Shown piece by piece: positions 1-64,000 of a stretch of 64,000 bases of DNA; position 1 is the first letter of the stretch, and each line of letters starts with the position of its first letter. The stretch covers positions 1-64,000 of the forward strand of contig NZ_JAPYPG010000006.1 in NCBI RefSeq assembly GCF_029937755.1. The letters run 5' to 3'. The notes beneath the pieces were generated by a model. The model was not told the origin of the DNA and did not search any database. It worked only from the letters and a program-made list of their open reading frames with translations. A program made the translations under genes and the position numbers. Origin of the DNA: Henriciella sp. Lineage in GTDB: Bacteria > Pseudomonadota > Alphaproteobacteria > Caulobacterales > Hyphomonadaceae.

Positions 1-38
1 AAGAAAGGCGAACAGACTCTCCGAATGAACGGCCCGGA

Positions 39-653
39 TCACGGGGTTGGGTCACTTGTAATAACGATTTCATTTGGTTCCGTTACGCACCCGTGGATCT
101 TGTATATTTCGCCTATAGTGAAGGGCATGCCGCGAAGTGCATTCTGTCCAACAATCACTTCGTGATCTGGAAAAACGGTTTCAAGAAATGTGTCGTAATT
201 GGTCGTGATAACCGCGTGGGGCTTTATTTCTGCCAGCAGGCCAATTTCCTTGGCGAGAGATTCATCAGGCAGGTCGCTCAATTCCTTTGGTGTTCTCTCG
301 TCAAAGTGTTGTGCTATCGCAGTTTTGAGAAACAAGTCTGCTGGAGTTGCCTCATCAAAAAGCTGTTTCGGAAATCGATTTTTTCCCGTTGACCAAGCCC
401 ACTCTCGATAGAAGTCGGAAAATACTTTACCAATTTGCGGCTGCGATGAGCACGATTGGGCGTAGTAGGCGTAGTCCTTATCAATTAGCGGGTTCTCTTC
501 AGCGAGATGCCGCAATAGTTCAGTCCAGCTGGGTGCCCCAAAATATCGTTTCGACATACCTGAGCCAAAGAATAGCACCGGCTGACATTGCAAGTCGCTT
601 ATTACGGTAGAGATGTCTTTGCCGATCCGGGCTTGGTACTCGTGATAGCTCAT
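39..653 (-). CDS. SIR2-like domain protein, C-terminally truncated
   Basis: The 204-residue product has the hallmarks of SIR2-like NADase/defence proteins. There is an N-terminal nucleotide-binding segment VLFFGSGMSKRYFGAPSW (about residues 27-44), the conserved VITTNYDTFLE (about 147-157) and the YKIHGC histidine motif (about 182-187). In anti-phage SIR2 proteins the Asn of TNYD and the His of KIHG form the NAD-cleaving site. The frame stops at ITSDPTP, just where the family normally continues into the last part of the Rossmann fold, so the domain looks cut short. GC is well below that of neighbouring genes, suggesting transfer. The last ~40 bases before the window edge are GC-rich in a different frame, so a breakpoint or frameshift is likely. 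No partner gene is visible. Confidence 0.7.
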   Translation of the reverse strand: MSYHEYQARIGKDISTVISDLQCQPVLFFGSGMSKRYFGAPSWTELLRHLAEENPLIDKDYAYYAQSCSSQPQIGKVFSDFYREWAWSTGKNRFPKQLFDEATPADLFLKTAIAQHFDERTPKELSDLPDESLAKEIGLLAEIKPHAVITTNYDTFLETVFPDHEVIVGQNALRGMPFTIGEIYKIHGCVTEPNEIVITSDPTP

Positions 654-752
654 TTATTTTCTCGCAATCTGCACGCAATTTTCTACCCAAAATGCATGTA
701 AATTGATAGGTGGCGACTAAAAAGCAATCGAACTTAGGTCTTCTCCCATCCC

Positions 753-887
753 TCTACCGCCCCTCACGCCGCCACGCCAGCAGCAGGAACGCCACAATCG
801 CCAGCGCCGCGAGCAGACCCGGCAGGAGCGGCAGGCTGGTCGAGCTTCTGACCGCATAGGCGCCCCGCTCACGCAGCCCCAGCCAGC
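753..887 (-). pseudogene. Detached 3' end of the vWA membrane-protein gene (direct repeat copy A)
   Basis: These 135 bases repeat the 3' end of the vWA gene (copy B, 2646-2780), including its last ~43 codons and stop. By my base-by-base alignment there are 7 substitutions and no indels, and all are synonymous: both copies encode LGLRERGAYAVRSSTSLPLL and the same C-terminal membrane helix ending RREGR. The fragment has no start signal and is joined 8 bases from the stop of the TonB-domain gene. A copy with only silent changes must have come from a functional homologue, not from decay of a local duplicate. The ORF listed at 754..963 is this fragment read through out-of-frame TonB-gene sequence. 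Confidence 0.85.
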
Positions 888-895
888 AACCCGGC

Positions 896-1948
896 CTAGT
901 CCTCGAGCTGGTATTCCAGCGGATAGATGATGGCGTGGCGTTCATAGGCCTGGCCGTCGACAATCAGCGGGTCGAAGCGCAGCGCGGCGACCGCCTTCTC
1001 GGACTCCTTCCGGAACTCCCTGTCACTGCACTCGGCATCGACATTCATGGGCCTGCCACGTGTGTCGATGTCGAAATGGACGTCGCAATAGCCTTCCATC
1101 CCGTGCGAGGCGGCCTCGGACGGGTAGGAGGGCCTTGGAGGCTCCCCCGGCTCCGGGTAGAGAAGCGTCCCGATGAGCCGCATCTTCATCGTCTCCAGCA
1201 GGTCATTGCCCGCCAGCGGGTGCGGCGGCGGCATGTCGAAGCCGGAGAAATACGTCTCGGCCCTGGCCTCGATCTCCGCGGCAAGCGCCTCATCGCCCTG
1301 GTGAAGGGCAATGGCGTAGGCCGTCCTGAAGGGGGTGCGGCTGTCTTCTTCTCCAAACGTATCGAGGAGCGGCAGCAGCAGGTCGAGCGCCTCGGCCGGC
1401 CTGTCCTGGCCGAGCAGGCCGATGGCGTGGGCCCATGTAAGCTGAGGCTTGAGGGAGGCGGGCGCGGCGGCGCGCTCACGCTGGTCGATCAGGACAAGCG
1501 CCTGCGGGCGTTCGGCATCGCGCAGCTTGTGGATCAGCGTGCGGACCTTTTCTTCCTTCGTGCCGCTGTCATCGTATTCGAGGCTCTGGACAATCACGTC
1601 GAGGGCCGCCGCAGCGGTGAGCGGGTCCGGCGATTCCGCGCTGACGAAGATCGAGGCGCCGTAGAAGGCTTCGCGGTCGCGGCAGGTGTACTTGTCCTTC
1701 TGCGACTCGGCCTGGATGTCGCTGAGGATGCTGTTGATGTGGTCGCGGATATCGTCCTTGCGGTAAGAGGGCAGGCGGGCGGTCTTGCGGTACCACTGCT
1801 TGATCTTCTTGTCGGCGCGGGGGCTGACGTCGCTGACCTGGCAGGGGGCGGCCTCTGCAGCTTGCGCGGCGGCTTCCGGGCTGGCTGCGGCGATGGCTGC
1901 GCCAGCGGCGAGCCCCAGCAGCACGGCCCTGAACGATCCTGATCCCAT
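896..1948 (-). CDS. TonB C-terminal domain periplasmic protein
   Basis: The 350-aa protein begins with an Ala-rich signal peptide (MGSGSFRAVLLGLAAGAAIAA, cleavage near AAAQA). A helical middle region of unknown fold follows, about residues 35-260. It ends with a TonB_C-type domain: PSYPSEAASHGMEGYCDVHF, then a Gly-Arg turn and a terminal strand pattern ending IIYPLEYQLED. It has no N-terminal transmembrane anchor or Pro-rich linker like classical TonB, so it is more likely a soluble periplasmic TonB-family protein than an ExbBD-driven energy transducer. It lies inside the repeat-bracketed cassette, divergent from the FKBP gene. The ATG start is supported by a GAGAGGGG-like ribosome site. Confidence 0.7.
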   Translation of the reverse strand: MGSGSFRAVLLGLAAGAAIAAASPEAAAQAAEAAPCQVSDVSPRADKKIKQWYRKTARLPSYRKDDIRDHINSILSDIQAESQKDKYTCRDREAFYGASIFVSAESPDPLTAAAALDVIVQSLEYDDSGTKEEKVRTLIHKLRDAERPQALVLIDQRERAAAPASLKPQLTWAHAIGLLGQDRPAEALDLLLPLLDTFGEEDSRTPFRTAYAIALHQGDEALAAEIEARAETYFSGFDMPPPHPLAGNDLLETMKMRLIGTLLYPEPGEPPRPSYPSEAASHGMEGYCDVHFDIDTRGRPMNVDAECSDREFRKESEKAVAALRFDPLIVDGQAYERHAIIYPLEYQLED

Positions 1949-1965
1949 GGTTGCGCCCCTCTCTC

Positions 1966-1980
1966 ACTGTTAGAAACAGT
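1966..1980. promoter_or_regulatory. Inverted repeat ACTGTT-AGA-AACAGT upstream of TonB-domain gene
   Basis: A perfect 6-bp inverted repeat with a 3-base centre lies 18 bases upstream of the TonB-domain start codon. It could be an operator or a small 5' leader hairpin. The rest of the 259-base divergent spacer to the FKBP gene shows no promoter or RNA I can name. Confidence 0.35.
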
Positions 1981-2207
1981 TCCTGCTTAGAGCGCTTGCG
2001 CGGCAGGGTCGAGTCCGGCGCGGGCTGTAATGGCTATTGCCCTTGGCAGGGCGCAGGCGCCGCATTCGCGGGCATCAGCATGGCGAGCCATGCGCAAAGC
2101 TATGCCCGGTGCCTGAATTTGACAGGCAGCGCTGGGATTGCGACGACTGTGAGTTGCTGGGGCGCATGCCTGCGCCTGACCTCATCAACACACGATAGGA
2201 TTATACT

Positions 2208-2645
2208 ATGCAGTCCGCAACGAAGGGCGACACTGTCCTGATAGACTACACTGTTCAAACAAATGACGGCCGGGTTGTTGGCAAGACCGAAGACGGCACG
2301 CCGGCATCCGTGACCATAGGCGAGGGCCAGATCTTTCCGGAAGTCGAAGCCGCCCTCGATGGTCTGGAGGTCGGTGGAGAGCGGTCCGTCATGGTCAGCG
2401 CTGACAATGCTTTCGGCCCGCGCCGGGAAGACATGCTTATCGATATTCCGCGCGAGCAACTGCCGAGTGAGCCGGCCCTCGAGCCTGGAATGACCCTGGC
2501 GGCTCAACAGCAGGATGGGTCAACGGTGAACCTTACGATCACCGAAGTCGGCGACGAAAAGGTCACGGCCGACGCCAACCACCCTCTTGCTGGTGAAGAT
2601 CTGCAATTCGCGCTCACACTGGTCGAGATCAAGCCGGCCGCCTGA
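2208..2645 (+). CDS. FKBP-type peptidyl-prolyl isomerase, SlyD-like
   Basis: The 145-aa protein has the SlyD/FkpB architecture. An N-terminal FKBP half (KGDTVLIDYTV...DGRVV) leads to the central GEGQIFPEVEAALDGLEVG motif, an inserted-in-flap chaperone domain (about residues 70-125), and a return to the FKBP fold through ANHPLAGEDLQF. That last block is the family signature. It catalyses proline cis-trans isomerisation and acts as a cytoplasmic folding helper; no signal peptide is seen. It lacks the His-rich metal-binding tail of E. coli SlyD. The stop codon directly abuts the 3' end of the convergent vWA gene and the start of repeat copy B, so this gene forms one end of the cassette. Confidence 0.9.
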   Translation: MQSATKGDTVLIDYTVQTNDGRVVGKTEDGTPASVTIGEGQIFPEVEAALDGLEVGGERSVMVSADNAFGPRREDMLIDIPREQLPSEPALEPGMTLAAQQQDGSTVNLTITEVGDEKVTADANHPLAGEDLQFALTLVEIKPAA

Positions 2646-2646
2646 T

Positions 2647-4617
2647 CTACCGCCCCTCACGCCGCCACGCCAGCAGCAGGAACGCCACAATCGCCAGCGC
2701 CGCCAATAGTCCCGGCAGGAGCGGCAGGCTGGTTGAGCTTCTGACCGCATAGGCGCCCCGCTCACGCAGGCCGAGCCAGCCGGCGCCTTGCGCCGAGGCA
2801 TTGCGGCCGACACGGCGGATATCCGGCAGGCTGTCGCCCGGGCGGTCCAGCGTGTAGACACCGCCGCCGGTGATGTCGGCCACCGGCTGGAGGATGTCGG
2901 GCGTCGCTTCCAGCGCGGCATATTCCTTCGGATTGGCCGGGCCGTTCAGCGTCACGGCTTCGAGCCCGCCGGAGCGGGCACGGAACAGGCCGAGCCGGTC
3001 AATCGGGGCTTCGGCGACGAACTCGCCCGGGCCGGCTTCCTGCCAGTTCGGCTCCATCAGCGCGCCGTCGGGTGTCTCGATGGAGAGCGGCGGGGCATTG
3101 TCCGACAGGGTGCGCAGCGTCGCGCGCAGCGTGTCGCCCTGGGCTTCCAGCCGCAGCTGGCGCTCTTCCAGTTCCGGCTCCTTCATCAGCCAGTGCACCA
3201 TGCGCCGGATCAGCTCGGCAAACGGCCCGCCGCCATCATGGCCGCGCGCCCAGAGCCAGATCTGGCCCGACAGGAGCTGCGCGACCCGGCCATCGCCGAC
3301 GCGGTCGACCACGAGCAGCGGGTCGCCATTGGCCGTCATCAGCACGTCACCGGCCTCTGCGGTCGCCTCGATATAGCGCACCCAGCCGCCCCAGCTCTGG
3401 CCGTCGAGGCTCTGGGTGACGGTGTGGCGCTTGCCCGTGTCTGAGAGTTCCGGCGTGAATTCGCCGACCTCGATCGTATTGGTCGGCAGGGCGGGCAGCA
3501 CGCCTGCGAGCGGTGTGTTGGCGAGGCTGGCCGGGCCGGCGAAATCCTCGCCCGCCGCGATCAGCAGGGCCCCGCCATCGGCGACATAGCGCGCCATGTT
3601 GGCGAGGTAGCTCATCGTGATGACGGTGCGCCGCTCATACTGGTCGAAGATGATGAGATCGAACTCGTCGAGCTTGCCCTCGAACAGTTCGTCCGTGGGG
3701 AAGGCGATCAGCGCCATTTCCTCAAGCGGGGTGATGTCCTGCTTGAAGGGCGGGCGCAGGATGGTGAAGTGGACGAGGTCGACCGAGGGGTCGGATTTCA
3801 GGAGGTCGCGCCAGACCCGGCCGGCGGCGTTCGGCTTGCCGGTGATCAGCAGCACGCGGAGGCGATCACGCACGCCTGAGAGCGTGGCGGCGGTGCGGTT
3901 ATTCGCCATGGTCAGCTCCTGCTCACCCTCCGGCGTCTCGACCACGACGATATTGTCGCCGCGCCGCTCGATCTCGATGGGCAGCGGGGTGTCCTCGCCA
4001 GTCTCCACGGTGATGCGTTCCGGCAGGCCGCCATTCACCGAAACGGTGACGGTCGCGGTGTTGGCGACCGGGTCATCGACGCGCACGACGAATTGCGCCT
4101 CCTCGCCGACAATCCCGAAATCGGGCGACTGGACGAGCGAGATGCGCCGGTCACCGCTGTCGGGGTCGCCGGAAATCAGGGCATGGATGGGCCCAAGCTC
4201 GGCAAGCCGGGACAGGCTCTCCGGTATGTCATGGACCTGCCCGTCGGTGATCAGCACGGCACCGGCAATCCGGTCACGCGGGACATCCGCCATCAGGCCT
4301 TCCAGCGCGCCGATCAGGTTGGTGCCATCCGACTGGCTGTCGGTCTCGATGATGCGGACCTCGAGCGAGGCATCGGCATCGAGTTCGTCCTGCAGCTGTT
4401 CGCGCGCGGCATTCGCGATCTCGGTGCGCTCGCCGAAGGTCATGCTTTCGGAGCGGTCGACGATGACGGCGGCGACGGACGGCAGCGGTTCGCGCTCCTC
4501 GCGGACATAAGCCGGATTGGACAGGGCGGCGGCCAGCGCCGTCAGCGCCGCGGCGCGTGTCAGCCAGGCCCGTCCGCGCCAGCGCAGATAGGCGAGATAG
4601 GCCAGCACACACACCAC
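2647..4617 (-). CDS. vWA and GATase-like domain membrane protein
   Basis: The protein starts in a transmembrane stretch. A von Willebrand A-type domain follows with a MIDAS-like VDRSESM motif (about residues 53-59), then a beta-rich region and a class-I glutamine-amidotransferase-like fold (YVADGGALLIAAGEDFAGP). It ends in a second helix, LLPGLLAALAIVAFLLLAW. Proteins of this shape are the last gene of alphaproteobacterial moxR-DUF58-DUF4159 operons and are thought to act with the MoxR ATPase; no substrate is known. The GTG start shown lies inside the first hydrophobic segment. The frame stays open upstream (LTEAGRISFDPLLGWPV) without ATG, GTG or TTG, so a CTG start near 4685 is possible. Its 3' end is the source of the direct repeat. 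Confidence 0.85.
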   Translation of the reverse strand: MVCVLAYLAYLRWRGRAWLTRAAALTALAAALSNPAYVREEREPLPSVAAVIVDRSESMTFGERTEIANAAREQLQDELDADASLEVRIIETDSQSDGTNLIGALEGLMADVPRDRIAGAVLITDGQVHDIPESLSRLAELGPIHALISGDPDSGDRRISLVQSPDFGIVGEEAQFVVRVDDPVANTATVTVSVNGGLPERITVETGEDTPLPIEIERRGDNIVVVETPEGEQELTMANNRTAATLSGVRDRLRVLLITGKPNAAGRVWRDLLKSDPSVDLVHFTILRPPFKQDITPLEEMALIAFPTDELFEGKLDEFDLIIFDQYERRTVITMSYLANMARYVADGGALLIAAGEDFAGPASLANTPLAGVLPALPTNTIEVGEFTPELSDTGKRHTVTQSLDGQSWGGWVRYIEATAEAGDVLMTANGDPLLVVDRVGDGRVAQLLSGQIWLWARGHDGGGPFAELIRRMVHWLMKEPELEERQLRLEAQGDTLRATLRTLSDNAPPLSIETPDGALMEPNWQEAGPGEFVAEAPIDRLGLFRARSGGLEAVTLNGPANPKEYAALEATPDILQPVADITGGGVYTLDRPGDSLPDIRRVGRNASAQGAGWLGLRERGAYAVRSSTSLPLLPGLLAALAIVAFLLLAWRREGR

Positions 4618-4679
4618 CAGCAGGGCGATGAGGACCGGCCAGCCGAGCAGCGGGTCAAAGCTTATGCGTCCGGCCTCGG

Positions 4680-7541
4680 TCAGTTCGGGCCTCCATCGGG
4701 GCTTGGCGGGATATTGTTGAAGTCGAAGCGGTCTTCCGGCGCCGGGGCGTCCTCATCGCGTTCGCCGAGGCGTTCCAGCAGGGCGGGCAGGTGGACCTGG
4801 TCTTCCTTGTAGTTGCCTGTCAGCACGTACATGATCAGATTGATCCCGAAGCGCTTGGCCAGTTCGCGCTGCTGGTCCCCGCCATCGACGGAATAGACCG
4901 GGCGGCCATGCTCATCGACTGCCCAGGCGGCTAGATAGTCCGCATCCCCGATAATCAGCCGGGAAACGCCATCGCCGCGACGCTCGGCCTTGTCGCCGAC
5001 GCCGGAGGACTCGATCCAGAGGCGGCGGTTCTGGTAGCGGCCGGGAAAGCTGTCGAGCAGGTAGAAGCTGCGGGTCAGCACATGATCCTGCGGCACGGGC
5101 GAGAGGGGCGGCGTATCGAGGCCGGGCAGCATCCGGTCGAGGTCGGCGAAACTGTCGGACCCGGCCATGTCGCCGCCATTGCGCGTGTCGATGAAGAGCG
5201 CGCCACCATTGCGGAGATACTCGTTCAGCCGCTCGACGGCCCGCGAGCTGAGCGGCTCGGCGCCTGCCGGCAGGGCGAGGAAGATCACGGGATAGACATC
5301 GAGCGCATCGGTCTCAGGATCGACATCGTGCGGCTCGGCCGGTTCCACGGAGGTACGCCGGTACAGGACGAGCGAGAGGCCGCGCAGGCCTGCCAATGTC
5401 GCCTGGTCGACAGCGGCATCGCCCGTTTTGATATAGGCCAGCCGCATGTCGAGGGCCGCTTCCGTCGCCTTGTCGATCTCCCCGGAGACATTGACGTCGA
5501 CGCCGTAGCCGGGGCTCGAGCGGTAGCTATAGGGGCTGGGGCTGACATCATAGCGTTGGGCTTCTGCCGGCAGCTGGACAGCCTGGACGGCCGGGAAGGC
5601 CAGCGCCACGAGAACGGCTGCGCGCGCGGCGCGGTTGACCAGCGGCAGGCGCCCGGCAATGGCGAGCGCGATGATCAGGTCGATGGCAATCAGAAGCCCC
5701 GCAAGGCCCAGTAGCGGGCCGCCGAGCCGGGCAGACCGGGCTTCCGCATCGCCGAGCAGGCGTGTTCCGGTCGGCCAGTCTGTAACCAGCTCGGCTTCAT
5801 AGCCCGCCGCGGCATTGATCGCGCGGGTGCCGGATGGCCCACGGTAGAGACCCGGAGGATGGGACTCGGACGGCTCGATCCCGGCAAAGTCGCTGGCGGC
5901 GACCGGCGTCGCATTGGAATCGGGCGTCACCAGGCGGCCATAGCCGTTGAGCACGATGTCTGGCGAATAGGTGCCCTCGCTGTCGCTGACGGCCTCTCCG
6001 CGACCGGCCGCGATGGCCCGGCGCAGCATTTCAACGAAGGTGCCGGAATAGGGCAGGTCCGACCAGTCCGGCCCGGCCGTGACATGAAACAGGATCAGCA
6101 TGCCCTGTCCGCGCGATGCAGCGGTGACCAGCGGAGAGCCGTCCGAAAGCCGCGCCCAGGTCTTGCTGGCGAGTTCCGGATCGGGCCGCGCCAGAACCTG
6201 CTGGCGGATTCTCACATCCTCCGGCGTGGGCAGGCCAGTGAAGGGTGAGGTCGCCGGAAAGCTGCCGATCGATTGCGGATCTTCCCATGTCAGCGCCCCG
6301 CCAATCGCACGCGAAGAACGGCGCAGCGGGGTTGGTACGAGATTGTCGACCTGTCCGGCCATGCGCGGACCTGCAAACCGGATCAGCGCGCCGCCCTTCC
6401 GGACCCATTCGGTCACCTCTGTTTCGAGGTCCGGGGCCAACTGGCCGATATCGGTCATGATGATCGCATCAGGGTTGGCGGCAATCAGGTCCGGCAGGCT
6501 GCTCTCGGTAATCGTGGCGAAAGGCTCAAGCGCCTTTCGGACATAGTGCATGTCAGAAAGCAGCGGCTGGGCCGCCGAGTCGCCCGAGACAAGGCCGACT
6601 CGGCGGGAACGTGCTGCTGAATCCCAGAGCCATACACTGCCAGCGCCTTCAGAGCCCGTGATGGTAAAGCGGGCTATCCGGGCCAGAGCGGCCGCGGGAA
6701 TGTCGAATACGGCCTGCGCATCGGCCTGATCCTTGGCGAAGGAGGCTTCCGCCGTGGCGAGCGCAGCCCCGTCGAGCGTCAGCGCGGAGACATAGCGCTG
6801 GCTGTCCTCTGCGGTATCGGCCCGGGTGAGCCTCACCGTCGCCCCATCGGCGTCGGAGCTCAGCGCGGTAATCGCGGATGGCCCGCGGGGTGGGGCGGCA
6901 TAGACGCTGAGCGGTGCGACAGCCGACAAGGCCCGGGCAAAGGGCAGGGCGGTTTCAGGATCGAGGCCGTCGGTCACCCAGAAAATACGGCCAGGCTCGA
7001 GCCCGGCTTCCTCCAGCCGCGCCAGCGCGTCCTCGCGGTCGACGCCCCACGCCACCGGGTCGAGCGAGTTCACCCGCTGGGGCAGTTCGGTCTTGGTCAG
7101 CCGTTCGGACGGGTCGGCATTCAGCGATTTTGGTGCGGTCAGCAGCAAGTGGCCTGCCGTGTTGCGGCCTTCTCCATCAAGGGCGCCTGCGGCGACCGAG
7201 CGGATCTCACTCCAGCGGGCCGCACTGGTCCAGCCATTGTCAACCACGACAAGGACGGGGCCGGACGCTTCGCTTTCGGGGCTGGCTCCCGGTGCATAGA
7301 CCGGTTGCGACAGGCCGATAATGGCCGCGGCGGCCGCCAGCATCCTCAGCAGCAGGATCCACCATGGCGTGCGCGCCGGGGTCTCGTCGCGTGGTGTGAC
7401 ATCGTCGAGCAGGCGCAGGGATGGCAGGTCGGCTTCCTGCGGGGCCGGCGGGGTCGCGCGCAGCACATACCAGATCACCGGCAGGGCGATCAGGCCGAGC
7501 AGGGCAAGCGGCGCACCGAACAGGAAGGGGCCGAACATCAT
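4680..7541 (-). CDS. DUF4159 domain protein with N-terminal BatA-type membrane region
   Basis: The 953-aa protein opens with the BatA-like double helix (MMFGPFLFGAPLALLGLIALPVIWYVL and WILLLRMLAAAAAIIGLSQP). A large periplasmic vWA/GATase-like region follows, with two further helices near residues 650-700. It ends in a DUF4159 domain (about 720-930; YPVIFLALPAGAEPLSSRAV, LNEYLRNGGALFIDTRNGG). It overlaps the DUF58 gene by 4 bases (ATGA), so the two are translationally coupled. Family knowledge places it with MoxR/DUF58 in a membrane complex with suggested chaperone or envelope-stress roles; the exact function is not known. The length is usual for this alphaproteobacterial family. Confidence 0.88.
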   Translation of the reverse strand: MMFGPFLFGAPLALLGLIALPVIWYVLRATPPAPQEADLPSLRLLDDVTPRDETPARTPWWILLLRMLAAAAAIIGLSQPVYAPGASPESEASGPVLVVVDNGWTSAARWSEIRSVAAGALDGEGRNTAGHLLLTAPKSLNADPSERLTKTELPQRVNSLDPVAWGVDREDALARLEEAGLEPGRIFWVTDGLDPETALPFARALSAVAPLSVYAAPPRGPSAITALSSDADGATVRLTRADTAEDSQRYVSALTLDGAALATAEASFAKDQADAQAVFDIPAAALARIARFTITGSEGAGSVWLWDSAARSRRVGLVSGDSAAQPLLSDMHYVRKALEPFATITESSLPDLIAANPDAIIMTDIGQLAPDLETEVTEWVRKGGALIRFAGPRMAGQVDNLVPTPLRRSSRAIGGALTWEDPQSIGSFPATSPFTGLPTPEDVRIRQQVLARPDPELASKTWARLSDGSPLVTAASRGQGMLILFHVTAGPDWSDLPYSGTFVEMLRRAIAAGRGEAVSDSEGTYSPDIVLNGYGRLVTPDSNATPVAASDFAGIEPSESHPPGLYRGPSGTRAINAAAGYEAELVTDWPTGTRLLGDAEARSARLGGPLLGLAGLLIAIDLIIALAIAGRLPLVNRAARAAVLVALAFPAVQAVQLPAEAQRYDVSPSPYSYRSSPGYGVDVNVSGEIDKATEAALDMRLAYIKTGDAAVDQATLAGLRGLSLVLYRRTSVEPAEPHDVDPETDALDVYPVIFLALPAGAEPLSSRAVERLNEYLRNGGALFIDTRNGGDMAGSDSFADLDRMLPGLDTPPLSPVPQDHVLTRSFYLLDSFPGRYQNRRLWIESSGVGDKAERRGDGVSRLIIGDADYLAAWAVDEHGRPVYSVDGGDQQRELAKRFGINLIMYVLTGNYKEDQVHLPALLERLGERDEDAPAPEDRFDFNNIPPSPDGGPN

Positions 7542-8404
7542 AGGCGCGCTCCGAAGAGTTCGAGCGCCTGTTTCAGGTCAGACGCGCAGCGCTGCAGCGG
7601 CGAGCCGGTCGAATGTCGCACCAGCTGCCAGCCCATGCCGGCGGCCATGTTCTCGAGCGCTTCAAAGTGCGCGGTGTAGCGCTGGACGTATTCTTCGCGG
7701 ATCGTTTCTGCGCGTCCGAAGATGCGGGACAGTGCTCCGCCCGGGCGTGAGAAACGCACGCGTCCGCGCCACGGAAACGTTTCCTCGATGGGATCGCTGA
7801 TGGCGAGAAGGATGCCTTCCTTCGATGTGCCGGCCAGCGGCGCCAGGCGGTCGCGCCAGACATCAACCGGATCATAGAAATCGCTCGCGACGACGAAGAT
7901 GGACTGGGATTTCGGCGGCGGCGGAAAGCCCTGCGCCGTTTTGGCAAGCAGGTCCTCGGCAAGCTTGTCGCCGGCCGCCCTGCCGAAGCCGGGGGTGCGG
8001 CCCGATCCCAGGGCGCCGATACGTTCTCCTGCCTTCGACAGGAGCAGCGCAGCAGCCAGCATGGAAATACGGGCGGCATCTGCCTTGTGCAGGCGCGCCG
8101 GTTCGCCTGACCAGTCAAACCCGGCATGCGGGTCGCACCAGAAAAGCACGGTGCGCGAGGTTTCCAGCTCGGTCTCGCGAACGAACAGGTCATCGCCCCG
8201 GCCGGACCGGCGCCAGTCGATCCGCTGGGCGGCATCCTCCTGGGCGTAGTGACGGTATTGCCAGAACTGTTCGCCGGTGCCTGCACGCTTGCGGCCGGCC
8301 GCGCCGAGATGCGCAGTGTCGGCGGCGCGGGCCTGCAGGTTCAGGCCGGGAAGGGAACGGGCAAGAACCTCGGCTTCTGCGCGCAGGGTGGCGGCGTCCA
8401 TCAT
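7538..8404 (-). CDS. DUF58 domain-containing protein
   Basis: I start this gene at MMDAATLRAE (ATG at 8404), not at the longer ORF start, because this ATG forms an ATGA overlap with the stop of the upstream lipoprotein gene. The 288-aa product has the DUF58 core: GTGEQFWQYRHYAQEDAAQRIDW (about residues 43-65), followed by RSGRGDDLFVRETELET. The vWA-like half begins VLFWCDPHAGFDW. It has no clear membrane helix, unlike longer DUF58 proteins. DUF58 proteins accompany MoxR AAA+ ATPases across bacteria and are assumed partners. It is coupled to both flanking genes. Confidence 0.92.
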   Translation of the reverse strand: MMDAATLRAEAEVLARSLPGLNLQARAADTAHLGAAGRKRAGTGEQFWQYRHYAQEDAAQRIDWRRSGRGDDLFVRETELETSRTVLFWCDPHAGFDWSGEPARLHKADAARISMLAAALLLSKAGERIGALGSGRTPGFGRAAGDKLAEDLLAKTAQGFPPPPKSQSIFVVASDFYDPVDVWRDRLAPLAGTSKEGILLAISDPIEETFPWRGRVRFSRPGGALSRIFGRAETIREEYVQRYTAHFEALENMAAGMGWQLVRHSTGSPLQRCASDLKQALELFGARL

Positions 8405-8850
8405 GGCGCGACCTTCTCTGCGCAATCGAGGGCAATGGCGATGCTGTTTCGCCACTGCTCCGGCGCGTCGCCAGCGGAAGACAGGGCAGCGGCGCGTTGC
8501 TGCTCGCTCAATCCCGCCTCGGCATTGATCCCTTCAAGGAAAGCTTCGGCCTTTGCCGATTCACCTGAAAATTGCGCGGCGCTGATGTCGAGGCCTTCGC
8601 GTTTTGCCCAGACGTGCAGGACACGTGCGCTGGCATCAGAAAGCTGCCGGCGGGCGGCCTGGCGTTCGCCCGGCGCCATTTCTGGCCCGGCCACCTGCAC
8701 GGCAAGCGAAGCGCGCTGCAGCGAGCGATGACAGTCAGCCAGCGCGTCGGCATCCGGCGGCCCGGCGTCCCGTGCGCAGGCTGACAGCGCGCTTGCGCCA
8801 GCGAGCCCCAGGCCTGCCAGCATGCATCTGGATCGCAGAGCAGGTGTCAT
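8401..8850 (-). CDS. Small lipoprotein of unknown function in the moxR operon
   Basis: The 149-aa product has a lipoprotein signal, MTPALRSRCMLAGLGLAGASALSAC, with the lipobox Cys at residue 25. The mature part is a short, helix-rich, Ala/Glu-rich domain with two further Cys residues (DCHRS and LDCAEK) that could form a disulfide. I do not recognise the family. It sits between moxR (2-base gap) and DUF58 (ATGA overlap), so it is almost certainly co-translated with the MoxR system and may be its outer-envelope component. That role is inferred from position alone. Confidence 0.8.
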   Translation of the reverse strand: MTPALRSRCMLAGLGLAGASALSACARDAGPPDADALADCHRSLQRASLAVQVAGPEMAPGERQAARRQLSDASARVLHVWAKREGLDISAAQFSGESAKAEAFLEGINAEAGLSEQQRAAALSSAGDAPEQWRNSIAIALDCAEKVAP

Positions 8851-8852
8851 CT

Positions 8853-9842
8853 TCAGACGGCGGTCCTCGCAAGGTCCCCTATGAGATCACGAAGGTCGGG
8901 TGCCTGACCGGTCGGGTCGTAGCGCATGGCCATACGGTGGCCGAGACAGGGTTCGGCCAGCGCCTCGACATCCTCGAGCGAGGGGGCGAGGCGTCCGCGC
9001 AGGAGAGCGCGCGCCCGGCAGGCCAGCATCAGCGCCTGGCCGGCGCGTGGAGAGGGGCCCCAGTCGACAAAACGTTTGACGCGGTCGTCGGCGGTCTGTT
9101 CCGGCCGGGCTTCGCGCACGGTGGTGAGGATGGCGGCCAGGACTTTCTCACCGACCGGCATCTGGCGCACCAGGTGTTGCAGCTTGATCAGGTCGTCACC
9201 TGTCAGCGCGGCCTCGACCTTTGCGTCGGCATCGCCGGTCGTCTCGATCAGGATTTTCCGTTCGGTGTCGATGTCGGGATAGGAGACGTCGATCTTGAGC
9301 AGGAAGCGGTCGAGCTGGGCTTCCGGCAGCGGGTAGGTGCCTTCCTGTTCGATCGGGTTCTGCGTGGCGAGGACGTGGAATGGCGCAGGCAGGTCGTAGC
9401 GGACGCCGGCCACGGTCACGTGGTGCTCCTGCATGGCCTGCAGCAGCGCGGACTGGGTGCGCGGCGAGGCGCGGTTGATCTCGTCGGCCATCAGGAGCTG
9501 CGTGAAGATCGGGCCCTTGATGAAGCGGAAGCTGCGCTCGCCGCTGGCGCTTTCGTCAAGCACCTCGGAGCCGAGAATATCAGACGGCATAAGGTCTGGC
9601 GTGAACTGGATGCGGGCGGAATTGAGCCCCAGCGCGGTGCCCATCGCATCGACCAGCCGGGTCTTTGCAAGGCCCGGCGCACCGATCAGCAAGGCATGGC
9701 CGCCCGCCAGAATGGCCGAGAGTGCCAGCTCGATTACACGGTCCTGGCCGAAGACCGCCTTGGCGATCTCCTCCTTGACCTTTGCAAGCGTGTCGCCTGC
9801 CGCTTCTGCGTCCTGAACAATGGCCTGATTATCGTCTGCCAT
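8853..9842 (-). CDS. MoxR family AAA+ ATPase
   Basis: This 329-aa AAA+ ATPase has a Walker A at GAPGLAKTR (about residues 48-56), a Walker B at LLMADEINRASPRTQ, sensor 1 at LATQNPIEQEGTYPLPEAQLDRF and a C-terminal lid domain with WGPSPRAGQALMLACRA. I start it at MADDNQAIVQD (ATG 9842); the ORF track extends 101 residues upstream into the divergent DUF1285 gene with no family resemblance. MoxR ATPases act as chaperones that mature or insert metal cofactors through vWA partners. It is the first gene of the leftward operon, and the 52-base gap to DUF1285 must hold both divergent promoters. Confidence 0.95.
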   Translation of the reverse strand: MADDNQAIVQDAEAAGDTLAKVKEEIAKAVFGQDRVIELALSAILAGGHALLIGAPGLAKTRLVDAMGTALGLNSARIQFTPDLMPSDILGSEVLDESASGERSFRFIKGPIFTQLLMADEINRASPRTQSALLQAMQEHHVTVAGVRYDLPAPFHVLATQNPIEQEGTYPLPEAQLDRFLLKIDVSYPDIDTERKILIETTGDADAKVEAALTGDDLIKLQHLVRQMPVGEKVLAAILTTVREARPEQTADDRVKRFVDWGPSPRAGQALMLACRARALLRGRLAPSLEDVEALAEPCLGHRMAMRYDPTGQAPDLRDLIGDLARTAV

Positions 9843-9894
9843 GAGGTCTCCGTCTTCACTCCCGCCTACAACAGACCTAGGTCTAGGCAAAATC

Positions 9895-10494
9895 ATGGCG
9901 GAGCGCGATGTGAATTCCAAATACGATACTGTAATCAGTCTGGAAGAGCTCCTGAAAGAGATTTCCCCAGACCCGAGCGGACGAAAATTGCCACCGGTCG
10001 AAAAGTGGTCGCCCGAACGGTCGACCGACATCGACATGGAGATCAAGTCCGATGGCAGCTGGTGGCACGAAGGCTCGCGGATCAACCGCAAGAAGCTGGT
10101 GCGGCTGTTCTCGACCATCCTGCGCAGGGACGAGGACGGGTCCACCTGGCTGGTGACCCCTTATGAAAAGGTCGTCGTCCATGTCGAGGACGCGCCTTTT
10201 GTCGCAGTGCGTGTCGACCGCGCCGGAGAGCCAGGGCCTGACCAGTCGCTCGCCTTTTCCACCAGTGTCGGCGATGTGGTTGTCGCCGGTCCGGACAATC
10301 CCATTCGCGTGGAAACCGATCCGGAAACCGGTGAGCCCTCGCCTTATGTCCTCGTGCGCGGACGGCTGGAGGCAAAGCTCGCCCGGCCCGTCTTCTACGA
10401 GCTGGCCGGGATGGCCGTGCCGGATCCGGAGGATGGCGAGACGCTGGGTGTCTGGTCGAAAGGGGTTTTCTTTCCGCTCGGGGCGGCTGAATAG
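9895..10494 (+). CDS. DUF1285 domain-containing protein
   Basis: The 199-aa product matches the DUF1285 pattern: PPVEKWSPERSTDIDMEIKS, then DGSWWHEGSRINRKKLVRLF, STILRRDEDG and YEKVVVHVEDAPFVA. I start at MAERDVNSK (ATG 9895) instead of the ORF-track ATG at 9841, which overlaps the start codon of the divergent moxR gene. It is predicted soluble and cytoplasmic; the function is unknown. It leads a tight operon with nudL (5-base gap), DUF6111 and cca, an arrangement I recall as common in alphaproteobacteria. Confidence 0.9.
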   Translation: MAERDVNSKYDTVISLEELLKEISPDPSGRKLPPVEKWSPERSTDIDMEIKSDGSWWHEGSRINRKKLVRLFSTILRRDEDGSTWLVTPYEKVVVHVEDAPFVAVRVDRAGEPGPDQSLAFSTSVGDVVVAGPDNPIRVETDPETGEPSPYVLVRGRLEAKLARPVFYELAGMAVPDPEDGETLGVWSKGVFFPLGAAE

Positions 10495-10499
10495 ACCTT

Positions 10500-11138
10500 A
10501 TGGCATTTGTCGATCTCGATGACTTCCTGGCTCGCGCCCGCCTGCGCCTCGATCCTGTCGAGGGCCGCGAGCGGCTGCCGGAAGGCGGCGACATCGAGTA
10601 TCTCGACGCAGAGGGCATCACCAATATTCGTCAGGCTGCCGTGCTGGTCGGACTCATCCCGCGTGAAAGCGGCCCGACCGCGCTCCTGACGCACCGCCCG
10701 GATACGATGCCGACCCATGCAGGCCAGGTCGCCTTTCCGGGAGGCAAGGTCGATCCGGCCGATGCGGACGAGATCGAAGCGGCGCTGCGCGAAGCGGAAG
10801 AGGAAGTCGGCGTGGTGCCGGATACCGTGCAGCTGATCGCGCGCGGGGCGCCTTACATTACAGGCACGGCCTTCCGCATCGTGCCGGTCGTCGGCGTGCT
10901 GCCGGCCGACTTCGTGGCCAAGCCCGATCCGACAGAGGTCGCCGATGTCTTCGAGACGCCGCTTTCTTTCCTGATGAGTGCGAAGAATCACCAGAAGCGG
11001 ACAGGGCATTGGCGCGGCCAGACACGACACTATTTTGAGATGCCCTATGAAGGGCACAGGATCTGGGGCGTGACGGCAGGGATCATCCGCGCTTTATATG
11101 AACGGCTCTATGAGCCCGAGGAGGAAACTGAAGCGTGA
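10500..11138 (+). CDS. NUDIX hydrolase, CoA pyrophosphatase type
   Basis: The 212-aa protein carries the NUDIX box GGKVDPADADEIEAALREA followed by EEEVG. Just before it is the HAGQVAFPGG motif, which marks the CoA pyrophosphatase (NudL/YeaB) subfamily. Family members split CoA and its derivatives into phosphopantetheine and 3',5'-ADP using Mg2+ or Mn2+. The N-terminal QAAVLVGLIPRESGP...LLTHRPDTMPTHAGQ segment is also typical. Its TGA stop overlaps the GTG start of the DUF6111 gene, so the two are coupled. Confidence 0.92.
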   Translation: MAFVDLDDFLARARLRLDPVEGRERLPEGGDIEYLDAEGITNIRQAAVLVGLIPRESGPTALLTHRPDTMPTHAGQVAFPGGKVDPADADEIEAALREAEEEVGVVPDTVQLIARGAPYITGTAFRIVPVVGVLPADFVAKPDPTEVADVFETPLSFLMSAKNHQKRTGHWRGQTRHYFEMPYEGHRIWGVTAGIIRALYERLYEPEEETEA

Positions 11139-11575
11139 CCTACAGGCTGATATTTGAACTGGTCATTTTCCTGTTGCCATTCGCTGCCTTCGGGATCTGG
11201 CGGCTGGCAACGGCCGAAGCGATCGAGGAGGGACGCAAGCCGTGGCCGATCGCGGCGCTGTTCGGCATCGGTGCCGTACTGGCTGTGGCCGCATGGGTCG
11301 TCCTGATCTTCATGGACCGGGGCGGGCGCGAGATGTGTTACGAGCCGCGTCGGCTGGTCGATGGCGAGATGGTCGGTGGCCGCGAGGTGCCTTGTGAAAA
11401 GCTCAAGACCGATCTCGGCAGTCCCGCCAGCCGCGATCCCGGTGGCAAGGCGCATGGCCTTGGTGAGACCGATCCTGCGGGCCCGAACATCCCCGCCGGA
11501 CCGCTGGAAGAGCGGCCGGAAGCAGACCCACCAGCCTCAGATACGCTGCCGAACGACCCTGAATTACCAGAATGA
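11135..11575 (+). CDS. DUF6111 family small membrane protein
   Basis: The 146-aa protein has two transmembrane helices (LIFELVIFLLPFAAFGIWRL and WPIAALFGIGAVLAVAAWVVLIFM) and then a hydrophilic, Pro/Asp-rich tail. This is the usual shape of DUF6111 proteins, which are found between the NUDIX and CCA genes in alphaproteobacteria. The function is unknown. The GTG start overlaps the nudL stop (GTGA) and its own stop overlaps the cca ATG (ATGA), so it is translated as part of the operon. Confidence 0.85.
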   Translation: MTYRLIFELVIFLLPFAAFGIWRLATAEAIEEGRKPWPIAALFGIGAVLAVAAWVVLIFMDRGGREMCYEPRRLVDGEMVGGREVPCEKLKTDLGSPASRDPGGKAHGLGETDPAGPNIPAGPLEERPEADPPASDTLPNDPELPE

Positions 11576-12768
11576 CCTCTCTTTCAGGACAGCACTGGCT
11601 CAACGACCCGAAGACCGTGGCTGTCATCCGCGCGCTTGAACAGGCCCGCCCTGCCAGTGCACGCTTTGTCGGCGGTTGCGTCCGCAATGCGCTGATGGGC
11701 ATGCCCGTCGACGATATCGACATTGCGACACAGCTCTCGCCGGAGGCCGTCATCCGGGCGCTGGAAGCGGCGGGTATCAAGGCCATCCCGACCGGCATCG
11801 AGCACGGAACCATCACAGCGGTGTACCAGGGTCAGCCATTCGAGATCACCACGCTGCGTCGCGACGTGGAGACCGATGGCCGCCGCGCGGTGGTCGCGTT
11901 TACCGAGGACTGGACTGAAGATGCCGCACGCCGCGACTTCCGCCTCAATGCGCTTTACGCCGAGCCTGATGGCACGATCCACGATCCGATTGAGGGGGGG
12001 CTCGAGGATGCCGCGCATGGCCGCGTCGTCTTCATTGGGGATGCCGACCAGCGCCTGAGAGAGGACTATCTCCGCATCCTGCGCTTCTTCCGGTTCAATG
12101 CCTGGTATGGTGCCGGCATCGATGAAGATGGCCTTGCCGCCTGTGCGCGCCAGAAAGACGGGCTGAAACAGATCGCATCGGAACGCATCTGGAAGGAGCT
12201 TCACAAACTGCTGGCCGCGCCCGACCCGACAGAGGCGGTGGCGGCGATGAAGGAAAGCGGTGTTCTTTCCATCCTGCTGCCTGAGGCCGAGACGCTGGAC
12301 GGGCTACACGACCTGCGGGTCAGCGAGGGTCTTTCCGGTGTGCAGCCGGACCCGATGCTTCGCCTGATGGGGCTTATCCATCGCAGCGCGAATTCCGTGG
12401 TTGCCGTCTCGAAACGCCTGCGGCTGTCGAATGCTGAAGCCAACCGGCTGACCATGTGGGCCGCCGACAACCTGCCCGACGTGTCAACGCTGAACGCCCG
12501 CCAGCTGCGTCAGGCGCTCTACTGGCATGGCAAGCAGGCGGTCGTGGACCGGGCGCTGACTTCAGGCCGGAATGTCCGCGACCTGCTGCATGCCACGCGC
12601 GCCTGGAGACGTCCGGAGTTTCCGATTGGTGGCGATGATGCGCTGGCGGCCGGATTGAAAGGCCCTGAGATCGGTCAGACGCTGCGCGCGCTCGAAGAAT
12701 GGTGGATGGCTGAGGACTTCCAGCCAGACAGGGAAGCCCTGCTCGAGCGACTGGGGAAAAAGAGCTGA
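11572..12768 (+). CDS. cca: CCA tRNA nucleotidyltransferase
   Basis: This 398-aa class II nucleotidyltransferase adds or repairs the 3'-CCA of tRNAs. It shows the head signature RFVGGCVRNALMGMPVDDID (about residues 25-44), with the GG and catalytic DxD. Motif B follows at DFRLNALYAEPDGTIHDP, then GLEDAAHGRVVFIGDADQRLREDYLRILRFFRF. No C-terminal HD phosphohydrolase domain is seen, so it is the short alphaproteobacterial form. It is the last gene of the coupled DUF1285-nudL-DUF6111-cca run; the following toxin-antitoxin pair has its own promoter. Confidence 0.95.
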   Translation: MTSLSGQHWLNDPKTVAVIRALEQARPASARFVGGCVRNALMGMPVDDIDIATQLSPEAVIRALEAAGIKAIPTGIEHGTITAVYQGQPFEITTLRRDVETDGRRAVVAFTEDWTEDAARRDFRLNALYAEPDGTIHDPIEGGLEDAAHGRVVFIGDADQRLREDYLRILRFFRFNAWYGAGIDEDGLAACARQKDGLKQIASERIWKELHKLLAAPDPTEAVAAMKESGVLSILLPEAETLDGLHDLRVSEGLSGVQPDPMLRLMGLIHRSANSVVAVSKRLRLSNAEANRLTMWAADNLPDVSTLNARQLRQALYWHGKQAVVDRALTSGRNVRDLLHATRAWRRPEFPIGGDDALAAGLKGPEIGQTLRALEEWWMAEDFQPDREALLERLGKKS

Positions 12769-12797
12769 TTGCCCGTTAAAGGCGAGCATGTTATAAC
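12769..12797 (+). promoter_or_regulatory. Sigma-70-type promoter of the toxin-antitoxin pair
   Basis: TTGCCC (12769-12774) and TATAAC (12792-12797) are separated by 17 bases. An AAGGAGG ribosome site (12812-12818) lies 6 bases before the antitoxin ATG. The -35 overlaps the cca stop codon. This is one of the best promoter matches in the window. Confidence 0.7.
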
Positions 12798-12809
12798 GCA
12801 TGTTCTAAC
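12786..12809 (+). repeat. Tandem 12-bp repeat, likely antitoxin operator
   Basis: GCATGTTATAAC is followed immediately by GCATGTTCTAAC (11 of 12 bases identical). The first copy contains the promoter -10 and the perfect palindrome GTTATAAC. Binding here would block RNA polymerase, as expected for autoregulation by an AbrB/MazE-type antitoxin. Confidence 0.6.
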
Positions 12810-12824
12810 GCAAGGAGGCTCGCC

Positions 12825-13118
12825 ATGACGGACCGCAAGACAGACAAGGGCATGAAGGAAGCTGGCGCCGCGCCGCTGACGCCGCCAGTCTCCGCCAGCA
12901 TGAAAGTCCGCAAGATTGGCAATTCGCTGGGCGTGATTCTGCCGCGGGATATCCTCAATGCGCTTGGCGTTGAGGAGGGCGATACGGTGGATGTGGTGCA
13001 GACGCATGATGGCCGGATCGAACTCGCTGTGGTCGACCATGAAGCCGATGATCTCATGTCAATGGCCGAAGAGATCATGGCCGAGAACCGCGCCGTCTTG
13101 CGCGCGCTCGCCAAATGA
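12825..13118 (+). CDS. AbrB/MazE-type antitoxin
   Basis: The 97-aa protein has a ~25-residue flexible N-terminal extension. A swapped-hairpin DNA-binding domain follows (MKVRKIGNSLGVILPRDILN, then LGVEEGDTVDVVQ, about residues 26-60). The C-terminal acidic helix DDLMSMAEEIMAENRAVLRAL is the likely toxin-neutralising segment. Its stop overlaps the toxin ATG (ATGA), a standard toxin-antitoxin arrangement. It probably represses its own promoter through the tandem 12-bp repeat. MazE-like antitoxins paired with Doc, rather than with MazF, are common in alphaproteobacteria. Confidence 0.9.
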   Translation: MTDRKTDKGMKEAGAAPLTPPVSASMKVRKIGNSLGVILPRDILNALGVEEGDTVDVVQTHDGRIELAVVDHEADDLMSMAEEIMAENRAVLRALAK

Positions 13119-13504
13119 GCCGCGAGCCACGATGGCTCGACAAGACCTTCATCCTGCAGGTTCATGATCGCCAGCTCGCCCTGCATGGCGGGGCAGGCGG
13201 ACTGCGGGATGAGGGCCTGCTCGACAGCGCCCTGGCGCGGGCGCTGAATGCCTACGGCTATGGTGAAACCGATCTCTGCTCGTTGGGCGCACTTTATGGC
13301 GCAGGGATTATCCAGAACCATCCTTTTGTCGATGGCAACAAGCGGACGGGCTATGTCGCCTGTCTCACTTTTATGCGCGCGAACGGGTTGAAGCTGACGG
13401 CGCCCATGGCGGACCGACTCGCCTGGACGCTTATGCTGGCGGCAGGTGAGATCGAAGCTGACGCCTACGCCAGTTGGCTCAGGGAGAATACCGAGCCCGC
13501 CTGA
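13115..13504 (+). CDS. doc: Death-on-curing (Doc/Fic) family toxin
   Basis: The 129-aa Fic-fold protein has the motif HPFVDGNKRTGYVACLTF (about residues 68-85). The Lys in GNK, replacing the second Gly of classical Fic proteins, marks the Doc subfamily, which phosphorylates EF-Tu and halts translation instead of AMPylating targets. The N-terminal LHGGAGGLRDEGLLDSALAR block is typical of Doc. It overlaps the antitoxin by 4 bases. The catalytic His, Asn and Arg residues are all present, so it looks active. Confidence 0.92.
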   Translation: MSREPRWLDKTFILQVHDRQLALHGGAGGLRDEGLLDSALARALNAYGYGETDLCSLGALYGAGIIQNHPFVDGNKRTGYVACLTFMRANGLKLTAPMADRLAWTLMLAAGEIEADAYASWLRENTEPA

Positions 13505-13508
13505 TGCT

Positions 13509-14381
13509 TCAGGGCCACTTCACCACGGGCGGCATGGATGAGAGAATCGAGTTCACATTGCCGCCGGTCTTCAGGCCAAAGGTCGTGCCGCGATCATAGA
13601 GCAGGTTGAACTCGACATAGCGGCCCCGGCGGACAAGCTGTTCCTCGCGCTGTTCGGGCGTCCAGCTCTCGACCATGCGGCGGCGCACCAGCTGCGGATA
13701 GATGTCTGCAAAGGCGCGGCCGACATCCTGCGTGAAGGCGAAGTCCTTGTCCCAGTCACCGGTATTGTGGCGATCATAGAAGATACCGCCTGTGCCGCGG
13801 GGCTCCTCACGGTGGGGCAGGTAGAAATACTCGTCGCACTGCTGCTTCATGCGCGGATAATATTCCGGGTCATGCTTGTCGCAGGCTTCCTTGAAGGCGG
13901 CGTGAAAGTCGGCGGTGTCAGGGAAATCGTCCTGGCGTTGGTAGTCGAGCAGGGGCGTGAGGTCGCCGCCACCGCCGAACCAGCTGTCGGCCGTGACCAG
14001 CATGCGTGTGTTCATGTGCACCGCCGGGATGCGTGGATTGGTGAGGTGGGCGATCAGCGAGATGCCCGAGGCCCAGAACTTGCCGCCCGACTTGTCGGCG
14101 CCGGGGATCTGGGCCCGGAACGCCTCGGAGAAGTCGCCATAGACGCAGGAGACGTGCACGCCGACTTTCTCGAACACCTTGCCCTTCATGATGGCCATGG
14201 TGCCGCCGCCGAGGTCTTCCGATCCGTCGCCGCGTGTCCAGGGGGTTTTCACGAATCGGCCTGGCTCACCGTGGTAGAGTGGCGGCTGGGCTTCGTCTTC
14301 CAGCGCCTCGAACCGGGCGATGATGTCGCCCTGCAAGGATTCGAACCAGTCACGGGCTTTTTGCTTGCGGTCTTCCAACAT
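13509..14381 (-). CDS. hemF: Oxygen-dependent coproporphyrinogen III oxidase
   Basis: The 290-aa HemF decarboxylates coproporphyrinogen III to protoporphyrinogen IX with O2 in haem synthesis. Conserved blocks are [20 protein letters not shown] near residue 43, [47 protein letters not shown], and the terminal [20 protein letters not shown]. The length is normal and it is cytoplasmic. It ends 4 bases from the convergent doc gene and is divergent from the cytochrome bc1 operon, whose haem it supplies. Confidence 0.97.
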
Positions 14382-14685
14382 GAGGCAGGTGATGGCCGTT
14401 CTGCAGACGCTGGTAAAGCCTGCGATTGCCGTGGGCGGGCAAAAAGCGCCTACGGACAGTTACCTATGCGACGCGATGCCGCTTGTCGGGCGCTGTATCA
14501 AATGCAGCTTCAACGGCGTCTTGGCGTCGCAGGCCGACATGCGTGGCTTGCATTGCTGGAGCGAGCGCGCTAACCGCAGCCGCAGAAGATTACGGGGAGG
14601 GCACTTTGCGGCGTTGCGCCGCAATGATTTCCCGAACCGATAATGTATGCATCTCGGAGCAATCCTTGACCAAAGGACCGGAAGA
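14382..14685. other. hemF-petA divergent intergenic region with a hairpin
   Basis: This 304-base spacer has no convincing gene; the ORFs listed across it show no family features. It must hold the divergent hemF and petABC promoters, but I find no clear sigma-70 boxes. The one clear structure is a perfect hairpin, TTGCGGCG-TTG-CGCCGCAA (14606-14624), about 60 bases upstream of the petA start. It lacks a T-run, so it is a leader hairpin or protein site, not a terminator. Confidence 0.5.
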
Positions 14686-15255
14686 GTGAGCGAAGCCCAA
14701 TCGACCCCCCACGAGACGATCGACGAAGATCGCCGTGATTTCATTCACATCGCGACAGCTGCGACAGCGGCTGCCGGCGCAGGCGCGCTGGCTTATGTCT
14801 TCATCGATCAGATGAATGCCGCCAGCGACACGAAAGCGGCCTCCAGCCTGGATGTCGACATTTCCAAGGTGCCCCTTGGCGGCGAAGTACGCGTGCTGAT
14901 CGGCGGCAAGCCGTTCTTCATTCGGCACCGCACCGAAGCCGAGATCAAGGCGGCCGAGGCTGTCGATGTCAGCAAGCTGCGCGACCCGCAGACCGATGAA
15001 GAGCGCCTCATTCCCATGCAGAATGGTGAGCTGAACCGCGCCATGCTGGTGACATCGGGCACCTGTACGCACCTCGGCTGTGTGCCGGTCGGCCCGTCGC
15101 AGGGCAATACCGGTGACTACGGCGGCTGGTACTGCCCGTGCCACGGCTCGCACTACGATACGTCCGGTCGCATCCGCAAAGGTCCGGCCCCGTCCAACCT
15201 GCCGGTCCCTGACTATCGCTATGTCAGCCCGACGACGATCAACATTTCGCTTTAG
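14686..15255 (+). CDS. petA: Ubiquinol-cytochrome c reductase iron-sulfur subunit
   Basis: The Rieske subunit of the bc1 complex passes electrons from ubiquinol to cytochrome c1. I prefer the GTG at 14686 (VSEAQSTPHETIDEDRRDF), since family proteins begin close to this TPHETIDEDRRDF motif and a GGAAGA site precedes it; the ORF-track ATG at 14647 adds 13 unsupported residues. A Tat-like signal anchor (DRRDFIHIATAATAAAGAGA) is followed by a flexible hinge. The [2Fe-2S] ligands lie in CTHLGCVP and CPCHGSH. It is the first gene of petABC, with a 16-base gap to petB. Confidence 0.95.
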   Translation: MSEAQSTPHETIDEDRRDFIHIATAATAAAGAGALAYVFIDQMNAASDTKAASSLDVDISKVPLGGEVRVLIGGKPFFIRHRTEAEIKAAEAVDVSKLRDPQTDEERLIPMQNGELNRAMLVTSGTCTHLGCVPVGPSQGNTGDYGGWYCPCHGSHYDTSGRIRKGPAPSNLPVPDYRYVSPTTINISL

Positions 15256-15271
15256 AGAGGACGCCTGAGAG

Positions 15272-16726
15272 ATGAGCGGACACCCCTCTGCCTACGAGCC
15301 GAAGACCGGCTTCACGAAGTGGCTCGATTCACGCCTGCCCGTTGTGCGGCTGGCCTATGACAGCTTTGTCGATTTCCCGACGCCGAAGAACCTGAACTAC
15401 TGGTGGACATTTGGTGGTATTCTGGCCGTCTGCCTGGCGACCCAGATCCTCAGCGGCATCGTGCTGGCCATGCACTACACGCCGACCGTCGATGGCGCTT
15501 TCGCCTCCGTCGAGCGGATCATGCGTGACGTGCCTTATGGCTGGCTCATCCGCTACATCCACGCCAATGGCGCCTCGATGTTCTTCCTGGCCGTCTATAT
15601 CCATATGGCGCGGGGGCTCTACTACGGTTCCTACAAGGCGCCGCGCGAGGTCCTCTGGATTCTTGGCTGCGTGATCTACCTGCTAATGATGGGCACCGCG
15701 TTCCTTGGTTACGTCCTGCCCTGGGGCCAGATGTCCTACCACGGCGCCAACGTGATCACGGGTCTCATCGGCGCCCTGCCGGTCGTTGGTGACAGCATCA
15801 AGGCCTGGCTGATGGGCGGTCCGTCGATCGGGAACCAGACGCTGCAGCGCTTCTTCTCGCTGCACTACCTGCTGCCCTTCATGATCGCCGGCGTTGTGAT
15901 CCTGCACATCTGGGCGCTCCACGTGCCCGGCAATAACAACCCGGCTGGCGTCGAGGCCCGCAAGGACCCCGAAGGCCTCAAGAAGGATACGGTTCCGTTC
16001 CACCCGTACTATACGGTCAAGGACGGCTTCGCGATCGTGGTCTTCCTGATCATCTTCGCAGCCTTCGTGTTCTACATGCCGAACGTTCTCGGCCACGCTG
16101 ACAACTATATCGAGGCGAACCCGCTGGTGACGCCGGCGCACATCGTGCCGGAATGGTATCTCCTGCCGTTCTACGCCATCCTGCGCGCGATCACCTTCGA
16201 TATCGGTCCGATTGATGCGAAGCTGCTCGGTGTGATCTTCATGTTCGGGTCGATCGCCATCCTGTTCGTGCTGCCCTGGCTGGACACGTCGAAGGTGCGT
16301 TCGATGCGCTATCGCCCGGTCGCTCGCCAGTTCTTCTTCGGCTTCATCGCAACGATGCTTCTGCTCGGCTGGTGTGGCGCGTCCAATCCGGACGATCCGA
16401 TCATTCCGATGGGCTCCGACCAGCTCGTGGTCAGCTACACGGATGCTAACGGCAATGAAGCCACCCAGACGTATGAAGAGTACGAAGCGGCTGCGACATT
16501 CCGCGACCAGAAACTGGACGAAGGTGTCGATGCGGCAATCGCTGTCGCGAAGGCTCCGGCCTTCCGGTTCGTGCACCTCGCCCAGATCCTGACGCTCTAT
16601 TACTTCGCCTACTTCCTCGTGATCCTGCCGCTGCTTGGCCTGCGCGAGAAGCCGAAGGACGAGCCGACATCAATTCACAAGGCCGTGCTCGGGAATGACC
16701 GTGCCGCGCCTGCGCCCGCCGAATAA
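15272..16726 (+). CDS. petB: Cytochrome b subunit of the bc1 complex
   Basis: The 484-aa polytopic protein carries haems bL and bH and both quinone sites. It shows haem-ligand His residues in helices B and D ([36 protein letters not shown]), the [10 protein letters not shown] block and the Qo-site PEWY motif. Eight helices are expected. It is longer than usual because of a hydrophilic segment of ~45 residues ([20 protein letters not shown] and on to VAKAPA) between helix G and the last helix ([21 protein letters not shown]). By bc1 topology this loop is periplasmic. petC starts 5 bases downstream. Confidence 0.97.
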
Positions 16727-16731
16727 GAGGT

Positions 16732-17760
16732 ATGGACATGAAATTCCTGCGTTTCATTTCTGCTGGACTAGGCGCGGCGGCGCTGGTTGCCAGTGCACAT
16801 GCCGCCGGTGGCGCCCTGCATCCGCACGAGCCCGAAGGTGGATGGGAGTTCACCGGTCCGCTTGGCGAACTCGACATGGAGAGCGTCCAGCGCGGCTATC
16901 AGGTCTATCGCGAGGTCTGTGCGTCCTGCCACGGGATGCGGTTGATGCATTACCGCAATCTGGGTGAGCCGGGTGGCCCGTTCTACGACCCGGAATATCC
17001 GAATGCGAACGACAATCCGCTGGTGAAGTCCTTTGCCGCCCAGGACGAGATCCTGAGCACCGAGCCAAACGATGTCGGCGATTATGACTATCGGCCGGCC
17101 CGCACCTCGGACCCGTTCAAGTCGCCTTATCCGAACGAGCAGGCGGCCCGCGCGGCCAATGGCGGCGCCTACCCCCCGGATCTCTCAGTGATCACCAAGG
17201 CACGTCCTGGTGGTGCGAGCTATATCTACAGCCTGCTGACCGGCTATCCGGAGGATGCCGTCATCTCCACCCGCACGGTTGAAGTGCCGGCCGAAGACGT
17301 CACCGATAGCGAAGCGTCAGAAGAAGAAGTTGAGGCGGAAGAAGGGGCAGCCGTTGTCGAGGAGACCGAGACGGTTATCGACGTGGGCCATATGGACAAG
17401 CTTTCCCATGGCGATGCCCATTATGAAGGCGAACTGATCCAGCCTCTCGGCCAGTACTACAACCCGTACTTCGCTGGCGACACCACCCCTCAATGGGAGG
17501 GTGATCCGCGCCATGCGCCGCCGGGTGGCTTCCTGGCCATGCCGCCGCAGCTGACGCCGGGCCGCGTCTCCTATATGGACGGCACGGAAGCGACCGTCGA
17601 CCAGATGGCGCGCGATGTTTCCGCCTTCCTGCAATGGGCCGGCGAACCGAAGCAGAAGCAGCGCAAGTCGACCGGTTTTGCTTCAATGATCTATCTCGTG
17701 ATCCTGGCAGTCCTGCTCTGGTTCTCCTTCCACCGCATCTGGCGGAAGGTCGACCACTAG
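16732..17760 (+). CDS. petC: Cytochrome c1
   Basis: The 342-aa subunit has a cleavable signal peptide (FISAGLGAAALVASAHAAGG). The haem c motif is CASCHGMRLMHYR (about residues 63-75), and the likely axial Met lies in GGFLAMPPQ. A C-terminal anchor (SMIYLVILAVLLWFSFHRIW) holds it in the membrane. Between LLTGYPEDAV and YYNPYF is an insertion of ~60 residues with a strongly acidic core (DSEASEEEVEAEEGAAVVEE). The acidic segment resembles in character the acidic stretches of other alphaproteobacterial c1 proteins that aid docking of basic cytochrome c, but its position here is unusual. Confidence 0.97.
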   Translation: MDMKFLRFISAGLGAAALVASAHAAGGALHPHEPEGGWEFTGPLGELDMESVQRGYQVYREVCASCHGMRLMHYRNLGEPGGPFYDPEYPNANDNPLVKSFAAQDEILSTEPNDVGDYDYRPARTSDPFKSPYPNEQAARAANGGAYPPDLSVITKARPGGASYIYSLLTGYPEDAVISTRTVEVPAEDVTDSEASEEEVEAEEGAAVVEETETVIDVGHMDKLSHGDAHYEGELIQPLGQYYNPYFAGDTTPQWEGDPRHAPPGGFLAMPPQLTPGRVSYMDGTEATVDQMARDVSAFLQWAGEPKQKQRKSTGFASMIYLVILAVLLWFSFHRIWRKVDH

Positions 17761-17790
17761 GGCCACAGGGCCTGACAATCGACAGAACCG

Positions 17791-17822
17791 AATTCCCGGG
17801 CGGCCTCAGCTGTCCGGGAATT
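17791..17822. terminator. Bidirectional terminator between petC and DUF1206
   Basis: AATTCCCGG (17791-17799) pairs with CCGGGAATT (17814-17822) across a 14-base loop, followed by TTGTAT on the plus strand. The right arm lies within the last codons of the convergent DUF1206 gene. Confidence 0.5.
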
Positions 17823-18612
17823 TGTATCTGAGGGACTGGACGGCGGAATAAATGCCGTAAATCCCGATGGCCGCTGCCGAGGCGAGGAACAGCCAGAAAC
17901 CGAAAGGCTGGCCACGCACCCAGCCAAGCGTTGCGGCGAGCCCCTTCACGTCGCTCTGGTCAGCCGATACGCCGCCAAGGAGCAGGAAAAGCCCGACCAG
18001 AATGAACAGCACACCACGCCCGGCAATGCCGAAAGCGATCAGACCGGTCAGCCGTCCGGCCCAGCCGGTGAGGTCGATATTGTGCTTCCATTGACCGGAC
18101 TTTGCCCGCCACATCTGCGCACAGCCAATCCCGGCAAGGACCAGCCCACCCAGGGCCACGAGCCAGCGGCCATAAGGTTGCTCCATCAGCCATCGGGCGG
18201 TCTCTTCGGTCTTGCCACCACTGCTGCCACTCTCGTCATTCGCGCCGCGTGTGACGGCGAAGGCGGCAATGCCGACAAGCAGATAACTGATACCGGACGA
18301 CATCATGCCAAGCCGCGCTAAAACGCCCTTGGCGTCATGACCCTGGTTTTCCGCATCCAGGATTGCCTGCTGGAAGCGCCACAGCGCATAGAGAAACAGC
18401 CCGATTGCCAGGGCGATGAGCAGGATACGTCCACCCTGCTGGTGCTCAATGGTGCGAAAGGCATCCCCGGGGCTGGCGCCGTCATCCGGTCTCGATGAGA
18501 AGGCGCCGTCGGCTAGCAGCCACGCGACGGCGAAGTAGACGAAAGCTCTCGCGCCAAGTCCAATCCGGGCGATTGCTTCGGTGGCCGGCGCGGAAATCGA
18601 GTTGTTGTCCAT
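17806..18612 (-). CDS. DUF1206 domain membrane protein
   Basis: The 268-aa protein shows the DUF1206 design of three tandem two-helix units: IARIGLGARAFVYFAVAWLL, ARLGMMSSGISYLLVGIAAF and GWAGRLTGLIAFGIAGRGVL mark their starts. Six transmembrane helices are expected. DUF1206 proteins are common in alphaproteobacteria and actinobacteria and have no established function. The gene is divergent from mtnP and convergent with petC. Confidence 0.9.
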   Translation of the reverse strand: MDNNSISAPATEAIARIGLGARAFVYFAVAWLLADGAFSSRPDDGASPGDAFRTIEHQQGGRILLIALAIGLFLYALWRFQQAILDAENQGHDAKGVLARLGMMSSGISYLLVGIAAFAVTRGANDESGSSGGKTEETARWLMEQPYGRWLVALGGLVLAGIGCAQMWRAKSGQWKHNIDLTGWAGRLTGLIAFGIAGRGVLFILVGLFLLLGGVSADQSDVKGLAATLGWVRGQPFGFWLFLASAAAIGIYGIYSAVQSLRYKFPDS

Positions 18613-18728
18613 ACAGAAGAGACGCCGGAGCTATGGTCCCGGTTCCTGTGCCACCATCACGTTGACTTGATTTCCCCTCTCCAGCCTGCTTCTGCGACGG
18701 GAGAGAAAACAATGGAGTGTGACCAGGC

Positions 18729-19622
18729 ATGAGCAAATGGACGATCGGCGTTATCGGAGGCTCCGGCCTGTATGAAATCGAAGGCCTGGAGGACGCCGAG
18801 GACCTGGCGATCGAGACGCCATGGGGGGCACCCTCGGATGTGCTTGTGCGCGGGCGGGTCGGAGACGTGACGCTGGTTTTCCTGCCGCGCCACGGCAAAG
18901 GCCACCGGCTGACACCGACCTCAGTGCCCTACCGCGCCAATATCGATGCACTGAAACGGGCCGGCTGCACGGACATCCTTTCCATTTCTGCCTGCGGCTC
19001 TCTCAAGCAGGCCTATGCGCCGGGTGAGTATGTCATGGTCGACCAGTTCATCGACCGGACCTTTGCGCGAGAGAAGAGCTTCTTCGGGCCGGGCATGGTT
19101 GCCCATGTGTCTATGGCGGACCCGATCTGCTCGAGGCTTTCGGGGCTTGCCGGCGACGCGGCCGAGCGGACGGGCGTCACGGTTCATCGCGGCGGGACCT
19201 ATCTCTGCATGGAGGGGCCGCAATTCTCCTCGCGCGCGGAAAGCCATCTCTACCGCCAATGGGGTTGCGACGTGATCGGCATGACCAACATGCCCGAAGC
19301 CAAACTCGCCCGCGAGGCAGAACTTCCCTATGCGACCATGGCGATGGTCACCGATTACGACTGCTGGCATGATGAGATGGAGGCGGTTTCCGTGACCAAT
19401 GTGCTCGCCGTCATGAAGCAGAATACGGAACGGGCGAAGCAGGCCATCCTCAATTTTGTGGCGTCACTCGATGGCGTGGAGCGCACGCCGTCTCCGCAGG
19501 CCATCGAGACCTGTCTCGACTATGCGATGATCACCGCCCCGGAGGCTCGTGACCCCGCCGTCCTGAGGAAGCTGGATGCGGTTGCCGGGCGCGTCCTCGG
19601 ACCGGCAAGCTATTCCATTTGA
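18729..19622 (+). CDS. mtnP: S-methyl-5'-thioadenosine phosphorylase
   Basis: The 297-aa enzyme splits methylthioadenosine with phosphate into adenine and methylthioribose-1-phosphate for methionine salvage. The N-terminal IGVIGGSGLYEIEGLED and LPRHGKGHRLTPTSVPYRANIDALK carry the phosphate site. YLCMEGPQFSSRAESHLYRQWGCDVIGMTNMPEAKLAREAEL is the PNP/MTAP family 2 signature region. The released adenine is the substrate of apt, found 2.4 kb downstream. It ends with zero spacing against the convergent polymerase gene. Confidence 0.96.
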   Translation: MSKWTIGVIGGSGLYEIEGLEDAEDLAIETPWGAPSDVLVRGRVGDVTLVFLPRHGKGHRLTPTSVPYRANIDALKRAGCTDILSISACGSLKQAYAPGEYVMVDQFIDRTFAREKSFFGPGMVAHVSMADPICSRLSGLAGDAAERTGVTVHRGGTYLCMEGPQFSSRAESHLYRQWGCDVIGMTNMPEAKLAREAELPYATMAMVTDYDCWHDEMEAVSVTNVLAVMKQNTERAKQAILNFVASLDGVERTPSPQAIETCLDYAMITAPEARDPAVLRKLDAVAGRVLGPASYSI

Positions 19623-20873
19623 TCAGAAATCGCTGAGATCCGGCACCCGGCCAAAAGCAATCTTGGCGCCTGCATAGCCACCCGGCGGCTGGCGGTTGAG
19701 GCCGAAGCCGATCACCGACTGCTGGTGGCGGGCATTGAGCGTATCGACAAGGTCACTCAGCTGATCGCGCCGGTCGCGTGTCTCGGTCAGGCCGGGCTGG
19801 GCGAACAGGTCGCCCATATGCTCATGCGTGCTGACCAGGTCATGCATGAAGACTGACAGGCGGGAAAAATCCTGCCCTCCGTGACCTTTCATGATCGCCT
19901 CCTGCTGGAAACGGCTCAGCGCCTTCAGGAAAGTCTGGTCGTCGCGGGCGGGGAAGAAACTGGTTTGCCAGTCCAGGGAGCGGCCCTCACGCATTTTCAG
20001 CGACAGGCTGAAGCGGCGGGCAAGGAAGCCCTCACGACGCATCCGCCGGCTCGCCTTGACGGTCAGCAGGCGAGCGATCTCGAACGCCCTGTCGAGGTTT
20101 CGCCATCCGCTGGTAAGGACGCGTCCGTGGCCGAACATGCGCCGGCTGGTCTCCGGCCGGGAGACGGCATAGCCACGCAGTTGCGCCCAGAAGCGTTCGC
20201 CCTCGACACCGCCCCAGATGGCCCGGGCATGTTTCGGCGATAGATTCCAGAGCGCCTCCATCGTGAATATTCCGCCGTCATGAAGCCGCGCCAGCATACC
20301 TTTCGCGATGCCGGGAAGGTCGTCGAGCGGCAGGTCGAACAGCGGGCCGGGCAGGGCATCGGGCGGGAGGATTGTGAGGCCGTCCGGCTTGTTCATTTCA
20401 GCGGCCACCTTGGCGAGAAACTGGTTCGGCCCGAGCCCGATGGACGGCGTTACCCAGGGGCCGATCTCCTCGCGCAGCCCTTCGCGGATCTGTTCGGCAA
20501 GCCTGGCTGCGCCTGCGCGCTCACGGGGGCAGAGCCGGCACTCCATCTCGTCGACTGACCAGACCTTCGCGACGGGCACGAAACGGTCGATGACGCGCAG
20601 GATCTCGTGATGCATCCGGACATAGACATCATGGCGGGCCACGGGCAGGGCGATATCAGGACACAGGCGTTTTGCCTCGGTCGCGCGGGTGCCGCGCTGG
20701 ATGCCATAGGTCTTGGCATCGTAGCAGCGCGCGATGAGGCTCGTATGCGGTGAGTCGAGCGGGACGACGCCGACGGGACGGCCGCGCAGTTCCGGGCGAA
20801 GCTGTTTTTCAACGCTGGCAAAGTAACAGTCGAAATCGATGTACAGGCATTCGATGGTATCCGGCTTGCGCAT
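19623..20873 (-). CDS. Y-family DNA polymerase (DinB/ImpB-like)
   Basis: The 416-aa translesion polymerase starts at MRKPDTIECLYIDFDCYFAS (ATG 20873); the longer ORF-track start runs through the LexA box. Catalytic acidic residues are in YIDFDCYFASVEK and in WSVDEMECRL, where the usual SxDEA becomes SVDEM. The palm is followed by a helix-hairpin-helix (DDLPGIAKGMLARLHDGGI) and a little-finger domain (about 230-345). It lacks the C-terminal ImuB-type extension and has no neighbouring imuA or dnaE2. Expression should be SOS-controlled through the adjacent box. Such proteins are often mislabelled as type VI secretion ImpB. Confidence 0.9.
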   Translation of the reverse strand: MRKPDTIECLYIDFDCYFASVEKQLRPELRGRPVGVVPLDSPHTSLIARCYDAKTYGIQRGTRATEAKRLCPDIALPVARHDVYVRMHHEILRVIDRFVPVAKVWSVDEMECRLCPRERAGAARLAEQIREGLREEIGPWVTPSIGLGPNQFLAKVAAEMNKPDGLTILPPDALPGPLFDLPLDDLPGIAKGMLARLHDGGIFTMEALWNLSPKHARAIWGGVEGERFWAQLRGYAVSRPETSRRMFGHGRVLTSGWRNLDRAFEIARLLTVKASRRMRREGFLARRFSLSLKMREGRSLDWQTSFFPARDDQTFLKALSRFQQEAIMKGHGGQDFSRLSVFMHDLVSTHEHMGDLFAQPGLTETRDRRDQLSDLVDTLNARHQQSVIGFGLNRQPPGGYAGAKIAFGRVPDLSDF

Positions 20874-20889
20874 GATCTGCCTCCGACTG

Positions 20890-20904
20890 GAACAAAACAC
20901 GAAC
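20890..20904 (-). promoter_or_regulatory. LexA box (GTTC-N7-GTTC) for the Y-family polymerase
   Basis: Read in the direction of the gene the sequence is GTTCGTGTTTTGTTC, an exact match to the alphaproteobacterial LexA direct-repeat consensus. It lies 17-31 bases upstream of the polymerase ATG, where bound LexA would block transcription until DNA damage. Confidence 0.85.
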
Positions 20905-20988
20905 AATTGGATCAGGTCAAGCGCCACAAATCCTTTTGTCGACGCCTCAGACGCCTTTTGCTAAGCTCCCTGAAAGTGGGTGAGGACA

Positions 20989-22056
20989 ATGACCGGGACA
21001 TATTTTGAAACCTTTCTCGTTGGCGGCCTCGGCTTGCTTGTGGCGGCGGCTCTGGCGATCGCCTGGCTGCTGTGGCGCCAGGAGGATATACGCCGTGACG
21101 CCATCAAGCTTTCGCTGGAGGGCATAGGGGCCGAATTCCGGCTGAACATGTTCCAGACGGTGCGGGAGCTGGCCGATGTCGAGAGCGGGCGTCTCGGGCT
21201 GACCGGTGACCTGCCGGTGCTCGACCACCCGCAACTCGATGGCGTGCTGGCCGAGACCATGGCCGCTGACAAGCGGGCGCTGGCCGCCCTCCAGGCAACC
21301 TACCAGTCGATTGAGGCCTCCAAGCGCCGCCTGCGCTATGCGCTGGACCGGGGAGAACCGATCGGGACGCCGCTGGAGGATGCCAAGGCCGCGGCGATTG
21401 ACGGCATCTGCACGCTCTATCTCTGGGAAAAGCAGGATGGGCGTCCGCCCGAAAAGGCTCATGCTACCCGCAGCTGGTGGGTGCGCGACTGGATGAAGGC
21501 GCATGGCTTCCATCAGGATCTGCTGCCCGGGCTCGCCCTGCGGGATGCGGTGGTGGAGAATCTGCGCTGCGCCGGCATGAGGCTGACACCGCATCCGCTT
21601 ACGCTGACGGCGCACGAATACTATTCCCGCCACTATGACCGGAAGGCCGACCCGCGCGGCGTGTTCGGCAAACGCCGTCATGCTGGTGGCACGGAGGAGG
21701 ATGCTGAAAAGGCAGCCATCGTCGAGGAAGAGGCCACCGCTGAACCTGTCACTCCCGAAACACCGCTTGAGACTATAGCGGAGGAAAAGGCCGACGCGGG
21801 CCCGGATGAAGAGCAGGTTCCCGCCTCAGTAGAAACCCCCGGCTCCGGCACGCCTGACCCCGCTCAGACGGCCCCGTCGAATGAGACCGAACCGGTCACA
21901 GCTGCACAAGATGCGCCCGCGGAAGCCGTGGCGGCTGAAGATCAGGCCAGTTCGACCTATATACCGTTCGGTAAGTCTGCCAGTACTGGTCAGGCTTCGG
22001 CGCCGACCGGTGAGGGCTCCCCGGAAGACGCCACTGAAAGAGGTAGTGGCAGTTGA
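20989..22056 (+). CDS. Membrane-anchored protein of unknown function
   Basis: I start at MTGTYFETFLVGG (ATG 20989), preceded by GGTGAGGA. The 355-aa protein has one N-terminal helix (FLVGGLGLLVAAALAIAWLLW). A helical domain with conserved-looking Trp, His and Tyr residues follows (about 25-215). The long low-complexity tail (about 225-355) is rich in Glu, Ala, Pro and Thr. I do not recognise the family. The tail resembles a disordered periplasmic or cytoplasmic linker. Its stop overlaps the TTG start of apt (TTGA), so the two are co-translated. Confidence 0.8.
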   Translation: MTGTYFETFLVGGLGLLVAAALAIAWLLWRQEDIRRDAIKLSLEGIGAEFRLNMFQTVRELADVESGRLGLTGDLPVLDHPQLDGVLAETMAADKRALAALQATYQSIEASKRRLRYALDRGEPIGTPLEDAKAAAIDGICTLYLWEKQDGRPPEKAHATRSWWVRDWMKAHGFHQDLLPGLALRDAVVENLRCAGMRLTPHPLTLTAHEYYSRHYDRKADPRGVFGKRRHAGGTEEDAEKAAIVEEEATAEPVTPETPLETIAEEKADAGPDEEQVPASVETPGSGTPDPAQTAPSNETEPVTAAQDAPAEAVAAEDQASSTYIPFGKSASTGQASAPTGEGSPEDATERGSGS

Positions 22057-22583
22057 ACAACTACAAGACGAAAATTCGCACGGTCCCCGACTATCCAGCC
22101 CAGGGGATCATGTTCCGGGATGTGACGACGCTGATGAGTGATCCGGGCGCCTTTTCCAATGCTATCGGGGATCTTTGCCGACCGTTCGAGAACATGAACA
22201 TCTCCAAGGTCGCCGGCATCGATGCGCGCGGCTTTATCCTGGGTGGGGCCATGGCACTGAAGCTCGGTGCGGGCTTCCTGCCCCTGCGAAAGCCCGGCAA
22301 GCTGCCCTACAAGACGTGGAGCGAGCCCTATGAGCTCGAATATGGTAGCGATGCCCTGCACATGCATACCGATGGCGTCTCGGAAGGCGAGAATGTCTTG
22401 CTCGTTGATGATCTGATCGCCACCGGCGGTACGGCGGAGGCAGGGGTGAAGCTCCTGCGCCGCGGCAAGGCGGATATCGTTGCAGCCGCTTTTCTAGTAG
22501 ATTTACCCGAAATTGGTGGCTCGCGGAGACTCCGCGAGCTTGGCATTGATGTGATGAGCCTTGTGACATTTACTGGGCACTGA
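22053..22583 (+). CDS. apt: Adenine phosphoribosyltransferase
   Basis: The 176-aa enzyme converts adenine and PRPP to AMP. The N-terminal KIRTVPDYPAQGIMFRDVTTL block, the GIDARGFILGGAMALKLGAGF segment and the PRPP-binding loop VLLVDDLIATGGTA are all typical, and the length is normal. It uses a TTG start overlapping the previous stop codon. It can recycle the adenine released by MtnP, encoded upstream. The large lipoprotein gene follows after 21 bases. Confidence 0.95.
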   Translation: MNNYKTKIRTVPDYPAQGIMFRDVTTLMSDPGAFSNAIGDLCRPFENMNISKVAGIDARGFILGGAMALKLGAGFLPLRKPGKLPYKTWSEPYELEYGSDALHMHTDGVSEGENVLLVDDLIATGGTAEAGVKLLRRGKADIVAAAFLVDLPEIGGSRRLRELGIDVMSLVTFTGH

Positions 22584-22604
22584 ACCAGCAGAAGGATCTG
22601 CCCC

Positions 22605-24638
22605 ATGAAGTCCCTTACCTCCCTGAGCGCACTGTTGCTGGCCGGATCGCTGGTGGCATGTGGCGACCGTAACGAAGAGCCAGCGCCGGAACCTGAAAAG
22701 GCGCCGGCCAGCGAGCGCGCTGCTGATGCCAATGCCGACTGGCAGGCCTCGATCGCCACGCTGCAGGGGCTGGCGGAGGAAGCTTTCAGTCTCGAGGATG
22801 CGCTGGAAGCCGACCTGGGGCCGATCAACGAGGCCCTGCCGGACCTGGTCTCTGTCAGCTGGGACGAGCAGAGCTTCGATGAGAGGACGGGCGCGACAGT
22901 TTTCTCCGGCCTGACGGTCACCATCAATTCTGATCCGGAATTCGGCATGGAAGCCGGCGAGGCAGAAGTGTGGGGTCTGAATTCGGACCTGATCGCGGCC
23001 CGCCTGCGCGGGGAACGCCTCGATGAGACGGGGCTGGCCTTCAACCGGCTGGAAGTACGCGACGTCTCCTATTTCGGGGTCGGGGGCGCGCTGAACACGC
23101 TGTTCGATGCGATGGAAGAGCAGATTGAGGAAGACGCTGGCGAAGACGTCAGCTTCGGTGTCGAGACGTTCGATTCCACGACAGCTGAAATGGTCTTCAG
23201 CAATGTCTCGCTCAGGCCGTTTGAACTGGTGCCGGTGTCCGACACCTTCTTTACGGACCTCACGCCGGATGAAGATCCGGAAGAGATGACGGAGGAAGAA
23301 CGCGAACAGATGGCCCTGGCCACAGACCTTGTTCGCCTGGCGCAGAAGGTTGTTGCCATTTCCCGCTCCTTTTCCATCGAGGATCTCGCCGCTTATGACA
23401 CGGTCGCAGTCTTCGCCATGGACCAGCAGGGCATGAAGCAGAATGTCGAGGTCTCATGGGACTTCTACGGCTATGAGGATATGGACGGCTTCGATCTTGG
23501 CCGCGCTGTCATCGTCAACACCGTCCAGTCCCAGTCGATGGACATGACCGATCCGTCGGACGAAATGGAGGAGGCCGGCTTTGAAGGGTTCTCCTTGAAA
23601 CAGGTCGAGAAGACGGCGTTCATTTCCTATCAGGACATCAAGCTCGACAAGCTCGCCGGCTATCTTGTCCGCTCGGAATTCCCGACCATGGACGAGCGCG
23701 ACCTGATGAGCCTCGGGACGTGGGAAGCGCGCGACTATTCGCTGACCTTCAATGACGGGGACGTCTTCGAGGCTGACCGTGTGGCCATCGATGCTGACTC
23801 CTTTGCCTGGTTCATCCCCGAGGATTTCGGCCTCGATATCAGCGGCGCGAAGATTGACGTTCAGGATGTCGGTGAAGTTGCGCTGGCCTTCATCCCCGAA
23901 GAAGCGATCGAGGAAATCGCCGAGGACCCTGCCGAAGACAGCGGGACCGAAGCGCCTGAGGCAGACGATATGGAAACGCCCGAGGAAGAGGCTGCTGACT
24001 TCAAGGCCAACCTCCAGGCGGCGGTCGACAAGCTCGATGAGCACGGCCTTGAGGCCATTCCTTTCGATATCTCGACACGCTGGCAATGGGGCGCCGATAG
24101 CGGCGAGACGGGCCTGACGCTGGACACCAGCTCCGAAGGCTTCGGCGAGGGCGCGATGTCCATCGACGTCACCCTGCCGGACTATGCCGCCCTGCAGGCC
24201 GCCTTCAATGCCGAAGACCGGGAAGCCGCGTTCGAAGACGCGTTCAAGGAAGCGTTTGCCTTTGGCGGTGCGCGTTTCTACGAGGCCGATGATGGCGGTT
24301 ATGACAAGCTGTTTGGCTATGTCAGTGAGGTGGCCAAGCTCTATCCAGACCAGGGTTGGGGCGCGACGCTGGGCGGCATGGAGCCCCAGCAGATGCGGAG
24401 CCTCATCGCGACCATGGTCCGCTCTGGCAAGCAGGCCGCTGCCCAGCAATTCCCGCCTGCCGCGGACTGGCTGGAATCGGTGGCTCTCTATTACGAGACC
24501 TCCGGTGGAAGCCTTGAGATCAAGGCCGAACCGCCCACGCCCCTCACGCCGGACGACTTCGAACAGCTCGGTCCCGACACCGCACCCGAACAAATTGTGG
24601 AGGATTTGGGACTGTCGGTGACGCAGACCGCCGAATAG
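22605..24638 (+). CDS. Large acidic lipoprotein of unknown function
   Basis: The 677-aa product begins with a lipoprotein signal, MKSLTSLSALLLAGSLVACG, with the lipobox Cys at residue 19. The mature protein is very acidic. It contains repeated beta-rich segments (SYFGVGGALNTLFDAMEEQI; VIVNTVQSQSMDMTDPSDEM; DRVAIDADSFAWFIPEDFGL) and a disordered Glu/Pro linker near residues 445-465. I do not recognise the family. The layout suggests several similar beta-strand modules, as in large bacterial surface or periplasmic lipid-contact proteins, but this is only an impression. It probably shares the apt transcript. Confidence 0.82.
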   Translation: MKSLTSLSALLLAGSLVACGDRNEEPAPEPEKAPASERAADANADWQASIATLQGLAEEAFSLEDALEADLGPINEALPDLVSVSWDEQSFDERTGATVFSGLTVTINSDPEFGMEAGEAEVWGLNSDLIAARLRGERLDETGLAFNRLEVRDVSYFGVGGALNTLFDAMEEQIEEDAGEDVSFGVETFDSTTAEMVFSNVSLRPFELVPVSDTFFTDLTPDEDPEEMTEEEREQMALATDLVRLAQKVVAISRSFSIEDLAAYDTVAVFAMDQQGMKQNVEVSWDFYGYEDMDGFDLGRAVIVNTVQSQSMDMTDPSDEMEEAGFEGFSLKQVEKTAFISYQDIKLDKLAGYLVRSEFPTMDERDLMSLGTWEARDYSLTFNDGDVFEADRVAIDADSFAWFIPEDFGLDISGAKIDVQDVGEVALAFIPEEAIEEIAEDPAEDSGTEAPEADDMETPEEEAADFKANLQAAVDKLDEHGLEAIPFDISTRWQWGADSGETGLTLDTSSEGFGEGAMSIDVTLPDYAALQAAFNAEDREAAFEDAFKEAFAFGGARFYEADDGGYDKLFGYVSEVAKLYPDQGWGATLGGMEPQQMRSLIATMVRSGKQAAAQQFPPAADWLESVALYYETSGGSLEIKAEPPTPLTPDDFEQLGPDTAPEQIVEDLGLSVTQTAE

Positions 24639-24708
24639 GGCAGCAAACCGCTTGACCATAAGGCTACGGCGTCTCACCTATGGCGTCAGACTTTTCCATG
24701 GAGTGACG

Positions 24709-25323
24709 ATGCCTCAGCTCGAATACCAGACGATGCCCAAGCTTGACGACGAACATGAAGACAAGCCGATGAACGAGCCGAATGCCTTCCTTGAGGAGGC
24801 TCTGTTCAAGGCCCGCACCATCCTCCTGACCGGTGGCATTGATGACAAGCAGGCGCGCCGCGTCTGTGAGCGTCTGCTGGCCCTTGGGTCCGACAGCGAC
24901 AAGCCGATCCTGCTGGTGATTTCCTCGCCGGGTGGCCATGTCGAATCCGGCGACATGATCCATGACATGATCAAGTTCGTGGATGCGCCCGTGAAGGTGC
25001 TGGGCTCCGGCTGGGTCGCCTCTGCCGGCGCGCTGATCTATGCTGCGGCGAAGAAGGAAAACCGCTACGCGCTGCCGAATACCCGCTTCCTGCTTCATGA
25101 ACCGCGGGGCGGCTTTGGTGGCCAGGCCTCCGACATCGACATTCAGGTCCGCGAAATCGTGCGCATGCGCGAGCGCCTGAACAAGATCTTCGCGAATGCA
25201 ACCGGGCAGACGCTGGAAAAGATCAAGTCCGATACCGACCGCGATCACTGGATGAGTGCCGAAGAGGCCGTGGAATACGGGCTGGTTGGCAAGATCGTCA
25301 CGAGCAAGAAAGAGATCAGCTAA
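24709..25323 (+). CDS. ClpP-like serine protease subunit
   Basis: The 204-aa protein is a ClpP homologue. I start at MPQLEYQTMP (ATG 24709) behind a GGAGTG site; the ORF-track start adds 19 unsupported residues. The catalytic Ser lies in GSGWVASAGALIYAA, the His in RFLLHEPRGG, and the Asp in TDRDHWMSAEEAVEYGLVGKI. It diverges from housekeeping ClpP around the Ser (VAS in place of AAS) and has no adjacent clpX or lon, so it looks like a second ClpP paralogue instead of the main clpP. The function would be proteolysis with a Clp ATPase or alone. Confidence 0.88.
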   Translation: MPQLEYQTMPKLDDEHEDKPMNEPNAFLEEALFKARTILLTGGIDDKQARRVCERLLALGSDSDKPILLVISSPGGHVESGDMIHDMIKFVDAPVKVLGSGWVASAGALIYAAAKKENRYALPNTRFLLHEPRGGFGGQASDIDIQVREIVRMRERLNKIFANATGQTLEKIKSDTDRDHWMSAEEAVEYGLVGKIVTSKKEIS

Positions 25324-25332
25324 TCGATCTCC

Positions 25333-26154
25333 CTAGCCGGCGGCGTCGTCCGCCGGCGTCTTGTCGAAAAACCGCATCACATGGCTCGCCGTGCGCTCAG
25401 GCTCGGTGAAGGGGAAGAGGTGTCCGGCATCCGGCAGGATGCGGTGCTCCGCATTCGGTATGAAGGCCGAGAGCTGAAGCGCATTGGCGGGCGGAATGAT
25501 CCGGTCGCGCGCGCCGGCCAGCACCAGGGCAGGCGTTCTTATCAGCGGCAGGAAGGCAAGGCTCGACCAGCCGACAAAGGACGCGAATTGCGCGGCCATG
25601 GATGAGGGGCTCGGATGGATCAGGCCGCTCAGATGCGGCCCGCTTATATCGGACATCAAATCGCTCAGAACCGCTGCAAACGGATTGATCGTGCGCAGCA
25701 GGCCGTCATCGGTCCAGTCATGCGGCATCATGGAGAAGCCGCTACACGTACCCGCGAGCACGAGCCGCGCCACACGGTCGCGATACTGAAGCGTGATCTG
25801 CTGGGCAAGCGCGCCGCCGAGCGACAGGCCGATCAGGTCGAAACGGGACGCGCCAAGCTGGCGGGCTGAATCGATTACCAGCCGGGCAAGCAGGGGTGGC
25901 GGCAGGGGGAGGTCGGTCATTGGCGTCAGGCCGGAACCAGGCATTTCCAGCGCGATGAAGCGCCTGCCGGGAAATCGCTTCGCCAGCGGTGCCGCAATTT
26001 CGAGACTGGTGCCGACACCGTTCAGAAACAGGACAGGAAGGCCCGGACGCTCTTCATGCCAGACCTTGGCCCGCAAGCTTACGCCGCCGGATCGGCACCA
26101 ATAGTCCGGCGGCAAGTCTCCGCGCGCGGTGGTCTGGGTTTCAGCGAGTGTCAA
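25333..26154 (-). CDS. Alpha/beta hydrolase
   Basis: The 273-aa alpha/beta-hydrolase has an oxyanion-type FLNGVGTSLE segment, the nucleophile elbow DLIGLSLGGALAQQ (Ser about residue 113), and a late Asp/His pair in GARDRIIPPANA and PDAGHLFPFTEPE. LFLNGVG and LSLGGALAQQITLQYRDRVARLVLAGT resemble intracellular medium-chain polyhydroxyalkanoate depolymerases (PhaZ-like), though that substrate is only a suggestion. It is cytoplasmic, with no signal peptide. It is convergent with the clpP-like gene; an 8-bp GC hairpin at 25336-25357 in its last codons may help termination. Confidence 0.85.
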   Translation of the reverse strand: MTLAETQTTARGDLPPDYWCRSGGVSLRAKVWHEERPGLPVLFLNGVGTSLEIAAPLAKRFPGRRFIALEMPGSGLTPMTDLPLPPPLLARLVIDSARQLGASRFDLIGLSLGGALAQQITLQYRDRVARLVLAGTCSGFSMMPHDWTDDGLLRTINPFAAVLSDLMSDISGPHLSGLIHPSPSSMAAQFASFVGWSSLAFLPLIRTPALVLAGARDRIIPPANALQLSAFIPNAEHRILPDAGHLFPFTEPERTASHVMRFFDKTPADDAAG

Positions 26155-26267
26155 ACTGTGTCGTCATCCTGATGTGATTCGCGTCGCCTGACGCGGTCGT
26201 GAACCTATCCGGGGCGGGGCCGCGGTATCCAGCACACACTGCAGTTGCAACAACAGGGCCAAAGAAA

Positions 26268-26292
26268 AAGGGAGACCAGACAGGTCTCCCTT
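26268..26292 (-). terminator. Strong rho-independent terminator, minus strand
   Basis: AAGGGAGACC and GGTCTCCCTT form a perfect 10-bp stem with a 5-base loop. On the minus strand it is followed by TTTTTCTTT. It lies just downstream of the decayed minus-strand remnant, so it probably once ended that gene. Confidence 0.75.
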
Positions 26293-26315
26293 AAACACTC
26301 TACTCGGATACTCTA

Positions 26316-26426
26316 CTAGTGTCGGAAAAGGTAAGGGTTTTCGCTGATCTTGCCAACCCATTCCTTGTAAATGACTGTGTAATTCCTGACCGTCGGCGCA
26401 AGCGGCTTGTATATCTGGCGGCAATT
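26316..26426 (-). pseudogene. Remnant of an unidentified minus-strand gene
   Basis: One minus-strand frame reads IYKPLAPTVRNYTVIYKEWV and ends GKISENPYLFRH before TAG. This has the composition of a real, AT-richer protein end, unlike the overlapping frames. No start codon exists between the preceding in-frame TAA and the stop, and the strong terminator follows at once. I do not recognise the family. Its place next to a tRNA gene suits a leftover from an integrated element. It could still be a chance open frame. Confidence 0.4.
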
Positions 26427-26724
26427 TTAGCGATCACTGGGCGCTTGTTTCTTTCTTCCTGACGGAGAGAAGGAAGACCGAAATCCATCCCACCCCTGAA
26501 ATCCTGTGGTCCAATTTCAGCATGACCCGCGCTTGGATCATCGTGACGGGTGTATGAGGGCGATGCGCCGGACCCTGCCGACTGGACGCTCTACACCCCA
26601 CGCCAACCCTGGAGGGCTCTCGATCACGACGTGATCGCAGTGGCCCTCGAGGCATTCCGGCAGGTGGGCTGGAAATGGGCTGAAACTGGACTGATTTCTG
26701 GCCCGCAGGGCCACCCGGAATGAA

Positions 26725-26801
26725 TGGTGGTTGGAGGGAGACTTGAACTCCCGACCTCATGATTATGAGTCATGCGCTCTAACCAGCTGAGCTACCCAAC
26801 C
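26725..26801 (-). tRNA. tRNA-Met (CAT anticodon)
   Basis: The minus strand folds as a 77-base tRNA with encoded CCA. The acceptor GGTTGGG pairs with TCCAACC, the D-arm is AGCTCAGCTGGTTAGAGC, the anticodon loop is CTCATAA, and the T-arm is GGGAG-TTCAAGT-CTCCC with discriminator A. The overall sequence fits elongator Met. A lysidine-modified tRNA-Ile(CAU) is less likely but cannot be excluded by anticodon alone. It lies upstream of the intergenic remnant, a common integration site type. Confidence 0.95.
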
Positions 26802-26892
26802 CTAACCATTCAATTGCCGCAGGGGCCTGCCGGCACCGGCATGCGGTCCCGAAGCGGGCTGAATACACATTGCGTGAGGGCTTCGCAACCGC

Positions 26893-28005
26893 CTAATCCA
26901 GCAGGCTTGCCACATGGTCTGCAATCGCCAGCGAAGAGGTAAGCCCGGGGCTTTCCATGCCGAGCAGATTGATGAGCCTCGTATCCACGGTATCGATCAT
27001 GAAGTCTCCCGAAGGCTCGCCCTCTGCAACGATCTTGGGACGCACGCCGGCATAGTCGGGCGCCAGCGCCCCATCCGGCAGGCCGGGCCAGTAGCGCCGG
27101 GCGGAGGCGTAGAAGTGTACGGCCCTCTCAGGATCGACACGATAGTCAAAGGGCGGGGTCGAGCCCTCCGGCAGCCACTCGGCATCCGGTCCGAGGCGGC
27201 CGCGTCCCGACAGGTCGACCGTGAGGTGGAGGCCGAGGCTGGCGCGATCCGGCATCGGGTAGATGAGGCGCGTGAACGGCGTTTTGCCCAGCACGCTGAA
27301 ATAGCTGCCCTTCACGAAGTGGGGCGTTGGCAGGTGATCGATGTGCGGGCCGTCAATTCGGCGCGCAATCGCGGTGGCATTGTGACCGGCGGCATTGATG
27401 ACCGAGCGCGCCTTGATACGGGCCGGGCTTTCGCCGCCGGTAACCAGCTCGACGCCGTCCCCGGTCAGCGTCCCGCTCTCGACCGGCGTTCCGAAGGCGA
27501 TCATGCCGCCATGGTCCTCAAGCTCGCCCTGAAGGGCCAGGAAATAGCCATGGCTGTCGAAGATGCCCGAGACGGGCGATCGAATGGCTTTGGTGATATC
27601 CTGGCTCAGCGCGGGTTCGAGGGCGCGGGCCTCCTCGCCCGAAATGAGCTCCAGCTCCTCGACGCCATTGTTGCGGGCCCGTTCGAGGATCCCGCCAAGC
27701 GCCTCTTCCTCTTCCGCTTGGGCCACAACGAGCTTGCCGCAATTTTTGTAGGCGACGCCATGGTCCTTCAGATAGCGGTAAAGCGCCCGGCGCCCGGCGA
27801 CGCAGAATTTCGCCTTCCATGAGCCGGTGGCATAATAGAGCCCGGCATGAATGACCTCGGAATTGCGTGAGGATGTGTGAACCGCGATGCCGTCTTCCGC
27901 TTCGAGGATGATGACATCCCGTCCGCGCATGGCCGCAGCCCGGCCAACCGCCAGGCCGACTACACCGGCACCGATAATGACAAGGTCTGCTTCGAGCGTT
28001 TCCAT
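26893..28005 (-). CDS. FAD-dependent oxidoreductase, L-2-hydroxyglutarate oxidase-like
   Basis: The 370-aa flavoprotein begins METLEADLVIIGAGVVGLAV (ATG 28005; the longer ORF-track start is unsupported), with the dinucleotide-binding GxGxxG. HTSSRNSEVIHAGLYYATGS is the DAO-family block typical of LhgO/YgaF-like L-2-hydroxyglutarate oxidases, supported by RLIYPMPDRASLGLHLTVDLSG and GMESPGLTSSLAIADHVA near the C-terminus. It probably oxidises a 2-hydroxyacid and passes electrons to quinone. It is divergent from the small TPR-like gene, with a 65-base gap. Confidence 0.9.
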   Translation of the reverse strand: METLEADLVIIGAGVVGLAVGRAAAMRGRDVIILEAEDGIAVHTSSRNSEVIHAGLYYATGSWKAKFCVAGRRALYRYLKDHGVAYKNCGKLVVAQAEEEEALGGILERARNNGVEELELISGEEARALEPALSQDITKAIRSPVSGIFDSHGYFLALQGELEDHGGMIAFGTPVESGTLTGDGVELVTGGESPARIKARSVINAAGHNATAIARRIDGPHIDHLPTPHFVKGSYFSVLGKTPFTRLIYPMPDRASLGLHLTVDLSGRGRLGPDAEWLPEGSTPPFDYRVDPERAVHFYASARRYWPGLPDGALAPDYAGVRPKIVAEGEPSGDFMIDTVDTRLINLLGMESPGLTSSLAIADHVASLLD

Positions 28006-28070
28006 ATATCGCGATCTAGAGAAAAAACCGCGATTGGGCGAGGCGGCATTTCGCGCTATTATCAACCATC

Positions 28071-28823
28071 ATGAAATGGGTGGGTGCCATTTTTATTGCC
28101 CTGCTCCTGTCCTGCCAGACGGCGTCTGCAGACAGGGTAGAGCAGGCTTTTGCTTCGGGGCGCTTCCTTGAGGCGGCAGAGCTGGCGCGCGCTGAAGGCG
28201 GCGCAGACAATTATGCGCGGGCTGCCCGGGCGCTTCTTGCTGATGCCGTTGCCAGCGGCCGGCCGACCGTTGAACGGCTCGACGAAGCGGAAGCCATGGC
28301 GCGGCAGGCGGTCGCCCTTGATCCGAAACACCCCGAAGGGCGCCTTCAGCTAGCCATCGCCCTGTCTCTCAAATCGCGTGAAATGAGCACACGCGAAGCG
28401 CTGGATTCCGGTTATGGCGGCATGTCTCGCGACCTTGCCGAGGCGGTGATTGAGGATGATCCGGACAATGTCTACGCGCATGGCTTCATGGCGGTGTGGA
28501 ATATCGAGGTGGTGCGCCGCGGTGGAGCGATCGGCTCGGCCTTCATGGGCGCGAGTATGCGCAAGGCGCGAAACCATTACGTGCAAGCGATCGAGACAGG
28601 GCAAGCAGACCCCTCCCTGCATTGGCAGTATGCCCGCGCGCTTGCAGCCCTGAATGCCCGAAAATACGAAAGTGATATCGAGATGTGCCTTGAGCGGGCG
28701 ATGACCACACAAGCCGAAACCGCCCTTGCTGAACTGATGCAGGCGCGTGCCCGCTCCTTCCAGCTCTATGTCAGAACGCATTCGCGCAAGGATATCGAGC
28801 GGGCTGCTGAAGTCCTGCTCTAG
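28071..28823 (+). CDS. Secreted TPR-like protein of unknown function
   Basis: The 250-aa protein has a signal peptide (MKWVGAIFIALLLSCQTASA). It is otherwise helical with TPR-like repeats; AMARQAVALDPKHPEGRLQLAIALSL is a clear TPR-like unit near residues 77-102, and a later unit is DPSLHWQYARALAALNARKY. TPR scaffolds mediate protein contacts; no enzyme domain is seen. It is convergent with the Sel1-repeat gene, 3 bases apart. The Cys in LLSC of the signal could be read as a lipobox, but the following residues fit ordinary cleavage after ASA better. Confidence 0.8.
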   Translation: MKWVGAIFIALLLSCQTASADRVEQAFASGRFLEAAELARAEGGADNYARAARALLADAVASGRPTVERLDEAEAMARQAVALDPKHPEGRLQLAIALSLKSREMSTREALDSGYGGMSRDLAEAVIEDDPDNVYAHGFMAVWNIEVVRRGGAIGSAFMGASMRKARNHYVQAIETGQADPSLHWQYARALAALNARKYESDIEMCLERAMTTQAETALAELMQARARSFQLYVRTHSRKDIERAAEVLL

Positions 28824-28826
28824 AGA

Positions 28827-29813
28827 CTAGGGCTGTGGCCAGGCAGCGCTCTCACCGATGAGCGGGATAATGCGGCTCGCGCATAGCGATGCTGCCGGAG
28901 CACTGTTAGGGCGCTTCTCCAGCGCTTCGGTGTGGACGAGCAGGGCCGTGCGGACTTCATCAGCGCCGAGGCCACCATTGCGCCTGGGATCGTTCAAGAC
29001 AGCCTCGCTGGCGTTCAGGGCCTGGGTCATCGAAGCGACACGCTGGTCCGACTCGGCCAGTTCGGTGTGTCGGCTGCCCGTAGTGACGCTAGCGCCAAAT
29101 CCATCGAGTTTCATAAGGTCTTCCATGGCAAGCTTCTGTCGCTCGATTTCCGGGCGCAAGACGGCCACGCAACTGGCCGAGGCGTCGCCGATCCGGTTCA
29201 GGCGTGTATCAGCGAGGATCGGAAAGCTTGAGCCATCCTTCATGGCAAGCGGAGCAGGGACGTTCGCCGTGCCAAGCAGGGCACTTGCAGGGGAGATTGT
29301 TTCCTGTGCGACTGAACGGTTCGGTGCTGCATCCTTATTGTCAGCGATCGTTTCCCTGTCGTTGGCCCATGCCGTGCCGCCGGCAGCGATGACGATGTCA
29401 CGCGAAAGGCGTCTCAACGCGGCGGGCGCCGATTGGGTGTCACCGGCGCGGGCCGCCATGACGTACCATTTGGCTGCCGTCTCCGGATCCGCTGGAATGC
29501 CTTCAAGGCCGAATTCGAAAACCCGTCCGAGATGGATGGTTGATGAGCGTTCGCCGAGGCCGGCTGCCTGCTCGAGCAGGGCCACGCCGAGCGGTTGGTC
29601 CTGTTCGAGGCCGTAGCCATAAAGATAGGCCTGTCCGAGGAGCGCGATCGCCTGGGGTGCGCCGTCTTCGGCGTAACGCGCAATCACATCGACATGGCTG
29701 TAATCTTCGGCGCGATAGGCATCGATGGCCGCATCAAGCTCTTCCGACTGTGCGGAAGCGCTTAAAGGCAAGAGAAGGCTGGTGAAGAGAGCTGCCAGGA
29801 CGAACCGCATCAT
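28827..29813 (-). CDS. Secreted Sel1-repeat protein
   Basis: I start at MMRFVLAALFTSLLLPLSASA (ATG 29813), which gives a clean signal peptide; the ORF-track start adds 13 residues. Two to three Sel1-like repeats occupy about residues 45-125 (PQAIALLGQAYLYGYGLEQD; STIHLGRVFEFGLEGIPADP). The rest is a helical domain with two Cys residues (ASCVAVL, SLCASRI) that may form a disulfide. Sel1 repeats are protein-interaction modules in the periplasm. The function is unknown. Confidence 0.82.
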   Translation of the reverse strand: MMRFVLAALFTSLLLPLSASAQSEELDAAIDAYRAEDYSHVDVIARYAEDGAPQAIALLGQAYLYGYGLEQDQPLGVALLEQAAGLGERSSTIHLGRVFEFGLEGIPADPETAAKWYVMAARAGDTQSAPAALRRLSRDIVIAAGGTAWANDRETIADNKDAAPNRSVAQETISPASALLGTANVPAPLAMKDGSSFPILADTRLNRIGDASASCVAVLRPEIERQKLAMEDLMKLDGFGASVTTGSRHTELAESDQRVASMTQALNASEAVLNDPRRNGGLGADEVRTALLVHTEALEKRPNSAPAASLCASRIIPLIGESAAWPQP

Positions 29814-29961
29814 GACAGGCACTTTATAGAGGCCGCAGGACGCGTCCAGCATTTCAGGGCAGGCATGGTGGTGCCGATTGCAGCCGCTCGTTTTACGCGC
29901 GTCTGTGCCTGTCGTTTGCGAGGGGGTGCATAAGCGGTGGTCGTGTACTGCGTAACGGCGA

Positions 29962-30930
29962 TTACTCCGCAGCGACAGCTTCCTCGATAGCCGTCTGTTC
30001 TTCCAGCCAATGCTCGGCTTCCAGGGCAGCCATGCACCCCATGCCCGCGGCCGTCACAGCCTGACGATAGGTTTCGTCAGTGACATCGCCAGCCGCATAA
30101 ACGCCTGGAATATTGGTCTTGGTCGTGCCCGGGTCAGTGATGATGTAGCCATTGGCCTTCATATCGACCTTGCCCTTGAAGAGTTCCGTCTGCGGAGCAT
30201 GGCCAATCGCAATGAAGACGCCGTGGACATCACGGGTTTCTTCCTCGCCGGTCTTCACGTTCTTGAGCCGGGCACCGGTGACGCCGAGCGGGTTCTCGTC
30301 CCCAATCACTTCTTCAAGGACCGTGTCCCAGAGGATCTCGACCTTGGGGTGCTTGAACAGGCGGTCCTGCAGGATCTTCTCTGCGCGGAAGCTGTCGCGG
30401 CGGTGCACGACGGTGACCTTGGAGGCGAAGTTCGTGAGGAAGAGCGCTTCTTCGACGGCGGTGTTGCCGCCACCGACAACGATGACTTCCTTGCCGCGAT
30501 AGAAAAAACCATCGCAGGTCGCGCAAGCGGAGACACCAAAGCCCTGGAACTTTTCCTCACTGGGCAGGCCAAGCCACTTTGCCTGAGCGCCCGTTGAAAT
30601 CACCATCGCGTCTGCGGTGTAGACGGTGCCGCTTTCGCCGATTGCCTTGAATGGGCGGTTTTCCAGATCGACTTCTGCGATGTGATCCTCGGAGACTTTC
30701 GCGCCCATCTTCTCGGCGTGGTCGCGCATCTTCTCCATCAGTTCCGGACCCTGGATCTCGGCAAAGCCCGGATAATTCTCGACTTCGGTCGTGATGGTGA
30801 GCTGGCCGCCAGGCTGAAGGCCGGCAACCACACGGGTATCGCGCATGGCGCGGGCAGCGTAGATCGCAGCTGTCCAGCCGGCCGGGCCGGAGCCGATAAT
30901 CAGGATTTCGGAATGGATCGTTTCGCTCAT
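29962..30930 (-). CDS. trxB: Thioredoxin-disulfide reductase
   Basis: The 322-aa flavoenzyme uses NADPH to reduce thioredoxin. It starts MSETIHSEILIIGSGPAGWT (ATG 30930) with the FAD-binding motif. The redox-active CATC lies in FGVSACATCDGFFYRGKEV, the NADPH-binding GGGNTAVEEA follows, and GVYAAGDVTDETYRQAVTAAGMG completes the FAD site. Length and order are normal. It stands alone here, without trxA. Confidence 0.97.
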   Translation of the reverse strand: MSETIHSEILIIGSGPAGWTAAIYAARAMRDTRVVAGLQPGGQLTITTEVENYPGFAEIQGPELMEKMRDHAEKMGAKVSEDHIAEVDLENRPFKAIGESGTVYTADAMVISTGAQAKWLGLPSEEKFQGFGVSACATCDGFFYRGKEVIVVGGGNTAVEEALFLTNFASKVTVVHRRDSFRAEKILQDRLFKHPKVEILWDTVLEEVIGDENPLGVTGARLKNVKTGEEETRDVHGVFIAIGHAPQTELFKGKVDMKANGYIITDPGTTKTNIPGVYAAGDVTDETYRQAVTAAGMGCMAALEAEHWLEEQTAIEEAVAAE

Positions 30931-31039
30931 CGCCCACACTCCACTTGTCTGGTCAGTGTTGTCTTTATCGGCCTACAGGTATGGGGATTCTTGGCCGGTG
31001 AATAAACCCCCGGCGTGCTCAACCCGGCGTGAAGCAGCA

Positions 31040-31957
31040 CTATTGCACAGGCTTGCGCACTTCCACCGTCGCATGGCTCACATTGAACTTCTCCGAAAGT
31101 CGCGCCTTTACAGCCTTGCGGAGCGTATCGAGGCACACGCCTTCCTTCGCTGTGACTTCCAGCGTTACCAGGGGCTTCTGCTCGGTCAGCGCCCAGGCGT
31201 GGATATGGCTGACCTTGATGGCATCGCTGAGATGGTCTTCCAGGTCCGCCTTGATGTCGGCTGGCTCCAGCCCCGATGGCACGCCCTCGATGAGGATGTG
31301 AGCCGACTGCATGGTGACGCGAATGCCGCCGACCACGATCAGCAGGGCCACGAGGATGGACAGCAGGGGATCGATGGGCATCCAGCCAGTGAAGATGATC
31401 ACCAGCGCTGCGGCGATCGCAGCGACAGAGCCCAGCAGGTCGCCGGCGACATGCCAGAGCGCGCCCTGCAGGTTGAGATCTTCCTGGTCGCCGCCATGCA
31501 GGAGATAGAAAGCGATGATGTTCACGAGCAGGCCCACCACAGCAACGCCCATCAGGACGTTGCCCATGACGGGTTCCGGTGTGATCAGGCGCTGGACGGC
31601 CTCGAACAGGATCCATGCGGCCAGCAGAAGAAGTGCCATGCCGTTTACAAAAGCGGCGAGTATCTTGAACCGTGCCCAGCCAAAGCTGCGCTGGTCGTCG
31701 GCGGGTCGCTCAGCCAGCTTGAAGCCAAGCCAGGCAAGCGCAAGCGACCCGGCATCGGTCAGCATATGAGCGGCATCGGCAAGCAGGGCGAGTGACCCGG
31801 AAATGACGCCGCCGACCACTTCCGCAATCATGAAAGTGAAGGTCAGCAGTGCTGCCAGCGCTACGCGCTTCCGGGCGTCGGCGGAATCTGGAACGGCATG
31901 ATGATGCGCGTGGTGATGCCCGCCGGACCCATGCTCATGAGAGTGCTCGTGTGCCAT
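31040..31957 (-). CDS. Cation diffusion facilitator family efflux transporter
   Basis: I start at MAHEHSHEHGSGGHHHAHHH (ATG 31957). The His-rich N-terminus binds Zn2+ or similar metals. Six helices are expected. The metal site residues lie in DAAHMLTDAGSLALAW (helix 2) and LWHVAGDLLGSVAA (helix 5), giving the HxxxD pairs of Zn-type CDFs. A cytoplasmic ferredoxin-like domain follows (about 215-305; IKVSHIHAWALTEQKPLVTLEV). It exports Zn2+ in exchange for protons. A GATATGTTAT half-site upstream may bear on control. Confidence 0.95.
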   Translation of the reverse strand: MAHEHSHEHGSGGHHHAHHHAVPDSADARKRVALAALLTFTFMIAEVVGGVISGSLALLADAAHMLTDAGSLALAWLGFKLAERPADDQRSFGWARFKILAAFVNGMALLLLAAWILFEAVQRLITPEPVMGNVLMGVAVVGLLVNIIAFYLLHGGDQEDLNLQGALWHVAGDLLGSVAAIAAALVIIFTGWMPIDPLLSILVALLIVVGGIRVTMQSAHILIEGVPSGLEPADIKADLEDHLSDAIKVSHIHAWALTEQKPLVTLEVTAKEGVCLDTLRKAVKARLSEKFNVSHATVEVRKPVQ

Positions 31958-32019
31958 TGGCCTACAGATGTGGCGACTTGTTCGGGAAGTCAATAAAACA
32001 CATAAAAAACAACAGTTTA

Positions 32020-32029
32020 GATATGTTAT
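32020..32029 (+). promoter_or_regulatory. Zur-box-like half-site GATATGTTAT
   Basis: GATATGTTAT matches one arm of the palindromic Zur operator as I recall it from Caulobacter-type bacteria. The second arm is degenerate (TCCGTTTCA). It lies 63-72 bases upstream of the metal exporter start. This is a weak call. Confidence 0.25.
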
Positions 32030-32035
32030 TCCGTT

Positions 32036-33136
32036 TCATTGCATCCAGTCTGGCATGACGACCTTGTCGCCGGTCCCGCCAAGCTGCGGCTGTGGATGGC
32101 GATCGAGAAGCTTTTTGACAATTTCATCCGCGACCCGGTCAGCTTCGCGCAGCGGCTCGTAGGACCAGCCTTCAAGAAATCCGTCGAACCAGCGGGCACA
32201 TCCGCGATTGATCAGGCTTTCATGCAACCGGTCAAACTTCGCACTCGTCCCCTCCAGCCGGGCGATATGAATTGGCAGGCCGTGCCAGGCCGCATCCGAC
32301 AGCATGTTGGCACTGTCCTCGGTCACGATGGCGGCATCGGAATAGAGGAGCCAGGCCAGGTAGGGGTTCGGGCCATCTTCCGGCCCTGCCCAGAAGCGCG
32401 CGCCGATCCGGTCGGAAAGCGCCCGCATCTTGGCGACCACGGGAATTGGCGTGCGCCGGGAGGCGGTGATCCTGAGACGCCAGCCGAGCCCCGACAGCCG
32501 GGCGAGGTCTTCGCCGAGCTTGTCGGCCACCGCTTCTGTGAATGTGTGCGCCTTGGAGTCGCCCCCTAGAATGACAATACAGGCCCGGCCGTTTTCGTCG
32601 GCGAGGTCGGCGAAGGCCTGTCCAGCGTCCTCGATATCGTCCGGCGCGAAAAAGGAGGGCGCACCGACGGTGCGAATGACGTTCGGGCCGTCGAGCTCGT
32701 CATGTTCGGGCACGACGATGAGGTCGAACGCATCGCGGTCGGTCTTTGGGTCAAGAATCTGGACTGTCAGCATCTTGCCCCCGGACATCTGACGGATGGC
32801 GGCCGTGTAGGGGGCGCTGCGCCGGCCTGCGGCGATCCAGACATCCGGCCAGGGCGGTGAGAACAGCGCTCGCTGCTCGGCGGGCAGGGCGAGTTTTTCG
32901 AGCGGCCAGCGGCCGCCCGGCAGCCATGTCCATGGCGCGCGAGGTGTCAGCGTGATCGGCTTGTCGCGATGGCCTTCGCCCTGGATATGCGCAATGCGCA
33001 TCCAGCGCCCCGTGGTGCCCAGCGCCTGCACAATCGAGCGGACCTGGGCGGCATTTCCGGCACGTCCATCGGAGACCGCCCAGACGGACGGACCCACTTG
33101 CGGGGCAATCGGCGGTTTCGTTTGCGGCGCGGTCAT
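32036..33136 (-). CDS. ELM1/GtrOC1 family putative glycosyltransferase
   Basis: The protein belongs to the ELM1 family (mitochondrial fission protein ELM1 and its bacterial relatives). Family signs are SVWAVSDGRAGNAAQVRSIV, the WPDVWIAAGRRSAPYTAAIRQMSGG segment, VILGGDSKAHTFT, and ALLYSDAAIVTEDSANM-like YSDAAIVTEDSANMLSDAAW. The fold is GT-B-like, and bacterial members sit among lipid or cell-envelope genes; a glycosyltransferase role is assumed. I start at MTAPQTKPPIAPQ (ATG 33136), since the upstream 30 residues look non-coding. Confidence 0.88.
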   Translation of the reverse strand: MTAPQTKPPIAPQVGPSVWAVSDGRAGNAAQVRSIVQALGTTGRWMRIAHIQGEGHRDKPITLTPRAPWTWLPGGRWPLEKLALPAEQRALFSPPWPDVWIAAGRRSAPYTAAIRQMSGGKMLTVQILDPKTDRDAFDLIVVPEHDELDGPNVIRTVGAPSFFAPDDIEDAGQAFADLADENGRACIVILGGDSKAHTFTEAVADKLGEDLARLSGLGWRLRITASRRTPIPVVAKMRALSDRIGARFWAGPEDGPNPYLAWLLYSDAAIVTEDSANMLSDAAWHGLPIHIARLEGTSAKFDRLHESLINRGCARWFDGFLEGWSYEPLREADRVADEIVKKLLDRHPQPQLGGTGDKVVMPDWMQ

Positions 33137-33321
33137 GGCGGTCAGGATCGATCCCCGCGATTCGTGGTTAAGGCGAGTCTGCCAGTTTTTCGGCCAAGTT
33201 GCACGTCGCGCTGAAAGATGACGCACAGCTCTCAGGTTCCGGCCTCAATGCGACGAGGCCGGCTGTATCTTGCATCCTGTCCAGTCCCTTACAGGAATGG
33301 GGAGTCAGGATCGTGGTCTTG

Positions 33322-33795
33322 TTACTTGAATTCGACCGAGGAAATCTCGTAGACGCGCGCGCCCCCAGGTGCTGCCACTTCGGCTTCATCACCAACAGAC
33401 TTGCCAATCAGCGCACGTGCGATCGGAGACGTGTTCGATACCTTGCCCTTGGCGATATCGGCTTCGTCTTCGCCTACGATGCGGTAAGTGGCTTCCTTCT
33501 CGGTGTCCGCGTCGATCAGCGTCACCGTCGCGCCGAAGACGATCTTCTCGCCCTTGAGCTTGGAGACGTCGATGACCTCAGCACGGGCCAGCTTGTCTTC
33601 CAGCTCGGCAACGCGGCCTTCAATGAAGCTCTGCTTTTCCTTCGCAGCGTGGTACTCGGCGTTCTCCGACAGGTCGCCATGTTCGCGTGCTTCGGCGATC
33701 GCCGCGATCACGGCGGGGCGTTCCACTGACTTCAAATGCTTCAGTTCTGCGTCGAGGGCAGCATGCCCTTCGGCGGTCATGGGTGTTCTTTGCAT
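33322..33795 (-). CDS. greA: Transcription elongation factor GreA
   Basis: The 157-aa factor rescues backtracked RNA polymerase by stimulating RNA cleavage. It starts [20 protein letters not shown] (ATG 33795), giving the normal length. The N-terminal coiled coil has the catalytic acidic tip in [21 protein letters not shown], and the C-terminal FKBP-like domain has [23 protein letters not shown]. It lies 69 bases downstream of carB in the same direction reversed order of transcription (greA is transcribed toward ELM1; carB reads toward greA's opposite flank), so the two leftward genes may share a transcript with carB first. Confidence 0.93.
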
Positions 33796-33864
33796 GTTCT
33801 GGATAACCGTCTTTGTAAACGTGTAGGTTCCGACCAAACGGGTTTTGCGTCAAGTAGGTTGCAA

Positions 33865-36800
33865 TCAGGCTGTCTGCAAGGGCCGGACCGTCAGGTCTCG
33901 GTCTCGAAGCGCCCGGATCGCCTGCACAGAGGCGCGTGAGGCCGCAAGGGTCGTGAAGTAGGGAATCTTGCGGGTGAGGGCTGTTCGCCGGATCGAGGCG
34001 GAGTCCTTGAGCGACTGGACACCCTCGGTCGTGTTGAAGACGAGCTGGACGCCGCCATTGATCATGAGATCGACAATGTGCGGCTGGCCTTCGTTGACCT
34101 TGTTCACCGCTTTGACGGGCAGGCCCTTGCTTTCGAGGAAGGCGGCCGTGCCACTGGTGGCAATCAGCGAGAAGCCGAGATCGACAAGATCCTGCGCGGG
34201 AGCGATTACGTTCTCCTTGTCGCCGTCCTTCACAGACATGAAGACACAGCCTTCGGTCGGCAGGTGAACATCGACGGCGGCTTGCGACTTGAGGAAGGCT
34301 GCGCCGAAATCGTCGTCCCAGCCCATCACCTCGCCGGTCGAGCGCATTTCCGGGCCGAGCACGGGATCGACACCCGGGAAGCGGGCAAACGGGAAGATCG
34401 CTTCCTTGACGGCCACGCGGCGCGGCACCGCTTTCGAAAGGTCGAAGTCGGTAAGGCTGGCGCCCGCCATCACCTTGGCTGCAATCTTGGCGATCGGTGC
34501 GCCAACCGCCTTTGCCACGAACGGCACGGTGCGCGAGGCGCGCGGATTGGCTTCAAGGACGAAGATCTCGTCGCCCTTCACCGCAAACTGGATATTGATC
34601 AGACCGCGCACCTTGAGCTCGCGCGCCAGGGCGGCGGCAGAGTCAGACAGGCGCTTCTTGATCTCTTCAGACAGCGAGTAGGGCGGAAGTGCGCAAGCAG
34701 AGTCGCCCGAGTGCACGCCGGCTTCCTCGATATGCTCCATGATGCCGGCAACGTGGACATTGGTCTCGTCGCACAGGGCGTCGATATCGACCTCGATGGC
34801 GTCGGCAAGATAGCGATCGAGGAAGAGAGACTGGTCACCGGAGACCTTCATGGCCTCCTTGGCGAATGATTTTACGTCTGCATCGTCCCGGCAGATTTCC
34901 ATGGCGCGGCCACCGAGCACGTAGCTGGGGCGGAGCATGATTGGGTAGCCTAGGTCCCTGGCTTTCTCCAGCGCCTCTTCTTCGGAGCGTGCGGTGGCTG
35001 AAGGCGCCTGCTGGATGTTCAACCGGTCAAGCATGGCCGCGAAGCGTTCGCGATCCTCGGCAAGGTCGATGCTGGTCGGGCTGGTGCCCAGGATCGGGAT
35101 GCCGGCCTCATGCAGCGGGGTTGCGAGCTTCAGCGGTGTCTGACCACCAAACTGGACAATCACGCCCTGCAGTTCGCCGGCGCTCTGCTCCTTGGCGATA
35201 ATCTCCGAGACGTGCTCCTCGGTCAGCGGTTCGAAGTACAGCCGGTCGGAGGTATCGTAATCGGTCGACACGGTTTCCGGATTGCAGTTCACCATGATCG
35301 ACTCGACGCCGATCTCTTCCATGGCGAAAGCCGCATGACAGCAGCAGTAATCGAACTCGATCCCCTGGCCGATCCGGTTGGGACCGCCGCCAAGGATGAT
35401 GGCTTTCTTCCGGTCAGACACACCGGCCTCGTCATCGGCCTGTGTCTGCCCATAAGGCGGGTGTTCGTAGGTCGAGTAGAGGTAAGGTGTCTTGGCGGCG
35501 AATTCGGCCGCGCAGGTGTCGATACGCTTGTAGACAGGGCGCACGCCAAGCTTGTGACGGCCGGTGCGCACAGCCTTCTCACTCTGGCCGGTCAGCTCAC
35601 CGAGGCGCGCATCCGAGAAGCCCATGCCCTTGATCACGGTCATGTCGTGAGCGTTGTCCGGCAGGCCGTCGCGGCGCAGGCCCTCCTCGGTTTCGATAAG
35701 CGCCGCAATCTGGCGCAGGAACCAGCGGTCGATACCGGTGATCCGGTAGATGTCTTCGACGGTGAAGCCTTTGCGGAAGGCCTGGGCAACATGGCGCAGA
35801 CGGTCTGGCGTGGGGCGGGCAAGCTCGGAGTGGAGCTGTTCTTCAGTCTCGGCTTCGGTTTCGTTGAGGCCGGTCAGGCCGGTCTCAAGCGAGCAGAGTG
35901 CCTTTTGCAGGCTTTCCTGGAAGTTCCGGCCGATGGCCATCGCCTCGCCGACCGACTTCATCGCCGTGGTCAGCAGCGGTTCGGCGCCCTTGTACTTCTC
36001 GAAGGCGAAGCGCGGGATCTTGGTGACAACGTAATCGATCGTCGGTTCGAAGGAGGCGGGCGTCACGCCCGTGATGTCATTGGTCAGCTCGTCCAGCGTG
36101 TAGCCGACAGCGAGCTTGGCAGCGATCTTGGCAATCGGGAAACCGGTGGCCTTGGAGGCGAGGGCTGACGAGCGCGAGACGCGGGGGTTCATCTCGATGA
36201 CGACAAGGCGGCCCGAATCCGGATCGACCGCGAACTGAACGTTCGAGCCACCGGTTTCCACGCCGATCTCACGCAACACCGCGATCGATGCGTTGCGCAT
36301 GATCTGGTATTCCTTGTCGGTGAGCGTCAGCGCCGGGGCCACGGTGATCGAGTCACCGGTATGCACGCCCATGGGATCGATGTTCTCGATGGCGCAGATG
36401 ATGATCGCATTGTCCGCCTTGTCGCGGACGACCTCCATCTCGAATTCCTTCCAGCCGAGCAGGCTCTCATCGATAAGCACCTGGCCCACCGGGGATGCGG
36501 CGAGGCCAGAGCGAACGATTTCCTCGTATTCCTCGACATTGTAGGCAACGCCGCCGCCCGTCCCGCCGAGCGTATAGGCCGGGCGGATGATGGCGGGCAG
36601 GCCGACCTCTTCCAGCACGTCCATGGCCTGCTGCAGGCCACCAATCCGGTCATAGCCGATAATTTTGCCGGCATCGTTCTTGATCTCGGGCGCGGCAACG
36701 ATAGCGGCCTTGGGATTTTCCAGGCCGATCCGGTCCATCGCCTCGCGGAAGAGGCGGCGGTCTTCTGCCATCTCGATCGCATCGGCGCGCGCACCGATCA

Positions 36801-37143
36801 GTTCGACGCCATATTTTTCGAGCGTGCCGTCGCGATAGAGATCGAGCGCACAGTTCAGCGCTGTCTGGCCGCCCATGGTCGGCAGGATCGCGTCCGGCTT
36901 TTCTGCAGCGATAATCTTTTCGACAAACCCCGGCGTGATCGGTTCGACATAGGTCGCATCCGCAAGGTCGGGATCGGTCATGATGGTAGCGGGATTGGAA
37001 TTCACCAGGATGACCCGGTAGCCCTCGGATTTGAGGGCCTTTACTGCCTGGACACCGGAATAGTCGAACTCGCAGGCCTGCCCGATAATGATCGGGCCAG
37101 CACCGATAACGAGGATGGACTTCAAATCGGTGCGTTTTGGCAT
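33865..37143 (-). CDS. carB: Carbamoyl-phosphate synthase large subunit
   Basis: The 1092-aa CarB makes carbamoyl phosphate from bicarbonate, ammonia and two ATP. It has two homologous ATP-grasp halves. The N-half starts [20 protein letters not shown] and carries [19 protein letters not shown]. The C-half starts [20 protein letters not shown] and has [21 protein letters not shown]. An oligomerisation region lies between them (about 405-555), and a C-terminal MGS-like allosteric domain follows (about 945-1092). Its partner carA is 9 kb away, so subunit balance depends on two promoters. A 69-base gap separates its stop from the greA start region. Confidence 0.97.
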
Positions 37144-37184
37144 CGTCTTTCCTCGCTACTCGTGACCGTCAGTCAAACGCGTGC

Positions 37185-37214
37185 GCTATAGCGAGGAGTC
37201 GAGGGTGTGGGCAA
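37185..37214 (-). promoter_or_regulatory. Candidate carB promoter
   Basis: On the minus strand TTGCCC (37214-37209) and TATAGC (37190-37185) are spaced by 18 bases and lie about 42 bases upstream of the carB ATG. The -10 lies in a perfect palindrome, CGCTATAGCG (37184-37193). Confidence 0.5.
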
Positions 37215-37273
37215 GGCCGGTGTGGGGCAAAACTGCTGTCTGTGGCGTTTTGGTCCACAAATACAACCAACCG

Positions 37274-37603
37274 TCAGGGATAGAGTGAGACACCGTCCAT
37301 CGTCTGTACCGCTTCGATCGCGGTGCATTTGGCGAAACCCACTTCAGGTCCGGCGCAGGTAATGCGTGCATCAATCATCAGATGGGCCTTGTCCGATCGG
37401 ACGGCACAAGAAACGGCTGTTCCGCTCTGGCCGGCCTCCATATCCGTAACGTCTGAGACCAGGTCGGTCGGGAGAATCTCGGCGGCCTTGTCCAGGGCTG
37501 CTTCGCACGCCGTCATCGCGGTCTCATTCGGTGCCGGCTCTGCGGTACAGGCACAAAGCCAAAGGGCGACTGAAATTGTGACGATGGTGAGAAACCGGAT
37601 CAT
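37274..37603 (-). CDS. Small cysteine-rich lipoprotein of unknown function
   Basis: The 109-aa product starts at MIRFLTIVTISVALWLCAC (ATG 37603); the ORF-track start adds 39 residues that read through intergenic sequence. The signal ends in a lipobox-like LCAC. The mature domain has four further Cys residues (TACEAA, VSCAVR, ITCAGP, AKCTAI), enough for two disulfides. I do not recognise the family. It is a small envelope protein transcribed toward the carB promoter region. Confidence 0.72.
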   Translation of the reverse strand: MIRFLTIVTISVALWLCACTAEPAPNETAMTACEAALDKAAEILPTDLVSDVTDMEAGQSGTAVSCAVRSDKAHLMIDARITCAGPEVGFAKCTAIEAVQTMDGVSLYP

Positions 37604-37723
37604 GAGCGAGCCTTTCCAAGCATTGAAGCCGATCCGAACTGAAAGGTTCCTGAAATTCGACCCAAGAACTGGGGCCAAGCAGGCGGCGTGCCATTTGCCG
37701 AAAATTGTCTGTACAAACAAAAT

Positions 37724-37755
37724 GCCCCCGCATCCGGGGACATGGATGCGGGGGC
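37724..37755 (-). terminator. Rho-independent terminator of the glycine-zipper gene
   Basis: GCCCCCGCATCC and GGATGCGGGGGC form a perfect 12-bp stem with an 8-base loop. On the minus strand it is followed by ATTTTGTTTG. It lies 51 bases beyond the stop of the glycine-zipper lipoprotein gene. Confidence 0.8.
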
Positions 37756-37805
37756 TTGTGCCTGCCTCGTGGAGGGGGGACTAGGCAGGAACTTGTCGCG
37801 CTGGC

Positions 37806-38144
37806 CTACCAGCGGTTCGGATCGTAGGGATACTCGTCATAGGCGTTGGCGTAGCCGTCGCCATCACTATCCTTTTCATCGGGCTGGTCCTTCACGCCGG
37901 GCGTGTCACAATCGGCTGCTTCCGTGCAGCCCTTGGCAGCACCAGCAGCGCCACCGACTGCAGCACCGATGGCCGCGCCCTTGCCAGCGTCGCCATCACC
38001 AGTGTTGTTACCAATCACAGCACCGGCCACGGCACCCGCAGCGGCGCCCGCGGCGGCGTTGCGTTCAGTGTAACCCGACTGGGTACATGCGGCCATGATC
38101 AGGCCCGTTGCTGCAATAGCGGTGGTTTTCATCAGGGTCTTCAT
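37806..38144 (-). CDS. Glycine-zipper lipoprotein with C-terminal calcium-type repeat
   Basis: The 112-aa product starts MKTLMKTTAIAATGLIMAAC (ATG 38144), with the lipobox Cys at residue 20. A glycine-zipper stretch (about 30-70; AAGAAAGAVAGAVIGNNTGD, GAAIGAAVGGAAGAAKG) resembles YMGG-like/OmpA-associated lipoproteins that insert in membranes. It ends in DSDGDGYANAYDEYPYDPNR, a DxDxDG motif like thrombospondin type-3 or EF-hand-like calcium repeats. The combination suggests a small outer-membrane lipoprotein that binds Ca2+; binding is inferred from motif only. Confidence 0.85.
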   Translation of the reverse strand: MKTLMKTTAIAATGLIMAACTQSGYTERNAAAGAAAGAVAGAVIGNNTGDGDAGKGAAIGAAVGGAAGAAKGCTEAADCDTPGVKDQPDEKDSDGDGYANAYDEYPYDPNRW

Positions 38145-38273
38145 GGGGATAGCTCCCTTTGCTTGTTTCGCGCCGGACCAACGTCGCGTCACATGAAGGG
38201 TTCCGGCCCCATATGGTGAACTCTGTGAAAGCTTTGGGGCGCGGCGATGGCTCCCGTGGGCCCGCAGGCCTGC

Positions 38274-39545
38274 CTATTCGACCAGCCTGGCCTCTCGCCG
38301 CGGCTTGATCACGAGGGGGAGATCCGTTTCGGTCATATCAAAATCGATGGCGAGCCGGCCCTGGTTGGAAACCTCAAGGGTATTACTGACGATCTGCAGA
38401 TAGGGCGACTTGGTGCGTCCGCCGCCGCCTTGAGTGACCTCGATATCGTAGGAGGGCATGTAGATCACGCCTTCGACATCGATCTTGCCGCGAATGCGCA
38501 TCTGGCGCTTCCAGTTTTTTGACAAATTGATCTGTGCGAAGGCAATTCCCGCCGTCTCGCCGTGTGCGGGCGCGGTGATCTTGAGCTCACTGCCGCTCTT
38601 GATGTCGATCTGCCCGGTGCGATCATCAAAAATGAAAGTAACGCCCTCAGCGGTGAGAGATCCGCGCGCATCAATTTTAAGTCCACCGCCGCGAAAGATG
38701 TAGACACCGGGTTCGAGCGTTACATTACGCGCCCTAATGGTTAGCCCGCCGCAGTAGAGGCCGGGCGTAAGCCGTGTCGAGCCAATGCGCACAATATTTG
38801 CACTGACAGAGTCGCACAGCCCGGACACAGGCAGGTCATAGCCCTCCAGCGGATCGGGAAGTGGCTGGCAATCAGATTCCGGTTCGGGCTCGACACCGGC
38901 ACGAATATCCTGATCGACTTCGCCAACGGCGCAGAAGGCGCGCGCGGTTGCGCTGCCACCGGAAAAGCGCATCGCTTGAGAACTGTCTGAGTTGGTCCAG
39001 ACGATGCAGTTCGTTGCGTCGAGCGTTCCCTGGTCCTTGATGCGCATCCCTGCGTTTCGCTCTTCCAGCGTCAGTATGCAGAGGGGGAAGCCCCAGGTTG
39101 CCTCGGCCACGGAACGCCGGCGCATCGGCGTGGTGGCACTCTTCCCGGCAAATTTCGAGAAGTAATTCACCGGTTTGAATTCAAGTTCGACCGACAGGCG
39201 CGTATGCTGCCCGTAGGCATCCTCAGTGACTGCCGCAACATCAAGGTCGCGCAGCTCATAATTGGAATTGTTCGTCGCCAGTATGGTCGCCTCGTGCCTG
39301 GCGGCTTCAAGGCGTTCATTGGACTTCGGCGAGGCGTGGTTCAGGAAGACTGTTGCCCCACCCAGGGCCGATGCATCGGCGGCAAGCTGCAGCTGATGCC
39401 CTGAGCGTGTGTCCATCCCGAGCGCAATGGTCGCGCCAACCATAGCCATGATGGACATCAGGCTGATGGCAAAAATCGGCATGGTGCTGCCGGCAGAGCG
39501 CGACAACAATTGCGGGAAGGTTTTTTTGACCTTGCGAAAGCTCAT
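38274..39545 (-). CDS. TadG-like pilus-assembly-type membrane protein
   Basis: I start at MSFRKVKKTFPQLLS (ATG 39545). The single N-terminal anchor AGSTMPIFAISLMSIMAMVGATIALGMD, followed by GHQLQLAADASALGGATVFL, is the TadE/TadG-like signature of Flp pilus-associated proteins. The periplasmic region has Cys-containing segments (FPLCILTLEERN; GLYCGGLTIRARNVTLEPGV) and looks beta-helical, with no obvious vWA domain. No other tad genes are nearby, so it is an orphan TadG-like protein. The start codon is preceded by a TTAA-N6-TTAA sequence. Confidence 0.8.
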   Translation of the reverse strand: MSFRKVKKTFPQLLSRSAGSTMPIFAISLMSIMAMVGATIALGMDTRSGHQLQLAADASALGGATVFLNHASPKSNERLEAARHEATILATNNSNYELRDLDVAAVTEDAYGQHTRLSVELEFKPVNYFSKFAGKSATTPMRRRSVAEATWGFPLCILTLEERNAGMRIKDQGTLDATNCIVWTNSDSSQAMRFSGGSATARAFCAVGEVDQDIRAGVEPEPESDCQPLPDPLEGYDLPVSGLCDSVSANIVRIGSTRLTPGLYCGGLTIRARNVTLEPGVYIFRGGGLKIDARGSLTAEGVTFIFDDRTGQIDIKSGSELKITAPAHGETAGIAFAQINLSKNWKRQMRIRGKIDVEGVIYMPSYDIEVTQGGGGRTKSPYLQIVSNTLEVSNQGRLAIDFDMTETDLPLVIKPRREARLVE

Positions 39546-39568
39546 GCCATATCTAACATTGATAGGGG

Positions 39569-39582
39569 TTAACAATGCTTAA
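39569..39582. promoter_or_regulatory. CtrA-like TTAA-N6-TTAA sequence
   Basis: TTAACAATGCTTAA lies 24 bases upstream of the TadG-like start. The CtrA consensus is TTAA-N7-TTAA, so the spacing is one base short. In Caulobacter relatives CtrA controls many pilus genes, hence the mention. Confidence 0.3.
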
Positions 39583-39648
39583 TACTTACTGCTTTAATTT
39601 AGCAGAGGCAGAGACTACCGCAGTTTCGGTATTGGAGTGTTGTAAACT

Positions 39649-40848
39649 TTAAAGACCTAATACTCTCTTGGCGATAATATTGCGCTGGATTTCATTCGTC
39701 CCGCCATAGATCGATTGCGCCCGTGTGCCGAAATAGACCGAGACCCCCGGGGCCGCGAATGCAGCCGAAGCATCGCCCTCCAGCCAGCCCGGGCTGACAG
39801 AGTCAGCGAACCCGCGAACGCCGTTCAGCGCGGCGGCATCGAGGTAGAGCGTGGTGATCTGCTGAGCTGCAGTGGTGGCGAGGACCTTGATGATGGAAGC
39901 CTCCTTGCCGGGCGCTCCGCCATCCTTGACCGCAGAGAGTACCCGCAACACCGTCATCTCGAGCGCATCCACGGCGAGGCTGGCATCCGACAGTTTTCGG
40001 GCGAAGTCCGGATCATCGATGAGGCGTGAATTGCCTCCCGTCGGAACGGCGCTTGCGATCTCGCGCAGGTGCCTGATCTGCTTACGCTTGCCGCCGATGC
40101 GCGCATAGGACGTGCGCTCATGGCCGAGCAGGTACTGGCTGTAGGTCCAGCCCTTGCCCTCCTCGCCGATAAGATAGTCCACCGGCACGCGGACATTCTC
40201 GAAATGTACCTGGTTGAGGGCGTGCTTGCCGTCGATGGTGATGATCGGGGTAACGGTGACGCCCGGCCGGTCCATCTCGGAGATGATGAAGCTGATGCCT
40301 TCCTGCTTCTTGCCGGAATTGTCGGTTCGCGCGAGGCAGAATATCCAGTCGGCGTGCTGGGCCGCAGACGTCCAGATCTTGGTGCCGTTGAGGACATACT
40401 CATCGCCTTCGCGCACGGCGGAGAATTGCAGCGAGGCGAGGTCGGACCCGGCCTCGGGTTCGGAATAGCCCTGCGCCCAGCCTTCGCGGCCCTCGCGGAT
40501 GCCGGGCAGCCAGCGCTGTTTCTGCGCGTCGGTGCCGAAAGTGTAGAGGATCGGCCCGACATAGACGACGCCCATAGGCGTCACGGTCGGCACGCCGGCG
40601 CGCTCCAGTTCCTCGTCGAAGATGTATTGCTCCTCAAGCGACCAGCCCGGCCCGCCATGCTCGCTCGGCCAGGCGGTGGCCAGCCAGCCCTTCTGTCCTA
40701 GGGCCTGTTCGGACTTGCGGACTTCCTCTGTGGTTAGCGACGCGCCGCGTCGGGTCTTCTCGAGGATGTCTTTCGGAAACTCATTGGCGAAGAAGGCCCG
40801 CACATCCGCGCGGAAGCCTTCGAGGGCGGGATCGGTCTTGAGGTCCAT
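39649..40848 (-). CDS. Acyl-CoA dehydrogenase family protein
   Basis: The 399-aa flavoprotein removes two hydrogens from an acyl-CoA. The N-terminal helical domain is followed by QGYSEPEAGSDLASLQFSAV and ILNGTKIWTSAAQ-like YVLNGTKIWTSAAQHADWIF (FAD/substrate motifs). The C-terminal helical domain ends IYGGTNEIQRNIIAKRVLGL, the standard family end. The distal-region sequence (LGHERTSYARIGGKRKQIRH) resembles the large-chain or sterol-type ACAD group; the substrate cannot be told. It has no electron-transfer partner gene next to it. Confidence 0.93.
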   Translation of the reverse strand: MDLKTDPALEGFRADVRAFFANEFPKDILEKTRRGASLTTEEVRKSEQALGQKGWLATAWPSEHGGPGWSLEEQYIFDEELERAGVPTVTPMGVVYVGPILYTFGTDAQKQRWLPGIREGREGWAQGYSEPEAGSDLASLQFSAVREGDEYVLNGTKIWTSAAQHADWIFCLARTDNSGKKQEGISFIISEMDRPGVTVTPIITIDGKHALNQVHFENVRVPVDYLIGEEGKGWTYSQYLLGHERTSYARIGGKRKQIRHLREIASAVPTGGNSRLIDDPDFARKLSDASLAVDALEMTVLRVLSAVKDGGAPGKEASIIKVLATTAAQQITTLYLDAAALNGVRGFADSVSPGWLEGDASAAFAAPGVSVYFGTRAQSIYGGTNEIQRNIIAKRVLGL

Positions 40849-40897
40849 GCGGAGACCTTACCTCAAGGGCTCCGTCCGGTCAGGGTATGCCCTCGGG

Positions 40898-41635
40898 TCA
40901 GCTCCAGCGCTTTGCGAGCCTTTGGTCCATCTCGCTGGCTTCGCCCTTTTGCGCGCCGGCATAGCCTGTGACGGCATCCGCCACGAAGGGGTTGGACTGG
41001 CGTTCCTGACCGAAGGTGCTCATCGCGCCGTGGCCCGGGATGAAGCGCATCTCGTTGCCGAGCGGCCAGAGCTTTGACGTGATCGAGTCGATCAGCTGCT
41101 GGTGATTGCCGCGCGGAAAGTCTGTCCGCCCGATCGAACCCTGGAAAAGGACATCGCCAACGAAGGCGAGGGCTGCATCCTTGTTGTGAATGACCACATG
41201 GCCCGGCGTATGGCCGGGGCAGTGCGCAACGCCGAATTTTACCCCGTCGAGTTCCAGCTCATCGCCATCCTCGAGGTAGCGGTCGGGCGTAACGTCCTGG
41301 CCATCGGTGATGCCATAGCGTTTGCCGGACTCCTCGATCATGTCGAGCAGCCACTGGTCGTCCTTGTGCGGGCCGATGATCTCGCAGCCCGTGCGGTCCT
41401 TCACGGCCTTTGCGGCGCCGGCATGGTCCATATGGCCGTGCGTCAGCCAGACGCCGACGATCTTCACGCCGAACTGTTCGGCCGCCCCCATCAGCTTGTC
41501 GATGTCGCCGCCCGGATCGACAAACACGCCTTCCATGGTCTCGATCGACCAGATCATGGAGGTGTTCTGCTGCAGCGGCGTCGTCGGGATGACGCGGATT
41601 TCGAGCTTCGGCTTGTTCGGCTGTTGGTCTGTCAT
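40898..41635 (-). CDS. Metallo-beta-lactamase fold hydrolase, glyoxalase II-like
   Basis: The 245-aa MBL protein has the metal motif THGHMDHAG (about residues 66-74), the later His in HCPGHTPGH, the bridging Asp in FVGDVLFQGSIGRTDFPRGN, and a final His in FIPGHGAMS. The QGSIGRTDFPRG block is typical of YcbL-type type II glyoxalases, which hydrolyse glutathione thioesters such as S-lactoylglutathione. It is cytoplasmic. The PqiA-like gene follows downstream on the same strand side, separated by 5 bases from its end. Confidence 0.92.
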   Translation of the reverse strand: MTDQQPNKPKLEIRVIPTTPLQQNTSMIWSIETMEGVFVDPGGDIDKLMGAAEQFGVKIVGVWLTHGHMDHAGAAKAVKDRTGCEIIGPHKDDQWLLDMIEESGKRYGITDGQDVTPDRYLEDGDELELDGVKFGVAHCPGHTPGHVVIHNKDAALAFVGDVLFQGSIGRTDFPRGNHQQLIDSITSKLWPLGNEMRFIPGHGAMSTFGQERQSNPFVADAVTGYAGAQKGEASEMDQRLAKRWS

Positions 41636-41640
41636 GGCTT

Positions 41641-42168
41641 CTAGTTAGTGTCCGGTTTCCATCTCGAAAAGGATAGTCGGAGTGTTGCGATATTATTCAA
41701 CACCACACCGACGGTGAAATAGTAGAGGCCGATGCGCGGATAGAAGCCGACATAGGCCATGGTCTGCGACAGGCCGATGAGCAGGGCGGCAAGAAAAACA
41801 TCCAGCATCGACCACTTGCCGAGCACGTTCAGCCACCAGGCGAGCTTCGGCGAGGGCGGTGCGCCGCGCCGGAAGATGATCGCCGCGAGCAGCGACTTCG
41901 ACAGCGGGAAGACGCCGGAGAAGAAGATCACGACGAGCCCCATGAAGACGAGATCGAACTCGAACAGGGTCCGCACTACGCCCCAGAGATTATACTCGAT
42001 CTGCAGGCCGATTGTGTTCGGCTTCATGATGGAGGGCTGGGAAATGCCCATGATGATCAGCGCGGCCGAGACATAGAGTGTCCATTCGGCCAGCACGTCG
42101 ATCAGCTTGCTCGGCAGCTTGCCGGACTTTGCGCCGGTCTGTTCTGATGAAGACGGGGTATCGCTCAT
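41641..42168 (-). CDS. Paraquat-inducible protein A (PqiA)-like membrane protein
   Basis: The 175-aa protein starts at MSDTPSSSEQTGAKSGKLPS (ATG 42168). It has four hydrophobic segments: WTLYVSAALIIMGISQP, DLVFMGLVVIFFSGVFPLSK, WSMLDVFLAALLIGLSQTM and FYPRIGLYYFTVGVVLN. LGKWSMLDVFLAALLIG is the PqiA-domain signature. Full PqiA has two such domains plus zinc motifs; this is a single-domain form without obvious CxxC. PqiA proteins work with MCE-type lipid transport, but no pqiB is here. It stands immediately upstream of the MBL gene in the leftward direction. Confidence 0.82.
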   Translation of the reverse strand: MSDTPSSSEQTGAKSGKLPSKLIDVLAEWTLYVSAALIIMGISQPSIMKPNTIGLQIEYNLWGVVRTLFEFDLVFMGLVVIFFSGVFPLSKSLLAAIIFRRGAPPSPKLAWWLNVLGKWSMLDVFLAALLIGLSQTMAYVGFYPRIGLYYFTVGVVLNNIATLRLSFSRWKPDTN

Positions 42169-42284
42169 GGGTGGGTGACCTTCAGCGGCTCGCACGTGCC
42201 CTGTCAACGCTTCCAACCATGCGCGTTCGGAACTAGTGTCACGGAAAGGCGCTTCAAAGCTGGCAACCGGGAGAGGCTCAATAC

Positions 42285-43196
42285 ATGAAACGCGGCATCA
42301 TCGTTCTGATCGCGCTTGCCGGTCTGGCTGTCTATTATTTCTCAAATCAGGAAACGAACCCTTATTCGGGGCAGAGCGAGTTCAACGCCATTTCCGTTGA
42401 GCAGGCGAGCCAGCTTGGCGCACAGTCCTACCAGCAGATCCTGCAGCAGGAGCGCGGCAGCGTCCTATGCCGGACGGGTGCGTCGCCGTGCGATCCGAAC
42501 GCCCGGGAGCTCGTGGCAACGGTACGCGAGATTGGCCAGCGCCTGCAGGAAGCCGCGATCGATTACGAGCAGGACCTGCTCGAAGAAGGCTGGGAATTCG
42601 AGCCCGTCGCGCCGGATTTCGCGTGGACCTACAATGTCATCGAGTCCGCGCAGCCTAACGCGTTCTGTCTGCCGGGCGGCTATGTCGCGGTCTATACGGG
42701 CATTATCGACATTACTGGCGACAATAACGGCCTGGTGACGCAGGCGGATATTCAGGATCCTGACATGCTCGCCGTGGTTATGGGCCACGAGATCGGTCAC
42801 GCGCTGGCCCATCACGGGGCCAAGCGGATGAGCCAGGGTCAGCTGGCCCAGCTTGGCATGGCGGCCGTTGCCGTCGGCATTGGCGACATGGATACCGGCC
42901 AGCGCCAGATGGTCCTTCAGGCCATGGGTGTCGCCACACAAGGCGGCCTCATGGCCTTCTCCCGGCAGCACGAAACCGAAGCGGACAGGATTGGCCTCGA
43001 GCTGCTCGTGCGGGCCTGCTACGACCCACGGGAAGCGCCTGACCTGTGGGAACGGATGGGGCAGGTTGGCGGTCAACGCCCACCCGAATGGCTTTCAACA
43101 CACCCGGCGTCGGAAACCCGCGCGCAGAACTTCCGCGAATGGATGCCGGAATATGTCGAGAAGTATGAGCGCCGCTGCGGGGCCTTGCCGTCCTGA
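42285..43196 (+). CDS. M48 family metallopeptidase
   Basis: The 303-aa peptidase begins with a hydrophobic signal/anchor (GIIVLIALAGLAVYYF). The zinc site is AVVMGHEIGHALAHHGAKRM (HExxH), and the third ligand Glu is in RQHETEADRIGLELLVRACY. The preceding NAFCLPGGYVAVYTGII is typical of Oma1/LoiP-type M48B proteases, which handle misfolded membrane or periplasmic proteins. Two Cys near residues 62-69 (LCRTGASPCD) could form a disulfide, in line with a periplasmic location. Confidence 0.93.
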   Translation: MKRGIIVLIALAGLAVYYFSNQETNPYSGQSEFNAISVEQASQLGAQSYQQILQQERGSVLCRTGASPCDPNARELVATVREIGQRLQEAAIDYEQDLLEEGWEFEPVAPDFAWTYNVIESAQPNAFCLPGGYVAVYTGIIDITGDNNGLVTQADIQDPDMLAVVMGHEIGHALAHHGAKRMSQGQLAQLGMAAVAVGIGDMDTGQRQMVLQAMGVATQGGLMAFSRQHETEADRIGLELLVRACYDPREAPDLWERMGQVGGQRPPEWLSTHPASETRAQNFREWMPEYVEKYERRCGALPS

Positions 43197-43265
43197 GCAC
43201 GCCGCCTTCGGCTCGCCGCAATCCTGCAGTGAGGTCGCGGATAAAGAACCAGAAGGGGACGCCTT

Positions 43266-43772
43266 ATGAAACGCCACCTGATTGCAGGTCTTTTCGCCTG
43301 CGGCTTGAGCGCTGCAGCCACCGCCGAGACTGAAGTCAAAACGGTCCAGGGGGATTTGCCGGGCGAAGCGGAGTTCGAGGCGCTTCAGGGCCTTGAGGAC
43401 CTTCAGGATGGTGATGTCGCGCTGCTGGATCTCAACATGCTGCCACTGGCCTGGCCGTCTGTCATGGACGCTGAGGGCAAGATCACGACGCCGCAAACCT
43501 GCGAATTCGGCATGATGGAGGGCGTGGAACAGGTGTCTGTCCCCACCGGGTCGAACCATCTCCTGATGTCGGTCTGGCTTGGGGACCGCGAAAATCATGC
43601 TGCCAACGGACTGTCCTGCGAGTACTCGCCCGTCACGGGTGGAGACGCGCAACAGGATTGGGCGAGGATCCGCCTGACGGGCTGCTATCTCGTGCGAGGC
43701 GTATCAATTCCGACAGCGCGAAAGCTTGTCCTCAATCCGCTGCCTGCTTCAGCTTGTGGGCTTCACGACTAG
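43266..43772 (+). CDS. Secreted protein of unknown function
   Basis: The 168-aa protein has a signal peptide (MKRHLIAGLFACGLSAAATAE) and no recognised domain. The mature part holds four Cys residues (TCEFGM, SCEYSP, GCYLVRG, ACGLHD), suggesting two disulfides in the periplasm. It lies 69 bases after the M48 gene in the same direction and could be its cotranscribed partner. A GGGGACG-type ribosome site precedes the ATG. Confidence 0.75.
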   Translation: MKRHLIAGLFACGLSAAATAETEVKTVQGDLPGEAEFEALQGLEDLQDGDVALLDLNMLPLAWPSVMDAEGKITTPQTCEFGMMEGVEQVSVPTGSNHLLMSVWLGDRENHAANGLSCEYSPVTGGDAQQDWARIRLTGCYLVRGVSIPTARKLVLNPLPASACGLHD

Positions 43773-43825
43773 GCTCGCCGCCCTATAACGGGGGCTGATG
43801 CAACCGTCCCCGGGGAGAGCTGAAA

Positions 43826-45829
43826 ATGTCCTTCAAGTCTGCGAAGTCCGGCGCAAGCGCGCTGGGTGCCATGCTGCTGGCGAGCGCCTGCGCCACCTCC
43901 AACCTGCCGCAAGGGGCCCCGCCTGTTGATCCGCTTGCGCCACCGACGGCGATGAACACACCGGGTGGTGGCAAGCAGCCAGTCGAGCGGGTCACCGACG
44001 GCAATCTCGTCATGGAGAACATCCCCGAGATTCCCGCGGCCGTTAGCGAAGGTCTCCGACAGTACCAGAACGTCCGCACGCACAGCTTCGCCGACTGGAC
44101 CGACCAGGGCATTCTGATCACGACGCGGTTCGGTGAGGTGAGCCAGGTCCACCATGTGCGCTTTCCGGGCGCAGTGCGCCGGCAGATCACCTTTTACGAA
44201 GAGCCCGTTCGCGGTGCTGACGTCAATCCGGAGGGCGGCGCTTTCCTGTTTGCCAAGGATACCGGCGGTGACGAGTTCTATCAGGGCTATCTCAAGGACC
44301 TGGAAGACGGCAGTGTCACCCAGTTTACCGAACCGGGCACCCGTAATGGTGGCCTGATCTGGTCCGATCAGGGTGACAGGGCGGTGTGGTATGAAGCTCG
44401 CGACGGGGACCCGGACTATGACATCATGGTTGGTGATCCGGCCCAGCCGTCCACCATCCGCGTCGCTCATGAAGGGGAGGGGGCCCTCTTTCCGGTCGAT
44501 TTTTCGGCTGACGGCGGGACGGTGGCTGTGCAGCAGTACATATCCATCCAGAAAAGCGGTATCTTCACCCTCGACCTGCAGTCGGGCGCATTCACCGAGA
44601 TCAATCCGGGGCTCGATGTTGCTTATGACGGCCTGTACCTGCTGGAGGACGGCTCGGTCCTGACCTCGACGGACGAGGGGTCGGAATTCAAGAACCTTGT
44701 CCGCGTTGACCCTGCCACCGGCGAAATGACGTCCTATACCGATGCGATCGACTGGGATGTGGAATCCTATGCGCTGTCGCCCGATGAGGATCTCGTCGCG
44801 TTTTCCATTAATGAGGGCGGCTTGAGTTCAATCAAGCTACTCGACATGGACTCCGGCATGGTCATCGACGGGCCGGACCTTCCAGTCGGCGTCACGGGCG
44901 GACTTGTGTTCGATCCGATGGGCCAGAATGTCGGCTTCACCTTCACCGGGGCGACCAGCCCGGCGGACGCGTATTCTTTCGACGTTGATACCCTCGAACT
45001 CACACGCTGGACAGAAGCCGAGGTCGGCGGGCTCGATACCGGTGAATTCGTCAGCCCGACCTTTTTTGACTATCCGAATGACGACGGCATGGACATTCCG
45101 GCCTTCGTCTACCGTCCTGAAAGCGACGGGCCGCATCCGGTCATTATCTCCATACATGGCGGGCCGGAAGGACAGTCACGACCGTACTTTTCATCGACCT
45201 ATCAGTATTGGGTGAACGAGCTGGGCGCGGCGGTCGTCGTTCCAAACGTTCGCGGCTCGGCCGGCTATGGCAAGACCTATGTGAGTCTCGACAACGGCCT
45301 GAACCGCAAGAAATCAGTCGAGGATATTGGCGCGCTACTCGACTGGATCGAAACGCAGCCTGACCTCGACAGCGACAATGTCCTTGTCTTTGGCGGCTCC
45401 TATGGCGGCTATATGGTGCTGGCCTCCATGGTTGATTACGATGAGCGGCTCGCCGGCGGCATCGACATCGTCGGGATTTCGGACTTCCGTACCTTCCTTG
45501 AGAACACCAAAGGCTACCGCCGCGATCTGCGCCGCGCCGAATACGGGGATGAGCGCGATCCGGAGATCGCCGCCTTCTTCAGGGAAATCTCGCCGCTCAG
45601 GAACGCTGGGGAGATTTCCAAGCCGCTCTTCATCATCCAGGGCGCTAACGATCCACGGGTGCCAGCGTCCGAGGCCGAACAGATCCTGCGTGCGGTCCGT
45701 GCCAATGGCGGCGAAGCCTGGTTCCTGCTCGCCATGGATGAGGGTCATGGCTTCCAGAAGAAGTCCAATCGCGACTTCCAGAGTGAAGCCCAGACCATGT
45801 TCATCAGGAAGGTGCTGGATACCGAGTAA
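43826..45829 (+). CDS. S9 family peptidase (prolyl oligopeptidase/acylaminoacyl type)
   Basis: The 667-aa protein has a lipoprotein-like N-terminus (ALGAMLLASAC, Cys near residue 22). A beta-propeller follows (about 70-410), then an alpha/beta-hydrolase catalytic domain. The active Ser is in VFGGSYGGYM, the Asp in IQGANDPRVPASEAEQ, and the His in AMDEGHGFQKK. HGGPEGQSRPYFSSTYQYWV is the oxyanion region typical of the S9C group. It trims peptides, probably in the periplasm. It lies 4 bases from the convergent oxygenase gene. Confidence 0.93.
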   Translation: MSFKSAKSGASALGAMLLASACATSNLPQGAPPVDPLAPPTAMNTPGGGKQPVERVTDGNLVMENIPEIPAAVSEGLRQYQNVRTHSFADWTDQGILITTRFGEVSQVHHVRFPGAVRRQITFYEEPVRGADVNPEGGAFLFAKDTGGDEFYQGYLKDLEDGSVTQFTEPGTRNGGLIWSDQGDRAVWYEARDGDPDYDIMVGDPAQPSTIRVAHEGEGALFPVDFSADGGTVAVQQYISIQKSGIFTLDLQSGAFTEINPGLDVAYDGLYLLEDGSVLTSTDEGSEFKNLVRVDPATGEMTSYTDAIDWDVESYALSPDEDLVAFSINEGGLSSIKLLDMDSGMVIDGPDLPVGVTGGLVFDPMGQNVGFTFTGATSPADAYSFDVDTLELTRWTEAEVGGLDTGEFVSPTFFDYPNDDGMDIPAFVYRPESDGPHPVIISIHGGPEGQSRPYFSSTYQYWVNELGAAVVVPNVRGSAGYGKTYVSLDNGLNRKKSVEDIGALLDWIETQPDLDSDNVLVFGGSYGGYMVLASMVDYDERLAGGIDIVGISDFRTFLENTKGYRRDLRRAEYGDERDPEIAAFFREISPLRNAGEISKPLFIIQGANDPRVPASEAEQILRAVRANGGEAWFLLAMDEGHGFQKKSNRDFQSEAQTMFIRKVLDTE

Positions 45830-45833
45830 GCGG

Positions 45834-46496
45834 CTAGCTTAGCGGGTCGATCCGGTCGATGCCCGACTGGTTGACCCGCCACCATCCGGCCAGGCCGAGG
45901 CGCTTTTTGTGCGTGACCTCGACCTGGTGAGGAATGGTCTCCGACAGCATCAGCACGACACCACCGCCCTCGGGAATTATCCTCGCGGCTGGGGGCTGAT
46001 CCTCGCTCGCGCCTTCCGGCCAGACGGCCAGCGCGCCGCCGCAGTCTTCGTCCCAGTCCTCATTCAGGTAGGCAACCAGGGAGACAACCCGGTTACGCGC
46101 GCCGGCGAAGCTGTCGAGATGACGGTCATAGAAACCACCCGGCGGATAGACGGCGAAGCAGACTTCCATCTCGAAAAGACCGAGCATCAGTTCGCGATTG
46201 AGCCCGCCGCGCAGGGCTTCGCTCCAGAGATGGAATTCCTGTTGGGCGGCCGTTGAGCCGTCGAACCATGTGATGCGGGTAAGGCGGATATCCCGGTCGA
46301 CCTGGTAGTCTTCCTCCCGCCCAATGCCTGCCAGCGCAAGATCAGCTGCTGCGTCACGGGCCAGCAGTTCTTCGCGCAGAGCGCGGGTCAGCGCGTCCGG
46401 AAGGAGGTCCGGCTGCCACGTCCAGCCCTTTGTGGCGAGATCGTCGGCGATGGCGCCGAGGCGGTTGTCGCCCGGCGCGAGGGTGATGGCGTTCAG
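45834..46496 (-). CDS. 2OG-Fe(II) oxygenase with probable CTG start
   Basis: The ORF track shows only the last 117 residues, but the frame is open for another 103 codons up to the carA stop and reads as protein throughout ([40 protein letters not shown]). No ATG, GTG or TTG occurs in it. CTG at 46496 overlaps the carA TGA as CTGA, behind an AAGGA site 9 bases upstream, giving 220 aa. The Fe ligands are YDRHLDSF (HxD) and a distal His in [17 protein letters not shown], with a following Arg for 2-oxoglutarate; the WW end is typical of SM-20/prolyl-hydroxylase-like bacterial proteins. The substrate is unknown. Confidence 0.8.
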
Positions 46497-47668
46497 CTGC
46501 GTTGGTCCTTCATGAAGCTTGCGAACCGTTCGAACAGGTAGAAGCTGTCCTGCGGGCCGGGGCTCGCTTCGGGGTGGTGCTGGACCGAGATGATTGGCTT
46601 GCCCATGACGCGCAGGCCGGAATTGGTGCCGTCGAAGAGGGATTTGTGGCTTTCCTCGACGCCTTCGGGCAGGGTCTCGGGATCGACTGTAAAGCCGTGA
46701 TTCATCGACACAATTTCCACTTTCCCGGTCTCGAAATCCTTGACCGGATGGTTGGCGCCATGATGGCCCTGCGGCATCTTCATGGTCTTCGCGCCGAGGG
46801 CGAGGGCGAGCAGCTGGTGGCCGAGGCAGATGCCGAGCAGGGGTTTGCCGCTGTCGATGAGCTGGCGGATCGTGTCGCCGCAGCGTTTGATCGTGGCGGC
46901 CGGGTCGCCGGGGCCATTAGAGAGGACGATGCCGTCCGGATTAAGCTTCATGATCTCGTCATAGGGCGCATCGCCGCGCAGGATGGTGGCGCGGGCGCCG
47001 ACATGGGCGAGATTGCGCAGGATGTTCTTCTTCACGCCATAATCGAGCACAACAACGTGATATTCAGTCTGGTCGTTATTGGCGTAGCCGGTGACGAGGT
47101 CCCACAGCCGCTCGGAATTTTCATAGGCGGCATCGCCGACGACGTTCAGGGCAAGATCCGCATGTTCCAGACCCTCCCAGGCGCGGGCCGCCTCGATGAG
47201 GGCCTCGATGTCGATTTTGCCCTCTGGCGAGTGTGCAACTGCACATTTCGGCATGCCTCGTTCCCGGATGATGCGGGTTAGCGCCCGTGTATCCACGCCG
47301 GAGACGGCTGTGATATTCTTCTTGCTGAGCCAGGCGTCAAAATGGTCCTTGGCGCGCCAGTTCGAGGGTGGGGTAATCGGTTCGCGGAACACCGCGCCCG
47401 TGGCCGCCCTTGCTGCAGGTTCAGACGATTCCTCATGGTCGTCCGGGTTGGCGCCAACATTGCCGACATGGGGGAAAGTGAAGAGGACAACCTGGCCGGC
47501 ATAGGACGGGTCGGTCAGAATTTCCTGATAGCCGGTGATGGATGTATTGAAGCAAAGTTCCCCCACCGCAACGCCCGGCGCGCCGGAACCCGTGCCAAGG
47601 AAGACCGTTCCATCCGCCAGAGCGATCGCACCCGTAGCTGGAGAGTCTGGTTGATTTTTGCTGGCCAT
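46493..47668 (-). CDS. carA: Carbamoyl-phosphate synthase small subunit
   Basis: The 391-aa CarA delivers ammonia from glutamine to CarB. I start at [20 protein letters not shown] (ATG 47668); the ORF-track start lies inside the divergent yqeY gene. The N-terminal domain has [20 protein letters not shown], and the class-I amidotransferase domain has the nucleophile in [17 protein letters not shown] and His/Glu in [13 protein letters not shown]. carB is 9 kb away. Its stop is shared with the start of the oxygenase gene. Confidence 0.97.
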
Positions 47669-47740
47669 GAGCGTATCTCCTCGCGTCCTGTCGGGCGCCA
47701 TTAGGACTTCGGTCACCAATCGACCGCATCCTTCCGGCGC

Positions 47741-47770
47741 GAGATAGGCGTGCAGTGACCTGCCCGTCAA
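47741..47770 (-). promoter_or_regulatory. Candidate carA promoter
   Basis: On the minus strand TTGACG (47770-47765) and TATCTC (47746-47741) are spaced by 18 bases, about 73 bases upstream of the carA start. The layout resembles the candidate carB promoter. Confidence 0.5.
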
Positions 47771-47798
47771 GCGGGCGGTCCATGTGAAAAGTGCAGGT

Positions 47799-48287
47799 AT
47801 GGGACAGACAGGCGTTTCTCCATCTACCACCATTCGCGACCGCCTCGTGGCCGCGCTCCAATCCGCAGAACAGGACGACCCCCAGGGAATCCGGGCCCGG
47901 ACGCTCCGTCTGGTCAAATGCGCCATGCGCGACCGGGACGTGACGGCACGCACCCAGGGTCATTGCGAAGGCTGCGAGGAGACGGAAGTCCGGAAACTGC
48001 TGGAAACAATGGTCGCACAGCGGGAAATTTCAGCGCGCGAATATGACGAGTCCGGCCGCATCAGCGATGCCGAGCGTGAGCGCGAGGAAATGGAAATCCT
48101 GCAGGCTTTCCTGCCCCGTCCGCTCGAAGGTGATGCGCTTGAAGGCGCTGTCGAGCAGGTCGTCGAGGATCTTGAAGCCCACAAGCTCAAGGATATGGGC
48201 CGCTGTATGGCCGAGCTGCAGAATCGTTATCCCGGCCGTATCGATACCGGCACTGCCGGTAAGGCCGTACGCCGCGCTCTGGTGTAG
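47799..48287 (+). CDS. GatB/YqeY domain-containing protein
   Basis: The 162-aa YqeY protein starts [20 protein letters not shown] (ATG 47799), with the longer ORF-track start unsupported. Family signs are [58 protein letters not shown] and [20 protein letters not shown]. The fold resembles the C-terminal tRNA-binding part of GatB, but free-standing YqeY has no settled role; it is found beside carA or dnaG/rpoD in many bacteria, and the latter pair is 4.4 kb downstream here. The Cys pair in HCEGCEE is unusual and may bind metal. Confidence 0.92.
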
Positions 48288-48341
48288 GGACAGAGGCGGG
48301 ACGGACCGAGAAATCTCCCGCTAAAATTCCGCAAAAACGAC

Positions 48342-48385
48342 AGTCCGAAAACAGTCCGGTTATAGTCCGGAAACAGTCCGGCTGT
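48342..48385 (+). repeat. Four 11-bp iterons (AGTCCG core) upstream of the caspase-like gene
   Basis: AGTCCG begins at 48342, 48353, 48364 and 48375, giving exact 11-base periods: AGTCCGAAAAC, AGTCCGGTTAT, AGTCCGGAAAC, AGTCCGGCTGT. One-turn spacing puts the sites on the same DNA face, as for cooperative protein binding. They lie 115-158 bases before the caspase-like start and after yqeY. A TATGAT -10-like box occurs near 48473. Confidence 0.65.
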
Positions 48386-48499
48386 GACGGACTCGGCAGG
48401 CGCGCCGCTGCCCGCCTCACGATTCGTGCGCCTGTCAACGCTACATGGTTAATAAATTGTGAATAGCGTGCTATGATGCCCTCATGAGGGGAATCCGGC

Positions 48500-50524
48500 A
48501 TGCGGGTAGCTTTCATCTTGTGTCTGATCTGGTGTCTGGGGCTTGTCACGCCAGCCACAGCGCAACGGATTGCGACCATTATCGGTAATTCGGACTATAC
48601 CCAGCGTGGCTGGGACCTCCCGAACCCTGCAAGCGATGCACGCCTCGTGGCGGCTGCCCTTGAGGCTGTCGGCTTCGAAACCGAGGTGCTGACCGATCTT
48701 GGCGAAAGTGATCTTGAGGCTGCCTTCATCCGGCATGGCCAGAAGCTCAAGGATGCCGGTCAGGAGAGTGTCGGCTTCTTCTATTATGCCGGACATGCCA
48801 TCCAGTCCGAGGGGCTCAACTATCTCATCCCGGTGGATGCCGCGCCGCGATCGGAAGCCGATGTCTGGGCGCAGGCCCCGCGGCTCGGCCAGCTGGTGGA
48901 GCTGCTGTCCATTGCCGGCAATCAGGCGAATTTCATCGTCCTCGATGCCTGCCGCGACAATCCGATGCCGATGAGTGTGCGCTCTGGTGGGGGCGGTCTG
49001 GCGGCGCCGGAACGGGTGCGCGGCACGCTGATCGCCTATGCGACCGCGCCGGGCAAGACGGCGTCTGACGGGCTCGGTGCCAATAGCCCTTATAGCGCGG
49101 CGCTGGCCACCTATCTCGTCCAGCCGGGCCTGGCCGCCGAAACCATGTTCCGCCGGGTTGCGACACGCGTCGAACGGGACACGAAATACACCCAGCAGCC
49201 CTGGACCGAATCCGGTCTTCGCGGTGAAACCGACTTCTGCTTTGCCGGCTGTGATGAGACGGTGAGCACCGTATCGGCCGAAACGGTGGCTTTGCAACTT
49301 GCCATGAAGAGCAACAGCGCCGACCTGCTCGACGCTTTCCTGCGCAGCTATCCGAAGGCCGCCAGCCGAAGCCTGGTCGAGGCCCGCGTCGAGGAGTTGC
49401 GCGCCCTCCCCGGACCAGCCCGTACCCTGCGCATCGAGGCCGCCGTTGACACAATTGCGAGCCCCGATGCCCTGCCGGTCGACATGCGCATGCTGCGCGC
49501 CATTATCTCGCGGTTGGCTCAGTCGGAACAGGATATCGACAAGGCCATTCTGAAGCTGCTGGAAGAGGGGAATCTCGACGCGGCCATCAAGGCGCTGCAG
49601 GCCTATTATGACGACAATGAAGATGCGCTCGGGCCGGACGAAAAACGCGTCATGCTGCACCAGATCGGCGCCTTTGCTGCCGATGCCGACATGCCGGTCG
49701 CGCGCGAAGCCTATGAGGCCCTGATCGATGTGGCGCCGTCAGACTATTATGCCCATCTGAGGCTGATCCGGCTGGCGCGGTTTACCCACGATATCGGGGC
49801 TGCCCGCCGCTACCTTGAGCGGGCCCGCACACTGTCGCCGGGCCGGGCGGAAGATAGCATCTTTCTCGACATCCAGGATGGGACGATCCGGGTCTATGAG
49901 GATAAGCTGGCCGAGGCTAGCGAGATCCTGCTGGACGCGGCGGAGAGGGCTGAAGCCGCCGGTCTCGACCGGCTGGAATCGCAGGCACGTACCAATGCCG
50001 CTCTCAGCTTCGCCATTCGCGGCGAGCATGAGACAGCGCGCGAGATGCTGGAAGAACTGATGCCGTGGCAGAGGCAGCGCGGTTTTGACCGGGACTTTGG
50101 TGTCGCCCTCTCGACGATGGGCAATATGGCATTGCTGGAAGACCGGCTGGATGCGGCCCGGCCTTTCTTCGAGGCTTATGTGGCGCTTGAAGAGGCGACC
50201 GGGCGGCCGCACTCACTGGCGACCGGATACCGGCAGCTCGCGTCGATCGACCTGAAGCTCGGCCATGCCGACGTGGCAAGGGCCGGATATCTGAGGTCGC
50301 TGGAGCTGTCGCGTGACATGGATTCGCCGGTGGGAGAGTTCTTCAGCCTGCTCGGCATTGCAGAGACCCAGTCTGCCGCGGGGCAGGGCGAGGCGGCCTG
50401 CGAAACGGTGGCCCGCGCCGGCCTGCTCTATGGCGACGACATGCGCGTCAGCCCCTCGACCGTCGAGACCATCAAGGGGTTGGGCTGTCCGTCAGACCTG
50501 ATCGAGGTCAGCGCGCTGGACTAG
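48500..50524 (+). CDS. Caspase-like (peptidase C14) protein with TPR region
   Basis: The 674-aa protein has a signal peptide (MRVAFILCLIWCLGLVTPATAQ). A p20-type caspase domain follows (about 22-245; IATIIGNSDYTQRGWDLPNP), with the catalytic His in FFYYAGHAIQSEGLNYLIP and Cys in FIVLDACRDNPMP. A long alpha-solenoid (about 270-670) has TPR-like units such as GAARRYLERARTLSPGRAED, DRLEAARPF-like DRLDAARPFFEAYVALEEAT and LKLGHADVARAGYLRSLELS. Secreted caspase-TPR proteins are common in alphaproteobacteria, but their targets are unknown. It is preceded by four iterons and a GAGGGG ribosome site. Confidence 0.9.
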   Translation: MRVAFILCLIWCLGLVTPATAQRIATIIGNSDYTQRGWDLPNPASDARLVAAALEAVGFETEVLTDLGESDLEAAFIRHGQKLKDAGQESVGFFYYAGHAIQSEGLNYLIPVDAAPRSEADVWAQAPRLGQLVELLSIAGNQANFIVLDACRDNPMPMSVRSGGGGLAAPERVRGTLIAYATAPGKTASDGLGANSPYSAALATYLVQPGLAAETMFRRVATRVERDTKYTQQPWTESGLRGETDFCFAGCDETVSTVSAETVALQLAMKSNSADLLDAFLRSYPKAASRSLVEARVEELRALPGPARTLRIEAAVDTIASPDALPVDMRMLRAIISRLAQSEQDIDKAILKLLEEGNLDAAIKALQAYYDDNEDALGPDEKRVMLHQIGAFAADADMPVAREAYEALIDVAPSDYYAHLRLIRLARFTHDIGAARRYLERARTLSPGRAEDSIFLDIQDGTIRVYEDKLAEASEILLDAAERAEAAGLDRLESQARTNAALSFAIRGEHETAREMLEELMPWQRQRGFDRDFGVALSTMGNMALLEDRLDAARPFFEAYVALEEATGRPHSLATGYRQLASIDLKLGHADVARAGYLRSLELSRDMDSPVGEFFSLLGIAETQSAAGQGEAACETVARAGLLYGDDMRVSPSTVETIKGLGCPSDLIEVSALD

Positions 50525-50535
50525 CGGCGTGGCGC

Positions 50536-50934
50536 TCAGATGCAGGGCCAGTTGGTGCTTAGCTCCGCGATCAAATTCATGTTTGTTTCATCATCAAAGA
50601 AGACGGGGTCAACCGCGGCTGGCACATCCAGGTTAGAAGTGTTGGCCGAACCGCCACTTTCGTCATCATCACTCCCATGAAACTGAATGTTTCCCAAACT
50701 CAGCTTTAGTGTCACCTCTGCCAATCGGTCCTTTGGTTCCATCCCTTTCACGTGCTGATCGTTGACGGGTCGTGCCTGTGAAGTCTTTTCAACGAAATTC
50801 GCTGCTCTCAACATGAGAAGTTTGAAAAGTTGTTCACGCTTTTTGCAAACAACCTCCTTCTGTTCGTCTGATAGCTCTTTGCTGGCTTCAAAATTCGCCA
50901 GCTCCAAGAATAATTCTTTTCTCAGATGACCCAC
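50536..50934 (-). CDS. Low-GC orphan protein
   Basis: The 132-aa product starts at GTG (GTG GGT CAT), behind AGGGAGA. It is hydrophilic with a helical N-terminal half (LRKELFLELANFEASKELSD, then KEVVCKKREQLFKLLMLRAA) and an acidic C-terminal half (FHGSDDDESGGSANTSNLDV). I do not recognise the family. AT content is clearly higher than in flanking genes, so it was probably acquired. It ends 11 bases from the convergent caspase-like gene. Confidence 0.6.
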   Translation of the reverse strand: MGHLRKELFLELANFEASKELSDEQKEVVCKKREQLFKLLMLRAANFVEKTSQARPVNDQHVKGMEPKDRLAEVTLKLSLGNIQFHGSDDDESGGSANTSNLDVPAAVDPVFFDDETNMNLIAELSTNWPCI

Positions 50935-51017
50935 CCGATCTCTCCCTCTCTAGATGTCAGACGCTCAACCCATAGCAGAAATTAGCCTTTTATTAACCAT
51001 AAAAACGTGGCGAGCTT

Positions 51018-51686
51018 TTATGGGGCGGCGGTGTCAGAGCTGACCTCAGGCAGGGTGAGGTAGGCATAGATCACATCGGCCATTTCGTCGGCGAAGGCCT
51101 GGCCCTCGAGGCGCATGACATGGCCGGCGCCATCCTTGCCGTAGAGGGCCTTTTCGACGAGCGCGGTGTTGGCGAGGTAGATCATCGTGTCGGCGGCGCG
51201 GTCGAGATCGTCACGCGCGATGCGGTCTTTCACGAGGTCGAGAAAGGCGCGGTTTCCGGCGCGGGCCTCGTCCCAGAGGTCTTTCCAGTCTTCGCCGATG
51301 AGATCCGGTCTCAGCCGCCCCTGCAGGTGAACCGCCCGCAGGATGTGGGCCTGTTCGCAGATAAAGGCGTGCGCGGCGCGGATCTGGCGGCGCAGGAGAG
51401 AACGCAGGTCGCTCTGGGCAATGTCGTCTTCGGTGATCGCGGCATGCGACAGCTGTTCGCGGCTGCGGTCGCGCCAGAGATCGAAGAGCAACGGCACGAG
51501 GGCCTGCTTGTTCTCGAAGCGGCGATAGACCGTTCCGACCGCGACGCCGGCTTCCTGGGCGAGCTCGGCCACACCGATCGTGTCGAAGTCCTTCTCGCGC
51601 AGCAGGCGTTCGAGTGCTGCCATCAGTTTCTCGCATGTCTGTTTTGACCGGGTCTGGGCCGCTGGTCTGGCACGGGGCTTTGACAC
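51018..51686 (-). CDS. TetR/AcrR family transcriptional regulator
   Basis: The 222-aa regulator uses a GTG start. The HTH is in about residues 17-62 (CEKLMAALERLLREKDFDTI, then GVAELAQEAGVAVGTVYRRF and ENKQALVPLLFDL). The C-terminal ligand-binding domain has no signature that identifies the inducer. It is divergent from the CPBP protease gene with a 160-base spacer holding the palindrome GTGAATTCAC, so it likely represses itself and perhaps the protease gene. Confidence 0.93.
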   Translation of the reverse strand: MSKPRARPAAQTRSKQTCEKLMAALERLLREKDFDTIGVAELAQEAGVAVGTVYRRFENKQALVPLLFDLWRDRSREQLSHAAITEDDIAQSDLRSLLRRQIRAAHAFICEQAHILRAVHLQGRLRPDLIGEDWKDLWDEARAGNRAFLDLVKDRIARDDLDRAADTMIYLANTALVEKALYGKDGAGHVMRLEGQAFADEMADVIYAYLTLPEVSSDTAAP

Positions 51687-51711
51687 GTCACGTTCTCCGT
51701 AGTATGCGAAA

Positions 51712-51721
51712 GTGAATTCAC
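51712..51721. promoter_or_regulatory. Palindrome GTGAATTCAC, likely TetR operator
   Basis: A perfect 10-bp palindrome, extended by a further TTCACATT, lies 26-35 bases upstream of the TetR-gene start. It overlaps the expected promoter, which fits autorepression. No other site of this kind is seen in the spacer. Confidence 0.55.
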
Positions 51722-51846
51722 ATTCACATTATGGGTGCGTCACACGGAAGTCAATTCAGGTAAGATGGTCTGCAGGCTGGAATGCAGGCCCCCGGAACCT
51801 GATCGCCGCGCGCGCCCTGATGGAGCAGGAACAGAAGGAATGAACG

Positions 51847-52611
51847 ATGTTTGAGGGGATCATGAAGGAGGCTGAACTCCTTCTCGGCTTTGCCGCCGTC
51901 GCGGTCATCTGGCTTGTCATGATTGCCATGGACGTCTGGCGCCGGGCGAAGGGCCTGAAGCGCCGGACCACCAGCCCCATGCGCCAGTGGTTTGCGAGCA
52001 TTGGCATCCTGTGGGGCCTGGCTGCGATCTCCGTCTGGGCGTGGATGGCGTCCGGGCGCACGCTTGCCGATCTCGGCTTCAGTTCGGGGGAGGCCGGTGG
52101 CTGGCGCCTCGGGCTTGCCTGGGGGCTGGCGATTGCCTTTGCCGGGCAGCAGGTCATCCAGCTCATCGCTATCCGGCGCAATGAAGAGACCCGTACCCAG
52201 GTGAAGGACGTCGTGTTCGGGAGCGGTGACTATGACCAGATCATGCCGCGCCGGCGCAAGGATGTCTGGGGCTACCAGCTTCTTGCTGTCACGGCCGGTA
52301 TCACCGAGGAAGTGGTCTTCCGGGCCTTCCTGATCAGCCTGTTTGCGCTGTGGATGCCAATCTGGCTCGCGGCCGTGGCGGCGCTCGCCATGTTCATCGT
52401 GGCGCATGCCTATCAGGGTGTGCAGGGGCTGGTGCGGATCCTGCCGGTGAGCATTGTGCTGACGCTCTGCTACGTCCTCTCGGGATCGCTGTGGCCGGGC
52501 ATCTTCCTGCATGTGGCCGTCGATGTGCTGAGCGGGCTGATGGTCTGGGTGATCCTGCCGCGCGAGGGCTATGTCGAGGTCCAGCCCAGGACCGAAGGGG
52601 CGCCAGCCTGA
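51847..52611 (+). CDS. CPBP family intramembrane glutamic endopeptidase
   Basis: The 254-aa protein has about seven helices and the CPBP (CAAX protease/Abi) signature: motif 1 is AGITEEVVFRAFLISLF (EExxxR), motif 2 is AMFIVAHAYQGVQGLV (FxxxH-like), and motif 3 is WPGIFLHVAVDVLSGL (HxxxD). These residues form the glutamic protease site in the membrane. Substrates are unknown; bacterial members process peptides or provide immunity to bacteriocins. It is divergent from the TetR regulator. Confidence 0.92.
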   Translation: MFEGIMKEAELLLGFAAVAVIWLVMIAMDVWRRAKGLKRRTTSPMRQWFASIGILWGLAAISVWAWMASGRTLADLGFSSGEAGGWRLGLAWGLAIAFAGQQVIQLIAIRRNEETRTQVKDVVFGSGDYDQIMPRRRKDVWGYQLLAVTAGITEEVVFRAFLISLFALWMPIWLAAVAALAMFIVAHAYQGVQGLVRILPVSIVLTLCYVLSGSLWPGIFLHVAVDVLSGLMVWVILPREGYVEVQPRTEGAPA

Positions 52612-52697
52612 TTTTGTCCACAGGCTGCGCTCAAGCCTGTGCATCACCGCAATCAGATCGTTCCGCCGGGCGGTCTTGTGCGTTACACTGGCTGGCT

Positions 52698-54530
52698 ATG
52701 TCCTCACCCGTCCGCATCCCCGATGGCTTCGTCGAAGAACTGAAGGCGCGCATCCGCCCTTCGGATGTGATCGGGCGCAAGGTGAAGCTGAAGAAGCAGG
52801 GCAAGGAATGGGTTGGCCTGTCGCCCTTCACCAATGAGAAAAGCCCGAGCTTCTACGTCAACGACCAGAAGCGCATCTTCAAGGATTTCTCCTCCGGTAT
52901 CGGGGGCGACGTCATCGCCTTCATCATGGAGACCGAGCGGCTCTCTTTCATGGAAGCGGTCGAGAAGCTCGCCGACGAGGCGGGGATGCAACTCCCCAAG
53001 GCGACGCCTCAGGACGAGGAAACCTATGACCGGCGCAAGCGGCTCTATGAGTGCTGTGAGGCGGCGTGTGCGTTCTATGAGGACAGGCTGCGTGCGGCCG
53101 AAGGCACCGAGGCGCGGACCTATCTCGAAGGCCGGGGGCTCAGCGCGGGCGCCTGGGCGCGCCACCGTCTGGGCTATGCGCCCGATGACTGGCGCACCAC
53201 GATCGAGCATCTGAAGTCGAAGGGCTTCACGATGAAGGAGATCATGGAGGCCGGCCTCGCTGTCCAGAAAGAGGGCGGCGGCGACCCGTATGACCGGTTC
53301 CGCGGCCGGGTGATCTTCCCGATCACGGACGTGCGCGGCCAGGTCATCGCATTCGGGGGCCGGGGGCTGCAGCCGGATGCCAAGCCGAAATATCTCAATT
53401 CCAATGATACCGAGCTCTTCCACAAGGGCCGCGTGCTCTATCGCTACAAGGATGCACGCGAGGCGTTCGGCTCGACCGATGAAGGCGGGCTGATCGTCTG
53501 CGAAGGCTATATGGATGCCATCGCGCTGGCGGAAGCCGGCTTTGGCCATGCCGTGGCCCCGCTGGGCACCGCGCTGACGGAAGACCAGCTTGGCCTGCTC
53601 TGGCGCGCCGGGCCGGAACCGGTGCTGTGCTTCGATGGCGATGCCGCCGGCCTGCGCGCCGCCTACCGCTCCATCGAGCGGGCCTTGCCACACCTGGAGC
53701 CGGGCCGGTCGCTCTTCTTCTGCCTGCTGGGCGACGGCATGGATCCGGATGACCTGATCCGCCAGTCTGGCCCTGAGGCCATGCGCTCGGCGCTGGAGCA
53801 TTCCCTGCCGCTGGTCGAGGTTCTGTGGCGGCGCGAGCGTGACGCCGAAGCCATCGACACGCCGGAACGCCAGGCCGGGCTGGAGTCGCGGCTGATGCAG
53901 GCGGCCGCCCAGATCCGCAACCCGGCAGTGAAGTCCGCCTATGAGCGTGACCTGAAATCCCGCATGCGCGACCATCTCTGGCAGCAGCGCAAGTCGAAGC
54001 GCGGCAGTGGCGGCCAGCGGGGGCAGCGTGGAGAGCCTGCTCCGAAGGGCGCCCCGCAGACCGGCACGCCCGCCAAGACACGCGGCCTCGGCCTGCTCGT
54101 GCGCGCCATCGATAGCCCCCACCTGATCGACATTGCGCTGGAAACGCTGACAATGGCGGCATTCCCCGATCCGGATGTCGCCGCGATCCGCGATGTGCTG
54201 ATTTCCTCAGCCGAGGCAGACAAGGGTGTTGACCGGGGCGTAATCCGTGACCATTTAGTATCTCGAGGTAACACGCGCGCTGCAGACTTGCTGGAATCTT
54301 ATCCCGAAATTCCTGAGATTGCCCCGGATGGCCCAGAGGAACGGGAATGGCTGATCGCCTTGGAGCAATATGTGGCCAGAGAAGAGTCCGGACCTTACGG
54401 TTCGGCCGGTGCCGGTGATGAGGTGACGTCGTCACCCGAAAGCTGGCGGCGGCTGCATCACGAGGTGTCGGAACGCAAGGCCCGTGCGGCGCGTCTCAAC
54501 GAGGCAGCAGAGCAGGTGGATCGGGATTGA
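52698..54530 (+). CDS. dnaG: DNA primase
   Basis: The 610-aa primase makes RNA primers for replication. I start at MSSPVRIPDGFVEELKARIR (ATG 52698), as the ORF-track N-terminus runs through the CPBP gene in another frame. The zinc-finger region reads WVGLSPFTNEKSPSFYVNDQ, then IFKDFSSGIGGDVIAFIMET. The usual CPFH and CFGCG ligands are replaced by SPFT and DFSSG, so zinc cannot bind there in the classical way. The TOPRIM core follows (LIVCEGYMDAIALAEAGFGH; CFDGDAAGLRAAYRSIERAL). The C-terminal helicase-interaction region is present. rpoD follows in the same direction. Confidence 0.95.
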   Translation: MSSPVRIPDGFVEELKARIRPSDVIGRKVKLKKQGKEWVGLSPFTNEKSPSFYVNDQKRIFKDFSSGIGGDVIAFIMETERLSFMEAVEKLADEAGMQLPKATPQDEETYDRRKRLYECCEAACAFYEDRLRAAEGTEARTYLEGRGLSAGAWARHRLGYAPDDWRTTIEHLKSKGFTMKEIMEAGLAVQKEGGGDPYDRFRGRVIFPITDVRGQVIAFGGRGLQPDAKPKYLNSNDTELFHKGRVLYRYKDAREAFGSTDEGGLIVCEGYMDAIALAEAGFGHAVAPLGTALTEDQLGLLWRAGPEPVLCFDGDAAGLRAAYRSIERALPHLEPGRSLFFCLLGDGMDPDDLIRQSGPEAMRSALEHSLPLVEVLWRRERDAEAIDTPERQAGLESRLMQAAAQIRNPAVKSAYERDLKSRMRDHLWQQRKSKRGSGGQRGQRGEPAPKGAPQTGTPAKTRGLGLLVRAIDSPHLIDIALETLTMAAFPDPDVAAIRDVLISSAEADKGVDRGVIRDHLVSRGNTRAADLLESYPEIPEIAPDGPEEREWLIALEQYVAREESGPYGSAGAGDEVTSSPESWRRLHHEVSERKARAARLNEAAEQVDRD

Positions 54531-54593
54531 TCCACTGGCATAAAGGACCAAGTTGTTGCAGAGAGCGGCTGCGGCGACAGGCGGGAGAACTAC

Positions 54594-56564
54594 ATGGCGA
54601 AAGCCCAGAAGAGTGAACATGAGGACGGCGAAGTGGAAACGGAAGACCGTCCGGTCCTCGATCTGAACGATTCCAACGTCAAGAAATTCATCAAGCAGGC
54701 CAAGGCCAAGGGCTATGTCACGCATGACGAGCTCAACAATGTCCTGCCGTCCGATGAACTGACATCCGACCAGATTGAAGACACCATGTCGGCCCTGTCC
54801 GAAATGGGCATTCAGGTCGTCGAGAACGAAGACGATGTCGACAACTCTTCCGGCGCCAAGACAACGGCCGTCACAAAGACCGGCACGGGCGCGGTCGCCA
54901 AGAAGGGCAATGCCCGTGGCGCCGACCGCACCGATGATCCGGTGCGCATGTATCTGCGCGAGATGGGCGCGGTCGAACTGCTCTCGCGCGAAGGCGAGAT
55001 CGCGATTGCCAAGCGCATCGAGGCTGGCCGCGATGCGATGATCCGCGGCCTGTGCGAAAGCCCGCTGACCTTCGAAGCCATGATGGTGTGGCGCGACGAG
55101 CTTATGAATGAGCGCATCCTGCTGCGCGACCTGATCGATCTCGAAACGACCTATGGCGCGGAAAATCCGACGCCGGAGCCGGAAGAGAAGACCGAAGAGC
55201 AGAAGGAAGCCGAAGCCAAGGAACGCGAGAACGAGACCACCGAAGAGCGTCTCGCCCGCGAGGAGCGCGAGGACGAGGAAGAAGGCGCGGCCATGTCCAT
55301 GTCGGCCATGGAAGCGGAACTCCGCGACGGTGTGCTCGGCAAGCTCGACGAGATGGCGCTCGCCTTCCACCAGTACCGCAAGCTGCAGGAAAAGCTGGTC
55401 GACAAGCGTCTTGAGGGCAAGGGCCTGACCGACAAGCAGCGCGAGGAATACGACACGCTTGCCCAATCCATCGTCGACAATCTCAAGACGATGCACATCA
55501 ACAATGCGCGGATCGAGGCGCTGGTCGAGCAGCTCTATGCCATCAACAAGAAGCTGATGGGCCTTGAGGGCAAGCTGATGCGGCTGGCCGATGCGCATGG
55601 CGTTCCGCGTAAGGAATTCCTCGACTTCTATTTTGGCAACGAGCTCAATCCGAACTGGAAGGAGACCGTTCTCGAGAGGTCGAAGTCGACCAAGAAGTGG
55701 GACAAGTTCTTCGAAAGGGAAGAAGCTCAGGTCGACGAAATCCGCGAGGAAATCTCTGCCGTCGCGCAAGAGATCGGCGTGCCGATCGACGACTATCGCC
55801 TGATCGTCCAGCGCGTCCAGAAGGGTGAGCGCGAAGCCCGCGTCGCCAAGAAGGAAATGGTCGAGGCCAACCTGCGCCTCGTGATCTCGATCGCCAAGAA
55901 GTACACCAATCGCGGCCTGCAATTCCTGGATCTCATCCAGGAGGGCAATATCGGCCTGATGAAGGCGGTCGACAAGTTCGAATACCGCCGCGGCTACAAG
56001 TTCTCGACCTATGCGACCTGGTGGATTCGCCAGGCCATCACGCGCTCCATCGCCGACCAGGCCCGCACGATCCGTATTCCGGTGCACATGATCGAGACGA
56101 TCAACAAGATCGTCCGCTCGCAGCGCCAAATGCTGCATGAGATCGGCCGCGAACCGACGCCGGAAGAGCTTGCTGAAAAGCTCGGCCTGCCGCTGGAGAA
56201 GATCCGCAAGGTGCTGAAGATCGCGAAAGAGCCGATCTCGCTCGAGACCCCGATTGGCGACGACGAGGACTCAAACCTCGGCGACTTCATCGAGGACAAG
56301 ATGGCGCTCCTGCCCGTCGACAGCGCGATCCAGTCCAACCTCCGCGAAACGACGACCCGCGTGCTCGCCTCGCTCACCCCGCGTGAAGAACGTGTCCTGC
56401 GCATGCGCTTCGGCATCGGCATGAACACCGACCACACGCTGGAAGAAGTCGGCCAGCAATTCTCGGTGACGCGTGAGCGTATCCGCCAGATCGAAGCGAA
56501 GGCGCTGCGCAAGCTGAAGCACCCGAGCCGGTCACGGAAGCTGCGGAGTTTCCTGGATACTTAA
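54594..56564 (+). CDS. rpoD: RNA polymerase primary sigma factor RpoD
   Basis: The 656-aa housekeeping sigma-70 has region 1.1 ([20 protein letters not shown]), region 1.2 ([20 protein letters not shown]) and a charged non-conserved region (about 190-235, very Glu-rich). Region 2 is [20 protein letters not shown], then [20 protein letters not shown]; region 3 follows, and the region 4 HTH is [20 protein letters not shown]. It ends [10 protein letters not shown]. It follows dnaG by 63 bases, the common macromolecular-synthesis order, and closes with a strong terminator. Confidence 0.98.
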
Positions 56565-56572
56565 GTTTCGAA

Positions 56573-56598
56573 AAGGCGGCCTGCGGGCCGCCTTTTTT
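56573..56598 (+). terminator. Rho-independent terminator after rpoD
   Basis: GGCGGCC and GGCCGCC form a GC-rich stem with a 4-base loop, preceded by AA and followed by six T residues. It lies 8 bases after the rpoD stop. Confidence 0.92.
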
Positions 56599-56694
56599 AT
56601 TGCTCTTTCAGATGTGACCGCTGCGGCGGCCTCCGGGAACAACTGTTTTGTGCGCGTGTTCAGACCGCAGGCACCGTGACAAGGGAGCGCCCCC

Positions 56695-57177
56695 ATGAAA
56701 CTCGAAGGATCCTGTCACTGCGGGACGGTGAACCTCACCGTCGAGTCGCCGCATCCTTATCCCTACATGCTTTGCTATTGTTCGATCTGCCGCAAGACGG
56801 CCGGCACGGGTGGCTATGCGATCAATCTCGGCGCAAAGGCCGACACGCTGAGCGTAGAGGGCGAGGACACCGTACGGACCTTCCATGCCATCCTCCACGA
56901 TGAGGGCGACAAGGAGAGCCCCGGCGAACGGGCGTTCTGTAGCAAGTGCGGTACCGCGCTCTGGGCCTTCGATGAGCGCTGGCGGGATCTCATCCATCCG
57001 CATGCCTCCGCCATCGATACGGACCTGCCGACGCCTCCGGAGCGCACCCACATCATGCTGGCGAGCAAGGCGTCCTGGGTCGAGCCGGATATACGGGAAG
57101 AGGACAAGGCCTTCGATGTCTACCCCGATGAAAGCATCGCCGACTGGCACAGGCGTCTCGGCCTTGAGCAATCATAG
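56695..57177 (+). CDS. GFA family zinc-fold protein
   Basis: The 160-aa protein has the Mss4-like GFA fold (glutathione-dependent formaldehyde-activating-type family). Zinc ligands lie in GSCHCGTVNLTVE, in LCYCSICRKTAGTGGYAINL and in RAFCSKCGTALWAFDERW. Most family members are not proven enzymes, so formaldehyde activity should not be assumed. It is soluble, and a terminator isolates it from rpoD. It is followed 68 bases later by the DUF72 gene. Confidence 0.9.
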   Translation: MKLEGSCHCGTVNLTVESPHPYPYMLCYCSICRKTAGTGGYAINLGAKADTLSVEGEDTVRTFHAILHDEGDKESPGERAFCSKCGTALWAFDERWRDLIHPHASAIDTDLPTPPERTHIMLASKASWVEPDIREEDKAFDVYPDESIADWHRRLGLEQS

Positions 57178-57245
57178 GCGCAAGATTCAGGTCGCCCGCC
57201 TCATTCATGTGCGATAGCGTCGTCACGAGAGACCGGAGCGAGGCC

Positions 57246-57989
57246 ATGACCCATCCCATCCGTATCGGTATTGGCGGCTGGAATTATGAGCCGTGGGAGG
57301 AGACGTTCTATCCCGAGGACGTCGCCAAGAAGCGACAGCTTGAATACGCCTCTCAGCAGCTTACCGCCATCGAGATCAACTCCACTTTCTATCGCAATCA
57401 GAAGCCGCATGTCTTCGAGAATTGGGCCTCTCAGACGCCGGACGGCTTCAGGTTCACCGTCAAGGCGCAGCGCTTCACGACCTCCCGCAAGACACCCGAC
57501 GAGATGAAGGAGGCGATCGACTGGTTCGTCGGTGGCGGCGTGACGAAGCTTGGCGACCGGCTGGGCGCGATCAACTGGCAGTTTCCGAAGGGGCGGACAT
57601 TCGATGCCGACTATTTCTCGGCTTTCCTTGAGCGCCTGCCGAAGGAGCATGACGGGGTGGCGCTGCGCCATGCCATCGAAGTGCGGAACGAGACGTTCAA
57701 GACGGAAGAATTCACCGACCTCCTGACGCAGCATGATTGCGCGCTGGTCTTCTCCGATGCAGAGGACTGGCCGATGCCGGATGTGGAGACGGCGGGCTTT
57801 GCCTATGCCCGGCTGCAGGAGAGCCGCGAGACCTACAAGGCAGGCTACGCGCCCAAGGCGCTTGATGGCTGGGCCGGAAAGCTCAAGGCCTGGGCGAAGA
57901 CGCGCGACGTCTATGCCTTTTTTATCTCCGGCGCCAAGGCGCGTGACCCGTTGGCGGCGATGGCGCTGATCGAGCGCGTGGGCCGGTAG
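57246..57989 (+). CDS. DUF72 domain-containing protein
   Basis: The 247-aa protein starts MTHPIRIGIGGWNYEPWEET (ATG 57246); the ORF-track start adds 13 residues. DUF72 (YecE-like) TIM-barrel signs are IGIGGWNYEPW, YASQQLTAIEINSTFYRNQK, FRFTVKAQRFTTSRK, and the later FAYARLQESRETYKAGYA. YecE-like proteins have no settled biochemical role. It is convergent with the DUF3592 gene, 6 bases apart. Confidence 0.92.
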   Translation: MTHPIRIGIGGWNYEPWEETFYPEDVAKKRQLEYASQQLTAIEINSTFYRNQKPHVFENWASQTPDGFRFTVKAQRFTTSRKTPDEMKEAIDWFVGGGVTKLGDRLGAINWQFPKGRTFDADYFSAFLERLPKEHDGVALRHAIEVRNETFKTEEFTDLLTQHDCALVFSDAEDWPMPDVETAGFAYARLQESRETYKAGYAPKALDGWAGKLKAWAKTRDVYAFFISGAKARDPLAAMALIERVGR

Positions 57990-57995
57990 TCGGTA

Positions 57996-58475
57996 TTACG
58001 GCCCAACCGGGCCGCCCTGGTGGCCGTCGCCGAACTCGCTTGGCGGCTTCCAGAGGAGAAAGCCGCCGACGAGGGCGAACACCCCTCCTAACAGAAGTCC
58101 GAACCATTTGCGCATGAACGCCGTCATGCCGTCCGTCAGTTCGGCCTCGCAATCCTCGCCGGCCGGGCAGGGGGCAGCAAGCACATCGACGGCCTTGCCA
58201 CGCGGATAGGCCGAGCGTGATGCCTTGACTTGCGCCTTGAAGCGGCGGACCTCGCCCTCAAGCGTTTCATACTGGATGACCGGATGATACTTGTTGCGGT
58301 CCTCGTAAAAGGCGTATTCCAGCGCCTCATACCCCACGACAATGCCGATCACACGCTCTGAGGCTTTCTCGACGGCAACAAAGCGCGCGCGCTCCTTGAG
58401 TGCGATACCAATGACGAAAAGGCCAATGGCGAGGCCTCCCAGTCCGACGATCCTGAATACGATCCTGGCGATCAT
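57996..58475 (-). CDS. DUF3592 domain membrane protein
   Basis: The 159-aa protein has an N-terminal helix (IVFRIVGLGGLAIGLFVIGIAL) and a C-terminal helix (FGLLLGGVFALVGGFLLW). They flank a soluble beta-rich DUF3592 domain with KYHPVIQYETLEGEVRRF as its marker. Two Cys residues (APCPAGEDCEAE) may form a disulfide, suggesting the loop is periplasmic. The function is unknown. A 218-base spacer to the transglutaminase gene shows no other gene. Confidence 0.85.
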   Translation of the reverse strand: MIARIVFRIVGLGGLAIGLFVIGIALKERARFVAVEKASERVIGIVVGYEALEYAFYEDRNKYHPVIQYETLEGEVRRFKAQVKASRSAYPRGKAVDVLAAPCPAGEDCEAELTDGMTAFMRKWFGLLLGGVFALVGGFLLWKPPSEFGDGHQGGPVGP

Positions 58476-58693
58476 GACCCATCCACCTCCTCGCGATTAT
58501 ACGCACCCTCATTGGCCAGCTTGACCTGATTCACGCCGCTGTCATGCCTCCTCCGGGGCAGGCAGGGCTTGCGGCGTTCAGATTTCTCGTCCAGCGTCTG
58601 CAGCCCGTGCAACTGCAAGGGGTTGAGCGGCGTTCTGTTGGAGGTTAACAGGCGCGCCGCCGCGAGCCTCCTCGAAATGGAAAGACACTCCCC

Positions 58694-59488
58694 ATGCGCG
58701 TGAAAATCGACGCTACCCTGTCCTATTTTCTTCCCGCTCCCACTGACGTTCTGCTGGCCGTGGAAGCCCTCCCGCTGCCGGACCAGACCATCGTCGCAGA
58801 GCGGCTGGACGTGTTCGGGCCGGCCTCGCTCTCTCCGGTCGAAAAAGACCAGGAACGGGGCCGCATGCGCTGGATGGAAGCGAATGGCGAGATCACGCTC
58901 GAATATGAAGCGACCGTGGATGTCAGCCGTCAGCCCGTCAATCTGTCGGGCATGTATGTGCCGCCGCGCCGGGAGCTGCCGGTCGAGGCGATCCCTTATC
59001 TCTTCCCGAGCCGTTATTGTGAATCCGACCGGCTGGAGACGTTCGTCGCGACGCGCTTCGGTCATCTCGTCGGTGGTGACCAGGTGCTGCGCATGGTCGA
59101 ATGGATTCAGGAGAGTTTTGCCTATGTGCCGGGGTCGAGCACGGCCGAGACGACAGCCACGGACAGCTTCCTGAAACGCCAGGGTGTGTGCCGCGATTAT
59201 GCGCACGTCCTGATCAGTTTCGCCCGCGCCGCCGGCATTCCCGCGCGTATGGTCTCAGCCTATGCGCCGGGCCTGCAGCCGCCTGACTTCCATGCCGTGG
59301 TCGAGGTCTGGCTCGATGGGGCGTGGCGGCTTGTCGACCCGTCGCGCATGTCGCGCGAGGACAACCTCGTGCGGATCTGTTCGGGCCGCGATGCCACCGA
59401 TATCAGTTTCATGACCATCTTCGGCAGCGCCAATCTCAACAGTCAGATGGTCGCCGTCTCCGTCATCGAGCCCGCTGCTCAGCGTTGA
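58694..59488 (+). CDS. Transglutaminase-like family protein
   Basis: The 264-aa protein has an N-terminal beta domain of the bacterial transglutaminase-like type (about 1-120). The catalytic core has Cys in FLKRQGVCRDYAHVLISFAR, followed by AGIPARMVSAYAPGLQPPDF, His in DFHAVVEVWLDGAWRLVDPS, and Asp in the same stretch, giving the Cys-His-Asp triad. Such proteins are usually proteases or amidases in cytoplasm, not cross-linkers. No signal peptide is seen. It ends before a bidirectional terminator. Confidence 0.92.
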   Translation: MRVKIDATLSYFLPAPTDVLLAVEALPLPDQTIVAERLDVFGPASLSPVEKDQERGRMRWMEANGEITLEYEATVDVSRQPVNLSGMYVPPRRELPVEAIPYLFPSRYCESDRLETFVATRFGHLVGGDQVLRMVEWIQESFAYVPGSSTAETTATDSFLKRQGVCRDYAHVLISFARAAGIPARMVSAYAPGLQPPDFHAVVEVWLDGAWRLVDPSRMSREDNLVRICSGRDATDISFMTIFGSANLNSQMVAVSVIEPAAQR

Positions 59489-59492
59489 GCAA

Positions 59493-59523
59493 ACCGCCCG
59501 CCGGACACTGTCCCGCGGGCGGT
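59493..59523. terminator. Bidirectional terminator between transglutaminase and metY genes
   Basis: ACCGCCCGC and GCGGGCGGT form a perfect 9-bp stem across a 13-base loop, followed by ATCTTG on the plus strand and preceded by TTGAGCAA. It lies 4 bases after the transglutaminase stop and 22 bases from the metY end. Confidence 0.6.
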
Positions 59524-59545
59524 ATCTTGCATGGTCCTTGGGCGC

Positions 59546-60835
59546 CTAGCTGGCGGCCTTCAGGGCCTGGTCGAGATCGGCGATGAGGTCGTTGGCGCCT
59601 TCGATGCCGATGGAGAGACGCACAACATCCGGCGCAGCCCCGGCGGCAATCTGCTGGTCTTCCGTCAGCTGACGATGTGTCGTCGAAGCCGAGTGGATGA
59701 CCAGCGACCGGGCGTCGCCGAGATTGGCGACATGGCTGAACAATTTCAGGCTCTCGACGAACTTCACGCAGGAATCGTATCCGCCCTTCAGCTTGATCGT
59801 GAACAGGGCGCCAGCGCCTTTCGGGCAGATGCGCTTTGCGCGATCCTTGTAGGGAGAGGAGTCGAGGCCCGGATAGGTGACGGCGGCCACAGCCTCATGG
59901 CCTTCCAGCCATTCGGCGACCTTCTGCGCATTCTCGATATGCTTGGCCATCCGAAGCGACAGCGTCTCGATCCCCATCAGCGTATAGTGTGCCGCCTGCG
60001 GATTAAGCGTCATGCCAAGGTCGCGCAGACCAATGGCGATGCCGTGGAAGGTGAAGGCGGCCGGGCCGAACGTCTTGTGGAAGTTGAGGCCGTGATAGGC
60101 TGGCTCCGGCTGTGACAGCGACGGGAACTTGTCCGACGCCGACCAGTCGAACGTGCCACTGTCGACGATGACGCCGCCGGTGACGGTGCCATTGCCGGTC
60201 AGGTATTTGGTCATGGAGCTGACGACCAGTGTCGCTCCGTGGTCGATCGGGCGGCAGAGATAGGCGGTTGCCGTGGTATTATCGACGATTAGCGGAACCC
60301 CGGCTTCGGCAGCGATCGGCGCGATCGCGTCGAGATCGGTGACGTAGCCGCCGGGATTGGCGATCGTCTCGCAGAAGACCGCGCGGGTATCCTCATCAAT
60401 CGCGGCCTTGATCGCATCGAGATCATCGAAGTCGACGAAGCGGGCCGACCAGCCGAAGCGTTTGAAGGTCTGGCTGAACTGGGTGATCGTGCCGCCATAA
60501 AGCCGCGTCGAAACGACGACGTTGCGGCCGGGCGCCATCAGCGGGAACAGCGCCAGGATCTGTGCGGCGTGGCCGGACGAACAGCAGACTGCCCCGGCAC
60601 CGCCTTCCAGCGCCGCCATCCGGTTCTGCAGCGCACCGACGGTCGGATTGGTGAGACGGGAATAGATATAGCCGACTTCTTCCAGGCCGAAGAGGCGGGC
60701 GGCGTGCTCGGCATCGCGGAAGACGTAGGACGTCGTCTGATAGATCGGCACCTGCCGCGCCCCGGTTGCCGGGTCCGGCTCCGTCCCGGCATGGACTTGC
60801 AGCGTGTCGAAATCATTGATTGGCGTATCGGACAT
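59546..60835 (-). CDS. metY: O-acetylhomoserine aminocarboxypropyltransferase/cysteine synthase
   Basis: The 429-aa PLP enzyme starts MSDTPINDFDTLQVHAGTEP (ATG 60835). It condenses O-acetylhomoserine with sulfide to make homocysteine. Cys/Met-metabolism signs are PIYQTTSYVFRDAEHAARLF, YSRLTNPTVGALQNRMAALE, and the PLP Lys in VVSSMTKYLTGNGTVTGGVI. The length of about 430 fits MetY rather than MetB or MetC. The 102-base leader holds a GGCGCC inverted repeat (60861-60884), but no recognised SAM riboswitch core. Confidence 0.95.
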   Translation of the reverse strand: MSDTPINDFDTLQVHAGTEPDPATGARQVPIYQTTSYVFRDAEHAARLFGLEEVGYIYSRLTNPTVGALQNRMAALEGGAGAVCCSSGHAAQILALFPLMAPGRNVVVSTRLYGGTITQFSQTFKRFGWSARFVDFDDLDAIKAAIDEDTRAVFCETIANPGGYVTDLDAIAPIAAEAGVPLIVDNTTATAYLCRPIDHGATLVVSSMTKYLTGNGTVTGGVIVDSGTFDWSASDKFPSLSQPEPAYHGLNFHKTFGPAAFTFHGIAIGLRDLGMTLNPQAAHYTLMGIETLSLRMAKHIENAQKVAEWLEGHEAVAAVTYPGLDSSPYKDRAKRICPKGAGALFTIKLKGGYDSCVKFVESLKLFSHVANLGDARSLVIHSASTTHRQLTEDQQIAAGAAPDVVRLSIGIEGANDLIADLDQALKAAS

Positions 60836-60937
60836 GGTGATCTTCTCCCTCAAACCTGTTGGCGCCGCTTTATCCCGTGGCGCCTCCCGGTGTCTTCTGC
60901 CGCGGCAGGAGAAATTGTCCAACGCTTTCTGGAAAAA

Positions 60938-61585
60938 TCAGGCGGACCTGATCCGGTACACACACCGGCGCGCGCCCGACAGAAGGTGGGCCTCGCGCGT
61001 GACTTCGCAGCCTCCGCCAAGCGCTGAGCGGAACACGTCCAGCTCATTCGCGCAGAGACGCTGGCAGGTGGTGGCGGCGGAACAGATCGGGCAGTGGTTC
61101 TCGATCAGCAGCCAGTCATCGCCATCCTCGGCTGCTGCTGCCATGTACCCTTCGCGAGTGCGCATCGCAGCGAGTTTCTTCACCCGTGCACTGACGCTTT
61201 CCAGCCCGGCCATCTCCTTTTCGTAAAGGGCAAGCTGGGTCTCGCTATGGCGGTCGATGACCCGGGCAAGGCCTTCTTCGCCGAACATCTCCCGGATCGA
61301 ACCGATCATCTCGAGCGCCAGCCCCTGATGGGCATCGGGAAAGATACGCGAGGCGGATGAGGTCAGCGACCAGATCTTGGTCGGGCGGCCACGGCCTTTC
61401 GGTTTGGCCGTCTCCTCCACGAGGCCTTCCTCGGCAAGTTCATAGAGATGCAGCCGCACAGCCATCGGCGTAACGCCAAGGTGCTCAGCGAGCCCCGATG
61501 CCGATTGCGGGCCCTCGCGCTTGAGCAGGTCGAGAACCGTATTGCGCGTTGCAGTGAGCGCCGGAGGGGGGGCAGAGGAGGTCAT
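60938..61585 (-). CDS. HTH regulator with C-terminal cysteine cluster (SufR-like)
   Basis: The 215-aa regulator has an N-terminal winged HTH (TVLDLLKREGPQSASGLAEH, then LGVTPMAVRLHLYELAEEGL, about residues 15-65) with a basic wing (KPKGRGRPTKIWSL). Its C-terminal half has Cys residues in ENHCPICSAATTCQRLCANE, GGCEVTREAHLL and GARRCVYRI. The pattern resembles SufR-type Fe-S regulators. It is upstream of metY on the same strand and divergent from the VOC operon, so it may sense Fe-S or redox state and control either or both. Target identity is inferred from position. Confidence 0.85.
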   Translation of the reverse strand: MTSSAPPPALTATRNTVLDLLKREGPQSASGLAEHLGVTPMAVRLHLYELAEEGLVEETAKPKGRGRPTKIWSLTSSASRIFPDAHQGLALEMIGSIREMFGEEGLARVIDRHSETQLALYEKEMAGLESVSARVKKLAAMRTREGYMAAAAEDGDDWLLIENHCPICSAATTCQRLCANELDVFRSALGGGCEVTREAHLLSGARRCVYRIRSA

Positions 61586-61590
61586 GAATT

Positions 61591-61653
61591 TTTTATAAAA
61601 GGGATTGCTTTCAAAAACAAGCCATAATAAATAAAGGAAAATCTTTTATAAAG
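61591..61653. promoter_or_regulatory. Two AT palindromes in the regulator-VOC divergent promoter
   Basis: TTTTATAAAA (61591-61600) lies 6 bases before the regulator start, and CTTTTATAAAG (61643-61653) lies 10 bases before the VOC start, each containing TTTATAAA. They are 52 bases apart in a 77-base spacer that is much more AT-rich than the rest. They look like paired operators for the adjacent HTH regulator. Confidence 0.5.
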
Positions 61654-61662
61654 GAGGGCGCA

Positions 61663-62082
61663 ATGGTACGCCTCGAACATGCCAATCTCGTCGTCTCTGA
61701 AATCGAACCGACCCTGTCTTTCCTGAAGGCCGCTTTCCCGCACTGGCGCGTCCGGGGTGGCGGCAAGGGGACATGGTCTGGCAAGCCGCGCGAGTGGCTG
61801 CACTTCGGAGATGACGAGACCTACATCGCGCTATCGGACAATGGTGAAGGCGCCCCGCGTGACCTGAAAGGCCATGCGCCGGGGCTGGCCCATCTCGCTT
61901 TCGAAGTGTCGAACCTGGATGCGTTGATCCTCCGGCTGGAGGCGGCGGGACACGAGATCACCAATCCGGGTGCCGCGACAGAGCACCGCCGAAACATCTA
62001 TTTCATCGACGGCAACAATATCGAATTCGAGTTCGTCGAGTATCTCTCAGATCATCCTGACGAAAAGAACCGCTATGACTGA
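61663..62082 (+). CDS. VOC family protein (glyoxalase/dioxygenase fold)
   Basis: The 139-aa protein starts VRLEHANLVVSEIEPTLSFL after AAAGGAGGG. The VOC metal-site residues lie in LEHANLVV, GLAHLAFEVSNLDALILRLE and IDGNNIEFEFVEY, giving the His/His/Glu pattern. VOC enzymes include glyoxalase I and antibiotic-resistance proteins; the substrate is unknown. It is the first gene of an operon with YjbQ (8-base overlap), a second VOC protein and an alcohol dehydrogenase, suggesting a small-molecule detoxification set. Confidence 0.88.
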   Translation: MVRLEHANLVVSEIEPTLSFLKAAFPHWRVRGGGKGTWSGKPREWLHFGDDETYIALSDNGEGAPRDLKGHAPGLAHLAFEVSNLDALILRLEAAGHEITNPGAATEHRRNIYFIDGNNIEFEFVEYLSDHPDEKNRYD

Positions 62083-62578
62083 GGCGGTGCAGGTTTGCGA
62101 TCCTTGCCGGGACTGGGCTGACTCGATGCGCGTCTCGCCTTATCAATGGGCCCGCATGATCGATACGCTGACTGTCTCCACCACCGGGCCGGGCCTCTAT
62201 GAGTTCACGCGGCAGGCCCGCCGCTTCGTCTCCGAAGCGGGTGTTTCGGAGGGCCTGCTTACCGTTTTTGTCCGCCATACCTCCTGCTCTCTGCTGATCC
62301 AGGAGAATGCCGACCCGGATGTGCAGCGTGACCTCAATGAGTTCTTTCGCCGTCTTGTTCCGCTCTCTGATGATCCGTCCATGCGCTGGATCGTGCATGA
62401 TATGGAGGGGCCAGATGACATGCCGGCCCATATCAAGGCGGCGCTGACGCAGACTTCTTTCGGTATCCCTGTGAGCGATGGAGCGATGATGCTCGGCACC
62501 TGGCAGGGGCTTTACCTGTTCGAGCATCGCGACCGGCCGCATGAGCGACAGATCGTGCTTCACATGGGCGGCGCGTGA
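62075..62578 (+). CDS. YjbQ family protein (UPF0047)
   Basis: The product matches YjbQ, called secondary thiamine-phosphate synthase. It has SEGLLTVFVRHTSCSLLIQE, ENADPDVQRDLNEFFRRLVP, RWIVHDMEGPDDMPAHIKAA and GTWQGLYLFEHRDRPHERQI. Three His and the Glu residues form the presumed metal/phosphate site. The start is uncertain: ATG 62075 (167 aa, with an N-terminal CDPC motif) overlaps the VOC stop, while ATG 62126 gives 150 aa, closer to the family norm of about 140. The cellular role of YjbQ remains unclear. Confidence 0.9.
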   Translation: MTEAVQVCDPCRDWADSMRVSPYQWARMIDTLTVSTTGPGLYEFTRQARRFVSEAGVSEGLLTVFVRHTSCSLLIQENADPDVQRDLNEFFRRLVPLSDDPSMRWIVHDMEGPDDMPAHIKAALTQTSFGIPVSDGAMMLGTWQGLYLFEHRDRPHERQIVLHMGGA

Positions 62579-62967
62579 TGAGGCTTAACCAGGTCACCGT
62601 TCCGTGCACGGATTATGGGGCGAGCGTGGCGTTCTATACCACCCTTGGCCTCGTCCAGATCGTCGATAGCCCGCCACGCTATGCCCGTTTTGAATGCCCG
62701 CAGAGTGAGGACGGGAGCGAGCCGGCGACCTTCTCGCTGCACCATGTCGAGGACTGGCCGGGCGGAGACGACCCGCTCGTCTATTTCGAGTGCGACCGGC
62801 TGGACGAGACGTATGAGGATCTCACCGGACAGGGCATCGTTTTTGAGCAATCCCCGGCCGACCAGCGATGGGGATGGCGAGAGGCCCGGCTGAGAGATCC
62901 GGCCGGCAATCTGCTCTGCCTCTATCAGGCAGGGGAGATGCGGCGCTTTCCGCCCTGGCGGATCTGA
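62578..62967 (+). CDS. VOC family protein
   Basis: The 129-aa VOC protein starts at ATG 62578, overlapping the YjbQ stop (TGATG). Signs are LNQVTVPCTDYGASVAFYTT, LGLVQIVDSPPRYARFECPQ and LRDPAGNLLCLYQAGEMRRF, the DPxGNxLxL ending typical of glyoxalase-type VOC proteins. The substrate is unknown. Two different VOC proteins in one operon suggest related substrates or partners. Confidence 0.9.
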   Translation: MRLNQVTVPCTDYGASVAFYTTLGLVQIVDSPPRYARFECPQSEDGSEPATFSLHHVEDWPGGDDPLVYFECDRLDETYEDLTGQGIVFEQSPADQRWGWREARLRDPAGNLLCLYQAGEMRRFPPWRI

Positions 62968-63048
62968 TCCGTTTTCACCTGCGCCAGCGCTTGTTTGCAT
63001 CCTTTTGCGGCCCATCTCGTTGCTTCGACAGCAATAAAGGAGCGAGCC

Positions 63049-64000
63049 ATGAAAGCCGTGAAGATCGCCGCCCCGGGCGGGTTCGACAAACTGACCCTCA
63101 CCGATCTGGACGATCCGGGAAAACCGGGCAAAGGCGAAATCCGCGTGCGCCTGCATGCCACCTCGCTCAATTTCCATGACCTGATCGTCGCCTCGGGCCA
63201 GAGCAAGCCGGAGGATGGCCGGATTCCGATGTCGGACGGGGCCGGCATGGTCGAGGCTGTCGGCGAAGGCGTTACGGGCTTTTCCGAGGGTGACCATGTG
63301 GTCTCCACCTTCTTCCCGCAATGGCTGGCCGGGCCGCCGCGTGTCTCGGACTTCTCGGGCACGCCCGGCGACGGCATCGATGGCTATGCCCGCGAGGTCG
63401 TCATCGCGCCGGAAACATCCTTCACGCACGCCCCGGCCGGCTGGAGCCATGCCGAGGCTGCCACGATCACCACGGCGGGCCTGACTGCCTGGCGCGCGCT
63501 TGTTGTCGATGGTGGACTCAAGGCCGGCGATACGGTGCTTGCGCTCGGAACGGGTGGGGTGTCCATTTACGCGGTGCAGATCGCCAAGATGATGGGCGCG
63601 GAAGTGATCGCGACGTCGTCCTCGAACGAGAAGCTCGAGCGCGTGAAGGCGCTCGGCGCCGATCATGTGATCAATTACAAGGAAGACGAGAAGTGGGGCT
63701 CCACCGTCATGAAGCTGACCGGCGGGCGCGGGGCTGACCAGGTCGTCGAAGTTGGCGGTCCGGGCACACTCGGCCAGTCGATCCGCGCGGTCCGCGTTGG
63801 AGGGCATATCGCCCTGATCGGTGTCCTCACAGGCGTCAGCGGTGATGTGCCGACAGCATTGCTCATGCAGAAGCAGGCCCGCGTCGAAGGCCTGATCGTC
63901 GGCTCGCGGTCCGATCAGGAGGATTTTGTCCGCGCGCTTGAAAAGGGCGGTATCAAGCCGGTGATCGATGAGCGTTTTGGCCTCGATACGCTGGGCGATG
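63049..64000 (+). CDS. Zinc-type alcohol dehydrogenase family protein (partial, right edge)
   Basis: The gene is absent from the ORF track because it runs off the window without a stop. It starts ATG 63049 after AAAGGAG. The 317 visible residues follow the MDR pattern: MKAVKIAAPGGFDKLTLTDL, HATSLNFHDLIVASGQSKPE, DGAGMVEAVGEGVTGFSEGD, and the nucleotide-binding LALGTGGVSIYAVQIAKMMG. The catalytic-zinc Cys of true alcohol dehydrogenases is missing at the usual site (LNFHDL), so it is closer to NADPH quinone-oxidoreductase-like zinc-independent members. It probably forms part of the VOC operon. Confidence 0.92.
   Translation, partial: MKAVKIAAPGGFDKLTLTDLDDPGKPGKGEIRVRLHATSLNFHDLIVASGQSKPEDGRIPMSDGAGMVEAVGEGVTGFSEGDHVVSTFFPQWLAGPPRVSDFSGTPGDGIDGYAREVVIAPETSFTHAPAGWSHAEAATITTAGLTAWRALVVDGGLKAGDTVLALGTGGVSIYAVQIAKMMGAEVIATSSSNEKLERVKALGADHVINYKEDEKWGSTVMKLTGGRGADQVVEVGGPGTLGQSIRAVRVGGHIALIGVLTGVSGDVPTALLMQKQARVEGLIVGSRSDQEDFVRALEKGGIKPVIDERFGLDTLGD

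Follow-up and report, generated by a model that had tools for sequence, protein, structure and literature searches.

A displaced vWA gene end flanks a two-gene insert at an integrase-free gene-exchange hotspot in Henriciella

The stop codon of a vWA-type gene borders an integrase-free gene-exchange hotspot in Henriciella that mostly holds short defence systems. In the window, the whole 64,000-nucleotide stretch of a Henriciella sp. genome that was analysed, this position is occupied by a cassette of two genes, encoding an FKBP-type peptidyl-prolyl isomerase and a TonB_C protein, which is bracketed by two copies of the vWA 3' end. We give a probability of roughly 55% to the reading that the cassette entered without an integrase, through homologous recombination within the 3' end of vWA, and that the additional tail copy is the scar of this event. 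Many hotspots of defence genes and gene transfer lack a mobile element, and the case for exchange via their flanking core genes has been largely statistical. Duplication of the end of a core gene around a cargo would amount to a visible scar of transfer, rendering the mechanism testable, and the locus constitutes a compact place in which to search for unknown defence genes.

Copy A, the displaced vWA 3' end (753–887, reverse strand, its 5' boundary at the WLGLR codons), and copy B, the live 3' end (2646–2780, reverse strand), differ at 7 of 135 positions with no indels, the same values upon re-measurement as in the original prediction. All seven differences are synonymous in the vWA reading frame, both copies encoding one peptide, WLGLRERGAYAVRSSTSLPLLPGLLAALAIVAFLLLAWRREGR, up to the stop codon; this silent-only divergence agrees with the earlier view that the copies act as two functional alleles. 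Identity between them ends sharply on either side, and exactly these two tail copies were recovered by a whole-genome search. The seven differences argue against an assembly artefact. The host gene (2647–4617, reverse strand, 656 aa) is the last of a MoxR-DUF58-BatA/DUF4159-vWA operon, whose other members, a MoxR AAA ATPase gene (8853–10145), a DUF58 gene (7538–8455) and a BatA/DUF4159 gene (4680–7541), lie on the same strand. Its 3' end is the site of insertion, and conservation of its tail extends to 99 of the 105 family genomes.

Between the copies lie exactly two genes, whose stop codons are separated from the adjacent repeat by 8 bases and 0 bases, respectively, in agreement with the predicted coordinates. 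The TonB_C gene (896–1948, reverse strand, 350 aa, stop codon at 896–898) is the one separated from copy A by 8 bases, and its product has a putative signal peptide as judged by eye; the short FKBP gene (2208–2645, forward strand, stop codon at 2643–2645) directly abuts copy B. Among the 105 family genomes, the sole full-length relative of the TonB protein is encoded in the same hotspot of genome G004 (44% identity). The FKBP gene is sporadic in relatives and its loci differ: the locus that holds it in H. mobilis M65 (G019), which is nearest to the window genome (G000) together with H. aquimarina LMG 24711 (G010), Henriciella sp. PW3 (G009) and H. pelagia LA220 (G021), is without FKBP in the window genome and its relatives, with a gap of about 90–100 bp in G000 and G010, and G010, G005 and G043 carry the gene at yet other loci. 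FKBP looks as if it had moved on its own, accompanied only by its upstream region. Because FKBP occurs at varied loci and the only TonB relative sits in the G004 hotspot, the two genes have separate histories, both being accessory. The proposal of a mobile or homologously recombined insertion is supported insofar as the insert is accessory, whereas the separate histories of its genes speak against a fixed mobile element. A specific FKBP-TonB donor was searched for and not found, nor did any genome show the identical FKBP-TonB-tail arrangement. No recombinase is encoded between the repeats. The TonB cargo had no match in plasmids or viral contigs (IMG/VR), the vWA tail none in phage or plasmid records, and phage, plasmid and IMG/VR look-ups of FKBP returned distant relatives only, located on large alphaproteobacterial replicons. 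The idea of cargo or tail as a free element was rejected after these look-ups.

Next to copy A lies the portion of a SIR2 defence gene that encodes the N terminus (39–653, reverse strand). The gene is incomplete on this contig (C17), of which window position 1 is the physical start; the remaining half is found at the beginning of contig C18 (C18:3-869), and PADLOC matches the two halves to one model, PDC-S25. An insertion sequence end with the terminal repeat CCAACCCCGTGATCC (1–52) splits SIR2 and breaks the assembly. On C17 and C18 alike, the contig end consists of one end of a single insertion sequence, which is 96–98% identical (98% for the end in the window) to the copy that G010 and G014 have in this hotspot; past it, C18 contains DUF421, GNAT and hydrolase genes (names read by eye from the sequences), the far flank that the locus has in common with relatives. 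Taken together, the split SIR2 gene, the shared insertion sequence ends and the far flank on C18 indicate that C17 and C18 are probably joined.

Which genes come first after vWA varies across nearly all of the 13 core-clade relatives, and the far flank of DUF421, GNAT and hydrolase genes is common to core-clade genomes, in line with the claim that insertions recur at this gene 3' end. The empty site expected in relatives was found in Henriciella sp. PW3 (G009); there, the DUF421 gene directly follows vWA. Occupied hotspots contain SIR2 in the window genome, Shedu in G019 and G018, type II restriction-modification systems in H. pelagia and G017, reverse transcriptases akin to the defence type in G012 and G005 (and in G002, on the far side), an AAA/DUF4276 pair in G004 that matches HEC-01, and, in G025, a trypsin-like protein that matches PDC-S45 weakly. 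At least 9 of 14 genomes have PADLOC matches in the variable stretch that follows vWA. Genomes of a second Henriciella clade retain a GNAT gene beside vWA. That no integrase is involved held beyond the window: on the vWA contigs of the 14 genomes, several of which are short, neither a tyrosine recombinase (PF00589) within about 200 kb of vWA nor a serine recombinase (PF00239) within about 60 kb was detected. The locus has the composition of a core-gene-flanked hotspot, varied accessory genes between conserved flanks, and besides the insertion sequences present in G000, G010 and G014 it contains no integrase or mobile-element backbone.

Genes at the hotspot position (L061:1268-2176, L052:565-1125 and L053:6267-7976), with functions weakly assigned at most, are candidate new defence genes, and in G010, G014 and G025 the assignment of the first genes after vWA is weak or lacking. 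A family of small proteins (k2), mostly about 127–164 aa, recurs on the far side of the variable segment (loci L053, L055-L061 and others) and occurs twice in G012 and G005; its member in G004 had no Pfam match.

Occurrence of both repeats in all close relatives had been named as evidence against an insertion; of the 105 family genomes, just 2 have a second vWA tail, namely those of the window and of H. pelagia. The latter provides an independent second case of a displaced tail (L056:3446-3808), located 235 bp past the vWA stop and directly before the type II restriction-modification system. The two H. pelagia tails differ at 14 of about 129 sites, with 12 of the 14 differences being silent. 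The 235-bp spacer was considered as a conserved element and dismissed, as it contains REP-like repeats that are present elsewhere in the genus.

The ancestry of the copies in the window was examined at informative sites and in a tree of tails. Copy B equals the sister species G019 and G010 at the 5' sites -127 and -124, and copy A equals them at the 3' sites -61, -60 and -58; the 3' motif of copy B, CTATTGG, is common to the G020/G017/G018 clade, and the 5' sites of copy A (CTGGGG) differ from the sister species. These sites, five in number and three of them in two adjacent codons, hint weakly at a single-crossover mosaic of a native and an incoming tail, with the exchange falling in a 35-bp stretch identical in A and B. 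In the weakly resolved tail tree, A and B are sisters (FastTree support 0.92), which argues against a distant donor; the incoming allele would be derived from a close relative, or the duplication would be local and old. Sister copies had been put forward as a refutation of foreign origin, and their closest kinship to each other in the tree narrows the choice to these two readings. That one copy came from another strain remains the better reading mainly because of the silent-only pattern and the H. pelagia parallel, with the sister grouping of A and B counting against it.

According to the homologous recombination reading, the incoming DNA, derived from a strain or species close to the recipient, would have carried its own vWA 3' end, and RecA-type homologous recombination would have taken place between this end and that of the recipient. 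A crossover inside the conserved tail, which we infer as the entry step, would leave the vWA gene intact with copy B as its end, and the other tail, copy A, would be displaced outward with the SIR2 gene behind it. The identity of the donor is likewise inferred. Transformation, transduction or a gene transfer agent may have served as the vehicle. The gene transfer agent marker GTA_TIM is encoded in 14 of 14 genomes tested, and such particles carry 5–15 kb pieces of host DNA (PMC9632790). Against this explanation stand, besides the sister position of A and B, the few sites of the mosaic and the unsuccessful donor search, the non-homologous junction at which the TonB end meets the start of copy A, which goes beyond a simple crossover, and a 5' boundary shared by three displaced tails.

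An old local tandem duplication from the vWA tail, with the material between the tails later replaced by FKBP and TonB, is a possible, albeit doubtful, alternative. It accords with the sister position of A and B, and it has a precedent in Brucella pseudintermedia CCUG 34735 (L124:11852-14499), where the vWA tail and a 269-aa gene are repeated in tandem as two units of 1.32 kb each that are 91.7% identical. This array resembles the product of a local tandem duplication in which one copy is decaying: only 5 of 8 tail differences are silent, and the displaced tail contains E-to-G, L-to-P and W-to-R changes, the latter two drastic. It thereby has the appearance of a copy free of selection, unlike the tails of the window and H. 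pelagia, and those three amino-acid changes count against the same origin in the window. For a local duplication with one neutral copy, seven of seven silent differences would moreover have a probability of about 0.005–0.007; the silent pattern recurs in H. pelagia, and neither FKBP nor TonB belongs to the ancestral locus.

The shared boundary bears on a second group of alternatives. The three displaced tails start within 9 nt of one another, at W(L/I)GLR codons 129–138 nt before the stop, a coincidence noticed post hoc and with n=3. Plain recombination does not predict such a boundary, which keeps a site-specific origin open. A perfect 5–6 bp hairpin lies just 5' of it, about 134–150 nt before the stop, in 3 of 3 genes with a displaced tail; it is also present in 4 of 20 control vWA genes without one and is thus a weak lead. 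We regard it as unlikely that the vWA 3' end is a recombinase-free attachment site, at which direct-repeat-flanked units of vWA tail and cargo, bounded at WLGLR, would be inserted and removed by host recombination and would, in a defence hotspot, give rise to tandem arrays (window, H. pelagia, Brucella). That an element integrated site-specifically into the gene 3' end and later lost its integrase is rather improbable as well, even though this would account for the W(L/I)GLR boundary in all three displaced tails and resembles the e14 insertion in icd in its duplication with mostly silent changes (PMC11148124). No tyrosine or serine recombinase lies near the locus in the 14 genomes, phage and plasmid records lack the tail, and the three inserts, of about 0.2, 1.2 and 1.8 kb, are unlike in content upon inspection. 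A class-level scan of 385 genomes, of which 195 had a tail match, likewise detected a short-frame second tail only in the window's own genome. Homology-facilitated illegitimate recombination, a sub-case of the favoured recombination reading in which one end of a linear incoming fragment crossed in the tail and the other was joined by chance to recipient DNA about 135 nt before the stop, thereby duplicating the tail, would account for one homologous and one non-homologous junction and for the silent differences, but it is very improbable, as it predicts a wholly native copy A, at odds with the CTGGGG sites, and leaves the shared boundary without an account.

Comparison with described systems places the locus among core-gene-flanked defence hotspots. 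For element-free hotspots between core genes, exchange by homologous recombination in the flanks has been proposed (Oliveira et al. 2017, PMC5635113), and the Henriciella locus is like them in its variable genes, fixed core flanks and lack of an integrase; here, in contrast, the flanking gene's own 3' end is duplicated around the insert as a physical scar. The same mode of exchange has been proposed for the core defence hotspots of Pseudomonas aeruginosa, of which cDHS1 has a median size of 26 kb, and the authors expect recombination at cDHS1 and cDHS2 to leave no mobile-element scars (PMC10250203). Fixed core flanks, swapped defence systems and the lack of a single mobile-element type are shared with these hotspots, whereas in Henriciella there is usually one system of 1–3 kb per genome and a core-gene scar is present. 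The best analogue of the shared-boundary case is found in E. coli K-12, where the e14 prophage in icd shows a duplication of 165 bp with 12 changes, most of them silent (PMC11148124). In both, a duplicated gene 3' end, its copies differing mostly at silent sites, surrounds the insert and the gene is left intact; e14, however, is a prophage with an integrase, whereas the insert described here is a 1.8-kb cargo only, and no site-specific recombinase was found among its two genes or in the vWA surroundings of the 14 genomes. The core-gene-flanked defence hotspot is of a known kind, and what is unusual is the informative footprint in the vWA tail.
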